Shown one piece after another: positions 1-64,000 of a stretch of DNA of 64,000 nt (position 1 is its first letter; every line of letters begins with the position of its first letter). Position numbers and translations under genes: made by a program. The notes below the pieces were generated by a model. That model did not search any database and was not told where the DNA came from. It saw only the letters and a list, made by a program, of their open reading frames with translations. Source of the stretch: Metridium senile (Eukaryota; Cnidaria; Anthozoa; Actiniaria; Metridiidae); assembly GCA_949775045.1 (NCBI GenBank), contig OX459103.1:10856605-10920604 (forward strand), in the 5' to 3' direction.

Positions 1-3000
1 TACCTTTGCCAGTGTTATTCTTTCCTGCATGACACACAGCTACAGGTTTTCCAACAAGATCTGGACGACATCTCAGCCCAACAGATACAAAGAAGCAGTC
101 CATATCAACATGCATAATAACCCTACCGTGGTACCCTGGGGCAGGGTATTTGTGAGGTACCACACCTTCATTAACCCTTGTCTTAATCAATTCACTTGAA
201 AACTGCTTTAGTTCAGCACCCCACGTTGACAAATAGTGCAGTCGAGAGTTGCTATAGAACTCATTGACAAATTTAGCGTCACCTGCCTTTACAGGTTTGT
301 GATTGGCTGTTTTGTCTTGTATAGGTGATTCTTTCCTTTGATTAGCTGTATCATTACCATCATCACTATCTGTTGTATTATGGGATGAGATATTCCTATT
401 TACTGTCATTTTATTGGACAGTGATGATTGGTCAGTTTGATTGACTGACTTGTCACTTATAGGTGATTCTTTCATTTGATTGGCTGTATTATTACCATCA
501 TCACCTTCTGTTGTATTATGTAATGTGATATTCTTACTCATTGTCATTCTATTGGACACTGATGATTGGTCAATTTGATTGGCTAATTTGTCAATTGCAG
601 ACATTCTTGTTTTCTGATCAGCTCTATTAGTATCATCACCACTATTATTTTCTGTTCTATTATGCAGAGAGTCCTTCTCTTGCACAGATGTTATTTTACT
701 GTCTGATTGCTCATGTTCATTGACACTCATGTCAGTTGTAGATACTTCATTTCCATGCATAGCCATATCAATATCATGAATATTTCTTTTACTTTGGCCA
801 TGAAGTCTCTCATTGCTTTGAACACATGACATTTTACTTGCCAATATTAACTGTTCAATTCCATCACTGTGAAGTTGTAATCCACTCCTTTTGTTCTCTG
901 CAGAATAATGAAGTCTTTCTTTACTATTTTGAACTGCTGTTCTCTCAGTTAATGATTGTTCCATTTGATCTTTTACTTTATTGCTAAGATCCAATATCTT
1001 ATATTTCTCGTCATTTGCTGACACAATTACTAATGATGATGGTGCTTCCAATTGTCTAGATGATTTTTTATTATCTATGTTATCACTGTCAGATATTTTA
1101 TCCTTTGGGAGATTGTACATCTCATCATTACTTGGAAAAATATCTGATGTAGAGACTTCAAATGTTCTTGATAAATTATCATCCTTGTTATCATAACAAG
1201 CCTTGGTGTCAGATGGTGTTGTATCAGTATGGTCATATTTGTAAGATTTATTCGTCGACCATGAAGAGTTGCTGCTCTGTTTTGCTGTAATTGAGTTACT
1301 ATCAGGTATTTTACCAAAGTTCAGTTGTTTTTGTCTAGCTTGTCTGCCATCGTATAGTAAATAAGACTCTATTGGAAGCAGATGACTCTGTTCTATGCTG
1401 TCTAGAATCCATTGAGGACGTACTATCTTTTTGTCCCTATCATATTAACAACAACAACAAATTATCACTAGTTTTAACTCTTTGGTATATCTATGACTCA
1501 TGGGCCAAATAGTCCAATACCCAAAAGTGGTAGTACTGGCTTTGTAGCACAATGTGAGAGTGCTTAATAAATCGTTAAGCCTTTTGTATTATTTGTTTTC
1601 TCGTAATATGACTGACTTGTCAGCAAATGTAAGAATTATAACACTCAAATCAAAATAAACAATGCAAAGCATGCTGGTAAGTAACTGTGGATCTATAACA
1701 AGCCCTTAAATAACAGAATCCTTATCAACGAATGTGAAATAACTCCACAATAAATAGACACAACTAAAACCTTTGAGCCCCGGGTAGGAAACAAACCCAC
1801 CACCTTCCGATGATCAAAACAGATACTCTATCAAAGTTATTAATGACACCATCAGTCTTTCTCAAGACTACACCACCCCGGACGATCATGCCTCATCTAC
1901 ATTTTATTTAATGTCATTGAATAACTGATGGATTTCAGTATATGTCATGTCACTGATGGATTTCAGTTTATAGTCACACTCAACCATTGGATAATTATTA
2001 TATAAGTTTCCAGTGGTAGTGCATCTGTCTGGATAATTGGAAGGTTGTGACATGGGTCTGTTTCCCACCTGAGGCTCAAAATTTTCCACGGTTACAGTAA
2101 TCATAAGTAGTGTCTATTTATTAATTATAGTGGGGTTATTTTATATTTCAAGCTGCATTTATCTGTACTATTACTGCAGTTTTCGACTTTCCGCGAACTC
2201 AGACATTTCAACGGCTTGTTGTGAAACACGTTTTTAGCTGCCGTCAATCAAAACTAATTAGTCGGTACCTATTAAATCCTTGATTGACGGCAGCTAAAAA
2301 CGTATTTCACAACAAGCTGTTGGAATGTTAGGCTCAGATTTCAGCCGTTGGGGTTCCGTGCGCCCGCGATACTCTCCCCCGTAACGGCTGGGCGCATCGG
2401 CTTCGAAACGTGTCGCGCATGTCCGTGACGTAATTATGCTAATAGCATAAAAAACGGAAACGGAAATAAAATTTGTTGAAATGTAAGCTAATGTAAATAA
2501 ACTTTCCAACGGCCTGATTGTCAAAAGGTCTTTTATTAAAATTTGCAAATGATTCGAATTCAATTCGAAACAACTCTTAGCAAAACCTGCATATCATTTA
2601 GCAATTCCATCGGGTATGTTATTTGTCAAAAGAACGATCGAGATAAATCAGCGCAAAAGCTATTTCAGTGGTAAACGTTTTGTTTATTCCAAGTATATAG
2701 TCCGTTTTTATAGGATTTTAAGAATAATCAAACAATAAAGAAGTAAAATTACAGCTAGAGTCGTTTCGATACACATTGTTGACTCGTTAAGAGAGCCGCT
2801 TGAGTATATGTTACAACCGCGCATAATAAACCAGTTTTAATTTTGAAAGTAAACATTTTGGATTTAAATGTAGTTATTCTAAGAATATAGCTGTGTATTT
2901 TAGAGAAAAAAAATCAAGTAATAAAGACGATAATTACGAGTTTCGATACAAATGACAGCTTACAATCACCGCCGTAATTTAAAATGAAAACTTCGTAGTT

Positions 3001-5326
3001 GTTTAGCATATTACTCATTCGCCATCCTCTTCTTGGCCTATCAAGGCAGTCTTAATGTCTTTGGATGTTAAGAAGTTCTCTTGGTCTCTCATGAGAGAAA
3101 CCAAAGGTAAAATAACCAAAACAATGGAACCTTACAAGCGGCGCTGTTTGGAAAATCAATGATTTTCCTGAGCCAGTCGGTAGATAAACAAAAACATCTT
3201 TGCCTTTTACTTATTCCTTCGTTGAATATCCTTAGATTTCTCGAAACCAAACGATTTCAAAGCATTTGAACAAGCACTTTCGAAGTCACTCTTATCCGCC
3301 ATTATGTTCACGATGAATTTTAATTTATTAATATTATGCCCCTCGATTTTCGAGGGGCAAATCGCTGATTGGCTGAGAAAAACAATGCCAAGCCGATGCG
3401 CCCAGCCGTTAGTGGGGAGAGTATCGCGGGCGCACGAAACCCCAACGGCTGAAATCTGAGCCTATTGGAATATCTGAGTTTGAACAACTGGATGATTAGT
3501 AGAATTTGTTTACCTTATTTCAATGATCTTGCTGTCTGGTAGATTTGTAGCAACAATGTGAGTAACAGATGACCGTGAGTAATACTGTTGAAATTTACCT
3601 CCATGACTACATACAAGACTCCTTAGTTCATCTGACGGGGGATCTACAAAACATGGTAAACAAATAACAATGACCAATTATACAATAAGTTATAACAAAA
3701 ACAATTCTTGAAATGAATATATGAAAAACACTATACCAAGCTAGTATGTTCAAAAAATTGTCCTAGTCCAAGTTAAAACAATTATTGTTAATACATTTAG
3801 GTGCTGACCATTTGAGTTAAAATTCCCCCCCCCCCCCCCCCCCCCCCCCCCAAAAAGGGAAAAAAAGAATAAATTTGTGAAATATCAAATGCCAATGCCA
3901 TGATATAATGATGATGCTGGAATAGTAGTGATGATAGCGTTGATGATGATAATGATGGTGTTCATAGAGCTTACTTGTGTATCCATTGATGAATATTGAC
4001 ACTCCTTTAAAGATATCTTTATCCCTGGACACAAATAAAGAAAAAAATACATTAAATATATTAATTAATAAAATTAATGAGTAATTAATGAGAATTTTAC
4101 TTAATAATTAAAGAAATCACGTCCCTGATGAGATATAGATTTTGTTCAGATTTGCATAAGTTTCAACTTGAACTTTCTCGGACAGATTTACTTTTATCTT
4201 GACAATTTTAGTAAAATATGAAAGAACTAACTTTGGACTAAGTATACACCTATTTCAAAAAACGTTGTCAGAAGGAGATCTGAATCTGAGACCAAAATGA
4301 ATTCTGGGGTACGGCAGTTTTTTTTCATTAAAAATTTGTTTGCATGCCCACTTTCTGGCGATGGTAAATATAAATCTGAAGGTGCTAAGCGCAAAAAAAA
4401 ACAGGACCAATTCATTTCGGTCTCAGATTGCAGATTGCAAATCTCCTTCTGACAACTTTCTTTGAAATAGGTGTGTAATATTAGTGTCCGATCTGTATGT
4501 GGTATACAGTGTCTCATCTTCAAGTCGCAGTTGTGTATGCAGATCGGTCGCTCATATTGTATACATTACCTAAAGGTAATGCTGTAGTACATGATAGGAA
4601 CTCAGAGATTGCATCAAGAAACAAAAAATGGTCACAGGGAGTGGAGGGTCAAGCTTTACCTGTCTGCAGGCTTGACGGCAAATTGTTCATCTAATTTTCT
4701 GGTTTTTGCACTCATATAATCTCCCTGTAGATGAAAAATCATTACACATGAACTTAATGCATTTTTGCACCATCTTAATTTATTAATTATTAAATTTATT
4801 TCCTTACAAGTAAATACAAAGAAATGTGCTTGAAAAGGAAAAACATGGGAAATAAAAAGGAAAATGCATGGGAATGAAGAAAGGAAAGGAGTGGGAATGG
4901 GCGGAAATATAAAAAAACGAGAAATAATAAGCGTTTAGAAAAACGTTATTGATGACCATTGATTCGTATAGAAAAACGTAAGCTTATATAAATGCAAAAG
5001 ATGCAATAAAGTGACACATGAAAAGTGATCTCTTCTTTCATAAATCTAGTTTTGTAAAAGCCAATGAATAAAAGTATGCAAATATACTGAAAGTATACAC
5101 AACCTGGGCAAATTATTTGAGAGTAGCGCGCGCTGCAAGAAACTGCATAAACTTCGCATTTCCTCTGTTCACTGTAGAGAATAACCATATCTATGTATTC
5201 CTTTCTACTATCAATCATGTAGTCATATTATATATTTATATTTTTCATTGAATTACAAGAGATATTTACAAATTTCACTCAACTTACATGACTTTTCCAA
5301 TCTTGTTGTCGTTTCTTAGACGCCAT
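1..5326 (-). CDS. REV1: REV1 DNA repair protein (dCMP transferase), 5' part, runs off the left edge
   Basis: REV1 is a Y-family polymerase that inserts dCMP opposite lesions and scaffolds translesion synthesis in the nucleus. Exons read on the minus strand: 5288-5326 (MASKKRQQDWKSH), 4660-4724 (GDYMSAKTRKLDEQF), 3975-4024 (KDIFKGVSIFINGYT), 3514-3643 (HGGKFQQYYSRSSVTHIVAT) and 1436 down to about 1. Every junction has GT/AG ends and the reading phases join without a break. Exons 2 to 5 build one BRCT domain ending near IVRPQWILDSI. The long fifth exon is a Ser/Asn/Asp-rich linker, then NEFYSNSRLHYLSTW and the start of the polymerase palm, HVDMDCFFVSV, whose first Asp (about residue 539) is a metal ligand. 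About 573 residues lie in the window; palm, fingers, PAD and C-terminal partner domains are outside. The last bases read AAAG then GTA, so a donor may sit exactly at the edge. The linker contains an in-frame duplication (see 305-580). I am very sure of the family. Confidence 0.95.
305..580 (-). repeat. 138-bp in-frame tandem duplication in the REV1 linker
   Basis: Two adjacent 138-bp units (443-580 and 305-442) code for two 46-residue versions of one linker segment. Both contain NQxDQSSxSN, HNTT and KESPI in the same order, and they differ by scattered substitutions. The length is a multiple of three, so the frame survives. It lies between the BRCT and polymerase domains, a region that is poorly conserved in the family. 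Confidence 0.85.
1738..2140. repeat. Degenerate inverted-repeat element in REV1 intron
   Basis: A stretch near 1738-1800 (AATAAATAGACACAACTA, then TTTGAGCC and GGAAACA) recurs inverted near 2047-2140 with substitutions. It looks like an old transposon with terminal inverted repeats. Between the arms I see no gene. Confidence 0.45.
2196..3480. mobile_element. Fold-back element split by a later insertion
   Basis: The left arm (about 2196-2262, containing AACTCAGACATTTCAACGG and GCTGCCGTCAATCAAAAC) is answered by an inverted right arm at about 2280-2328. That arm stops in mid-repeat and resumes at 3474 (CTGAGTT) after the 1136-bp element at 2329-3464. Removing that element restores an almost perfect palindrome. 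I see no coding capacity and no clear target-site duplication of its own. Confidence 0.7.
2329..3464. mobile_element. 1136-bp non-autonomous transposon, 9-bp target-site duplication
   Basis: Its ends are inverted repeats of about 75 bp: TAGGCTCAGATTTCAGCCG at the left and the inverse ending CTGAAATCTGAGCCTA at the right. TTGGAATGT (2320-2328) and TTGGAATAT (3465-3473) flank it, a 9-bp duplication with one mismatch. A 9-bp duplication is the mark of Mutator-like elements; family assignment is inference. No open reading frame of note lies inside. It interrupts an older fold-back element within a REV1 intron. Confidence 0.8.
3823..3852. repeat. Poly-C tract
   Basis: An uninterrupted C run of nearly 30 bases in the REV1 intron, just downstream of the exon at 3975-4024. 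Its length is likely polymorphic. Apart from introns and the elements listed here, 3644-3974 shows nothing coding. Confidence 0.9.
4246..4474. mobile_element. Palindromic miniature element, ACACCTATTTC family
   Basis: The left end reads ACACCTATTTCAAAAAACG then TTGTC; the right end is the inverse ending GAAATAGGTGT. Shared inner arms (CTGAGACC with CAAAATGAATT, and AATTCATTTCGGTCTCAG) surround an AT-rich centre. The same termini occur at 10.4, 20.1, 20.4, 21.0 and 21.7 kb. It sits in the REV1 intron between exons 2 and 3 and is non-coding. Confidence 0.75.
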
Positions 5327-5513
5327 CTTGAATATGCGCCAGCGATATGGTGAAAGCGGGTGGATGTCATCAAGCATGCGCATTTTCTCTGATGTATCAT
5401 TACCATGGAAACAACAAAGTCGATATTTTTTGGACTTTTCGATGTCAACATCTCGTTCAAGACTTCAAAGAGTTTTGAGCTGAAAAGACGATAAATATAC
5501 CTGTATTTAAGCA
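5327..5513. promoter_or_regulatory. Divergent (bidirectional) promoter of REV1 and LRRC23
   Basis: The REV1 start codon (5326, minus) and the LRRC23 start codon (5514, plus) are only 187 bp apart and head to head, so both transcripts must start within or beside this gap. The interval is less AT-rich than its surroundings and holds GC-containing boxes such as GCATGCGCATTTTC. An X-box-like element lies at 5399-5412. Confidence 0.75.
5399..5412. promoter_or_regulatory. Candidate RFX X-box
   Basis: ATTACCATGGAAAC fits the X-box consensus RYYNYY-N(1-3)-RRNRAC at every fixed position, with a 2-bp spacer. It is about 100 bp upstream of the LRRC23 start codon. RFX factors bind X-boxes in promoters of ciliary genes, and LRRC23 is a radial-spoke protein, so the site fits its neighbour's function. 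The motif is short and degenerate, so chance occurrence is possible. Confidence 0.55.
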
Positions 5514-7681
5514 ATGTCGGACTTTGAAGACGAAGAAGGAGTCGATGAGCCTGAGTTAGAAGATGACAACGAAGAAGAAGAGCTAGATGAAGAGGTACAA
5601 AAGCAGTTTTTACTTCAACTATCAACAGTTGGAACTTGAGGAATATCGATCTAACTGCTCATACATGTATAAAACGTGAACTTTAACGCTTTATAAAGCT
5701 TACATGGCTTTCATCTTATAAACAAATAAGTTTCTGTTCGTCGTTTGATATTTATATAGAGTAGAAAATATACAAAAAGCTAAAACTCTACTTGCAGGAA
5801 AACAAAACTTCGCCAAACCAATGAAATAAATGTAACTTATATAACTTTTTTTCTTATCATTCTACTATATATTTATCCATTTATTCGTATATTTGTAGCT
5901 TTTCTCGTCTATTTGTTTGTTATTTTAGGGAGTTTTTAGGGATAACCTCTTAACTTCCTTTCTAGATGCCCTTTTTTTAGTTATTTTTGTAGTGTTTCGC
6001 CTGCTCTATTCAGCTTTTATATTTTGTATATGTATCTATTTAGTTGCATCTGGAATAAATCTTTATTGTATTGTATTGTATAAATATAATGTATGCATAC
6101 CTTGAATTTTAGAAACTTTCAAATACTCTTTACCTGCTAATATATGGTGTATTTGTTTGTTATTGCTGTAGAAAACCCCTGAGAAACCACTGACAGAAGA
6201 GATGTTAGCAGAGAGTTTATCACTGCTGTGTAAGACTGGCAATGGACTGGCTCATGCATATGTTAGACTTGACATCCATGACAAGTAAGCAGTTGGTTTT
6301 CTTTGATTTAAATTAGGATTGGCATTACTTGATCAAATGGACCAATTTCTATAGCTTGCTAGTAGGTTAATTAACTTGAGTGGCATTGTGTTTTATCAAA
6401 AGACTTCAAATAGTGCCCTTCAGAGTTCCCTGCGTCATCTTGAATGGTAGCTGGGCCTTTGCATTTAAGTGAGACATTGAGCTTGCAATGATTAAGACAC
6501 CTGAGTAATTGTACCGAGAGGTGTTAAAAGGTGTCTATCATTGCAAACTTGTTGTGCTTTGATGCAAAGGCCTGGCTACCTTTTAAGATGGTGGAGGGAA
6601 CTATTGGGGGGACTATTGTTATCATGATAAGTCAATAAGTAAGATATGCTAATTATTCATTATTGATCAAATTTAAATTGTGATCAAACAATTATATGAA
6701 TCTTATAAGCATTTTACCAAATCATATGTCAATCAAGGGTCTTTTGTCTTATTTTGATGTCCACAGGGACCTAACGGATATCAGTGTTCTTAACTGTTTT
6801 ATTCATCTCCGCTATGTGGTGAGTATTGTATCTACATTAATTTACAGGATGAATAACTTTATGGAAAGTACTGTGGAAGATTACCCTATTACCCTATAAT
6901 CCATTGCACGGTCAATGCGAAGGCACACATTCATTCATTTGTGTACTTGCTACAATTATTTCAGCATAATATTCTTTAGCGTGTCCTAAAAATGTATTGC
7001 TTCAGTGATTTTCACCCATACTCCCGCTTGGGCTTGTCGCAGAGCCGGTTGGCGACAATGCTTTTTTCAAATGACTGTATACACCATATAATTGAATCAG
7101 TCCACCCATTTCTAAATGCTTTTTTTTTTCCACAGGATTTAACTGGCAACCAACTACGGGATATCTCATCAATTAACTCTCTCACTCACTTACTTACTCT
7201 GAAATGTGATCGTAACATCCTTCATTCTGCTAAACTAGATGAGGTATGCTCTTTCTAGGCCCTGGGGCACTTGTTACACAAGCTCATAAAATAATTAATA
7301 TGTACATGTTGTATATTATATAATTGACTTTTTTGCCAGGAAATATTTTCAACCCTAAATTGAATGCAGATTACCCCTACCACTTGGACAAAGGGAGTCC
7401 CCTTTCCACCCTCCCTCCCTCTCTTATTTTATGCGCTTGTGTAACAAGTGCCTCTTATATTCACAGCTAACATTGTTGTATTGTTAATATAAGGCCTACT
7501 TCAAACTTTGCATCTCACAAGTGCAGAATAAAATGCAAATGAACTCAAACATTAGGTTTATTCACATTAGAGATGAATTGTGAGTTGTGACATTTTATGG
7601 TAACAAAGTGCAGCTAATATGCTATAAGAAAATCAACATGCTCTTCCTTTTATGCTCTATTATAAGTAGAAATATGATGAG

Positions 7682-7712
<31 letters not shown>

Positions 7713-7727
7713 GATAATAATAATAAT

Positions 7728-7766
<39 letters not shown>

Positions 7767-10700
7767 AATAATAATGTGATTATATACAGTAGCACATATA
7801 CAATCCTGATCTATGCACTTTTGCTTTAAAAAGTTTTTGCTTCAATTCACAGCTTCCATATCTGCAGAAAGCAAGTTTTGCTCACAATAAGGTAATGGAT
7901 ACTGAAGGAATTAGCCATCCACTGTTGGAGCACCTTAACCTATCATGTAAGTATTATTGAATAAGTAACTAAACAAAGTATTATAGAGGTGGCCTGGTGC
8001 AAGTCAAGTCCTGCAAAGGCATGTGGGATTGTTACAATTAAAGCAAAATGGTGTCATTGTTTTTTATCCCAAATCCCTAATTGCAGGACTTAAGATAACT
8101 TGTTAAAACTTAACCACCCATTCAACTAGACCATCTACTTAGATATAATTTGTCCATTTTATTTTTTATAGTCAATGAGATAATAGAGGTCACCACCCAT
8201 TCCACTAGACCATAGATATAATTTGTCCATTTTATTTTTTATAGTCAATGAGATAATAGAGGTGACCACTCATTCCACTTGACTATAGATATAATTTTAC
8301 AAGTCTATTTTATTTTTCATACTAGTCAATGAGATAATAGAGGTGACCACCCATGCCACTTGACCATAGATATCATTTTGTTCATTTTATTTTTTATAGT
8401 CAATGAGATAATAGAGGTGACATGCACCCATGCCACTTGCTTGACCATAGATATAATTTTGTCCATTATATTTTTCATAGTCAATGAGATAATAGAGGTG
8501 ACCACCCATGCCACTAGACCATAGATATAATATTGTCCATTTTATTTTTCATAGTCAATGAGATAATAGAGGTGACCACCCATGCCACTAGACCATAGAT
8601 ATAATATTGTTCATTTTATTTTTCATAGTCAATGAGATAATAGAGGTGACCACCCATGCCACTAGACCATAGATATAATATTGTTCATTTTATTTTTCAT
8701 AGTCAATGAGATAATAGAGGTGACCACCCATATGCATGCCACTTGACCATAGATATAATTTCGTCCATTTTATTTTTCATAGTCAATGAGATAATAGAGG
8801 TGACCACCCATGCCACTTGACCATAGATATAATTTTGTTCATTTTATTTTTTATAGTCAATGAGATAATAGAGGTACCCATATGCATGCCACTTGACCAT
8901 AGATATCATTTTGTTCATTTTATTTTTTATAGTCAATGAGATAATAGAGGTGAGTGGTCTAGATGCTGTCAAGTTAGAAAGACTATCAATACTTGAAATA
9001 AGAGGGAATAAACTGTGGAACACCAATGGTCTAAACATCACCAACCTGAAAGAACTCTACTTGGTAATAAATCTCATTCATATAATTATAACATAGATAT
9101 ATTACATATTATTCTGATTGGAAAACAGTGTTTTGTGGGAGGGGGAGGCGCATTCGGATCCAAGCTGAGAGAGGAGGTGGGATATCACTCTCTTGTTACT
9201 ATGAAATTCACTAGAGTGGTTAAATGTACATTGAAAATTTGGCCTTGGGGGTGTGTCTTTTTGTACCACATGACCAATTTTGAGCAAAATGATTGGCCAG
9301 ACGCGATCACATGGTACAAAAAAAATTGGTCACATGGACGGAATTTTGGGGGCATGATTACCAGTCTACTGATTTTCATAGTATGGTGTGAACTGTAATC
9401 ACAAAGTATACAATCAAATCATGCCCCGATTTATTCATTGTATATTCTGAATATAAAATGTTTGTGTGAGGGGGGAATGTGTGGATCCAAGCTGATTAAT
9501 TTAGAGGGGGTACGATGACTCTCTTGCCACGGTGGTAACTTCTTTGATGTCACAGATACACATAACTCAAGACTACCAAATATTTTATCGCCAAAGCTCA
9601 CATTATGGAATGAATAAAAATACGTTAAACACACACTAAACTGGCTAAAAACACTTTGCAGACATGAAATGGCAAAACTTAAACAAAATATTTATTACAA
9701 TACTTTACAAGTTGATTTTAATTTCCCGTTCTGTTGTGACGTCATAGAAATGGTCCAATACACCTTTAGATGGACCGCACGTCAACCAATCAGAATTTGA
9801 TAAATATTTACAGTAAATAGTCTACAAAGAAATAGTATTTTGTGTTTCAATTTTTGGTATGTCAGTCTGAGGGATCACACTCTCAAGTAGTTTTAATCAA
9901 TATTACCATTGCATATAAAACCAACCATTTCCAGGACAATCTTGAATATTATACTTTAAGAATGCCTTGTTAGTGGGTGGTTTTACATGTATTATGTGTA
10001 TAACAGGGAGCTAATCACATCAAAGCTATTGAGGGACTTGATCGTCTGGAACATCTAACAAAGCTGCATCTTAGAGACAACCAGATAGAAAAACTAGATG
10101 GGTTCTCAGAGAACATGAAGAATCTACAATACCTGAATATGAGGTAAAATATACTATTGTATATACACCCAGGGGGGTGGTACATTCTTTGTTCAAGTGG
10201 TAGGAGTGATCAGCGTACCTTATAGGGTTAAAATATTTCCTGTGAGTACCTTTTAGGGTCTTTGTAGGTTCTGGCTCAAAAATCAGTTACATAACACGAT
10301 TCCATACCTGTAAGGGTCATTTTTACTCTGCTTTATTTTTATCTGTGCATACCTTTTAGGGGTTGTTTTCAAAAACCTCCGCCAATCACCCCTACCACTT
10401 GGGATATACACTTATTTCAAAAGTCGTTGTTGTCGCTAGAGCAACAAGCATGAAGCCATGACCCAAATGAATGCTGGTTTTGTTCTAGTAATACATTGAA
10501 ATAACACTTGTTATCAACAAAATTGATTGTAATACAATAACAAGCATGTTAAATGATATGTCATACAATTTGTTATTAGTTCAATTAAGTTCTATAGAAA
10601 ACATGTCTGGTTTAAATACATTGTCAGCACAAAGCCAGCATTCATTTCCGTTTTGATGTGTGTTGGCAATAATTGAGATACATAGCCATTGAGACTAACC

Positions 10701-12716
10701 CAAACATCATACTCAGAATTCCTTCAACTTAATTGGCTGACTAGATGCTACATACATAAAGTATATTATTTTATTTTATACTCAATTGAGAGGACTTTTA
10801 TGCGCATAAAAGTGGATCAGTTTCAATAACCTGTTTTTATCTTCAGGGGTAACAGTGTCTCAAACATCAAAGAAGTGAACAAGTTAAAATGTCTACCTCT
10901 ACTAAGAGCTTTAGTACTCATGGGTAAGGCATATTGTTTGTGATTAGGGACTGGTCATAAAGTATAGTGGGGGGGGGGGGGGGGTGGGGTGGGGCGGATA
11001 AAATAGTGGGGTGGGCCATAATTTTTGAGCATGAAAAAGGGGGTGGGCCATGAAAAATTGAGCAATGCATTGGGGGTATTTGTGGTGCATTGTATAGGGG
11101 TGGGCTACGTGTAACTATGCATAGATTAAAGAATGGGCCAGTAAAAGTCATTCCTTGGGAATTTTGAATTTTCCGGCCCATCCCCCCTATACTTTATGAC
11201 CAGTCCCTTAAAACAATATAACAACTATGTTGCTCGTTTTTTTTGTTTTTTTTTGATGATGTGATGCTCACTATTGGTTGGGTGGATGGCTGAGCGTTTA
11301 GGCCTACCAACTCACAAGGTCAAAATCCCCCTTTAATAGAAGACAATCGGTTCCTATAAAGGGATTGATGAAGGTTTCCAGCCCAGGGGGTAGTCCTTTG
11401 TCCAAGTGGTAGGGGTGATCAGAGCACCTTTTAGGGTTAGATATATTCCCTGTTCGTACCTTTTAGAGTCCTTTTATGATTCTTCCTTAAAAGTCTTTGA
11501 CAGGCTTTGACAATTCTCTTAATTTATGCGTATCTTTTAGGGTTCATTTGTAAAATCGACCGCCGATCACCCCTACCACTTGGACAAAGGAAGTACCACC
11601 TGGGTTTCCAAGTAGGAGCTATCTACTGCTACCCGGCAATGCCTCCCAACCCAACCCACCCCAACAGTTTTTAATCTAGTACTCTGTATATTTATTCATA
11701 GAGAATCCTGTGTCCGATGAAGATGACTATCGTATTGAAGTACTGATTACTCTAAGAAGACTAGAGAGACTGGATAAAGATGAATATACAGACGATGAGA
11801 GACAGGAGGCTGAAGAGGTGATTATACAAATAATTGAACAAGGCCATCGGCACATTATAATTTTATGTCGTAATATCTTAATTGCATTATTGTGCTTTGC
11901 GTGCAAAAAATTAATTTCGCAGTAGCTTTGCGTATTTTAAGAAATTGCGAAAGAGAAGCCTGAAGGCCTCTAACTAGATTTGTACCCATGAGGGTCTTGT
12001 CTAAAAAGACTTATACAGGGGGCTCCACTGTGCACCTTTTGACACTACATACAAAAGATATGTCCGGTTTAGACTCGTCAATATAGAGGGGTGTGGTGAA
12101 CGTATTATCAAGTTTGTGTCCTACCTCTCTCTTGCAAACCTAATGAATAATAATTTGTCGGGTTTTTTTTGGTAGATTTATGAACAAAGACGACAGGAAG
12201 AGGCAGCAGCGGTAAGTAGTTTCTAACTCTATATCTATATTAGAGCCATAAAAGTTTTCTAGGAAATAGTATCCTAAGACAGAAATGGGTTTTTACAGTA
12301 TAAATGATCGTAAAAATAATGGCTTTTTAACGTCTCAACTTTATAGCTAGACAAAAGTTTCCTACTATTCGGGGGGACTCTAGTCTCCTTCGCAGCCATT
12401 TTTAGTGTCGTCACGCAACGATTTCTGTGGGGAGAGAACGTTGCGTGACGACACTAAAAACTGCTGCGAAGGGAACTATGGGGACACACACTCACTATCT
12501 CTACGTTAAATATTTTGGCCCACAGCTCTGCTCACATGTTGATTGCTGTTAATCTCGTGGCATTGGGAATCGAACCCAGGTCATAGTGCTGAAAGACCAG
12601 CACTCTCACCGCTAGGCTTCACATGCAGTCTGGTTTCTATTTAAAATATTGTATATCTTTGCTTTTTTCAACAGCAAGGAGCACAAGAAATTATCCATGA
12701 TGATGAAGATGATTGA
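5514..12716 (+). CDS. LRRC23: LRRC23, leucine-rich repeat protein of ciliary radial spokes, complete
   Basis: LRRC23 is a leucine-rich repeat protein of the radial spoke in motile cilia and sperm flagella. Eleven exons join in phase: 5514-5594, 6172-6284, 6767-6818, 7136-7243, 7853-7946, 8933-9063, 10007-10143, 10847-10923, 11702-11817, 12176-12211 and 12675-12716, giving 328 residues (the human protein is about the same length). The N-terminus is very acidic (MSDFEDEEGVDEPELEDDNE). A run of LRRs follows: LTDISVLNCFIHL, LTGNQLRDISSINSL, LNLSFNEIIEVSGLDAVKL, LSILEIRGNKLWNTNGLN, LYLGANHIKAIEGLDRL, LHLRDNQIEKLDGF and LNMRGNSVSNIKEVNKL. An LRR cap (ENPVSDEDDYRIEVLITLRR, then LERLDKDEYTDDERQEAEE) and a short acidic tail ending IIHDDEDD complete it. 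Exon 6 is preceded by a tandem array that copies its own acceptor. A poly(A) signal AATAAA lies at 12864-12869. Confidence 0.94.
6412..6615. mobile_element. Palindromic miniature element in LRRC23 intron 2
   Basis: The left arm (GTTCCCTGCGTCATCTTGAA, GGTAGCTGGGCCTTTGCAT) is repeated inverted at the right (ATGCAAAGGCCTGGCTACC, TTTTAAGATGGTGGAGGGAAC). A related, more decayed copy seems to lie at about 39251-39440 (AAGGCCCGGCTACC, CAAGATGGCGCCGGGAAC). It is non-coding. Confidence 0.7.
7688..7774. repeat. (AAT)n then (AAC)n microsatellite
   Basis: A trinucleotide run in LRRC23 intron 4 that switches from AAT to AAC units and back. It creates an asparagine-rich spurious reading frame. It has no splice or coding role that I can see. 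Confidence 0.9.
8109..8958 (+). repeat. Minisatellite (~74-80 bp unit, ~11 copies) containing the exon-6 splice acceptor
   Basis: Each unit runs through CCACTAGACCATAGATATAA, a T-rich tract, TTTTTTATAG, then TCAATGAGATAATAGAGGT. The last unit is the genuine 3' splice site and first bases of LRRC23 exon 6 (8933). All earlier units keep the polypyrimidine tract, the TAG acceptor and the 17 exonic bases, then diverge to GTGACC where the real exon reads GTGAGT. So about ten decoy acceptors stand upstream of the real one. Copy cores start near 8171, 8244, 8324, 8398, 8479, 8553, 8627, 8701, 8781, 8856 and 8930. Confidence 0.9.
9570..9800. repeat. Dispersed repeat, copy 1 (second copy near 40715-40930)
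   Basis: The segment with AACACACACTAAACTGGCTA, AAATATTTATTACAATACTT and ATGGTCCAATAC in that order recurs in the same orientation near 40715-40930 with moderate divergence. No coding potential or terminal repeats were recognised. It lies in LRRC23 intron 6. Confidence 0.7.
10169..10403. mobile_element. hAT-like miniature element with 8-bp target duplication
   Basis: It starts CCAGGGGGGTGG, carries TTCAAGTGGTAGGAGTGATC, and ends with the inverse ATCACCCCTACCACTTGGG. ATATACAC flanks both sides (10161-10168 and 10404-10411). Relatives are at 11381-11602 and 46983-47279, each with a different 8-bp duplication, plus a decayed copy near 38055-38285. An 8-bp duplication points to the hAT superfamily (inference). 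Confidence 0.75.
10408..10670. mobile_element. Palindromic miniature element, ACACCTATTTC family (decayed)
   Basis: The left end reads ACACTTATTTCAAAAGTCG; the inner arms are AATGAATGCTGGTTTTG and CCAGCATTCATTTCCG. The right end is eroded. The hAT-like element at 10169-10403 landed at its left terminus, and its target duplication includes the first bases of this element. Confidence 0.6.
10947..11207. mobile_element. 261-bp miniature element with TTA target duplication
   Basis: The ends GGGACTGGTCATAAAGTATA and the inverse TATACTTTATGACCAGTCCC are perfect terminal inverted repeats of 20 bp. TTA flanks both sides (10944-10946, 11208-11210). Inside is a G-rich stretch. A 3-bp TTA duplication is typical of PIF/Harbinger-type elements (inference). 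It lies in LRRC23 intron 8. Confidence 0.8.
11281..11640 (+). repeat. tRNA-like SINE fragment, interrupted by a miniature element
   Basis: GGATGGCTGAGCGTTTAGG resembles a polymerase III A box, and GGTCAAAATCCC about 40 bases on resembles a decayed B box. The right part is separated from the head by the hAT-like insertion at 11381-11602. A tRNA-derived SINE is the likeliest reading; an intact tRNA is not. Confidence 0.4.
11381..11602. mobile_element. hAT-like miniature element inside a SINE
   Basis: The termini GCCCAGGGGGTAGTCCTTTG and GGACAAAGGAAGTACCACC are imperfect inverted repeats; internal GTGGTAGGGGTGATC is matched by GATCACCCCTACCAC. The 8-bp duplication GGTTTCCA occupies 11373-11380 and 11603-11610. 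Confidence 0.75.
12371..12483. mobile_element. Short palindromic miniature element
   Basis: CCTTCGCAGCCATTTTTAG with TGTCGTCACGCAACG is followed after about 18 bases by its inverse, CGTTGCGTGACGACACTAAA with CTGCTGCGAAGG. From memory, very similar sequences are abundant in anthozoan genomes; I cannot check that here. It lies in LRRC23 intron 10. Confidence 0.75.
12552..12624 (-). repeat. tRNA-derived SINE head
   Basis: On the minus strand TAGCGGTGAGAGTGCTGG (A box) is followed by GGTTCGATTCCC (B box) at tRNA-like spacing, with a CTTTCAG stretch where an anticodon loop would be. The acceptor stem does not pair well, so this is a SINE head rather than a functional tRNA gene. It lies in LRRC23 intron 10. 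Confidence 0.5.
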
Positions 12717-12863
12717 GTATAACCTTCATCGCTATAGCCCATGTATAAAATTACGGCAAATCGATGTTTGGGATTTCTGTGTTGACTTACAGTCCATTTT
12801 CCATCAGACTACCCAGAGGGTATGTTTTGTACTGCACCGATCGATGTAAATAGTTTGTATCTT

Positions 12864-12869
12864 AATAAA
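12864..12869 (+). terminator. LRRC23 polyadenylation signal
   Basis: The canonical AATAAA hexamer lies about 150 bases downstream of the LRRC23 stop codon at 12714-12716. Confidence 0.6.
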
Positions 12870-12929
12870 ATATGCATTTAGTAAAGGTAGTATAGGCTGT
12901 AATTTATTCACAATTTGCCATATTTGTAT

Positions 12930-14500
12930 TAAATTATTATATTGATCAAGCATTCTAAAGTCTGGTTCACACGGCATCATAATCATAATCATAACCACGT
13001 TTACGACTAACATTGTACGGTTCACACGTGCGACATAACGTCATAATCATAAGAAAATGGAAACTTCTCCATTTCTTATGACTGTGCTTATGATTATGAC
13101 TATGATTATGATGCCGTGTGAACCAGGCTTAAGATCATCGGAAAATGGAAGATTTCACATGAGTCTTTCTGGTACCTGCAGTCTTCACAGTAAAATTGTT
13201 TTGCCTGTGTGTTTAGCTGCAACGTGCCAGAATAACATCACTACAACATGCAGGATAGCTATGATTGTAATCCCAATAAAACAAATCCCCCAAAAGAAGA
13301 GTAGGCATTATAGAGAATGGCCTGGGATTTATAAATTCATAAACAAAGAACAACAACAATAGATTAGTCGGAAACAAAGTTTACATTTTGATCAATTATA
13401 CGAAGATCATTGGAAAACTCGACATTTCCCATGAGTCTTTCTGGTACCTGTAACCTTCACAGCAAATATAGTTGTTTTTGCCCGAGTACGTTGCAAGGTG
13501 TCAGAATGACATCACTAGAACATGCATTACAAATCACAAAATAGCTTGACAATTCAGTGTTTTCTGTATAGGCTTTTAGTAGCCTTCTATACAAGCGGGC
13601 GACACCGTATCAAAGATATGCCTATTGTTCTGTTGCAATCTCAACCTGTTAAAAAAAGAAAAAAATCTCGCGCGCTAATCAAAGTCATTTGTTACTTCTT
13701 ACCTACATTTACAATACCATATATGGTTATGGCATTGTTTTCAAGATTGCATATACGGTATCTTTGATACGACGGAGTAATATATCGTAATGGCATACAT
13801 TGTTTTCAAGATTGCATACGGTATCTTTCATACGCAAAGCTCAAATCAACTATTATCAATTAAATGCTTCCCCCCTACTTTTGCCCCATTACCACGGTTC
13901 ACAAGAAAACAATACGAAAGCGGGTGAATTTTCGTGAAAAAGGAGAACCAGTAATTCGTTCCACAATTTTCCAAAACGTTTTTCTTGAAATTTGGTTTTC
14001 ATTTGGAATTTACCCCAATGTAACTGGGATTCCAATCTTTTGATTGAATAAAAAGCGCCCTAGGTGTATCTTCGCCACACGTATAAATATATGTAATACT
14101 GTATCTTAAAATCAGACGAAGCTAATTGTCGTTAACAGCTGTTATTATGGATACAATGCTTGTTATCTCATTTGCATGCATCCGTAACCAGTTATGGGTT
14201 AATTGATTGTAAAGCTCCATATTTGGTATACAATGTTTTATTTTATTTCCCTTCATTTCTTAAAATAATCAAGCAGGCAAGTTTTACAAAAGCTACTTCT
14301 TCAACCTACAAAGAACAACAACAATAGATTAGTCAGAAACAAAGTCTACATTTTGATCAAGCATTCTAAGATCATTGGAAAATGGTAGATTTCCCATGAG
14401 TCTCTCTGGTACCAGCAACCTTCTCAGCAAAATTTGCTCTGACTGCGTAGGTTGCGAGGTGCGAGAATGACATCACTAGAACATGCAGCTCCAGTAGAAA
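12930..14500. repeat. Three dispersed copies of a ~200-bp unit
   Basis: Copies lie at about 12930-13260 (interrupted by the element at 12959-13129), 13340-13560 and 14305-14500. Shared landmarks in order are ACAACAACAATAGATTAGTC (last two copies), ATTTTGATCAA, TCATTGGAAAA, CATGAGTCTTTCTGGTACC and AGAATGACATCACTAGAAC. Between copies two and three lies AT-rich sequence with a small local duplication (13700-13840). On the minus strand the copies are not uniformly open. The repeat falls where the last metalloproteinase exon might be sought. Confidence 0.75.
12959..13129. mobile_element. 171-bp miniature element with TAA target duplication
   Basis: Inverted ends AGTCTGGTTCACACGGCATC and GATGCCGTGTGAACCAGGCT, with CATAATCATAATCATA continuing inward. 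TAA lies on both sides (12956-12958 and 13130-13132). The third repeat copy, near 14362, reads CATTCTAAGATCATTGG without the element, so it serves as the empty site and fixes the insertion point. A 3-bp TAA duplication suggests a PIF/Harbinger type (inference). Confidence 0.85.
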
Positions 14501-14634
14501 CCACAAAAATGCACTTTTGTTGGTTTGAAGGTATCAACGTTTGCACACTTGCCTGAGTTTATAAACTTTTGTTCGTTTTCTTTTTTTTCATCCCCCCCTT
14601 TCCCCCATTACCATCTCCCTCCACAACAACTCAC

Positions 14635-17124
14635 CATAGATTTTTCTGATACCGTCGATATCATCTTGGGAGAGGGCAGCTTTCGAGTAGCAACAGCTTG
14701 GCCACATTACAGCACCTATACAAACGCAATTAAATGGATCTACATTATTGTTTTGCCTTTCCTTCTTCAATATCTCGCAATAACAATAATACCTTCTTTT
14801 GGGAGGGAGGAGGGGGGGGGGGGGGTAACTATTATCATTTAAATCAAACAAATTGTAATTTAATTCAACCAAATTTGAAATACAATATCAACTCCTTAAT
14901 TTATAAAAATAATTAATCAGATGTACCAACTGTGGTATATCTCATATAGGTTCCTCCTGATTTGCTTAAGATTTAACTTTAATTTTCTTCCGATCCCTCC
15001 TTGTATTCTCCCAGTTTTTGTGGATGACTTCTCTCACGCCAGCCCTCATGTTATCCTCGCTAACAAAAATAAAGATGTGATCTCAGTGTTATGTGTACTT
15101 GTTCATACTGAATGCAGTAGTTGCTGGTGCGTGTGGTGTTTTGGGTACACAAATATTAATTATTGTCTAAAGAAACTGGGCAAAGGTTCCCGTATGTGAA
15201 CGGACTTAGACTTCTTCAAATTTAATAGGCCTTTTGCAACAACGGTTCACGTGACGCTACCCCTTTTAAATCAAGGAGCTGTGCCAAAAAGAATAACAGA
15301 AATGAAAAGAGCACCTTAACATTCATAAGAAGGCGAGTTCGTAAAATATAACACGAGGGAAATGGCATTAAATTCAATATTTCATAAGAATTTGTATGGA
15401 AAATATGCTCTGCAAGCTGCCCTCATGAGCGAGAGATCCAATGCTGTCCATGACATATACCTTTTACATTAGAATGACTAAGCCCCAATGCATGACCAAT
15501 CTCATGCGTAGCGACCTGAGGCAAAGGCTGTTTAAACAGACCATGGTTCTCGTAGGCTGACCACCATTCCTTTTCGTCAAAATGTACACGGCCATCTCGA
15601 GGTGCAAAGGCATGGGCCAGAACACCATTCCATCCATCGAAATTGCTGCTGCACTTCCTCTCCCCAGGAACGCCAGTGTGCTCTTTGTACCCAAAACTGT
15701 ACAGAGAGAAAAACGTTCGTTAGTGTTTATAGGCTTTGGATCGTTATTTATCAGGAGACAAAATATTTGCATCACGAATAGAAAATTGTCATTTTGATTT
15801 TGGGTATTAGTTTCTGCATTGGAGGCATAGGTTGGATCAAACAAACCAATCACGTTACAATTTTATGTACTATAGCTCCAACTAATCCCCCCCCCCCCCC
15901 CCCCCCCCCAACAAATACTCCAGTTTCACTATATCTAGCTTTGCTGTACTATTTGACAAGGGTGTATTTGCACAGGCCAAGCCTCGTTATGTACTGTTGT
16001 CAAAATGTTCACACATTTTAAGTAAATCATGGAAAAATGCTTTCGCTTAACAAAAGAAAACACTTTTGTTTATACTCTAATCGTACAGTGGTGCTAGATA
16101 ACATGAAACTGGTCTATTCAGATTCACAATCTGGCTATAAGGTCTATTTTGAATTCTTTCAGTGCCGCCACGCAGTTCAAGTTCTCAACTAACCTAAGTT
16201 TAAAGTTCGCCTTGGCTGGGTCCATAACCCTGGTAAACTTAAGCCTTGGTGCTGCCTTAGACCATCTCCCAAAAGCTTCTTTGATAATCCTAGCCTGATC
16301 ATCGTGATCTAAGTCTTTGCCAAATTGAAGATACCATTTCAAATCAGTATTGTACCACTTATACCCCCACACCACGTATCTACGCACCCGGGTAGGGAAG
16401 TCTTCAATATCTGCAACACCACATCGAGGCTTGGCCATTTCTTTTAGTGTTCGTTCGTCCAGCTTACCAGTTACGGGTATTTGCATAAATGATTGGTACA
16501 TTTTGAGACCTTTGGTGACGTCATGGTTGCCTGATCGAGCTTGATTCGATAGGTATCCATATTTGTGCAGGAAGTTCTAAATACAGAAAATAATGTATAT
16601 AGTTCAAATAGGGATTTATAATGCAAATGATATCTGAGTAGTCATGAAAAATAAGCAACTTTCGACTGGCTCTTCATTTCAAAGAATTAGCCACTATTAG
16701 CTACATTATTAATAGGTTTTCGTAGGTGGGTGGTTTGTATAGATACTTATATAATTTAATATTCTAATTATTTGTCTTTCAATAATTGTTAGAGATCAAT
16801 TTTACATTTATATACGTGAGCGTAGTGTTCACAAGTGTTGGTTTTGTGATGCAAAATTTGCCAACAATTTTCACAATTGATACTTTAATTTTCTTTTTTC
16901 TAATAACAATGGTTGGTTGGCAAAACCATAACAAAATACGTCACTGTGCGTCAACTTGTAGGTTGTAAAGCGCTTTGCGCATCTTATGTAAAATCGCTTT
17001 TGAAATAAAGTTATTATTTATTATCATCATTACATACCTGTGCTTTTTGGTCATTGGTAAGTTTAGCACCAGCAGCATTCTGAAGCACTGCACCAAGTAC
17101 AGCTATCAATAAGACCGACAACAT
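14635..17124 (-). CDS. Matrix metalloproteinase, secreted, furin-activated type; 3' end not resolved
   Basis: A zinc endopeptidase of the M10A family that would cleave extracellular matrix after secretion. In-phase minus-strand exons are 17038-17124 (signal peptide, MLSVLLIAVLGAVLQNAAG), 16194-16576, 15461-15696 and 14635-14715. The propeptide ends with the cysteine switch PRCGVAD (Cys about 81), whose thiol would block the zinc. RVRR at about 92-95, just before the mature YVVWGYKW start, fits proprotein-convertase cleavage. The catalytic domain shows FDGWNGVLAHAFAP, the zinc site HEIGHALGLSH (His 221, 225, 231; Glu 222), the Met-turn GAVMWP and the closing helix LSQDDIDGIRKIYG. About 263 residues are assembled. 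After IYG the last exon ends with a good donor, so at least one more exon exists, but I could not identify it and see no hemopexin repeats. Family is certain; orthology to a named vertebrate MMP is not assignable. Confidence 0.9.
15889..15910. repeat. Poly-C tract
   Basis: A C run of about 22 bases in the intron between the second and third metalloproteinase exons. Confidence 0.85.
16966..17032 (+). repeat. LINE/SINE-like 3' tail
   Basis: TTGTAAAGCGCTTTGCGCA, then AATAAAGTTATTATTTATTA, resembles the common invertebrate retroposon tail with a simple-repeat end. A second such tail is near 33690-33745 (GTAAAGCGGTGTTGAGC, AATAAAGTTATTATTATTAT). Confidence 0.45.
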
Positions 17125-17312
17125 TGTATACTATGGTTCACTGTTGAGAATAAAGGAAAAGCCTATTGTCATAATGCTTATATCATTGTTCCTATTGAAT
17201 CAGCTCATTTATTCAGCTTTCAAGGTATATTGGATATGCTGGTTTGTTTAGTCATTTGTCCAGGTGGGACGTTCAGCTGAATTAACGAATGAACCACTTC
17301 AATGGGAATATA

Positions 17313-18657
17313 GACCAAAGCCAAAACTTAGCAGCCGCGCCTTTTTTCGCACGGAAATGAGGCTTATTATGCAAACAGAGAAAAAACATTCCGTCGCTAA
17401 GGACAAAACTACAACTTCATTGACAGCATTTTATAGTCGTTTTTTCACCTTTTTCTTTTGTAAAATACTAGAATTTTCAACTAAATTACCGCTTTCTACG
17501 TTATATTTTACAATAGTTAGCCTTTTTTCAATTTTTAGTAGCATTTTATTTTGTTTTTGACCTTTACACTGCTAGACTTCACGCCGTTCTGCGATGAAAT
17601 TATGGGGGAGAAAAGTGATTCAAAGTCAGGTAAATATCTTTTTAACTAATTGAAAAAAGTTAGCCTTTTTTTAGCCATACATACGACTTCATATAAGTTT
17701 TTTAGTTAATTATCTATCATTTTGTTGGATATTTTTGTTCAAATGGACCTCGCTACGGCATCGAGATATGTTGATATTTTTGCCGTCAATCAGGTTACTA
17801 ATCGCTTGCTAGCACTGTAAACCTTTAATTTCAATTGTTTATGCTTTTTCTTTTTACAATTCTTTGACAACATCGTTTTCAATATTGTTTTACAGATGAA
17901 AGAAACAAATAAAACATTCCATGTACCTTTTTCGACAGGGCTTCATTGCTCAAACTATGGTTATAAGAATAGCAGTTATTCGCTTTCCGGTCGAAGACCA
18001 ATTTTTCACTTTAATATATTGAAGTCAATGCCAATTCTATGGACATCCTCCTGAATATGAATACGGTTTTTTTCACTGCCGTTTCTCTCTACATTTCACA
18101 ATGAACAAAATCAGCAAAATAGTTATCCATTTTTTATTAAACTAACTCTCTTTTTTGCTCTAAGGTGGTTGTGATAGCTAATGGCAGCAAAAATGTCAAC
18201 ATATCTCGATGCCGTAGCGAGGTCGATTTAAACAAAAATATCCAACAAAATGATAGATAATGAACTAAAACACTTATATGAAGTCGTATGTATGGCTAAA
18301 AAAAGGCTAACTTTTTTCAATTAGTTAAAAAGATCGATTAACCTGACTTTGAATCACTTTTCTCCTCCATAATTTCATCGCAGAAGGGCGTGAAGTCGAG
18401 CAGTGTAAAGGTCAAAAACAAAATGCTACTAAAAATTGAAAAAAGGCTAACTATGGTAAAATATAACGTAGAAAGCGGTAATTTAGTTGAAAATTCTAGT
18501 ATTTTACAAAAGAAAAAGGTGGAAAAACGACTATAAAATGCTGTCAATGAAGTTGTAGTTTTGTCCTTAGCGACGGAATGTTTTTTCTCTGTTTTCATAA
18601 TAAGCCTCATTCCCGTGCGCTATAAAGGCGCGGCTACTAAGTTTTGGCTTTGGTCTA
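17313..18657. mobile_element. Fold-back element with ~470-bp arms
   Basis: The left arm (from GACCAAAGCCAAAACTTAGC, about 17313-17800) is matched inverted by the right arm (about 18180-18657, ending GTTTTGGCTTTGGTC) with few differences. The centre is about 380 bp. TA stands on both sides, consistent with a TA duplication, though the arms are palindromic there so this is not proof. Mirror-image reading frames inside the arms are by-products of the palindrome, not genes. Confidence 0.85.
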
Positions 18658-20134
18658 TTGTTAAAAAAAAAACCTTGGAAGACATCATGCAGAAGTCATT
18701 TTAAATAGAGGTGCTTTGAACAGACGATTTCTAATCCCTAAGAGATACCACATAAGGCATAAAGACGCAACTATGAATACGAAAAGCGAAGGCCCCACCG
18801 AGTCCCTCCCCCTGGTGTATACATCTATTTTAAAGAGCTTGTCTAAGGAAAGACGTCATTGCCGATCATTAATTTAAAAGGAGTTATGGGTATGATTAGG
18901 CTGAACTTTGAATGAATCAAGTGACCAGATTTTGTTGATGAAACTTGAAAATGAAAAAATGCATGAAATACGATCGTGAGTTTTCAACCAATAAAAATAA
19001 TGCTAATTTTGGAAAAAGTAACTTAAATTCCCGAGTACTTTCAACTTACGTTCGAATATGTTTTACGTTTTATTGTTAGTACAATTAAGAGCAATTCGTA
19101 CAAAAAAAGTCACATGACTAATTCTTTTATATTCAATGTCATATATTCCAGTTTTCCAAACGATAATCTTTCTGATTAATCTTAAAGTGATATTTAATTT
19201 TCGTACTTTTTAACTAGCTTGCTGAGCTCGAAAAACTGGCGACCGCATTTCTAGTTTTTGGAGTTCTCCTTGTTATGACGTCACAGAACACGTGATCGCC
19301 ACAAAAACTAAACTAAAATATTATAGACACTCACTAACTAAATAAATATGAAAATATAACTTTATGGATGGACATTGCATGATGAAAACGTAAATGCCTA
19401 AATTAAATTCGTACCGAAGGTCAATACCGAAGGTCACACCAAGGTCAATACCAGGCCCTAACATACTCGAGCATGGGCCGCTGTGACAACAGTTTTGAAA
19501 ATACGTGTTTTTATTGATACATATTTAGTTTTCTTTTCTTTGGTTTTTGAATACTCTGTCACTTTTGAAAGAGACAGCTGAGTTTTCACTTGCAAAGCTT
19601 TAGACCCCTTTCACACTAACTGCGTTTTTATCCATACCAAAAGAGATCACATACCGAAAAGCAGGTGTCTACTAAAATGGAATACTCCAGTTTCAGGTTA
19701 TATCTAGCACCGCTGTACAGTTTGACAAAAGGCGCATTTGCACAGGGATAATTTTGATTCTTAGTAAATTTAGATGTGTTTTCTATTGTTTAGCGGTAGC
19801 ATTTTCTCGTGTTTGGATTGGAATTTGTGGATATTTTTACAAATCGAGGTTTAGCCTGTGCAAGTAAGCTTTTTGTCATGCAAATAGTAGAAATTTAATA
19901 TTCTAGAATGAATTCGCTTAATCAATCAAAGAATTATTGTAATTTATTGTAAGGAAGCTTAAAGTAACAATGTTTTGATAAAAAATATCTACTTGCAAGA
20001 AAACCAAAAACTACGACTTAATATTAGATAGTCGAGTACAAGCCTTCATTCAACAGGCCTTTTGTTGAGAAGAAAATATAGGAGACACAACAGTAAAGAC
20101 TACTCAGGACTACCAGAATATTTTCTTGATTTAT

Positions 20135-20376
20135 ACACCTATTTCAATTAACGTTGTCCATCTGGAATGGTTGATCTGAGACCGATAGGAATTGTGGGAG
20201 CTCGTTACACTGCAAATGCACTATTATAATATTGCTTGAATATTAATATTTACTTCTGAAATACTATTCAAGTGTGATTAAAACAAAGCATGCAGTTGGA
20301 ATTTAATGAACACCCACAATTCCTATATCGGTCTCAGATCAACCATTCCAGATGGACAACGTTAATTGAAATAGGT
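20135..20376. mobile_element. Palindromic miniature element, ACACCTATTTC family
   Basis: Left ACACCTATTTCAATTAACG with TTGTCCATCTGGAATGGTTG; right the inverse, CAACCATTCCAGATGGACAA then CGTTAATTGAAATAGGT. The arms are nearly perfect for about 65 bp around an AT-rich core. Confidence 0.85.
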
Positions 20377-20390
20377 ATAATAATTGAAAT

Positions 20391-20575
20391 ACACCTACTT
20401 GCAAGAACGTTGTCCTACGAAAAAGAACATTTGTATTTAGTTGGTTAGGAATAAATTAAAAGTACAAAAGATAATCACTGAAGCTGAACTCTTTCTTTTA
20501 TACTTTTAATTTATTCCTAACACACTAAATACAAATGTTCTTTTTTCGTATGACAACGTTCTTCCAAGTAAGTGT
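20391..20575. mobile_element. Palindromic miniature element, variant terminus
   Basis: Left ACACCTACTTGCAAGAACG with TTGTCC; right GACAACGTTCTTCCAAGTAA then GTGT. The long inner arms (AAAGAACATTTGTATTTAG and AATTTATTCCTAAC) pair closely. It abuts the preceding element almost directly. Confidence 0.8.
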
Positions 20576-20867
20576 ATATTGAGCAGTTTTTAGGGGTTTC
20601 TAATTATTTAGTAATTTGTATTTCCCCGATATATTGTTTGCACTCTATCAAGTTAGCAGATTTTAAAACAAGATATTGTTCAAAATGGTCGCTTTACCTC
20701 CATTGTGACGTCTGTAACTGATTTAAGGTTGACTTGTGAATACTGCATTCCTATAGACTAAACACCCCTTCTCGGTGTTCCAGTATAATTGTTGGGACAC
20801 AATTTTAATGTTATAATTTACTTCATTTAGTGTACACTCAACAAAACAGTATACCAGCTCCATATAC

Positions 20868-21040
20868 ACCTACATTGGTACCTCTATTAAGCGGTCACCC
20901 TCGGGACTTTCCAAAGTGGCTGCTTAATAGAGGTTGGCCGCTGAATAGAGGTATAGAATAGGTATAAGAATAGATTTGGGACTTTTTATTGTGGCCGCCT
21001 AATAGAGGGTGACCGCTTTTAAAGAGAGGCACCACTGTAT
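20868..21040. mobile_element. TACAGTGGTRCCTCT miniature element
   Basis: Left TGGTACCTCTATTAAGCGGT with CACCCTC; right GGTGACCGCTTTTAAAGAGA then GGCACCACTGTA, an inverted match. Inside, CTAATAGAGG motifs recur. A relative is at 46224-46385. Confidence 0.65.
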
Positions 21041-21275
21041 TTCAAAAAACGTTGTCCCAGCTTTAGCAGCAAGCATCAAGCTAGGACAAAAATGAATGCT
21101 GATTTTATATTTATAATGTATAGAAATTAGATTGAAGTAATAACAAAATGTAGGTATTATTGTTGTTATTGTATTACAATCACTTGTATTGAAAACAAGA
21201 TTTCAATACATTATCAACACAAAACCAGCATTCCTTTCGGTCTTGCCATGATGCTTAAGACGTTTTTTTGAAATA
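21040..21275. mobile_element. Palindromic miniature element, ACACCTATTTC family
   Basis: TTTCAAAAAACGTTGTCCC at the left and GACGTTTTTTTGAAATA at the right, with inner arms AAAATGAATGCTGATTTT and AAAACCAGCATTCCTTTC. Its left terminus merges with the neighbouring element. Confidence 0.65.
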
Positions 21276-21501
21276 AGAGTAGAAAGCAAAGCATTATTAG
21301 TATTCTTTAAGGTTAGAGTGAAGGCATTTAACCCGTGAAATAGAAATTACTTGCTAAAGTGCAATACTCAAATAAAAGAAAACATTGCTTCGCTCTACAT
21401 ACAAGACCAGCTACGCACTCTGGTCTTGCAATGCACTATTTAGTGAAACCTTTAAAAAAACGGAATTCTCTCTAAACATAATTTCTTATCCAAATTTTCA
21501 G

Positions 21502-21649
21502 TCCCAAAGTTACTGGGTGAGATAAAAAAAATCAATAAAAAGGGAGCCCCAGATAAATCCCGTCATATATTTCTTGATCTGCCAGCACTGACCAACATTA
21601 ACAAAGAGGTGTTTTGCTGTATTCACAAGTTAACCTTTTTTAAGTACAG
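21502..21649 (+). CDS. Candidate orphan exon, unknown protein
   Basis: A 148-base stretch open in one frame, preceded by a good acceptor (CAAATTTTCAG) and followed by a good donor (CAG then GTACGTAAAG). It would encode a Lys-rich segment containing PKLLGEIKKINKKGAPDKSR and IFLDLPALTNINKEVF. I do not recognise the family and found no partner exons on the plus strand nearby. It could be a fragment of a captured or dead gene, or a chance open stretch. Confidence 0.3.
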
Positions 21650-21746
21650 GTACGTAAAGTGGTGGACTGCCTGCAGCCGATGACAAATCCACGGTTGGGT
21701 GTTTTGTGTTCGGCTGTATGCATACTATGTAAGCTGGTGCCTATAT

Positions 21747-21898
21747 ACACCTAACCTGCAAGAACGTTGTCCTGACTTTTGTAATTTAGTGGGAAAGGAT
21801 TTAATAATAAGACATAAGCTGAACTCTTTCTTTTGTTATTTATTTCTTACTAAATTGCTGTGCTTTTTTCATGTGACAACATTGTTGCAATTAGGTGT
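21747..21898. mobile_element. Short palindromic miniature element, variant terminus
   Basis: Left ACACCTAACCTGCAAGAACG with TTGTCC; right GTGACAACATTGTTGCAATT then AGGTGT. It is shorter than its relatives and internally diverged. Confidence 0.65.
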
Positions 21899-21952
21899 AA
21901 GTATTTCTGTTTTATCGGAATATTATATTCCGTGCACTACTCCGTTCTAGCC

Positions 21953-22065
21953 ACAGGAAGCCCACACATATTCTACGATGTTCGTAGACTTCGTAGAGCT
22001 AAATCAATATTTGTTGCGTTTGTCATCGATGCTTAAAAATTAATAAGTTTGGGCTTCCTGTGGCA
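21953..22065. repeat. Small palindrome with ACAGGAAGCCC ends
   Basis: CCACAGGAAGCCCACAC at the left and GTTTGGGCTTCCTGTGG at the right. The ACAGGAAGCCC word also occurs near 39600-39690 and 41048. It is short, non-coding and of unknown origin. Confidence 0.5.
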
Positions 22066-22168
22066 AGAACGGATAATTTGTCTATTCCGCTAAATCAGAA
22101 ACCACTGGCATTAAAAGGCATTTTTGTTAGTTATTTTCTATTGTTATTTTTTAACTTTCATTGTTTGT

Positions 22169-22174
22169 TTTATT
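22169..22174 (-). terminator. Polyadenylation signal of the M6P receptor gene
   Basis: AATAAA on the minus strand about 50 bases downstream of the receptor stop codon (22222-22224). Confidence 0.6.
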
Positions 22175-22221
22175 ATAAAGTCCTAAAACCGTAAAATGGT
22201 TATGTTCTTTCTGTCTGTCTG

Positions 22222-22502
22222 TCACACAGCAGGTAGGAGGTTGTCATCATCTGGATCTTGGTGAAAATCGTCGGCCAAGGCATCTTCAACAGGCTGAAAA
22301 ATACATCAATTACACTTTAAAATATGCATCAAAAACAATAAATAGTCCTTTTTAGTTCCTTTTTTTAAATAGTCCGATTCACGTCCACAACCTTGATAGC
22401 GTGTAATACTGATTCTTTAGAATTGGACTACAGCTCACGGTAATTTAAGGACTGTACACATTATTAAACAACAGTACTTGTACAAGGTCAGAACTGGATC
22501 TA

Positions 22503-22536
<34 letters not shown>

Positions 22537-25500
22537 GTTCCCTAGACAAATTTCTAGATCCGCCCCTGAGCTTGTACAAAATAGTACAATTAGACAGTTT
22601 TCTTTCATGGATATACTATTTGCACTCTAGTATATAGTTATCAACTATTAAATTATTGATAGGTAATAGAATGAAATTTGTAACACCGTAGAAAATGTTG
22701 ACTTAACTTTACTGACGTTTCGAGCTTTAGCCCTTCGTCGGAGTACTAAAGCTTGAAACGTCAGTAAAGTTAAGTCAACATTTTTTACGGTGTTACAAAT
22801 TTCATTGTATTATCTTTCGTTTATATCAAACACTGACTCAGCCTATACTAGTTCACTCGCTAGTTTCCATTTAAGTAAAGTTAAGTTAAGATTTTTTACG
22901 GTACGTGTTACAAATGTCATTCTATTACCCATCGTCTATATCAAACACCGATGCAGCCTATACTAGTTCACTCGCTAGTTTCCATATTTATTAAATTATA
23001 GCCTAACTAAGAATGCACTCAGGTCTGAGCCACACAAGCTTCATCACAGTATTGTTTAGTTATCAAAATGTATATAGGGGTTTTGTTGCATATCTTATTC
23101 TAATATTTTATCACAAGGCTGACATGTTTATTCCAGGAAGGCAAAACCCTTTGTTTTGAATCACCTAAAACACATGAAAGTGAGGGCAAGGGAACCCAAA
23201 GGGATTCAAAACTTTATTCCCATGAAGGCAAAAACCTGTGTTACCTTATGTTAAATAAATGCGCTTTTTCCCTAAAAAACCTGGGATTTGTGCTTACTTT
23301 ATATGTTGGGCTTCGAGTTTTCTTCTTGTTACAGCGACAAAGGAAGTCACAACCATCCTGTGGGATTCAGAAAGACATATTGAAGAACTGATTGACATGT
23401 AGTAATGAACTAGTTCATGTTGTGTGAGGGGGAGGGGGAGGGGGAGGGGGTACATAAATGATGCTAGCAATGATAAAGTCAAATTTATATAACACACTTT
23501 CCATGTGTAAATTTGTTCAAATATCTTCCAAAACAAGTGTTATTGTGAGTTTTCAGGGTTTGGGGTTCCTGTGTTATTTGTTTGTATATTTTCTATCTTT
23601 TGCGTAGTCATTTAGTTTTGTGTAAAAAAAACTTGTAACAAAAGACCACATCAGCTAATGCGTTGCTATGTATGTTTTGACCCAATTCAAAACCTCTGGA
23701 ATGTTCCACGTGACATTGAAATACATTAAACCAAGAATCTTATTCCCAAAAGATCTGAATTGGGACAAAACGTACATAGCAACATGTTAGCCGATTTGGT
23801 CTATGAGAGTGAATCAAGAATAAAGCTTAAGTGACTTACAGCTTGTAAACCTCCAAATTTAATCCACATCTGGTAGTTAGGTATTTGCTCTAGACCCTTT
23901 GCACCAGCAACATATCGTTGATATAGAAAACCAAGAATGAGATACACACCCCCAACAATAATGATACTGAAAACAGACAACAACAATAAAACTCATTAAT
24001 AGTTCACGAGATATTGATAAAGGAAATAATAATCATATAATATAAGTAAAGTATTGTAAAGTAAAATATGAACGAACCCATACTAGTACATAATTACACT
24101 ATCAGTAGAATAGAGCCAGCATTATGATTACTACCCCTCCCCCCTTAGTAGTACATAATTACACTATCAGTAGAATAGAGCCAGCATTATGATTACTACC
24201 CCTCCCCCCTTAGTAGTACATAATTACACTATCAGTAGAATAGAGCCAGCATTATGATTACTACCCCTCCCCACTTAGTAGTACATAATTACACTATCAG
24301 TAGAATAGAGCCAGCATTATGATTACTACCCCTCCCCACTTAGTAGTACATAATTACACTATCAGTAGAATAGAGCCAGCATTATGATTACTACCCCTCC
24401 CCCCTTAGTAGTACATAATTACACTATCAGTAGAATAGAGCCAGCATTATGATTACTACCCCTCCCCCCTTAGTAGTACATAATTACACTATCAGTAGAA
24501 TAGAGCCAGCATTATGATTACTACCCCTCCCCCCTTAGTAGTACATAATTACACTATCAGTAGAATAGAGCCAGCATTATGATTACTACCCATCCCCCCT
24601 TAGTAGTACATAATTACACTATCAGTAGAATAGAACCAGCATTATGATTACTACCCCTCCCCCCTTAGTAGTACACACTTACACTATTAGTAGAATAGAG
24701 CCAGCATTATCTGTACATCACCACCCCTCCCCCTTAGTAGTACATACTTACACTATCAGTAGAATAGAGCCAGCACTATGAATTATCACCACCCCTTCCC
24801 CCTTAGTAATACATACTTACACTATCAGTAGAATAGAGCCAGCATTATGATAACTACATGTACCCCTCCCCCTAAGTAGTACATACTTACACTATCAGTA
24901 GGATGGAGCCAGCACTCAATGAATTATCTGGTGGTTTAACTGTGCATGCTGCCTTGTTGTTCAGCTCAAACAAGTAATAGCATTCATCAACCTTGCTGTC
25001 ATTGGAATCTCTGTATTCTTCTAATACTCTAAATGTACCCTACAAAAGAGGTATTTATTAATTAATTAATTTCCACAACCTAATCAACAAATATATAGAT
25101 TGTATTTACATGATATAACAAGCCATGTTACACAGATTTCATTACTACACGCCCAACAGAGTTTGTGAAGGGAGTTGGCGATTCTCTTCTGTCAATCAAA
25201 CACAATTTGTCTAGACATTTTACAAAGTTGTCAACAACAGTTCAATGAAAAATCATTTTTTTTCCCGGACCTAAAGATATATTTTAGGTAGACTGTTCAA
25301 ACTAAATAAGTTTCATACGACAATTGTATTTTTTTCAAATTTCTCTTCAAAATGACATTTGTACCTGTTTTATGTTAACATCAACCCTTGTATACAGTTC
25401 ACGTAATTAGTTGTTTAGACAAATTGTGTTTGATTGACAGAAGAGTATCGCCATCTTCGCTTCACAAATTTTTTGTCTGACAGCGCGTAGTAATGAAATC

Positions 25501-28500
25501 AGTGGTAAATCTATAAAATGTCTTAAGCTAGTAAACTGATATTTTAATTATATATGTCTTAGAAAGAATCCATTTCTGAAAAGTTTGACTATTTGTGATG
25601 TTTGGCTTAGTAGTTATTCAGAGCCAATAGATCATTTCACGGTTCTCTTCAATCAGCCTCAGTTTTGATAGCTTGTATTTAGAAATTAAATATGGAAACT
25701 GGAATTTTGAAGTGTTTCAACAGCTTATGGATGCATACAATTACAGTGCGACTACTGAAACCGGGACCACCAAAACATTATTATCCAATCACGATTGAGA
25801 ATGTGAACAATAGAATCTCTGCAAATGTTTCATTTTGTTGCTTAAAATGCTAAAACATTTCATTATATATGAAGGGAATAGATCAAGGTTGAATAAGAAA
25901 CATCTTAGCCTGTGAGAACCTTCTACTAGTTTTTTCTTTGATCTCAAAAAATTCATAGTTTGAAATTTGATTGGGTGATCCTGGTTTCAGTAGTCGCACT
26001 GTAAAGATATATTCTTTTATTATAAATATCATACAAATAAAGCTATTGCATTGAAACAAAGCTTGTTGACTCATTTGCATATTATTTGCATACACCCATT
26101 ATAAACAAGTTCCCATTTAAATATGTACTTTCCCATTTAAATCTGTACTTTCCCATTTAAATCTGTACTTATGCAAATTGTGTTGATGTGTGCTAAACAC
26201 ACAGATCAACCAATCAGAGTATATTATTTCTGAAGTGAACTTCTCTGATTGGTTGATCTGTGTGTTTAGCACACAACACAATTTGCATAAGTACAGATTT
26301 AAATGGGAAAGTACAGATTTAAATGGGAACCTGTTAATAACAGCTATTAGTATAAATACAAAGGTGATTATACAAAATCGCGCACTCTGATTGGTTTGCT
26401 ATCTCGGATTATCAGCGGATAATCACCTTTTCGGACAAAATGGCTGCCAGTAGTTGTTTTGTCACTGTTAGCGAAGATGAAATTGAAATTAACAATTATT
26501 CGCCGAAGGGGAAGTGATTATCGGTGAATATTTACCTCGCAGCTCGAAGACTCACAGCTCGGTAAATATTCACCGATAATCACTTCCCCTTCGGCGAATA
26601 ATTGTTAATTGTTTGAAAATGTGTCCTATAGTGTACTTGTGGTAAAATGACGTAATTGTGAAGACCACCAAACAGTATTATAATATGACTTACTTTAACA
26701 GCATTAGGATCACATGTGACCATGACAGAACTTTTCCTGGCTTGGTTACCACAATGGCTTCCATACTTTTCACCATTTGGGTAAGTTATCATAAACCAGT
26801 CCGCTAAAATATACAACAATATGACTTGAAATCTTTGTACGGTTTTTGGATTTCTGTCATTTTACAGTGTGAATCAAAAAACCGAGGGCACCTAGAAATA
26901 TTTTAGAAATCATTTATTATTTGTTGAACAACTCACAAACAACAATATCACCGCAAGAAGTTTGACTGATGTGTAGTATGATAAAAAAGTGTTCATAATA
27001 CATCTTATTTCTAATCTATTCGCTCATGGGATGTGGGTTACACAGGGTTCGTACAGAATCCTCAGAGAGAATTTCCAAAACTTTTTCAAAGCCTATTACC
27101 GTACTCAAAATTCCAAAACCACACAAGCGAAAAGTGCCAACAGGCATTGATTGCGGCAGGCAAAAAAATCATCAGCCGTTTTTTAATTACAACGAAAACA
27201 GTTCTTTGCAAGGTAGGAGCTGTATGGTGGCCCATGGTTATCATCCATTTTTATACTATACTTTTCGAATTCTATTTCCATTTCTATTCTTATTTTAATT
27301 TCCTTTTCCATTTCCATTGTGATTTCTATTTTAATTTTGAATTCACGTTCAATTTTAGTATGAAATTGATTTCAAAAGTAAAGTCTAAAACGTTTTATTT
27401 ATTATTTTTATTATTACTAGTATTTTTGGTAAATTAAAATTAAATTTGCAGTTGATTTCTCTTTTTAATTCAAAAATTATCTCGCTCGGCCGGCCCATTG
27501 AAAAAAAAAAATGAAAAGCTTCACATGGCCCATCGTTATCATTATCAGCGTATCCCATGATCCTTTGCCTGTCACATTCCAGCACGTGGTTTTAGTTATG
27601 GCGGATCAATGGAAGGATGACGAAAGTTTACAACTGGATTTATCAAAGTATGTGAAAGAAAACTTGAAAAGAAAAGAAATTTTAGACTTTGTGAGGAGAG
27701 ATTACCCAAGTTATAGTTGGAGTCTTCCAACTCTCGATCGTCGTCTTCGTTTCTTTGGCATCAAATACATTGATTATGCTACCCCTCTTGAAGAAGTCTC
27801 AAATGCCATCGAAAAAGAGCTCGATGGGCCAGGACAATTACTCGGTTATAGAGCACTAAACCAGAAGTTACGTACTGAATATGATATAAAAGTTCCAAGA
27901 CATTTAGTATACAACATGATGGTGGAGATGGATCCAGAAGGTCTTGAAGCTAGAGGGCTTCAAAAGAAGAAAAAGAAGAAGAAAGTACCATTTGCATGTG
28001 AAGGTCCGCTAGCAGTAGTATCGTTGGATGGTCACGATAAACTTTGCGGTTACCAGAACTGGACTTTTCCTCTGGGTATCTACGGAGCTATCGATACATT
28101 TTCAAGGAAAATATTGTTTTTGTACATCTGTCATTCCAACTCAAATCCTGTTATTATCGGTAAACACTACCTTGAATACCTGTATGAAGCCCAAGTAATA
28201 CCAAAATACTTGAGGATTGATAAAGGAACGGAGACTGGAAAGATGGCTACACTTCATGCTTACCTTATAAACAGCAAAGGCATCATGGACAATCCTCTTG
28301 ACTCAGTGATATATGGTCCATCCACTACAACAAGATTGAGCGTTGGTGGCGCAATTTACACGAAAGACTTGAGCTCTACTTTAAAGTACAGTTAACCCAG
28401 TTATTGAGAGCAAACGATTACGATCCTTATAACGACCTCCATAGGCAGTTGTTGTCTTATGTATTCATGCCAGTGATCCAGAAAGAATGCGATACATTTG

Positions 28501-31500
28501 TAAATGTTTGGAACACTCATAGAATACGTGAGCAAGATAAATTATTACTACCAACAGGTGTACCCAACCATATGTTTTCTTTTCCAGACGATTATGGAGG
28601 TGAAAACATGGGGATCCCTGTAACAGTAGACAAGCTCAAAGAAGTAGCTGAACTTTCTGGTTTACTTGACATTGCAAGTCCAGATAATATATCTACACAA
28701 GTACGAAGTCAGTGTAAGAAGTTGATTGACAATTCTTCACAGCTAGAACCCCATCAAGCAAAGAACGCTTATTTATTTCTTAAGCAAAATGTAAAGTAGA
28801 TTTTTGTTCATTGCTGGTATTACATGTAAATATCAATATAACTTGGTATTTTACGAGTCATTTGTTGCCCACGTAGCGTGCACTCGCAATGAATCGGAAA
28901 TCACAGTTCAGTAAGTGATGTGAGAACATTGCAATAGACTACTGATAATAAGCGTTATCCAAAGAAACATTTGTACTTTTGATGACATTTATAATTGAAT
29001 CTTTTTATAAAATACATTATTGTTTATTTTATAATTTATTGAATGTAGAAAAAGGGGAAACTTATAAAATTACAAAGCCCAATGTATATAAAAGTGTTTT
29101 GTCTTGCCATCATTGTGAAATCTACAACAGCCAAGTTTGATATGTACCGTGAGAACACTGCTTTCTCATTGGTTGATATTTTGAGCTTCTCAGATATGAA
29201 TAAATTTGCAAGCAGCGTATTTTTTGTGCTTGGTCGCTAAAAATATAAACAATTTATTTATGGATGGCTTTGTTTCGATATTTAATCGACAATAGCGAAT
29301 AACAAACGCATCTAATGTGCAGTCTTTCGAATCAGTTTTTTGAGCTTTTATGGTATAATATAAACACTGTTTTTTTTAAGCTTTTTAAAAAACAAAGAAA
29401 CAAAAAAGAACAAAACAACAAATAATTTCGTAAGCTGTTTATTAAACTCAACATTTAGATTTGTTTTATAAACCGTGAAATAATATTGCCTATAAATGTG
29501 TATTAGATGTGTACTTATACAAGAACAAAGGAAAACAATGAATTTGGGCCCTACAAGATATAAAATGTGTATTTAATTCGATAGCTATTTCACGGGTTTA
29601 TGAAAACCACTATCTATAGGCCCTTTTAATAAGTCCCAAAGTGTTGTGTTTTCCGCGCTTGACGTCAAATTTATTCTCTTGCAATTTTGTATGATATGAA
29701 AGGCATTGAAAATAATAAATTTGACGGCAAGCGCGGAAAACACAACACGTCGGGACTTCCTAAAAGGGTCTATAAAATTGTTCATCAGTTGTATTTTAAA
29801 GTAAAAATTTGTTAGATAGAGTGATTGCATAGTTGTGAAGTGAACAGTAATTATGTAAACTTTTACAGCGCAACGCGTAAAAGTATGGCCACTGATAATG
29901 TATTCGCATACTTCTGTCTCGCAATCGATCCAATCAGCGACAAGATAACACAATCCTACAACGCTGATTGGATCGATGGCGAGACAGAAGTATGCGAATA
30001 CATTATCAGTGACCATACTTTTACGCGTTGCGCTGTAAAGAACTCAAATATTTTGTGTTAATTTAGTAACGCTGAAATCAAGTATAACGTAGTAATACAT
30101 CGCTAGTTTAATTCAGTAACCAAAACGTTCATGCATTTCTTAAATGTCTTTAAGTTCCATCATTTCACAGAACTTATTACACTCGTGGACTTCTTTGAAG
30201 TGATTAATCCCTACGATTGAAAGGTTCCCTGCACAAAAGAAGAAATCCTCCGAGTCATCACTTTCTTCGCTCTGCTCGGGTATCTTGGTTGTAGCCAATT
30301 CAGGGTCGTAAAGATCATACTTGGCGCCCTGAATGTCTAAGATCATCAGCTTTTTCTTTGAATACAGATAACTGAAATGAGCTAGACACTGTGCTTTTAC
30401 GAAGATATCATCATATTCCTTGCTTGGAGAGTCAATACAGTGTCCATCGTTATTGACGTACTTGGAAAAATCACCAGCTACGAACTCTTCTACTGTGACG
30501 GGACAATCTTCATACAGAGAAAAGTAAACTTTTCCATATTTAAATAAGTCACCAAACTCTACAGGGACTTTTGTTGCAAAACGCGCGGTAATATTTCTGG
30601 CGAGAGCGTGCATTTGCACTTGTTTACGGGTGTGATTCTCTAGAGGCATTTGGAGTGTGTTAGTAATTGTGTCAATTGATTTCTTTGTGTACTTCTTAAT
30701 TACCCATACTGTTGATTTCTTCGTGCACTTTGCTTTGAAAGCATCTCTAAAAGCGTCGCTTGCGAAAGCCGTTTTCTCCACTTCTACTTCAATACTTGGA
30801 ATATCTATCCATTTGCAGCTCTCGACATTGAATATTTCTAACTTTAATATGGCGACTTGGGGTGGCTTGACAAGTTTACCCGCTTTCATCAGGTCACCAA
30901 TAGAAATTGATTTGGGATAAACTGTTCTAGGCATACATACTTGCCTAGTGCTAGATTGTGCTACGGCTTTGGATGGTGAAATCGGAACGGATTTAACCCC
31001 CTTTAGTACCGGTACTTGCTTCTTTGCATGTGAGAAATCTTCCTCCTTTGGTTGAAGAAAGCGAATACAGTAAACTTTTTTCCCTTTTATTTGCTCCATT
31101 TTATTACAGGACGGCCCCCTATCTGATGCCAGAACATCACATGATCCTGTTGGGGCCTTGTAGAATCGCTCACAGGCTTCTTTTATGGTTTCGATGGACA
31201 ATTCCTCGTATTCTGCGAACGGGACAAAGTACCTTGTGTCCAAAGGTTCGTACTTTTTTAGCCGTCCTGAAGGCGTGGAAGCCATTCGTTGAACTAAAAT
31301 ATCATTTGGAACTTTGCCATGTCCTCGCTTCTCCTCAAATTCTCCTCTACCGTTCCTTTTTTGCCCGACTCTTTTTTCAAAATCATCCCAAGACTCTTTG
31401 AGCTTTCTTTTTTTCATTTTCGTGGCAATTTTTGCATCACATAAACAGCCAAGCGATCGCGACTAGTCTAACCGCACGTGGTTTGTTATGCAACATATTC

Positions 31501-34500
31501 GCAAAGGATCATGGGATACGCTGATAATGATAACGATGGGCCACGTGAAGCTTTTCATTTTTTTTTTTTTCAATGGGCCGGCCGAGCGAGATAATTTTTG
31601 AATTAAAAAGAGAAATCAACTGCAAATTTAATTTTAATTTACCAAAAATACTAGTAATAATAAAAATAATAAATAAAACGTTTTAGACTTTACTTTTGAA
31701 TCAATGGATGATAACCATGGGCCACCATAGAGCTGGGCAACCGTCATAAAAAAAAATTTTCATAACTTTTCTATAGCCCAGCAGGTGAAAAAGAAATTTT
31801 CCAAAACTTTCCAGGTCCTGGAAAAATGCATTACCAATTTCCAAAACTTTCCAAAACCCGTACAAACCCTGGTTACAAAAAGTAACAAAAAACTCAAAGT
31901 GTTCACGGTTCGAGTGTCCTCACTGTAATCATTTAATGTACATTCAACTCTATAATAGGGCTTTTTCATGATGGGGGTATTTTACTGGTACCAGAATGCT
32001 TTATAATTTTCTTCAATTTACATTCCTCTAATTTCTTTGATTTGCTTTGATTGACTTTTTATGATCCTTTCTTATATTATAATCAGGGTCTCTTGTGAAC
32101 AACAGTCAGCTTCATAGTTCTTGCCAATCAACCTCAGCCCTGATAGCTAGCAATATATTCTTTAGAATTTGCCTACAGGCTGTGGTGATTTGAGAAATGT
32201 ACACATTATTATATGTGTATGTAAAAGTTCCACTGGAAATAGCCAATTTCTAAAGAACATATAACATCAAACAAATCTTTGTAGCTTAGGGGTGGACCAT
32301 TTGACTTTTGAGGGGGGTGGATGATTTGGTCCGTGCAACAAATCTTTTTTAGCTTGATGGCATGCGCACAGAATTTATTTGATAGAAATGCAAAGATTTG
32401 AGTGGCGATTTTGGATTGCAGGAAATTTTTTTCTGCCCTTTGGGCCGTGCACAAAGTTTTTTCGAAATCATCCACCCCCTCCCCCTCAAAAGTTAAATGG
32501 TCCACCCCTTAGGAGGAATTTTTTAAAAATTAAAAGGTTGAGAACCAACAACTACTATTATGAATATAATATAACATGCTATCAAGACTAATGTTGATCA
32601 CCGCAAACTGTGACAACAATTATTTCACAAAAGATAAAGGGCAAATATTTCTGGTCTTTGTAGTATAATTATGGTATAATAATATAATATAATTTGAAAT
32701 CCCTATTTCTGTATAATAAAGTATAAACTTGAGTACTGTACTTACTTCCGCCCACCAGTCTAGAATTTGAAAACCTTCCTAAAGCTATTGGATGCTGCTT
32801 ATTTTTTCCTCCTGATTGTATAATGGCATCTGTTTCAGCAGCAGCACTTGCACATATATGCCATTTATAGAAATACTTGGTTACAGGCTCAGTGAACTCA
32901 TACCGCCTGGAAAAGAAAAGAAAAACACTTGTATTTAGTCGCATATCATGTCTACAGGGCTACTGGAATAGTGTGATTTCTGAATTCTCACGATTCCCCT
33001 AAAATTGCATTAAATCGCACAATTCCTAAAAATAGAACAATTTTATAAACATTGCATATTTTTGACAATTTTCACAATTATGACCAAATATTATATGGAT
33101 TATTCATCAGAAATGCAAAAAAATGGAAAATGGAAATGATTTCAATGCAAATTCCCTCACAAATTGCACAGTAAATCAACAAACACGGACATCTGCGAAC
33201 ATGTTCGATCAATCATCAAGGCGTCACTTACACAACTCTACCAGAAACCCTGTGTCAATAACATTCATAATTTTATTATGAGTGTTTTTCAATGGGCAGA
33301 CCACCAATTTTTAATCTAAAAATAATGCATATCGCAATAGTATTTCTCGAAATGTTATGACATATACTTCCTAGAGATAGATTGAAGTTTATTTTGCAGT
33401 CACTTTTTTCTGAGATCAGAGCGTCCCATAGCAACGCTACGTTGCTAAGGGTGGTTTTATATCCATATATCGATACATTTTTATATCTCTGAACGATATG
33501 AAATTTAGTAACTTTGTTTATATTTATATTTATTTTCCTTTTTAAAACATTTTTATTAATTATATAGATTTAGCTTAGATTTCATTCCATGTACTGTATA
33601 TAGAATTTTATCAATCATATTTTTTATTTTATTTTATTTATTTATTTATTTATTTATTTTTTTTTTTTCCTTCTAAAATTGTAAAGCGGTGTTGAGCTTT
33701 TGTAATTGTCGCTATATAAAATAAAGTTATTATTATTATTATTATTTATTCACAGAGCATTTCTCGGTCTCACAGAAAATTTTGAGCTTATCGCTCTTGT
33801 CTACTGTTACAGTACTTCAATGTCAACAAATTGAGCGAGTATGGTTGAATTCTCTAATAGGAAAACCAAACTACACGCATTTATAATTTTTGGGCATAAA
33901 TTTTGCGATAACTCAAAATTTGTGAATTCTCGACTTCAAAATGAGGACTCAATAGAGTATTGATATTCTATACTGAGCTCATTCAGAAGAAGAATGGTTC
34001 GTCTCTCATCTCTAGCTATTTCATAGAAATCGCTGAAATTGATGTCCATAATTAGAGATTTGTATCCGGTACAATATTCTAGATTTTCATAGCAAATTAA
34101 TTAATGGCATGATAAGCTTCTTGCTCTTTTAAACAATCTGAGTAGAATTGTTTGAAGCTCGGCTTGAAGTTACTTAGTACCTAATACTAATTACTTGCAA
34201 AGTTTTAGGTTGTTCGATATACTCTAAGGGTATCAAAACGAAGTACTAAGCTGGTAACTTTTGCTCTAGCTTTCATTATTAAATCAATATCTCAATCATT
34301 ATTGATTAGACCAATACATCGGTTTGAAAAATATAATGAAATACTTAAAATGACATATTTGACGGTGTATAAGTCTACCTTTCAATAACACAAGAAATTG
34401 ACCTTCAAAAGTCAACCTCGACTTATACACTGGGTATAAAACTCAATGTATTGATTTTTCACATAATATCAAAGCAAAACTATTTTTTTATCATTAAAAG

Positions 34501-36941
34501 TGATTGCTTTTGTTGGGAAAAGTATTTTCAAAAAGCGAAGTTTGCTAGATGTCCTAAATGAGACGCGTCTAAAAAAATTGAAGTATTGAAATTGATGTGT
34601 CTAGCTGAGTGTCTGACACTTTGTGTAAGCTCTTTTGAATCCATGAGAACGCTTTAAAAATTGCATTTTCACTCCAATTGGTCTGTGGCAAATGACTTAC
34701 TCATACCCAGGGCCTCACACGCGTTTATAAAATTTTGGGAAGGAGGGAGGGGTGTGCTGTGGTTTTTAGCGCAATTTTATGGCAAGCCGTTCACAAAACT
34801 ACAACAAAATATTGTTCATTTCTGAACAAAATAATAGCTATCAAAATGTCAAAATGGTCTGAACAACTCATAAATATGTTTTATTAATAACTGGTTGCTG
34901 GAATAGGGAAATAAATTCAAAAATCACACATAAATATCATTTTGAGTTTAATATAATGTCAACAACGGCGAGGTTTTGGTCGTTTTTCATGGGCCGGCCG
35001 TGTAGCTTATGTCGAAGTGTTTGAAACACAGATAACTTTTACAACTTCAAATTAATGCTTTTGAAATTTCCTAACCATACTTGCATGGTATAGCCTATGT
35101 ATTTTTAAGGTTGAAACCCCTGGAAAAATACTATGAAGATTTCTCGGCGAGGCTTAAATAAGTAAGAGCGAAAAATGGCTGCCGTTTCGACAACAACAGT
35201 GTCGTGACATTTTCATGTTTTTGCAAAGTTTTATTTATCTCTACAGAAAATTAATTCAACCATGATACAATCTAGCTTTTTTGAGTATTACAGTAGTCTT
35301 TTTACCTCAATAGCTGGAGATTAAGCAATCTTTTTGTGCAAATCGGCTGTTGAATATCAAGCCTTCGTCTTTCAAAAATGCCTGTCTTCAATCCACTATG
35401 TCGAAGTGTTTGCAGAAACTGCTACTCCAATGACAATACCATCATTTTAAAGCTTGTATTCTTGTCCATGGTATAGGCATAATAAAAAATTAGGAAAGTT
35501 CATTTTTGAAAACAAAGTTAATCATTTTCATCATTCTTTTGACACAAAAATAAGCCATAAAATCCACATAAAGAAGTATGCTCAATCGTAAAAAGGTTGC
35601 TCTACTCAAAAGTTTTACAAGAAAATATGCCTTCATCTATCTTGTTTTGTTCTTCAATACTTAAAGTTCTTATAAATCAGATTTTAAGACCAAAATATCC
35701 TTCAAGGTTGTACAAAAAACAAACATATATATTCGAAAAATATGCCGATTCAGCCAATCCGGTCACTCGAACCTAGTCTCCCAACATTTGCCACAGACCA
35801 ACTCCAAGAACATTTTCAAAAAGTACTTCAAATGTTTGTAGCTTGGTGTTTTTGTTATATTATGCAATAGTATTTGAACATTTTATTCAGTAGGAGAACA
35901 CAATAATAATTTTACACTTTGTCAAAAAAATTATTAAAAAATATAATGGCCAGCTCTTCAGATTCAGCATATATGCCACAAAAATACGTCACAAAAAGCC
36001 TTCCATATTCAACAGCAATTTTATTATACAGGTTGTAACATGTCAATCAAAAAAATATTTCAAATTAAAAATCATATTACACAGAATTCTTACTTCCACC
36101 AAACAGTTTACAGACATTCATTTGTGTGCTTATCTTTATCTATAGATTCTAATTTAAAAATACCAAGACGATCAATGTCGTTTATCACGTGACACCTGTC
36201 ACTACATCACATGACATTACGAGACAGAGTTTACAGTGTTTGGCTCTAAAACACGGCAATTTTACATCAATAACTTACATTAAATAAGAAAATTATATCT
36301 AAACATGGAAATAATAAAATAATGTTGATTCGTGTTTATAACTTAAGTATTTGTAGCGATTTTAGATCCAGCTTAGAAGTTTTGAACCGGACAAGTGCAG
36401 TAACTCCCGGAGTAAATATCATTGCACTATAACACTACGTACACGATGAATTCTGAGCGGTTATAGTCCAAAAATACAAACATGCGAATCGATTACTACT
36501 CGATATGTAACCTATAGTCATTCTATATAATGTGTTATGTTATAATAACAGTTTAGTGGTATAAAAAAGAACTAGAAAGCGAAACAGTTGACTTTTTGAA
36601 CAAACATGTAAAGTTTTGAAACAACATATCGAATTTTAAACATTGACCAGCTTTCCCCCACGGTATACCGACCAAAACCTCCGGGAATCTGGTTACTACA
36701 AGTTATCTTTATCTATAACATGTTATTAGTTTATATTGGTGAATAAGATTCATGTATGTGTTATATATAAATGTACGACTCTAATCACTTACGGATTGGC
36801 TTTGACTAAAGCATTCAACCTTCCAGTCACATCTGTAGGGTCTTTGCCATTCGTTTTTGGACAAATTAACGCACTAGTTAATGTAGTAATAGTAATACAA
36901 TGCAGCAGTAGAAAGGCTAATCTAACATGGAAAGAATTCAT
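22222..36941 (-). CDS. M6PR: Cation-dependent mannose-6-phosphate receptor, complete (copy A)
   Basis: A type I membrane receptor that carries mannose-6-phosphate-tagged lysosomal enzymes from the Golgi to endosomes. Six minus-strand exons join in phase: 36793-36941, 32746-32906, 26694-26803, 24891-25039, 23840-23966 and 22222-22293, giving 255 residues. Order: signal peptide (MNSFHVRLAFLLLHCITITT), a lumenal MRH domain, one membrane span (about 183-207, SILLIVIIIVGGVYLILGF) and a tail. The four sugar-binding residues of the family are present as Gln80, Arg126, Glu147 or 148 and Tyr162 (ECYYLFE). The cytoplasmic LYQRYVAGAKGLEQIP block is a family hallmark. The tail ends DPDDDNLLPAV, a DxxLL signal of the kind bound by GGA adaptors. 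An in-frame ATG lies upstream at 37067, but the start at 36941 gives the signal peptide. The exon 2-3 intron carries a 4.83-kb transposon, and exon 4 borders a minisatellite. Confidence 0.93.
22503..22535. repeat. Poly-G tract
   Basis: A G run of about 33 bases in the last intron of the receptor gene. Short inverted sequences flank it (GGATCTAGG and CTAGATCCG), so it may be the core of a small element. Confidence 0.85.
22668..22820. mobile_element. Palindromic miniature element with GACGTTTCGAGCTTTAG core
   Basis: Left AATGAAATTTGTAACACCGT and TTGACTTAACTTTACTGACG; right CGTCAGTAAAGTTAAGTCAA and ACGGTGTTACAAATTTCATT. The arms are almost perfect around TTCGAGCTTTAGCCCTTCGT. A partial second copy follows (about 22875-22930). 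Confidence 0.75.
24090..24900 (-). repeat. 65-bp minisatellite (~13 copies) containing the exon-4 splice donor
   Basis: The unit, read on the plus strand, runs ACACTATCAGTAGAATAGAG, CCAGCATTATGATTACTACC, CCTCCCCCCTTAGTAGTACA, TAATT. The rightmost unit is the end of receptor exon 4 with its donor (minus-strand ATAGT then GTAAGT, boundary 24891). Units nearest the exon keep GTAAGT; most further ones read GTAATT. The array therefore grew out of an exon/intron junction into the intron. Cores lie near 24097, 24162, 24227, 24292, 24357, 24422, 24487, 24552, 24617, 24682, 24746, 24817 and 24890. Confidence 0.9.
25134..25501. mobile_element. Inverted-repeat element in receptor intron 3
   Basis: GATTTCATTACTACACGC at the left and GCGCGTAGTAATGAAATC at the right, with GTCAATCAAACACAATTTGT and its inverse ACAAATTGTGTTTGATTGAC further in. 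Arms are about 80 bp and the centre about 200 bp. It has no counterpart in the shorter intron of copy B. Confidence 0.75.
25741..26004. mobile_element. Inverted-repeat element in receptor intron 3
   Basis: TTACAGTGCGACTACTGAAA at the left and TTTCAGTAGTCGCACTGTAA at the right, extended by a few more paired bases. The centre is AT-rich and non-coding. Confidence 0.7.
26105..26334. mobile_element. Palindrome with short tandem units in its arms
   Basis: TCCCATTTAAATCTGTACTT is repeated three times (first unit slightly different) in the left arm and about twice, inverted, in the right. Inner arms GTGCTAAACACACAGATCAA and TTGATCTGTGTGTTTAGCAC pair closely. Confidence 0.75.
26487..26611. mobile_element. 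Near-perfect short palindrome
   Basis: AATTAACAATTATTCGCCGA with AGGGGAAGTGATTATCGGTG is repeated inverted after a short centre. The arms are about 55 bp, and the right end lies about 80 bp from the receptor exon-3 donor. Confidence 0.75.
27370..27566. repeat. Left long inverted repeat of the transposon
   Basis: It contains AAAGTAAAGTCTAAAACGTT, CTCGCTCGGCCGGCCCATTG and TTATCATTATCAGCGTATCC, all repeated inverted at 31505-31702. It ends about 30 bp before the likely transposase start, so it probably holds the promoter. Confidence 0.85.
27598..28799 (+). pseudogene. IS3-like DDE integrase/transposase, broken by one frameshift
   Basis: This would cut and join the transposon ends. The start MADQWKDDESLQ at 27598 is chosen because the in-frame ATG at 27511 lies inside the inverted repeat. 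A first helical region (KRKEILDFVRRDY, LPTLDRRLRFFG) is followed by an IS3-type helix-turn-helix (LLGYRALNQKLRTEYDIKVP), a lysine run, and the integrase core: VVSLDGHDKL (Asp about 144), LRIDKGTETG (Asp about 208) and, after the shift, NKIERWWRNLHERL (Glu about 248). Spacings are about 64 and 39. The frame breaks near 28328-28333 by the equivalent of one lost base: the first frame stops at 28395, and the other frame continues as YFKVQLTQLLRANDYDPYND to the stop at 28799. So this copy should not make a full transposase unless the shift is a sequencing error. Confidence 0.85.
29615..29775. repeat. Palindrome inside the transposon
   Basis: GTGTTGTGTTTTCCGCGCTT with GACGTCAAATTTATT is repeated inverted as AATAAATTTGACGGCAAGCG then CGGAAAACACAACAC. 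Flanks CCCTTTTAATAAGTCCC and GGGACTTCCTAAAAGGG also pair. It is a miniature element or hairpin between the two convergent genes. Confidence 0.8.
29866..30042. repeat. Near-perfect palindrome inside the transposon
   Basis: TTTACAGCGCAACGCGTAAA with AGTATGG and AATGTATTCGCATACTTCTG is repeated inverted with hardly any change; arms are about 75 bp. The matching reading frames on both strands are a by-product of this symmetry. Confidence 0.85.
30140..31417 (-). CDS. Transposon-borne alpha-kinase (MHCK/EF2K/TRPM7-type)
   Basis: A 425-residue single-exon protein. Residues 1-180 are Lys/Glu-rich with no domain I recognise. Residues about 185-425 match the alpha-kinase fold, atypical Ser/Thr kinases unrelated in sequence to ordinary protein kinases. 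Visible family marks: the ATP-site lysine in VWVIKKYTK (about 241), QVQMHALARNITARF, VTVEEFVAGDFSKYVNNDG, AHFSYLYSKKKLMILDIQG with His347 and the catalytic Asp361 and Gln363, a second Asp in YDLYDPELAT (371), a glycine-containing AGNLSIVGI loop, and the zinc-site tail HECNKFC (His411, Cys413, Cys417). Every residue I expect for activity is present and the frame is unbroken, in contrast to the partner transposase. The start ATG lies about 90 bp from the right inverted repeat. Role is unknown; a part in transposition or host manipulation is speculation. Confidence 0.9.
   Translation of the reverse strand: MKKRKLKESWDDFEKRVGQKRNGRGEFEEKRGHGKVPNDILVQRMASTPSGRLKKYEPLDTRYFVPFAEYEELSIETIKEACERFYKAPTGSCDVLASDRGPSCNKMEQIKGKKVYCIRFLQPKEEDFSHAKKQVPVLKGVKSVPISPSKAVAQSSTRQVCMPRTVYPKSISIGDLMKAGKLVKPPQVAILKLEIFNVESCKWIDIPSIEVEVEKTAFASDAFRDAFKAKCTKKSTVWVIKKYTKKSIDTITNTLQMPLENHTRKQVQMHALARNITARFATKVPVEFGDLFKYGKVYFSLYEDCPVTVEEFVAGDFSKYVNNDGHCIDSPSKEYDDIFVKAQCLAHFSYLYSKKKLMILDIQGAKYDLYDPELATTKIPEQSEESDDSEDFFFCAGNLSIVGINHFKEVHECNKFCEMMELKDI
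31505..31702. repeat. Right long inverted repeat of the transposon
   Basis: The inverse of 27370-27566 with very few differences (GGATACGCTGATAATGATAA, CAATGGGCCGGCCGAGCGAG). It would give the kinase gene almost the same upstream sequence as the transposase gene. Confidence 0.85.
32289..32508. mobile_element. GGGGTGGACCAT element with TTA duplication (copy A)
   Basis: GGGGTGGACCATTTGACTTT at the left and AAGTTAAATGGTCCACCCC at the right, flanked by TTA (32286-32288, 32509-32511). It is shared with copy B, so it predates the duplication. It lies in the exon 2-3 intron. Confidence 0.85.
32907..36792. other. Intron 1 of the M6P receptor (copy A)
   Basis: About 3.9 kb of AT-rich intron with no coding stretch that I can support. 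It contains the A-only block 33433-33884, which ends in a retroposon-like tail with (ATT)n near 33690-33745 and a (TTTA)n run near 33640. The rest is unremarkable and nearly identical to copy B. Confidence 0.7.
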
Positions 36942-37275
36942 CTTGGTTTTATCACATGGAACCACACTCGACAAACTTGTGACTTCTCTTCCGCCTTCAA
37001 TGGAACCCAGCTGATCGCCGTCTAATATGACACAGGAAGCCCAATCAATAGCAGAACTCATCCACAAATCAACTTGTCGATAATCAAATAAAAATATGGG
37101 AAGTGCATGTAGTCAAACCGTTGAATAGCTGGATAAAATTAAGTTAGATATTTACTAGAAAATTAAATTAAAACTTAGTAAAGAACCCACACCATAACAA
37201 ATATTAAAATAAATAAATAAAATATGTATAATTCAATAAAATAGACCAAAATATTTTTTTGTTCTATGTATTTTA

Positions 37276-37468
37276 GGCCTCGTCTTCACGAATCCGATCC
37301 GGCTGAAACCGCATAGAAATATATATTTGCGTCTACACGAATCCGCGTATCCGGAGGATTCAAGTAAAAGTATGCGGTTTCGGCGACCGGATTCACTGGA
37401 TTCGTGTGGACGATTCGCATCAAAAAGTATGCGGTTTCAAAAGTATCCGGATCCGTGAAGACGGGGTC
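37276..37468. mobile_element. 193-bp miniature element with TTA duplication and empty site
   Basis: Ends GGCCTCGTCTTCACGAATCC and GGATCCGTGAAGACGGGGTC are inverted repeats; internal GTATGCGGTTTC and AATCCG words recur. TTA flanks it (37273-37275, 37469-37471). Copy B at about 59870 reads TATTTTAATGTCACGCG with one TTA, which is the empty site. Confidence 0.88.
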
Positions 37469-38054
37469 TTAATGTCACGCGAAAAATGTTTGGAACAAAA
37501 GTTTTTATTCCCAGAGGTTTTGAATTGAGTCGAAACGTACATAGCAAGAGAGGAGAGGAACGGATCAGGGAGGAGGGAAAAACAGCAAAAATAAACAGGG
37601 AGGAAGGGGAAAAAGAGGTAAAAATAGAGGGAGGAGGGAGAATCAAAATATAGACCTAATTAATAGGCCCTTTGCAGGACTTGGTTACGTGTCTAGATAC
37701 CGCATAGGAACGGGATTTTGGAGTGCAAAAATGCCTCGCGGGGTAAAACAAATTACCACACGAATAAAAAAATACTTCATCTTTGGAGATTTGTTCTTTA
37801 GTTTGAACTTTCAATTCAATCTTATACTTAAAATTCTTCCTCTATAAACCTGTCGTCCGTCTTACCTCTTTTGAAGTGTTGTTTTTGACATGAATAGTTA
37901 GCGTTTTTTATGGTTTTCTTTTCCTCTTCTTTTGTGAACATCACGCAAGATAGCGACTTTTCAAGGTTAGTATTCGGGGTACCTTTTAGTTTTTCCCCGT
38001 TTCAAGACTTCTTGGTACTTTAAATTTCATCAGTATATAGTATATATAGTATAA

Positions 38055-38285
38055 TATAGTAGGTTCTCCCTTTATCCAAGTGGTAGGGGTGATCGGCGTA
38101 CCTTTTAGGGTTAAAATATTTCCAGTGCGTACCTTTCAGGGTCCATTTAGAGATTTGCCTCAAAAATCAGTTCTAAGGGTCGTTTTTACTCTGCTTTATT
38201 TGTATCTGAGCGTACCTTTGAGGGGTCATTTTCAAAATCTCCGCCGATCACCCCTACCACTTGAACAAAGGGAGTACCCCCCGGG
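38055..38285. mobile_element. hAT-like miniature element, decayed copy
   Basis: Contains CCAAGTGGTAGGGGTGATCG at the left and CGATCACCCCTACCACTTGA at the right, with GTACCTTTTAGGGTTAAAAT inside as in its relatives. The left terminus is truncated and no clean 8-bp duplication is seen. Copy B has unrelated sequence at this point. Confidence 0.65.
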
Positions 38286-40224
38286 CTATAAGGTCTTATG
38301 CCCTGATTGTAATATTATTTGGGCCAATTTTATGCGAACAGCTTATCTCTGAAATACAAACTTGTTCAAATTTGTACGTTTGCACTCTAATGAAAAAGCC
38401 TCAATAGCTTATATCTATAAAGAACAAAGAAAATCAGGGAGTAGGGAGAAATGTTAAAAAAATAGGTAGTAGGGCGAATCGGGGGCTGAAGCGTAATCAT
38501 GAATCACACGGCTTTGAAATTTGCAGGAATCATTTATCTTTGTGTAAAATGTAGGAATCATGAGTTTTTTAGCATATATATTACAAAAAAAAAAAACAAC
38601 AACAACAAAGAATGAATCATGAATCGCGACAAAATTTGACTAGGAATCATGAATCATTGAAAATAAATGATTCCGCTTCACCCCCCGAGGGAGAAGAATA
38701 GTATAAAATTTGTGAGGAAGGATATTTATCTAGCAACGCGGCAGCCGTTTTGGGAAGACAGTCCAGTATGTAAATGAGTAAGTAGACGCGTACGAAAGAG
38801 GTTGCATTGGTTTGAGTAGTAAAAGCCTTAATTTTACAGACGCAAATTCGGTTTTTTTTTATTAATAAAACAAATTTTAAATTTAAAAATTTAAATTTTT
38901 AACAATTTTGTCCAAAAAGTTTTCGACAATTTAATTCGAAGGTAATATCAATAAATATAGCATTTTCGCTTCTTTATTTCCATACTAATTTTAGGATATA
39001 ATAATTATAAAAGTGTCGAGACACTTTGCTCATAAACATAATAATACACTAGAAAAACGTGGATAATCATGATCGAAGATGTACTGCACATTCAATGAAT
39101 TTACCCGGTGCTAAACCAACAAGTAAATAATGCTAGCTTAAAGTTTCTCAAAAGTTAAATATCCACGCTTTTTTGTTGTATTATTTTGTAGCAATATAAT
39201 TAAATAGTAAGGTTCCACTCTGTACCCATTTGTACCTAACAGCTGATGATGGCAATAGTCCCCTTCAAATTTGCCTTTGTATCGAAGCTAGACGAACGTT
39301 GAACTTACAGTGATAGAGACACGTGAATAATATTCCGGCAAGCAATTAAAAAGTATCTTTCATTGCAAGCTCATCGTGCATCTCGCTTCGATGCAATGCT
39401 TAAGGCCCGGCTACCTTTCAAGATGGCGCCGGGAACTGTTGAATCATACCGAAACATGTCTTCTAAAATCAAGAGTGCTGTGTTATTTCTAGCTTAAACT
39501 TATTATACACCTTATAAATTTTTCATTGGTTTTGGTAATCTCCATATTAGAATATGACGGTTATCATCCAAATCAGAGTTAATAAAGTTACTAACTCTGT
39601 CGATTTTTAGTGTCGGGCTTCCTGTCCCGACACTAATAAGAAGTATAATAGGAAGCCCGACACTAATAAGTGAGGAGGGACAGGAAGCCCAAAACTTATA
39701 CCGGCTGCGAGGGAGACTAAGGGTGGCGTTAACTTGCAATATTTTTAAAACAAGTAGACTGCAAAACAGTACCGATTTGAAGTTTGATCGAGTGAAGTTT
39801 TGAACCAAGAAAGTGGAGAATGGTAGACGATCGGGGAGAGAGGCTTGACACGTGTTTCCCCTCTCATACGAAACGTCTCTAGATCTCCTCATTCTCTTTC
39901 GGCCAAAACATCAAAGAGGTTTAGCTTAAATCAAAGTAGGGACTGTTTTGAAGTCCACCTAGAGTTGGACTAAATTCCAAACCAGGGACACATAGACCGA
40001 ATCAGAACATGGAGACCTGCTAATGTTCTTGACTGGTTAGCCTCGTGTTCACGTTGGAACACAAAGGAGTTTTCGCATCAATGATTGGCTAGCCAGTCAA
40101 GAACAATAGTTATTCAAATTGGTCGCCGTATTTCAATTCGGTGTTTGCTGAGTTCATAAGTGAATACCCTTTAACCAAGTAACTAGAGTGATTTTCATAT
40201 GACCGTGAAAGAATTGGCAAACTA

Positions 40225-40349
40225 AGGCCTAGGTTATATGTCGAATCTCACTTGTGCCGAATCTAATCACAACAAAGAAGACCGCCTCATTATCTATTGT
40301 TTGAATTGTATTCGGCACAAGTGGGATTCGACGTATAACCTAGGCCTAA
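40225..40349. mobile_element. Palindromic miniature element
   Basis: AGGCCTAGGTTATATGTCGA with ATCTCACTTGTGCCGAAT is repeated inverted as ATTCGGCACAAGTGGGATTC then GACGTATAACCTAGGCCT. The centre is about 50 bp. It is non-coding. Confidence 0.8.
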
Positions 40350-40489
40350 TAGTTGTTACTACACTCTGAATCTATCTATCTATTTTTTTTGTTATTTGTT
40401 GTTATTTGGCTGCAGTCTGTCTTATTTTATTAGAGTGATTTTCATTTGAGCGTATATACCTCACGAATATAGTTATTTTCCCTCATTCC

Positions 40490-40590
40490 TATTCATGGAG
40501 AGGGATGTTAGCGATATAACGTCCCTCTTAAAACATTGGAACCCGAGGTGATCATGGTATTACTAAGAGGTTATTATTAACCGAGCGTGA
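40490..40590. repeat. Inverted partner of 61230-61325
   Basis: TTCCTATTCATGGAGAGGGA, TGTTAGCGATATAACGT and GAGGTGATCATGGTATTACT occur here and, inverted, at 61230-61325. The pair brackets receptor copy B on both sides. It is a short dispersed repeat of unknown type. Confidence 0.75.
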
Positions 40591-42894
40591 GGTCTGTATG
40601 GGAAAATATCAGACCGAGGTCTTGACACTACGGACCGAACAAGCGAGGTAATGAATCGTTTATTATAAGGTTTTTTTTGCTTAAAAGGATGTACGAAATC
40701 GAAAATATTTTATCACAGAATCTCTCATTATTGAATGAATAAAAACACAATAAACACACACTAAACTGGCTAAAAAGCACTTTGCAGGTATGACTGGGCA
40801 AAACATTAACAAAATATTTATTACAATACTTTACAAAATGTTTTTAATTTTGCGGTCTGAAAAAAATACGAAAATTGGACTGTTGTCATAGAAACGGTCC
40901 AATACTCCTTTTTAATCAGAATTTATGTTATTAGTCGGGCTAACCATAGGCGGCCCGACTTTAGTTCTACCGTTTCGTCAATCTATCTACGTATCTATCT
41001 ATGTATCATGTCGCGTATAGTCCCCCATGATGCTTTGGGAACGAACACAGGAAGCCCAACGTAGAATTGTTTAACCTATGACTGGCCCGACTTCACGCTC
41101 CTAGAGCGTCTAGTTATATGTTTTGCATTTATTCATTTTGTTATTTACATATTATGCATTTAGTTTCATGATTATTTATAAACATTTATTTGATCCTATA
41201 TTCTTTACCTTGCATACATATTACAATGCATATATGTCACGGTTTAACAATAAAGAGCCATGGTCATTTACCGACATGCTTTGCGTTGTTCATTTGGATC
41301 TGAATTTTATATTTTATTCGCAGTCAGTCGTATTACGAGAAAATAGACAGTATTGTATGTAAATCAAAAAAGTAAAAGAAAACAATTAATAAAACATAAC
41401 GATAAACGATTAAGTAAGAGGGTAACGTAAAAAACATCAAATGAGAATGTGTGGTTTTCATGGTGCACGAAATTCAGTTTTTTCACGTGGTGCATGCTGG
41501 TAAGTGACCATGGGCTCAGTTAAAACTGAAATGACTTACAGCCGTTCTCAGTCACACCTGCCAGTTTACTATAAAACATTGCTGTCTAGTCTTGATCTTC
41601 GTGGACGTCAATCAACGATTTTTCCAAGGAAACTAGCATTACGAATAATTTGTTTGAATTAGATCTTATTTTGATATAATTGAATCTTCTATTTGTATTT
41701 TTATCAAACCTTTTTATCCTAGAATACTCGGAAATTAATATTGGAGAAATTAAAATCGATTTAACCCATTTTACGGGCAGAAACTCTACTCAAGACTTTA
41801 TCGCTGATCTGCAACGGACATTTTTACAGCTTCCAAAGTTAACCCACATCTGGTAGTTAGGTATTTGCTCTAGACCTTCTACACCAGCAACATATCGTTG
41901 ATATAAAAAACCAAGATTATAATATACATCCCCAAACAGTAAGGACGCTGAAAACAAAGAACAAAAACATTACATATCACTGTACTTGGTATACAGCTAT
42001 TTTAAAAAACATTGAATACTGAATAGTGCATTCCAAGACCAAAGGGCATTGTCTCATTAATTTGAAATGAAAAATAAATATACAGCGATATTTACTCCCC
42101 ATAATTAACTTGTATATTGTTTTGAATGAGATGCAATAAGCATATAATAACTAACTATTATTTGTTTTGATTTAAACAATATTACATGGTTTACAATGCA
42201 TTTCGGCCTTGCAATGCAATATAGCTATATGTATGCTAGTATTCAGTATTGTACGTTTTTTGAAAAAGCTGTATAAGGGTATAATAATAAGAAGCCTTTT
42301 TGCCTCAAATTAGAACATGCTCGCATTTTAGTGCAGGTCGCTGCGATTTGTATACATCCTTTCCGAGAACGTTTGTCACCCGTGAAAAGCACACAAGCTA
42401 GTGGTGCAAAGGATCATGGATCAGTTCAGAAACTAAATGTGCATTCGGGAACGCCTTTCTTGTTGTTTGATAACTCAAAATGGACATTTCTCAATAACAT
42501 ATTGACAAGTGTAGCAATTAATGTGGCCATGAAATCCCTGCGTTCTAATAAAGTATACATAGGTAATCCATAATACCAAACAACCAGAATCACCACTAAA
42601 ATCGCTGCTCACATCGCATGACAAATTGTTAGTGTCAGCAAGCCTCTAACAATAAGAAGCCGACTGCTTTGGCGTAAGATAAAGGATACATCATATGAAA
42701 TTTTAAGTAGCAAAACGTTGCTGTACAGTATTAGTGTAAAGCATATGTTCGTCACAACAGTTAAATCTAAGATATCTAGCTGGAAAGTTCATACTATCTT
42801 AATTTATCACATATTCATAATTATATTCACTTTTATTCAAAAAAAAAAAAATACTTTAACCTGTAAAGTGGCATAGATTTGTACTACATATTTC

Positions 42895-43600
42895 CCCCTC
42901 CCCCTTAGTAAAACATACTTACACTATCAGTAGAATAGCTAGAGCCAGCACTATGAATTATCACCACCCCTCCCCCGTTAGTACTACATACTTACACTAT
43001 CAGTAGAATCAAGCCACACAAGGAATTATCACCACCCCTCCCCCTAAGTAGTACATACTTACACAATCAGTAGATTCAAGCCACACAATGAATTATCACC
43101 ACCCCTCCCCCTTAGTGGTACATACTTACACTATCAGTAGAATAGAGCCAGCACTATGAATTATCACCACCCCTCCCCCTAAGTGGTACATACTTACACT
43201 ATCGGTAGAATAGAGCCAGCACTATGAATTATCACCTGCACCCCTCCCCCTTAGTAGTACATACTTACACTATCATTTGAATACAGCCAGCACTCAATGC
43301 ATTTATAACCACCCCTCCCCCCTTAGTAGTACATACCTACTACATGTATCAGTAGGATGGAGCCAGCACTCAATGAGTTATCTGTTCATGTATCATCAAC
43401 CCTTCCCCTTAGGGGCTGTTTATATGAAGGTGAGTTCTCTCTGATAGCCGGGATTACTCGTTTGTTTTGTATCCCCCGGGGGACATAAAACAATAAAGTT
43501 ATCCCGGCTAGCAGGGACAACTCGCTTTCATATAAACAGACCCTTAGGAGTACATACTTACAGTAACAGTAGGATAGAGCCTGAGTATGCAATTTTGTCG
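42895..43600 (-). repeat. Minisatellite with exon-4 donor, copy B version (~8 units)
   Basis: Units of about 63-74 bp with ACATACTTACACTATCAGTA, GAATAGAGCCAGCACTATGA, ATTATCACCACCCCTCCCCC, partly diverged, next to exon 4 of copy B (boundary 43562). A separate palindromic patch (43410-43545, GTTTATATGAAGGTGAGTT and AACTCGCTTTCATATAAAC) has been inserted close to the exon. Most units here keep the GTAAGT donor. Confidence 0.85.
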
Positions 43601-46223
43601 CCTGAGCATGGGGAGCATGCTGCCTTGTTGTTCAGCTCAAATAAATAATAACACTCGTCAACCCCGGAACCATCGAAGTCTCTATATGCTTCAAAAATAT
43701 TAAATGAACCCTACAAAAGAGATATTTGATTAAAGCCTATTTTCCAATATAGATAAGTACACGCGCAATTAACAAAAATAGGCAGTCCAGGACTGCAAGA
43801 AGCTACTATTCCCAATGGCCATCTACTCCCAAGGGAGATGATTAATTATATGCAAGACTATATAAACAATGCAACGTGGTATTAGCTCATTCTTAGTTGC
43901 CCAAATAGGCGTGACGAACAACATCAAACCGGATAGTAGGATGAAAGGGGAAAATGGATGTTACGGGGAATAATCCTATGGCGTTGAGAAAGTTTACTCG
44001 AATATTTTTTGTCCCCCCACCCTCCCGCCCACTTTTTCGTGCGAATATTGCCTCAGCACTTAATTTGTCCCTCAGGATCTATTTTCATTGTTTAGCTAAG
44101 AACAATGGAGTTCTATTGTTCCCATATCTTAATCATCGACCGAGGGACAAAGGCCAGTGAGAATATATTACTGTTTTAAGTGAATATAAATATGAAATAA
44201 ATAAAAATTAAAAACAAATTAACAGAGAACTACTGATAAGGATCTTCAGAAAAATGTGTTTAAGAATAGCTAAGAAAAATGATATTACAAAGCTATATTT
44301 AACAATTTAGTGACAATATATAGGGAAAGTAAATACATGAATGAATGAGAATTAATAAATAAACAAATCATGTACTAGTGTTCAAGTATCACGAGTAGTG
44401 TGTGTTGTATGAAGTTGATGAACTTACAATATTTACATCGTGGTTTGACTTACAAAATGACTCTCACCAAGCAGGTATAATAATTTTAGTTTTTTTATTA
44501 CTGAATCACGGGCTGTAGGATACTTTTTGCTTCGAGTCGCGAGCAATATTTAATTATTTATTTTATTCGAAGAGTCTCAAGAGAATAAAATCTGAATAAG
44601 AAAGAACATTTGTAAAGCATTCTGGTGCTGGTAGTAAAAGGACGGCATTGTAAAAATCACCTACTGACTCACTTTAACAGCTTTAGGATCGCATGTCACC
44701 ATGACAGAACTTTTCCTGGCTTTTCCACCACAAAGCTGTCCAATCTTTTGACCATTTGGGTAAGTTATCATTAACCAGTTTGCTAAAATATACAACAACA
44801 TGACTTATTTTAAGATCTTTCTACGGTTTTCAAATTTCTGCGATCTCAAACATTTTCACTGCTAGTTGAGAATATGCTTTTTCGTGCTGTAAATCAAGGT
44901 GCTGAGTATCTAGCCGTAGGAATGTCTGAGTTCGCAGAAAGCCAGAAACCGTGACAGTAATAACCAAGTGCAAGGGTGACACTGTAAGTTAGAGGCCAAG
45001 TTTTTCCACTGATTTATTGCCCAAGCCCTAACAGTCCGGAATATAGTCTTATTTGGCGAGATTTCTAATTAGCGAACTGTCCAATCAGGTACCGAAGTTT
45101 TGCCGTTACGTCATAGCACGTCACTAACATGAACGAAATCAAAACATGCAAGATGGCGGCCGCAAAGGCGGATTGCAAATATAGGAGAACTATATGATCT
45201 AAAGCTTGTGTCTAAGTCAAACTGCCGTAAATATTTCTACGTTTTTAGGAAATGGACATTTATATTTAACCTTCGGGGTGTATGAAATGTATTACTCAGC
45301 TTTATAAGGCGTTTTATCGTTGGAAAGACAGTGGTATAATTTAATTTTTTTATTAATCGAATCGAGTCAAATCAAGTCTTCGCCCGTCGGTGAATTTTAA
45401 CGCCAATGGATATTAGTTATCCTATTCAGAATGCTTAAGTACCATAGGAGAAGTGAGGTAAGGCTTATCTTGCCTAATTGTTAGTGTTTCTTGACTTGAG
45501 CAATAATTCAGCTCGTTTATGATGCAATTCGAATCTGTTTATGTTTGATATTTTTTATTGAGATAGACGTACTCACTGAACTAGATTCGCTTTAAAGAAA
45601 GAAAAAGATAAACTAAATGTATGGAGCATATTTAAGTTTATTATTTTCTAAAATTGTCAGCTTGTCCTGGAATAGTTAGATTCGCTTTGCCTTTTGCTTA
45701 TTTTAATTCAGTGCACTACCAAATAAATTCTCAAACCCTGTCTTGCTTTTATTATAGCGTTCAATACATAAGCTTATTAAAAATTACTTCACAATGGAAT
45801 TTTCAACATATTCATCATGAAAAAAACTTTTGACTTACACTGTAAATCCATTCAATCATGAATTATTTGACATATTGTTTGGCATGCATATGAAATCTAC
45901 AAGTTTGTGCTTTGGACTTCTTTAATTCAATTCACAATATAAAAGAATAATCAACAACATGCAAAAACAATATCATCAATTTAAATTTTTATTTAAAGTG
46001 ACTTCATTTTCATTACATCCTGCAGCAGTTTTATCTGAAAACAAATGGACATACAATTGAATTGGTAATAAAGTGACAAATAAGAACACAAGGCAGTGAC
46101 TGTCATTGTTTTTAAATCATTTATACTGATAACTCATCCTGATAAACTGGAAAGGCCTATAACCTTTTTTTATCTCTTATTCACACTTAAAAAAGCAATA
46201 GAATCAGCATACTGCATGTTTGT

Positions 46224-46385
46224 ACTTTATTACTGTGGTTCCTCTATTAAGCGGTCACCCTCAGGACTTTCCAAAGTGGCTGCTTAATAGAGGTTGGCAG
46301 CTAATTAATAGAGATATAGAATAAGTATCTCTAGGATTAGACTTGGGACTTTTTATTGTGGCCGCCTATAGTTGTTGTACCACTG
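46224..46385. mobile_element. TACAGTGGTRCCTCT-family element
   Basis: GGTTCCTCTATTAAGCGGTC, ACCCTCAGGACTTTCCAAAG and GGGACTTTTTATTGTGGCCG align with 20868-21040; the right end TTGTACCACTGTG is partly eroded. Confidence 0.65.
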
Positions 46386-46628
46386 TGTTTTCTTTTTTTG
46401 AGTATATGGATATTTTGTGCAACTATTTACATATTGCATGTGTACTTCAATCCATATTTGATACTTTTTATATCCAGTACTGTACTAAGATAACCATTTC
46501 AATTTTCTTGTATCATAAAGTGTTTCATTACAATTTTGAAATAAAGTGTTATTTTTGTCAATATTATTATCATTTTTATTATCATTAAATTGTTGTTGAT
46601 TAGTTCTGAATAAAAGTTATTATTATAT

Positions 46629-46639
46629 TAATAATGATG

Positions 46640-46728
<89 letters not shown>
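46629..46728. repeat. (AAT)n microsatellite
   Basis: About 30 AAT units, directly left of an AGAGTGGTTTTCATTAGCCC terminus. Confidence 0.9.
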
Positions 46729-46729
<1 letters not shown>

Positions 46730-47562
46730 GAGTGGTTTTCATTAGCCCATGAAAAAAGTGTAATAGGGAAAGAGTAATAAAATGTATTTAATGTTCATAA
46801 TTTACTTCAAAACTTGGTAACTGTAAATCTGTACTCTTTGGACTCCCTATTCACAAACCTGCAAGAAATATCTGCTCATCTTCTCACTTGTTGCTTATAT
46901 CCTCAAAGTCATACAATATCAAGACATATGGTCTACGGTCTTTATCTCAGATGCTGCTCCTCTACTTTGGATCTCTCCACCTCCTGGGAGGGGTACTCCC
47001 TTTGTCCAAGTGGTAGGGGTAATCGGCGTACCTTTTAGGGTAAAAATGTTCCCTGTGCGTACCGTTTAGGGTCCTTTTAGGGTTCTGGCTCAAAAATCAG
47101 TTACGTAACATGATTTCATACCTAAAAGAGTCATTTTTACTCTGTTTTGTTGTTTTGTTGGGGTAGAAATCGACAAGGCTTTATCAGTTATTTTTATCTG
47201 TGTGTATCTTTTAGGGGTCGTTTTCAAAACCTTCGCCGATCACCCCTACCACTTGGACAAAGGAAGTACACCCCCCGGGCTCCACCTCCTTCAACTAAAG
47301 ACATTTCAAGTCTATCTTTCTTCGAGTCAAATATCAAAACTCATTTGTTTAAATTAGCTTTTTCATTGCTATCATATCCATTTGTTATTTTAAGCGTTTA
47401 AAACAGACATGTATAAGCACTATACAAGCCATATATATAATCATATATATATTATTTAGTGTGTAATAGTGCTATTGAACAAGTAATTATAAAACACAAA
47501 GTGAAAGTGTAATAAAGCATATGAAGCTGTGTTTCACAGGTTAATGAAAACCACTCTAATAT
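46729..47562. mobile_element. Element with AGAGTGGTTTTCATTA ends
   Basis: AGAGTGGTTTTCATTAGCCC at the left and TTAATGAAAACCACTCT at the right are inverted repeats. It is interrupted by the hAT-like element at 46983-47279. Related single words (AGAGTGATTTTCATATGACC) occur near 40189 and 40434. Confidence 0.65.
46983..47279. mobile_element. hAT-like miniature element with 8-bp duplication CTCCACCT
   Basis: CCTGGGAGGGGTACTCCCTT and the inverse end AAGGAAGTACACCCCCCGGG, with GTGGTAGGGGTAATCGGCG inside matched by CGCCGATCACCCCTACCAC. CTCCACCT lies at 46975-46982 and 47280-47287. Confidence 0.85.
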
Positions 47563-50500
47563 TACCTAATAATTGATAGTAGAAGAATAGTCTACAATAC
47601 TGTGCAAATCAAACCTTACATGTTACGAAATTTCTGTATAAAAAATACTCACACTTGTATTGAAACAACTTTGTTTTCATTTAATAACTCCACAGGCCTT
47701 ATTTACAAAGTATTGCACCCTTCCAACATCGAATGTTAAGCTTAATTATCATGTTTATATTAGTTATGAAGACATACTATGAGCGTACATGTGAGCTTGG
47801 ATGTTGCTAGCTAATACAAAATGACAGTATAGCCTTCCAAAGCGATCCTAAATTCATCAGAGATGCAAATTCTGGGATGAACTGTAGACCGATCGAACCT
47901 GGAGCGCCACGCGTCGAAGTATCGAATATCTTCAACAAATTATGTGAAACTTTAGCTTAAATCTACCACTACAAAAAAATATCTACCATGCTGACACTTT
48001 GCATACAGTTAGAGAGAACATCCAAGAACCCACAAAAAATCGAACTTTCCACCGGAAAATTCAAATACGACGGCAATGAAGGAAAGTAATCATACTTACC
48101 GATTGAAAATCAACAAAATGGCGAACAACCAGCACGATGAAAAGACGATTTAAAGTACTTTCTTCTCACTCTACATCACCCAGTCGCTGTGTCAGCCATG
48201 TTTAGGTCCATGTCCTTTCAAACAAACTAAAAGTTCGCGGATATTTCACCCGAGAAAGCGCTGGAGACGACTTTTACAAACAAATCGATTATTTTTCTCT
48301 ATTTTCGCTTAGACAAAGGAAATATCACGTGACGTATCTCGCCAAATAAGACTATATTCCGGAAATAACTCCTGATTGTATTAGCTTCATCTGAGTTTTT
48401 GAAACTATAAACCCTCCCTAATTAAGCAATAAACAACAACTTTCCGTGATCCCTTGGCGAAATAGATCACGCGGGATGTTGGGAGAACACGAAAAAAGGC
48501 GTAGAAAATCTCGAGCCTCTCGAGTGCTTTTATTATATAGCCAGTCTTTGAAAGTTTGAGAAAAAAGAGTGAAAAACAGATAAAAAAGACGAGTTTTGCT
48601 GATGAACATTTTAATTCTCCTTACAATCATCAGCCATCCAATCAAATCACTTGTTTTAAGCAAAAATGTGCAAAGCTTTCACAACTTTAAACTACAAAAT
48701 TATATTCTGGGAAATGTTTTCATCAAAATATTACTTTTTTTAAACATTTTGTGGAGAATATGGTAAAGTGGAGAATGCCTCAAATCAAAGCTCTATGGAT
48801 CAATGTAGCTTGCAAGCTGATGAAATGATCGAGTTTGTTTTCAATAACATGATTGTTGGCCGGTTCTTGTTGGGAAATCCCCGGTGATTTTTGTCGTAAT
48901 AATGAAGGATTTATTGCTTAATCAAACAAATCTAGACATCGCCTAACCTCAAGCAGATGATATTTACTCACTAATGATATCAACATAATGTGGCTGGTTT
49001 AAGTTGAGGATCGGCTTGGACATTTATCAATCAAGTTAGATTCAACGCTAATTTCGGACGAACAGAATTAATCGCCATGATAGTGTCGATATTCAGGTAA
49101 TCCGGCTTTGAACAAAAAAGATGTATTACCCGTTCTTATTAAATGAATGCATTGATGAATACTTACAATATTGACTAGTTATATCGTAAAGCATCTGTTT
49201 TTGTAAGCTTATTTATTCAAGTGGATAATTTGTGTGCTAAACTAAGTCCGTTGGATGCCGTGGTTTGCTTTGTTTGGAAATGTGAACTTGAACTTTCGAT
49301 GAGAACTTCACTTTCTTCATTGAGCATCTATCTTACTTTATTCGTTGACATCAATAACCTAATTTGGCTGCTCTTTTGTACATTTTTCTTGCTGTTTTGT
49401 AACGTGTATGCCTTTTTTAGGCCTCCAGCGTTGCGTAGTGTACTCTTTCTTTTTATTCAAAAACAAAACAGTGAAATGTCAAACGTTTTATCTTTTTTCG
49501 CTCTTATTCAACAATAAAAGTGACTTTTAGAACTACCTGTTCTGTTAATGTTATGCATTGAGTATTTTTGTTGTTTTTAATTTGTTAATATCAGCTTTTT
49601 AACAACAAGAAAATATTTACTCGGCATTTTGGACGCCATTTTGAATAGTGAACAGGGAACTGCAAACAACAACTTTTTCGTTGTTCCTTCGAAAATGTGA
49701 GTTTATCGGTGAAATAGATTACGGCTATCGGCCAATCAGAGCGTGCGTACTATCTAAGCTATATTATAATGTATAATAGGGCAATGGCGTTATTTTACTA
49801 CAAGTACCAGAATGCTTTACAATTGTCATTTATTTCTTATAGTACTTATCCCTCTTGTGAACAATTGGCACTACATGTAATTACTTCACTGACATAGAAG
49901 GCAAAGCATTCTGGTCTTTGTAGTATATGGTACTATAATTTGAAATCACTATTTACTCGCTGCGTCATCAAGCGAGGTATAAAATGCAGTCCGTTTCGTG
50001 GTTCTTTTTCGTCAATGTCGAGTTTTTAACCAATCACAAATCGGCAAGCAGCACGTGCGTGCTCTGATAGCATTACGTAATGTATTAACTTACCTACGTT
50101 GCTCAAAACATGGCTAGAAAAGCGAGAGAAGTATTCCTACGCTCGATCTTTATACAAATACACACGCCGTTGACCTTAGACCCACACTAAAAGATGGTTT
50201 CGAGCGTATATTTCGGAACGGGTCGTTTCGCCATCTGATCAAGCCCGGGGATCAAAGGAATCTATAGGAATACTATTGGAAATTATGGGAATCAAATAAG
50301 CTTACTGACTAAACGTACTGAAAATGTGACTCGACTGCCAAACAACATGACAAATACCAAATATAATCACTTAAATGGATGGGAGAGCACAAAAGATGAA
50401 GAATCCAAGCACAGTTTTGACACGATAACCTCGAAGGAATCAAGAATGTCTGTCGGATTGAGAAAGCTGCCAGGCGACCAAACAGTGCTCGAAAGAAAAC

Positions 50501-51858
50501 TAAGCTTGAACTACAGTATCTTACCAATAATAGGATTTCTTATGGTAAACATAGTAATTATTTTTATTATATCAAATTCTGTATTGGACCATAAAAGAAG
50601 GAATTCTAAGTCAATTTGTATATTTCGTCAATTTCTTCGTCCTATCATTCATAGTGATCTTATCATGTTTTTGTTGTAAACTGTCAGAATTTGTAAGCTC
50701 ACTTGTCAGAGTATTACATGTAAAAAACTTTCTTTTTCAAGGGTCATCGATCATAGATGAATTCGAAAATGATCTTCATCAAATGTATAAATTCAAACTG
50801 GAAATAAAACTATTTTTTGTCCGAGGTTTTTCTACGTGTTGTTCAGTTCAGTCAGTTTATTAGTGAGCTGGGTAAAAACTACACTCGCGTTCGTTCGTTC
50901 AGAAACTAAGTTCAGAAAGTGAACATTTCCTCCAAAATTATGTCAATTAAACCATTTTTTAAACCAATGGACGTTTTTGTGGATTTTTGTTTAGGTTTTT
51001 ATGCAATCTATGGAGTTTTAGGTGGTGTTTTAGGCCGTTTCAGGGAGATTTGAGTAAGTTGATCAGGAAGTGTAAATAAAGCTAGTCATGCGAGGTGTCA
51101 CGCAACTAAACATGGCGCTTGGAACGTTTGGCCGTCAATGAAAAAATAAATTATTTTCTCGCTTGACGAAAGTGAAATCTTTTCATAAACAAAACATATG
51201 CCGTTCACCCTTGGGACACATGCATGAATTTTGTATGGTTTTTGTTTGGACTAGTTCAGTGGTCTCGGAGAAGATCGTTGACAACAAATAAGGCTTAGAC
51301 AAATATATAATAGTATAGATGAGAGGAATCCAGTACACCATAGAAGGGTTTTTATTGTATTACAATATTTCGGGTGGCCATACTTCTCTTCATCAGGGAT
51401 TTGATGTTAAGTTTGTCAATAGAGTACAAACATTAAAAGCGTGAAACATAAATAGTACTAAATAGTGATATTTTATGCTAATTCTATTGTTTTCTATTGT
51501 TTAATTAGAACTATTTAGTACTACTTGTTTCATGGGTATAGTATTTGTACTCTAGTACCAGAATGCTTTATAATTTTCTTCAATTTACTTTCCTCTAATT
51601 TCTTCAATTTCCTATAATTGACTTTTTATGATCCTTTCTTATTTTATAGTGTTTAATCTCTCTTGTGAACAGCAGTCAGCTTCACAGTTCTTGCCAATCA
51701 ACCTCAGCCCTGATAGCTAGCAATATATTCTTTAGAATTTGCCTACAGGCTGTGGTGATTTGAGAAATGTACACATTATTATATGTGTATGTAAAAGTTC
51801 CACTGGAAATAGCCAATTTCTAAAGAACATATAAAATCAAACAAATATTTGTAGCTTA

Positions 51859-52079
51859 GGGGTGGACCATTTGACTTTTGAGGGGGGTGGATGATTGGTC
51901 CGTGCAACAAATCTTTTTTAGCCTGATGGCATGCGCACAGAATTTATTTGATAGAAATGCAAAGATTTGAGTGGCAATTTTGGCTTGCAGGAAATTTTTT
52001 TCTGCACTTTGGGCCGTGCAGGAAATTTTTTCGAAATCATCCACCCCCCCTCCCCCTCAAATGTTAAATGGTCCACCCC
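51859..52079. mobile_element. GGGGTGGACCAT element with TTA duplication (copy B)
   Basis: The same element as 32289-32508, with TTA at 51856-51858 and 52080-52082. It is shared by both copies and so was duplicated with the locus. Confidence 0.85.
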
Positions 52080-53196
52080 TTAGGAGGAATTTTTTCAAAA
52101 TTAAAAGGTTGAGAACCAACAACTACTATTATGAATATAATATAACATGCTATCAAGACTAATGTTGATCACCGCAAACTGTGACAACAATTATTTCACA
52201 AAAGATAAAGGGCAAATCTTTCTGGTCTTTGTAGTATATGGTGCTATAATTTGAAATCCCTATTTCTGTATAATAAAGTATCAACTTGAGTACTGTACTT
52301 ACTTCCGCCCACCAGTGTAGAATTTGAAAACCTTCCTAAAGCTATTGGAGCCTTATTTTTTCCTCCTGCTTGTATAATGGCATCTGTTTCAGCAGCAGCA
52401 CTTGCACATATATGCCATTTATAGAAATACTTGGTTACAGGCTCAGTGAACTCATACCGCCTGGAAAAGCAAAAAAAAAACACTTGTATTTAGTCGCATA
52501 TCATGTCTACAGGGCTTCTGGAATAGTGTGATTTCTGAATTCTCACGATTCCCCTAAAATTGCATTAAATCGCACAATTCCTACAAATAGAACAATTGTA
52601 TAAACATTGCATATTTTTGACAATTTTCACAATTATGACCAAATATTATATGGATTATTCATCAGAAATGCAAAAAAAATGGAAAATGGAAATGATTTCA
52701 ATGCAAATTCCCTCACAAATTGCACAGTAAATCAACAAACACGGACATCTGCGAACATGTTCGATCAATCATCAAGGCGTCACTTACACAACTCTACCAG
52801 AAACCCTGTGTCCATAACCTTCATAATTTTATTATGAGTGTTTTTCAATGGGCAGACCACCAATTTTTAATCTAAAAATAATGCATATCGCAATAGTATT
52901 TCTCGAAATGTTATGACATATACTTCCTAGAGATAGATTGAAGTTTATTTTGCAGTCACTTTTTCTGAGATCAGAGCGTCCCATAATTTTTGGGCATAAA
53001 TTTTGCGATAACTCAAAATTTGTGAATTCTCAACTTCAAAATGAGGACTCAATAGAGTATTGATATTCTATACTGAGCTTATTCAGTTCTAAGAAGAATG
53101 GTTTGTCTCTCATCTCTAGCTATTTCATAGAAATCGCTGAAATTGATGTCCATAATTAGAGATTTGTATCCGGTACAATATTCTAGATTTTCATAG

Positions 53197-53344
53197 TGTA
53201 ATGTATGTTAATGTATGCTAATTTATGCATCACGTGACTAGATACCTCGTGTAAGAATTACTTCAACAAAGACACAGTTCGCACTTACAGAACTTGTTGT
53301 GTAGTTTCTTTATTTAATACTTGTACACAGTACAATACATGACA
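53197..53344. mobile_element. Solo LTR, 148 bp, 5-bp duplication CATAG
   Basis: Starts TGTAATGTATG and ends ATACATGACA (TG...CA), flanked by CATAG at 53192-53196 and 53345-53349. Copy A at about 34089-34096 reads TTTTCATAGCAAATT with one CATAG, the empty site. The TG...CA ends and 5-bp duplication indicate an LTR retrotransposon reduced to one LTR by recombination. AATAAA-like TTATTTAATA lies inside. Confidence 0.85.
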
Positions 53345-53431
53345 CATAGCAAATTAATTAATGGCATGATAAGCTTCTTACTCTCTTAAACAATCTGAGT
53401 AGAATTGTTTGAAGCTCGGCTTGAAGTTACT

Positions 53432-54219
53432 TTTAAAAGATAGAGATTATATTCTAGTCTCATTACTATATTTTGTAATTATAGTATGAAATATGAAATG
53501 TGCTTTAGGTTAGGGATTTGTTGGCTTGTATCTTGCAGTTGAAGTTGTGCGAACAAGTGTTTCGATCGGGAGAATTGATCAATTACTCGAACAGTGGACC
53601 CCGTTGTGAGTTGAAATGTTTTTTTTTTATGAATTTTCGCATCTCTTTCAATTCTTATAAACAGTAAAGTTTGTAGAAAGATGAAGTATAAAATAAAAGC
53701 TTTCATTTGATACACATTTGCTATATCTAGTGATTTTTTAGTCATGAAAACATTGAAGTAAATTATCTGGCGAATCGATTCGAACGGTAGACGCCGTTAG
53801 GAGTTGAAATGTTTTTTTCATGACTTTTCCGAGCATTCATGACGCCAGTAAATTGAAACCGAAAAATCTTAATTTGTGTCAATTTCAACTTTTGTTGCTC
53901 TATTCAATGAAATAGGTTTACAGTCTCATTACTATATTTTTGTAGTTATAGTATAAAGTGCTTTAGGTTAGGGACTCGATTTGTTGAAGTTGAAGGTGTG
54001 CGAAGTGGTTCGATCGTTCTTTGCTAAATACTTAATTTACGTTGTTTATTTGTTTTATTCGATAAAAGATACACTTCCATTAGAGTGTTTATATATTATA
54101 TATTATTATTATCGATATATTACAGTTGATATATGTAGGAAAAACAGTGTGGGCGAAACGACTTTTTTTGGGCGAAACGACTTGGGCGAAACAGCATTTG
54201 GGCGAACTGACCCGGTACC
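53432..54219. mobile_element. ~790-bp insertion of unknown type (copy B only)
   Basis: Absent from copy A, where GAAGTTACTTAGTACCTAAT is continuous. It contains two copies of AGTCTCATTACTATATTTT with GTGCTTTAGGTTAGGGA (about 53456 and 53922) and ends with repeated GGGCGAAACGACTT words. No terminal inverted repeats or clear target duplication were found. Confidence 0.65.
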
Positions 54220-56022
54220 GTACCTAATACTAATTACTTGCAAAGTTTTAGGTTGTTCGATATACTCTAAGGGTATCAAAATGAAGTACTAAGCTGGTAA
54301 CTTTCGCTCTAGCTTTCATTATTAAATCAATATCTCAATCATTGATTAGACCAAAAAAAAAATATTATGAAATACTTAAAATGACATATTTGACGGTGTA
54401 TAAGTCTACCTTTCAATAACACAAGAAATTGACCTTCAAAAGTCAACCTCGACTTATACACTGGGTATAAAACTCAATGTATTGATTTTTCACATAATAT
54501 CAAAGCAAAACTATTTTTTTATCATTAAAAGTGATTGCTTTTGTTGGGAAAAGTATTTTCAAAAAGCGAAGTTTGCTAGATGTCCTAAATGAGACGTGTC
54601 TAAAAAAATTGAAGTATTGAAATTGATGTGTCTAGCTGAGTGTCTGACACTTGGTGTAAGCTTATGTGAATCCATGAGAACGCTTTAAAAATTGCATTTT
54701 CACTCCAATTGGTCTGTGGCAAATGACTTACTCGTACCCAGGGCCTCACGCGCGTTTATAAAATTTTGGGAAGGAGGGAGGGGTGTGCTGTGGTTTTTCG
54801 CGCAATTTTATGGCAAGCCGTTCACAAAACTACAACAAAATATTGTTCATTTCTGAACAAAATAATAGCTATCAAAATGTCAAAATGGTCTGAACAACTC
54901 ATAAATATGTTTTATTAATAACTGGTTGCTGGAATAGGGAAATAAATTCAAAAATCACACACAAATATCATTTTGAGTTTAATATAATGTCAACAACGGC
55001 GAGGTTTTGGTCGAAGTGTTTGAAACACAGATAACTTTTACAACTTCAAATTAATGTTTGAAATTTCCTAACCATACTTGCATGGTATAGGCTATGTATT
55101 TTTAAGGTTGAAACCCCTGGAAAAATACTATGAAGATTTCTCGGTGAGGCTTAAATAAGTAAGAGCGAAAAATGGCTGCCGTTTCGACAACAACAGTGTC
55201 GTGACATTTTCAAGTTTTTGCAAAGTTTTATTTATCTCTACAGAAAATTAATTCAACCATGATACAATCTAGCTTTTTTGAGTATTACAGTAGTCTTTTT
55301 ACCTCAATAGCTGGAGATTAAGCAATCTTTTTGTGCAAATCGGCTGTTGAATATCAAGCCTTCGCCTTTGAAAAATGCCTGTCTTCAATCCACTATGTCG
55401 AAGTGTTTGCAGAAACTGCTACTCCAATGACGATGACAATACCATCATTTTGAAGCTTGTACTCTTGTCCATGGTATAGCATAATAGAAAATTAGGAAAG
55501 TTAATTTTGAAAACAAAATTAATCATTTTCGTCATTCTTTTGACACAAAAATAAGCCATAAAATCCACATAAAGAAGTATTCTTAACCGTAAAAAAGTTG
55601 CTCTACTCTAAAAGTACTTCAAATGTTTGTAGCTTGGTGTTTTTGTTATATTATGCAATAGTATTTGAACATTTTATTCAGTAGGAGAACACAATAATAA
55701 TTTCACACTTTGCCAAACAATTATTAAAAAATATAATGGCCAGCTCTTCAGATTCAGCATATATGCCACAAAAATATGTCACAAAAGGCCTTCCATATTC
55801 AACAGCAATTTTATTATACAGGTTGAAACATGTCAATCAAAAAAATTTTTGATGTTAAAAATCATATTACACAGCATTCTTACTTCCACCAAACAGTTTA
55901 CAGACATTCATTTTTGTGCTTATCTTTATCTATAGATTCTAAATTTAGATATTACTTTAAAAATACCAAGACGATCAATGTCGTTTATCACGTGACACCT
56001 GTCACTACATCACATGACATTA

Positions 56023-56802
56023 GGGGTGGACCATTAGAAGTTGGGGGAGGGGGGTGGCAATTCCCAAAATAAAAAACGTGCAAGGCCAATGGGCCCCCCA
56101 AAAAAATCCTGCACAGAGCCAAGCTAAAAAAAAAAAACGTGCAGAACCTTGAGGGGTAGCGAATGCTAAAATTTTAAAATCCGAGCCTGAGATTCTAGAA
56201 ATATATCAGCTCATGCATTTATTGTATTTAAAAATTCTAGACTCCGAGACATCAAAAGCACGAAAATCCGAGACTTCCGGGGAGACTTTAAAACATCAAA
56301 AACACAAAAATCCGAGACTTTGAGACATCAAAAACACGAAAATCCGAGACTTTGAGGCATCAAAAACATGAAAATCCGAGATTTTGAGGCATCAAAAACA
56401 CGGAAATCCCAGACTTTGAGGCATCAAAAACACAAAAATCCGAGACTTACGCTCTTTGTATCAGTATACAAAATATAACAAAACAAAATCGACCTCGGTG
56501 TGTTTTCCCGACAAAAAGTGAACAAATCGCCCGAAAGTAAAAAAAAATCGTTCCGAAGTATCTGCGCGTTGTACCGGACTAATAAATAAAACGGAAAAAC
56601 GAACTTTTCAAAAGTTTAACCAAAACACAAACAGTTGTTTTCGCTTTGAATTTCAGAGAACAAAATTCTGTAAAAAAAACCGTGCAAGATCTCTCTGGTC
56701 GAAAAAAAAATCTTGCACAACCCGTGCGGCGAAAAAAAATAACCTACACAAAAATATTGCCACCCCCCCCCCCCCCCCCCCCAACTTCTAATGGTCCACC
56801 CC
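56023..56802. mobile_element. 780-bp GGGGTGGACCAT element, TTA duplication with empty site
   Basis: GGGGTGGACCATTAGAAGTT at the left and AACTTCTAATGGTCCACCCC at the right, TTA on both sides (56020-56022, 56803-56805). Copy A at about 36216 reads CATGACATTACGAGACAG with one TTA, the empty site. Inside, a 30-odd-bp unit with AAAATCCGAGACTTTGAG and CATCAAAAACAC is repeated several times (about 56190-56450), and a poly-C run precedes the right end. Confidence 0.9.
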
Positions 56803-56933
56803 TTACGAGATAGAGTTTACTATGTTTGGCTCTAAAACACGGCTATTTTACATCAATAACTTACATTAAATAAGAAAAATTATATCTAAATATGGAAATA
56901 ATAAAATAATGTTGATTCGTGTTTATAACTTAA

Positions 56934-58867
56934 GGTGGCTCGACTGAGTATTTTTGAAGGGCCACCGTCGCTGTTTGGTCGCAAAGTACGTCGCGCGTAG
57001 AAAAATAATTTCAAATTATTTTGCATGGCGAGTTCAGGCATAGACTGAAGTTTGTTCTAATGTTTCAAATATTGCAATCGGAACTAGCAATAATTTTTTA
57101 TGATAGAAAAGTAGTTTTGACAAATACGACAATTTTAGGCGAAATAGAGTTTTCTATAAAACCGCATTGATTGTTTCACAAACTTCAGATCAAGGTCTTC
57201 GTCGTTGCTGGAAATAAAAGATTTATATGGAGGCATTTTTGAATAAAACGCTTTTAAACATTTACACAACAAATAAATTAAATTAATCAAGCATCCATTT
57301 CACTTGATCAAAAACATCCCTACAAAAGCTTAGAAAAAGTTGCTTTTGGTCTCATTTGGTCAACAAATGTCTTAGTTATCCGTCTGGCGAACATGAACGA
57401 AATCACTTCAGGCTATTAGGACATACATGATTTTTCGTTTGGTGAGATATAACTGCGCTTTTTCTTCTTTTGTCTAATATTGCACACATTTTTACAAAAT
57501 ATTTCAAAACTTAAAATTTCCTTGATGAATTTTTTTCTTACCGCAGCATTGGCTTTTTGAAATAGTTACTCATCGATCTCTGCAGTTTTATGACCATTGA
57601 TAGATTGGAAGATATCGAAAATAATTTTCAAAATAGGTAAACGTTTCGACCGCTTACTCAAGACTCGAATTGTTTTGGTTGTCCGAGATCGCTATTGTCT
57701 ATATTTTTTTACTCAAGTTGTGAATTCCGATATGCATTGTCACCTCACAAACAACACTTGACTGCTGTTCGTTAGCCGAGCAGCTCCGAATGTGATCGTT
57801 TGAATATTAGATTATATTGACAAAGGACGGTTACGATGGGTGCTTGTAACGCAATTCCAGCTGATATGCAGTACTTCGAATAACATGCCTCTAACTAAAC
57901 TTGATAAAAAGCGAAAAATCACAGGGCGCAATGATTCGAAGTACAGCATATCAGCTGGAATTGCGTTACCGTCCTTTATCATTATAATATCATATTCAAA
58001 CGATCACATTCGGAGCAGCTCGGCTATAAACGAACGGTAGTCAAGTGTTGTTTGTGAGGTGACAATGCATATCGGAATTCACAACTTGAGTACAAAATAT
58101 AGACAATAGCGATCTCGGACAACCAAAACAATTCGAGCCTTGAGTAAGCGGTCGAAAAATTTACCTATTTTGAAAATTATTTTCGATATCTTCCAATCTA
58201 TCAATGGTCATAAAACTGCAGAGATCGATGAGTAACTATTTCAAAAAGCCAATGCTGCGGTAAGAAAAAAATTCATCAAGGAAATTTTAAGTTTTGAAAT
58301 ATTTTGTAAAAATGTGTGCAATATTAGACAAAAGAAGAAAAAGCGCAGTTATATCTCACCAAACGAAAAATCATGTATGTCCTAATAGCCTGAAGTGATT
58401 TCGTTCATGTTCGCCAGACGGATAACTAAGACAATTGTTGACCAAATGAGACCAAAAGCAACTTTTTTTGAGCTTTTGTAGGGATGTTTTTGATCAAGCG
58501 AAATGGATGCTTGATTAATTTAATTTATTTGTTGTGTAAATGTTTAAAAGCGTTTTATTCAAAAATGCCTCCATATAAATCTTTTATTTTCAGCAACGAC
58601 GAAGACCTTGATCTGAAGTTTGTGAAACAATCAATGCGGTTTTATAGAAAACTCTATTTCGCCTAAAATTGTCGTATTTGTCAAAACTACTTTTCTATCA
58701 TAAAAAAATATTGCTAATTCCGATTGCAATATTTGAAACATTAGAACAAACTTCAGTCTATGCCTGAACTCGCCATGCAAAATAATTTGAAATTATTTTT
58801 CTACGCGCGACGTACTTTGCGATCAAACAGCGACGGTGGCCCTTCAAAAATACTCAGTCGAGCCACC
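56934..58867. mobile_element. 1.93-kb fold-back transposon, TTAA duplication with empty site
   Basis: Two arms of about 900 bp, nearly perfect inverted copies, around a centre of about 100 bp (near 57850-57960). The ends are GGTGGCTCGACTGAGTATTT and the inverse AAATACTCAGTCGAGCCACC. TTAA flanks it (56930-56933, 58868-58871). Copy A at about 36340-36352 reads TTATAACTTAAGTATTTG with a single TTAA. TTAA targeting is the habit of piggyBac and Kolobok transposons. No transposase gene is present. Confidence 0.92.
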
Positions 58868-59709
58868 TTAAGTATTTGTAGCAATTTTAGATCCAGCTTA
58901 GAAGTTTTGAATCGGACAAGTGCAGTATTAAACTCCCGGAGTAAATATCATTGCACTATAACACTACGTACACGATGAATTCTGAGCGGAATATTGTCCA
59001 AAAATACAAACATGCGAATCGATTACATTCTATATAATGTGTTATGTTATAATAACAGTTTAGTGGTATAAAAAAAAAACTAGAAAGCGAAACAGTTGAC
59101 TTTTTGAACAAACATGTAAAGTTTTGAAACAACATATCCAACTTTAAACATTGACCAGCTTTCCCCCACGGTATACCGACCAAAACCTCCGGGAATCTGG
59201 TTACTAAAAGTTATCTTTATCTATAACATGTTATTAGTTTATATTGGTGAATAAGATTCATGTATGTGTTATATAATGTACGACTCTAATCACTTACGGA
59301 TTGGCTTTGACTAAAGCATTCAACCTCCCAGTCACATCTGTAGTGTCTTTGCCATTCGTTTTTGGACAAATTAACGCACTAGTTAATGTAGTAATAGTAA
59401 TATAATGCAGCAGTAGAAAGGCTAATCTAACATGGAAAGAATTCATCTTGGTTTTATCACAAGGAACCACACTCGAATACAACCTTGTGACTTCTCTTCC
59501 GCCTTCAATGGAACCCAGCTGATCGCCGTCTAATATGACACAGAAAGCCCAATCAATTGCAGAACTCATCCACAAATCAACTAGTCGATAATCAAATAAA
59601 AATATGGGAAGTGCATGTAGTCAAACCGTTGAATAGCTGTATAAAATTAAGTTAGATATTTACTAGAAAAATTAAATTAAAACTTAGTAAAGAAACCCAC
59701 ACCATAACA

Positions 59710-59815
<106 letters not shown>

Positions 59816-61186
59816 ATATGTATAATTCAATAAAATAGACCAAAATATTTTTTTTGTTCTATGTATTTTAATGTCACGCGAAAAATGTTTGGAACAAAAG
59901 TTGTTATTCCCAGAGGTTTTGAATTGGGTCGAAACGTACAGGAGGTAAAAATAGAGGTAGGACGGAGAATCAAAATATAAAGGGAGGAGGGAGAAGGTCG
60001 ATTTTACCTAATTAATAGGCCCTTTGCAAGACTTGGTCACGTGTCTAGATACCGCATAGGGATGGGATTTTGGAATGCGAAGATGTCTGATCTCGCGGGG
60101 TAAAAAAAATTACAACACGAGAAACAAAACACTTCATCTTTGGAGATTTATTCTTTAGTTTGAATTTTCAATTCAATCTTATACTATTCTTCCTCTATAA
60201 ACCTGTCGTCCGTCTTACCTCTTTTGAAATGTTGTTTTTGACATGAAAAGTTTATTTTTTTATGGTTTTCTTTTCCTCTTCTTTTGTGAACATCACGCAA
60301 GATAGCGACTTTTCAAAGTTAGTATTCGGGGTAACTTTTAGTTTTTCCCCGTTTCAAGACTTCTTGGTACTTGAAATTTCATGAGTATATAGTATATCTA
60401 GTAAAATATAGTATTATTTTTCGATGTTTTTTTCTGTGACATAAAGAGAATGGACGAATGAAACACGTGACCATGTCCTGCAGATCGAGGGCCTATTATT
60501 GAACTATAAGGGTCTTATTGGCCTGATTGTAATATTATTTGGGTCAATTTTATGCGAACAGCTTATCTCTGAAATGTACGTTTGCACTCTCATGAAAAAG
60601 CCTCAATAGCTTATATCTATAAATAACAAAGAAAATCAGGGAGTAGGGAGAAATGTTAAAAAAATAGTGAAGAGGGAGAAGAATAGTACAAAATTTGGGA
60701 GGAAGGATATTTTAATCCCTGTTCCTCTCCCCTCTAGCAACGTGGTAGCCGTTTTGGGAAGACAGGCCAGTATGTAAATGAGCAAGTAGACGCGTACGAA
60801 AGAGGTTGCATTGGTTTGAGTATAGTAAAAGCCTTAATTTTACAGACGCAAATTCGGGTTTTTTAACAATTTTGTCCAAACACTTTTCGACGATTTAATT
60901 CGAAGGTAATATCAATAAATATAGCATTTTCGCTTCTTTGTTTCCATACTAATTTTAAGATATATAATAATTATAAAAGTGTCGAGACACTTGATCTTAC
61001 TGCTCATAAACATAATAATACATGCAATAGAAAAACGTGGATAATCATGATCGGTGCATGCTAAACCAACAAGCATGCAATGCTAGTTTAAAGCTTTTTC
61101 AATAGTTAAATATCCACGCCATTCTGTTGTATTATGTTGTAGCAATATAATTAAATAGTAAGGTTCTACTCTGTACCCATTTGTAC

Positions 61187-64000
61187 ATACAGCCAAGTAA
61201 CAAATAACAGACAAAAGAACGAAAGGTTATTATTAGTAATACCATGATCACCTCGGTTTCCATTGTTTTAAGAGAGACGTTATATCGCTAACATCCCTCT
61301 CCATGAATAGGAATGAGGGAAAATTAGAACTAATCTTCCCTCATTACTATGTATGAGGGAAAATTAGTTCTAATTTTCCCTCATTACTATTCATGAGGTA
61401 CATAGTTCCTCATATATTACAATCACTGGGACTATCGTCGAAACACGCTGTTTCGGAAATTCATTTGATTTGTTATGGGGCCATACTTGATATCGCTGCA
61501 CACTCCTACGCGTGTGGGAGACATTTTTGTGATTGCGCATGTGTATAAAACTGACATTGAGAATCAAAAAAATCAAATTATCAAGTTTAAAGTAACAAGG
61601 TGTTTATTTTATAATAGACCTTACACCATACACCACAATATTATCTTTCTTGATTTATTTATGAAAATTTATATTAAATTCGACATTGTTTAATGTCGCT
61701 CCGTGAAGAATCCCTACCAAACTAAATCCCATGCTCGTTTATTTCCTCGGTGATCATGGTATTACAAACTAATACCATGGCACTGAGGGATATAAGTGAT
61801 TAAATGTCCCCGAAGCAGAGGGAAGTTTAGTGGAAGTCCCGAGGCCGCAGGGGAAATTTAGAAGACAAAGAAATCCTTTGTCTTTTACTAAATTTCCCTC
61901 TATTTAATTTATGCAAGGGAAATTTAGTAAAAGACAAAGCATTTCTTTGTCTTCTAAATTTCCCTCATGTTGTATGCATGAGGAAAATTTAGGAGACTAT
62001 CCCCCAATGGTCCCTCATCATAACAATAATCGAGACCATTCCTGGATCGCTTCGACCCAGTTGGAAATTTTTAACATAAAGGACCCTTTATTATAAGTAA
62101 TACCATGGCTCGATGGAAATTAGTGATCTCAGTAAGAACGGACCACTCGGTCCGGGATCCAAAAAACGATTTCCCTTATATTTCTACCATCCAAAGTACT
62201 ATCTATCCTTATTACAAAACTGGACTTAGAATTGTTCTAAATGAAATATTTCGGCCGCTAGGCGAATTTTCGTACATCGACCCAAAAACCGCCGAAGGAC
62301 ACTGATTTTCAAGTTCGCCTACTTTCAAAGTCCGTTTTCTCGGCTTTTTCTTGAAATGAAAACTTATTTTTGGGGTCTAAACTATGGTTTGATGTCTCGT
62401 CTGACTAGAAAAAGCAAAATATTTCTTTAGGATGTACAAATTACGAAAAGTTATTTAAATTTATCGAGACTACTTTATGCGTGACACGAAAAGCAAAGAT
62501 TAACGGGTCTAGAAAATTGCAAATTTCTCAAAAGTGCAACCTATCCCCGATATAAACAGCATTCTACCTTGAGATGAGATGCTATTTAGTAGTTCTGTGC
62601 AATAAAATTTGTGGCACATTTCGTTTTAAAGAATTTGACAAAGCCCAAACTTGTACATTTTTACAGATATTTCCTTGCGTGACACGACTTTAACCGTTGA
62701 GTCTAGACAACGTCAATCCTTATAAAAATAACAAATAACAAATAATAGCTACAAGTTTATATTCAGGTGTCACTATCATAATTAGATATTTTAGCTCCAT
62801 TAAAATTTTACCATAATAATGTTTTTTTTTAATAAAAATTTTGCATAATTATATGCCGAAGTCAAGTTGTCTAACAACATTCACATTTAAACTAAGTTTT
62901 ATATTTAGAAAATCCTCGTCTATTAATCTTGAAACATTATTCTCATACTAAGTTGGATAAAACCTGGATGGCTTTTAAATCTTTTATTTATTTTATTTAT
63001 TCATTTTTCTTTCTTTAAAAAAAAAAAAAGTAGTGCCATCCACATCCGATGTCGTCTAAAACTCCACACGAGCCAGAACAAGAGTGAACACGAGTGAAAA
63101 AAATAAAAGAAGATAATAAAGAAAAAATGAAAGAAAAAAAAAAGAGAAATGGAATGAGAAAATAATGGAATTGAAAAAAAGTGACGAAAAAACCCTCGAA
63201 AATAAGCCAAATAGGCAAGAAAAATAGGCAAGAATGTATCAAATGTATGCAAATGCACATTAAAAAGTATAATATAATGTCTAGCCTGTGAACGGCTCAA
63301 TGGGATTGAGAAGGTAGGGGGGCCTTTCCCCTTCCTTTCCTATCCCCTTCCCAATCCCCTCGAACCGTTCACAGGCTATATAATGTCAATATAATGCATT
63401 GGAAATTGAACTGGATTGTAATTAACTATATAAAGTTTGAGATCACAATGTTTCCATAAAGTATAGATAAACGTGTTACGCCTATATTTTAAAATAATCC
63501 ATGGGATTGAACAAGAACACATGACATAATGGTAATATGTCACACCATGCACCTGATTTGTCTTATATCACAGCCAAAGCCGGATTTTGATTGTTTTGCT
63601 ATTTGATAGTTATATACGTTAAGGTGATTGGCTACTTTTGAGCGTCTTTTGGAGTTTAACATTATTTCTAAAAGTAGCCAGTCACCTTAAACATTTGTTA
63701 AACATTGTGATTTCAAATCTTATATAGTTCATTACATGTAATCCAGTTCAATTTTTGATGCATTATATATATTAACATTATATTGTATATTTTACTGAAC
63801 GTCCATTTGCATGGAGTGCCGTAATTGTGAAACGATAAATTTTGATTATGAATTCATTAGAATCATATTATTTCTTCTTTTTATTTCTGTTTATTAAACT
63901 AATTCTATGTTTCAAATATTTTAGTAATACCACTTGCTTTGATAGATTCATGTCTAGTTGGACCTATTTTTTTCGTTATTTATTTTTTCTTTTCTATTTG
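61187..64000. other. Repeat-rich end of window, no gene found
   Basis: Holds the inverse partner of 40490-40590 (61230-61325), palindromic patches with TTAGTTCTAATTTTCCCTCA (61325-61385) and GACAAAGAAATCCTTTGTC (61850-61970), unremarkable AT-rich sequence (62100-63270), a small palindrome GCCTGTGAACGGCTCAATGG (63282-63385), and an inverted pair (63380-63465 and 63700-63790) enclosing a tiny TTAA element. The short frame at 62105-62305 shows no family resemblance. Confidence 0.55.
63623..63686. mobile_element. 64-bp palindrome flanked by TTAA
   Basis: GGTGATTGGCTACTTTTGAG at the left and TAAAAGTAGCCAGTCACC at the right, TTAA on both sides (63619-63622, 63687-63690). The same GGTGR start and TTAA target as the large element at 56934 suggest a very short relative. 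There is no empty site to prove insertion. Confidence 0.6.

Follow-up and report, generated by a model that had tools for sequence, protein, structure and literature searches.

An alpha-kinase gene accompanies the transposase gene in IS3EU-like DNA transposons of Metridium senile

The stretch of Metridium senile DNA analysed here (64,000 nucleotides, contig OX459103.1, forward-strand positions 10,856,605 to 10,920,604; hereafter, the window) contains one degraded copy of an IS3EU element, a cut-and-paste DNA transposon with two genes, in which an alpha-kinase gene lies opposite the transposase gene. The kinase seems to be a functional component of this element, and a two-gene IS3EU transposon whose kinase serves as a dedicated helper is, in our judgement, the probable explanation of the data as a whole. 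The pairing of the two genes is already in print, in a brief description, for fungal elements (Kojima 2025, PMC12730594). The present analysis adds animal members, a comparison of two families within one genome, a kinase clade, and a target pattern.

The region that had at first been described as one unit consists of three nested elements (Table 1). Damage to the window copy comprises a transposase frameshift (one base lost), a shortened right terminal inverted repeat (TIR), and a nested 170-bp MITE; the kinase gene is intact. Two of these features, the frameshift and the palindromic MITE at 29866–30035, had been overlooked in the original prediction.

Table 1. Features of the nested elements, in window coordinates
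Feature	Position	Strand	Basis or remark
Outer MITE TSD GTTACA, left	27037..27042	.	Window sequence and MITE copy comparison
Outer MITE, left part	27043..27222	.	Ends at the insertion site, with the left GAGCTG at its end
IS3EU TSD GAGCTG, left copy	27217..27222	.	Window sequence and copies
IS3EU transposon proper, 4507 bp, TATGGTGGCCCATGG..CCATGGGCCACCATA	27223..31729	+	Genome copy alignment
Left TIR, about 346 bp	27223..27568	.	Inverted-repeat comparison
Transposase gene, degraded	27598..28799	+	Frameshift between 28328 and 28329; integrase core PF24764
66-bp inverted repeat (88%) between the convergent genes	29615..29774	.	Also in other copies
Nested palindromic MITE, 170 bp, TA on either side	29866..30035	.	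Copy alignment
Alpha-kinase gene, 425 aa, intact	30140..31417	-	Domain at residues 220–417
Right TIR, ~119 bp shorter than in intact copies	31501..31729	.	Comparison with intact copies
IS3EU TSD GAGCTG, right copy	31730..31735	.	Window sequence and copies
Outer MITE, right part	31736..31871	.	MITE copy comparison
Outer MITE TSD GTTACA, right	31872..31877	.	Window sequence and MITE copy comparison

The outermost element is a MITE of ~316 bp with CAGGGTT..AACCCTG ends, which lie at 27043 and 31871. When its left part was used as a genome query, 260 candidate places were found, and all 40 that were scored (the window included) start at the first base. The five other MITE copies that were fetched are uninterrupted, 307–316 bp long, and contain a single GAGCTG or a near-match at the point where the window copy is split; joining the window flanks yields an intact MITE sequence with one GAGCTG at the joint. 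A 6-bp repeat flanks four of these five copies (L052–L055), and none was found around the fifth (L051). The transposon landed in an unrelated MITE, and the CAGGGTTCGTACAG ends and GTTACA belong to that MITE and not to the transposon. The original prediction of a 4829-bp unit with GTTACA as its target duplication was right in that the outer ends and the GTTACA repeats exist, but the empty-site alignment refutes a single unit, and it is GAGCTG that flanks 27223–31729, while GTTACA flanks the MITE. The chance that the 4829-bp element with these outer ends is nevertheless the real unit is practically negligible, since the same ends bound uninterrupted MITEs in every copy fetched, the left end recurs by itself at the places listed above, and family-1 copies other than that in the window run from TATGG to CCATA within other flanks. 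The long internal inverted repeats that had been reported were recovered (141 nt at 100%, 68 nt at 99%, and 32 nt at 97%).

Several other features of the window were observed. A 124-bp palindromic stretch at 26487–26610, 90% self-complementary, is located about 0.4 kb to the left of the outer MITE. Tandem arrays at 24077–24914 and 42895–43370, about 18 kb apart, are built of related units of 65 and 68 bp (CCCTTAGTAGTACATA...). An open frame on the minus strand at 2–1120, ~26 kb from the transposon, reads by eye like the start of a REV1 polymerase domain.

The limits of the transposon proper were established from its other copies in the 389-Mb assembly. Genome matches to the 4829-bp query end within 27223–31729, and not at the outer ends. 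Scoring covered 40 of 1581 candidates, so that there are at least as many copies as counted here; 18 places were fetched and, together with the window, gave nine copies having both ends. The terminal motif TATGG..CCATA is present in these nine two-ended family-1 copies, which were found by DNA similarity and whose ends were then located with a window-derived pattern, a procedure that favours a match. Perfect 6-bp target site duplications (TSDs) flank seven of the nine, with none at L023 and L026, and one also flanks a copy of a second family described below. The target pattern S-W-N-N-W-S, which was picked after the data were seen, fits the seven TSDs and the family-2 TSD, and is matched by 5.2% of window hexamers. 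TIRs are 348 bp long and 99.7% identical in intact copies L022 and L023, and 290 bp long at 86% in family 2, i.e., longer than 30 bp in both families. By its termini, 6-bp TSD, and integrase-core transposase, the element fits the eukaryotic IS3EU superfamily. The 170-bp near-perfect palindrome is missing at that spot from seven other aligned two-ended copies (L021–L027) and has 19 matches at 95–100% elsewhere among the genome candidates scored; it is a separate MITE, of a type suggested by the TA flanks.

An IS3-like DDE transposase, as originally predicted, is indeed encoded: the integrase core PF24764 is matched at E 3e-23, and the triad D144, D208, E248 (numbering of intact copy L023) is invariant in 35 aligned sequences. 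Comparison of the transposase sequence with solved structures gave no match at E up to 10. In the window, the frameshift falls upstream of the third catalytic residue; the frame is open over 400 aa in L021, L022, L023, and L029. The alpha-kinase gene is likewise confirmed by a match to PF02816 (E 1e-26), with domain scores of 94.6 and 98.4 bits vs a curated cut-off of 21.3. Counted inward in the intact copies, the transposase begins at base 378 (left end) and the kinase at base 432 (right end). Among the nine two-ended copies, the transposase is broken in six (the window copy and L024–L028) and the kinase is broken or truncated in five (L021, L024, L026, L027, and L028). The kinase is under purifying selection; stops were excluded from the codon count.

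Both genes, whole or broken, are present in convergent orientation in all nine two-ended copies found. The predicted status of the kinase as a standing component of the element, for which co-occurrence with the transposase between the same inverted repeats had been proposed as a check, is borne out by these nine insertions and by the diverged second family, as well as by the public contig pairs and the kinase clade described below. L022 and L023 are 99.93% identical, lie on separate contigs, and have both frames open, which indicates that family 1 moved recently. A gap of 1163 bp separates the genes where both are intact (L022 and L023); the longest open stretch in the L023 gap is 101 aa, and the window copy contains no third ORF of ≥170 aa.

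The neighbourhoods of transposase matches were then compared by identity, using 98 of 107 transposase entries (second pieces of one locus being left out) and 38 kinase entries (33 of 55 from one search and 5 of 26 from another). At ≥85% identity, a kinase match was found within 10 kb of 9 of 12 transposase matches, the remaining three (L029, L030, and L031) being copies with only one recognisable end. At 45–85% identity, where most matches are short fragments, two of 21 had a kinase nearby; at <40% identity, none of 65 had a kinase match within 10 kb. All 11 neighbouring kinase–transposase pairs are convergent. One contributing genome search scored 104 of 295 candidates and, given this and the 40 of 1581 scored in the other, kinase-free copies could have been missed. 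Several kinase-free transposase relatives at 28–39% identity were seen, some in near-identical copies. One of these, L047, contains the same Pfam domain in an uninterrupted frame of 420 aa, and L048 is a near-identical copy of it; an array of roughly 29-bp repeat units lies upstream of L047. The existence of related transposases without a nearby kinase implies that the kinase marks a sub-lineage and not every such transposase, and the 65 kinase-free matches, together with the open frame of L047, imply that this type of transposase as such needs no kinase. In a separate region (G000:C7, 18.26–18.85 Mb), six loci (L032–L037) contain decayed kinase pieces with no transposase match; five of them share flanking bases, so that one truncated insertion seems to have been copied along with its surroundings.

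Family 2 (C15, loci L042 and L039) has the same layout, with TATGGTGGCCCATTAACG ends and CACTAC as its TSD. Its transposase is split, whereas its kinase frame is open and 37% identical to that of family 1. L041 is a second family-2 place, where the kinase half of the element is kept. A nested repeat of about 0.8 kb makes up part of the split in the family-2 transposase, which need not be a multi-exon gene.

In public data, at least eight kinase/transposase pairs lie on contigs of equal length, as judged from 115 of the 120 entries listed on each side (190 and 452 were found in all), entries without a length value being excluded. For contigs of ≥3 kb, seven pairs are equal in length and a single pair has a difference of 1 to 20 bases, which leaves little to chance in this size range; below 3 kb, one pair is equal vs 31 that differ by 1 to 20 bases. 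Ciona is the named source of one pair, whose shared contig is 12.3 Mb long and therefore documents co-occurrence at contig scale only. Across the window family and these eight pairs, kinase distances are correlated with transposase distances (Mantel r 0.55, a value reached in 329 of 20000 permutations). Named relatives of both proteins among the matches listed are cnidarians and tunicates. In IMG/VR, 4 pattern matches to the kinase profile and 13 to the transposase profile were obtained, none of which was confirmed as a relative.

The alpha-kinase tree that had been suggested as a further check places the transposon-type kinases in one clade, apart from the eight cellular sequences used; they do not fall among the four host alpha-kinases that were included, two of which (L045 and L046) were named by eye. 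Bootstrap values had not settled and a long-branch warning applies to this tree. Six of its 26 transposon-type entries (P0001, L039, P0031, P0051, P0055, and P0061) have a documented transposase, either within the element itself or on an equally long contig, and the rest were labelled by homology; because the public entries were chosen among matches to these kinases, sampling favours a single clade. Four cnidarian or tunicate entries with database names of the MHCK-like or eEF2K kind (P0051, P0054, P0056, and P0115) fall inside the transposon clade, and entries named TRPM6-like are close to it by similarity. Such names look like mislabelling, and annotators should be aware that cnidarian or tunicate MHCK-like or eEF2K entries may belong to the transposon clade.

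These data can be accommodated by the following scheme. The transposase gene is read inward from one TIR and the alpha-kinase gene from the other. The two TIRs are near-identical, and the distance from TIR to gene start is 30 bp for the transposase and 84 bp for the kinase; one promoter sequence contained in both TIRs would thus drive both genes, leading to their co-expression. The transposase would excise the element at TATGG/CCATA and insert it at staggered 6-bp sites, preferably of the form SWNNWS. The kinase, a putative active Ser/Thr alpha-kinase, would act as a helper in trans, as suggested by its presence in every two-ended copy found and by purifying selection, and its conserved N-terminal half may direct it to a nuclear target. 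The kinase target that we favour is one that promotes transposition or opposes silencing. In our estimate, there is about an even chance that it is a host protein involved in chromatin, silencing, or repair, phosphorylation of which favours transposition or expression of the element; the transposase itself comes second, as a less likely candidate; otherwise, the kinase would be cargo or a scaffold with another role. More tentatively, and at somewhat less than even probability, the animal and fungal elements may form an IS3EU sub-lineage that is a two-component system, its own alpha-kinase, with a transposon-specific N-terminal half, being needed in trans for efficient transposition or escape from silencing. 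If true, this lineage would be the first among eukaryotic DNA transposons whose machinery includes a protein kinase of its own.

The alternative that survives best, though we consider it unlikely, is that the kinase is cargo acting outside transposition, for example as a germ-line selfish trait or through an effect on host stress or immunity. Alpha-kinases elsewhere act on processes as varied as translation elongation (eEF2K), myosin (MHCK), and innate immunity (ALPK1), and there are relatives without a nearby kinase that seem to have moved recently, both of which agree with a cargo role. That kinase and transposase have stayed together in diverged families, and that the fungal layout matches, suggests instead a role tied to the element, without being decisive. 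Considerably less likely is a kinase that lacks catalytic activity and works as a scaffold for binding DNA or protein. The N-terminal half of transposon-type kinases is conserved, i.e., there is constraint outside the catalytic domain, as a scaffold would predict; yet the key residues are invariant or ≥90% kept in 49 aligned sequences, and the Lys, Glu, Asp, Gln, His, and Cys positions align with those of TRPM7 (structure 1ia9). We take the first four to be catalytic and His and Cys to be zinc-binding.

A one-off capture, in which a single transposon copy took up a host kinase, is hardly credible. The scarcity of kinases near transposase matches of lower identity (0 of 65 below 40% and 2 of 21 at 45–85%) is what it would predict, but it is opposed by the kinase in nine of nine two-ended copies, by the same layout with a 37%-identical kinase in the second family, by the eight equal-length contig pairs (one of them from Ciona), and by the single kinase clade lying outside the host sequences used. 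Such a capture is refuted for family 1, and could only have taken place earlier, at the base of the sub-lineage. The favoured reading is that of a helper kinase belonging to the element, and the existence of intact kinase–transposase pairs opens its role to a clean test. The retention of a protein kinase by a transposon lineage suggests that phosphorylation is a step over which a mobile element has control of its own.

The original prediction also stated that its author knew of no transposon class defined by an alpha-kinase. The 2025 account of kinase-bearing fungal IS3EU elements has superseded this, and not all relatives are defined by the kinase, as the 65 kinase-free matches show. PMC12730594 was the only paper found that combines IS3EU and alpha-kinase, and no literature was found on alpha-kinase, transposable elements, and cnidaria together. 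An abundance of alpha-kinases is reported for rust fungi (PMC4469406, PMC5295586), and a list of genes under diversifying selection includes one rust alpha-kinase (PMC4150398); the reported abundance may partly count transposon genes.

The IS3EU/GingerRoot superfamily is described as having TA..TA termini, a usually 6-bp TSD, and an IS3/IS481-like DDE transposase (PMC10045372). The Metridium element shares all three and differs from that account in its kinase, a word absent from the main text of the paper. In the fungal account (PMC12730594), the alpha-kinase is oppositely oriented to the transposase, and rust IS3EU families have TAYGG..CCRTA termini and TIRs longer than 30 bp. By this description, TET+ fungal IS3EU elements resemble the Metridium element in their opposed transposase and alpha-kinase genes, 6-bp TSD, and termini. 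They differ in having a TET/JBP dioxygenase gene between the two, reported there for the TET+ families only; judged by ORF length, the Metridium element has no such gene between kinase and transposase. Relative to TRPM7, MHCK A, eEF2K, and ALPK1, the transposon-type kinases have the same catalytic fold, by a structure comparison that is informative for residues 184–425, and the same key residues; they form a clade of their own and have an N-terminal half in common.
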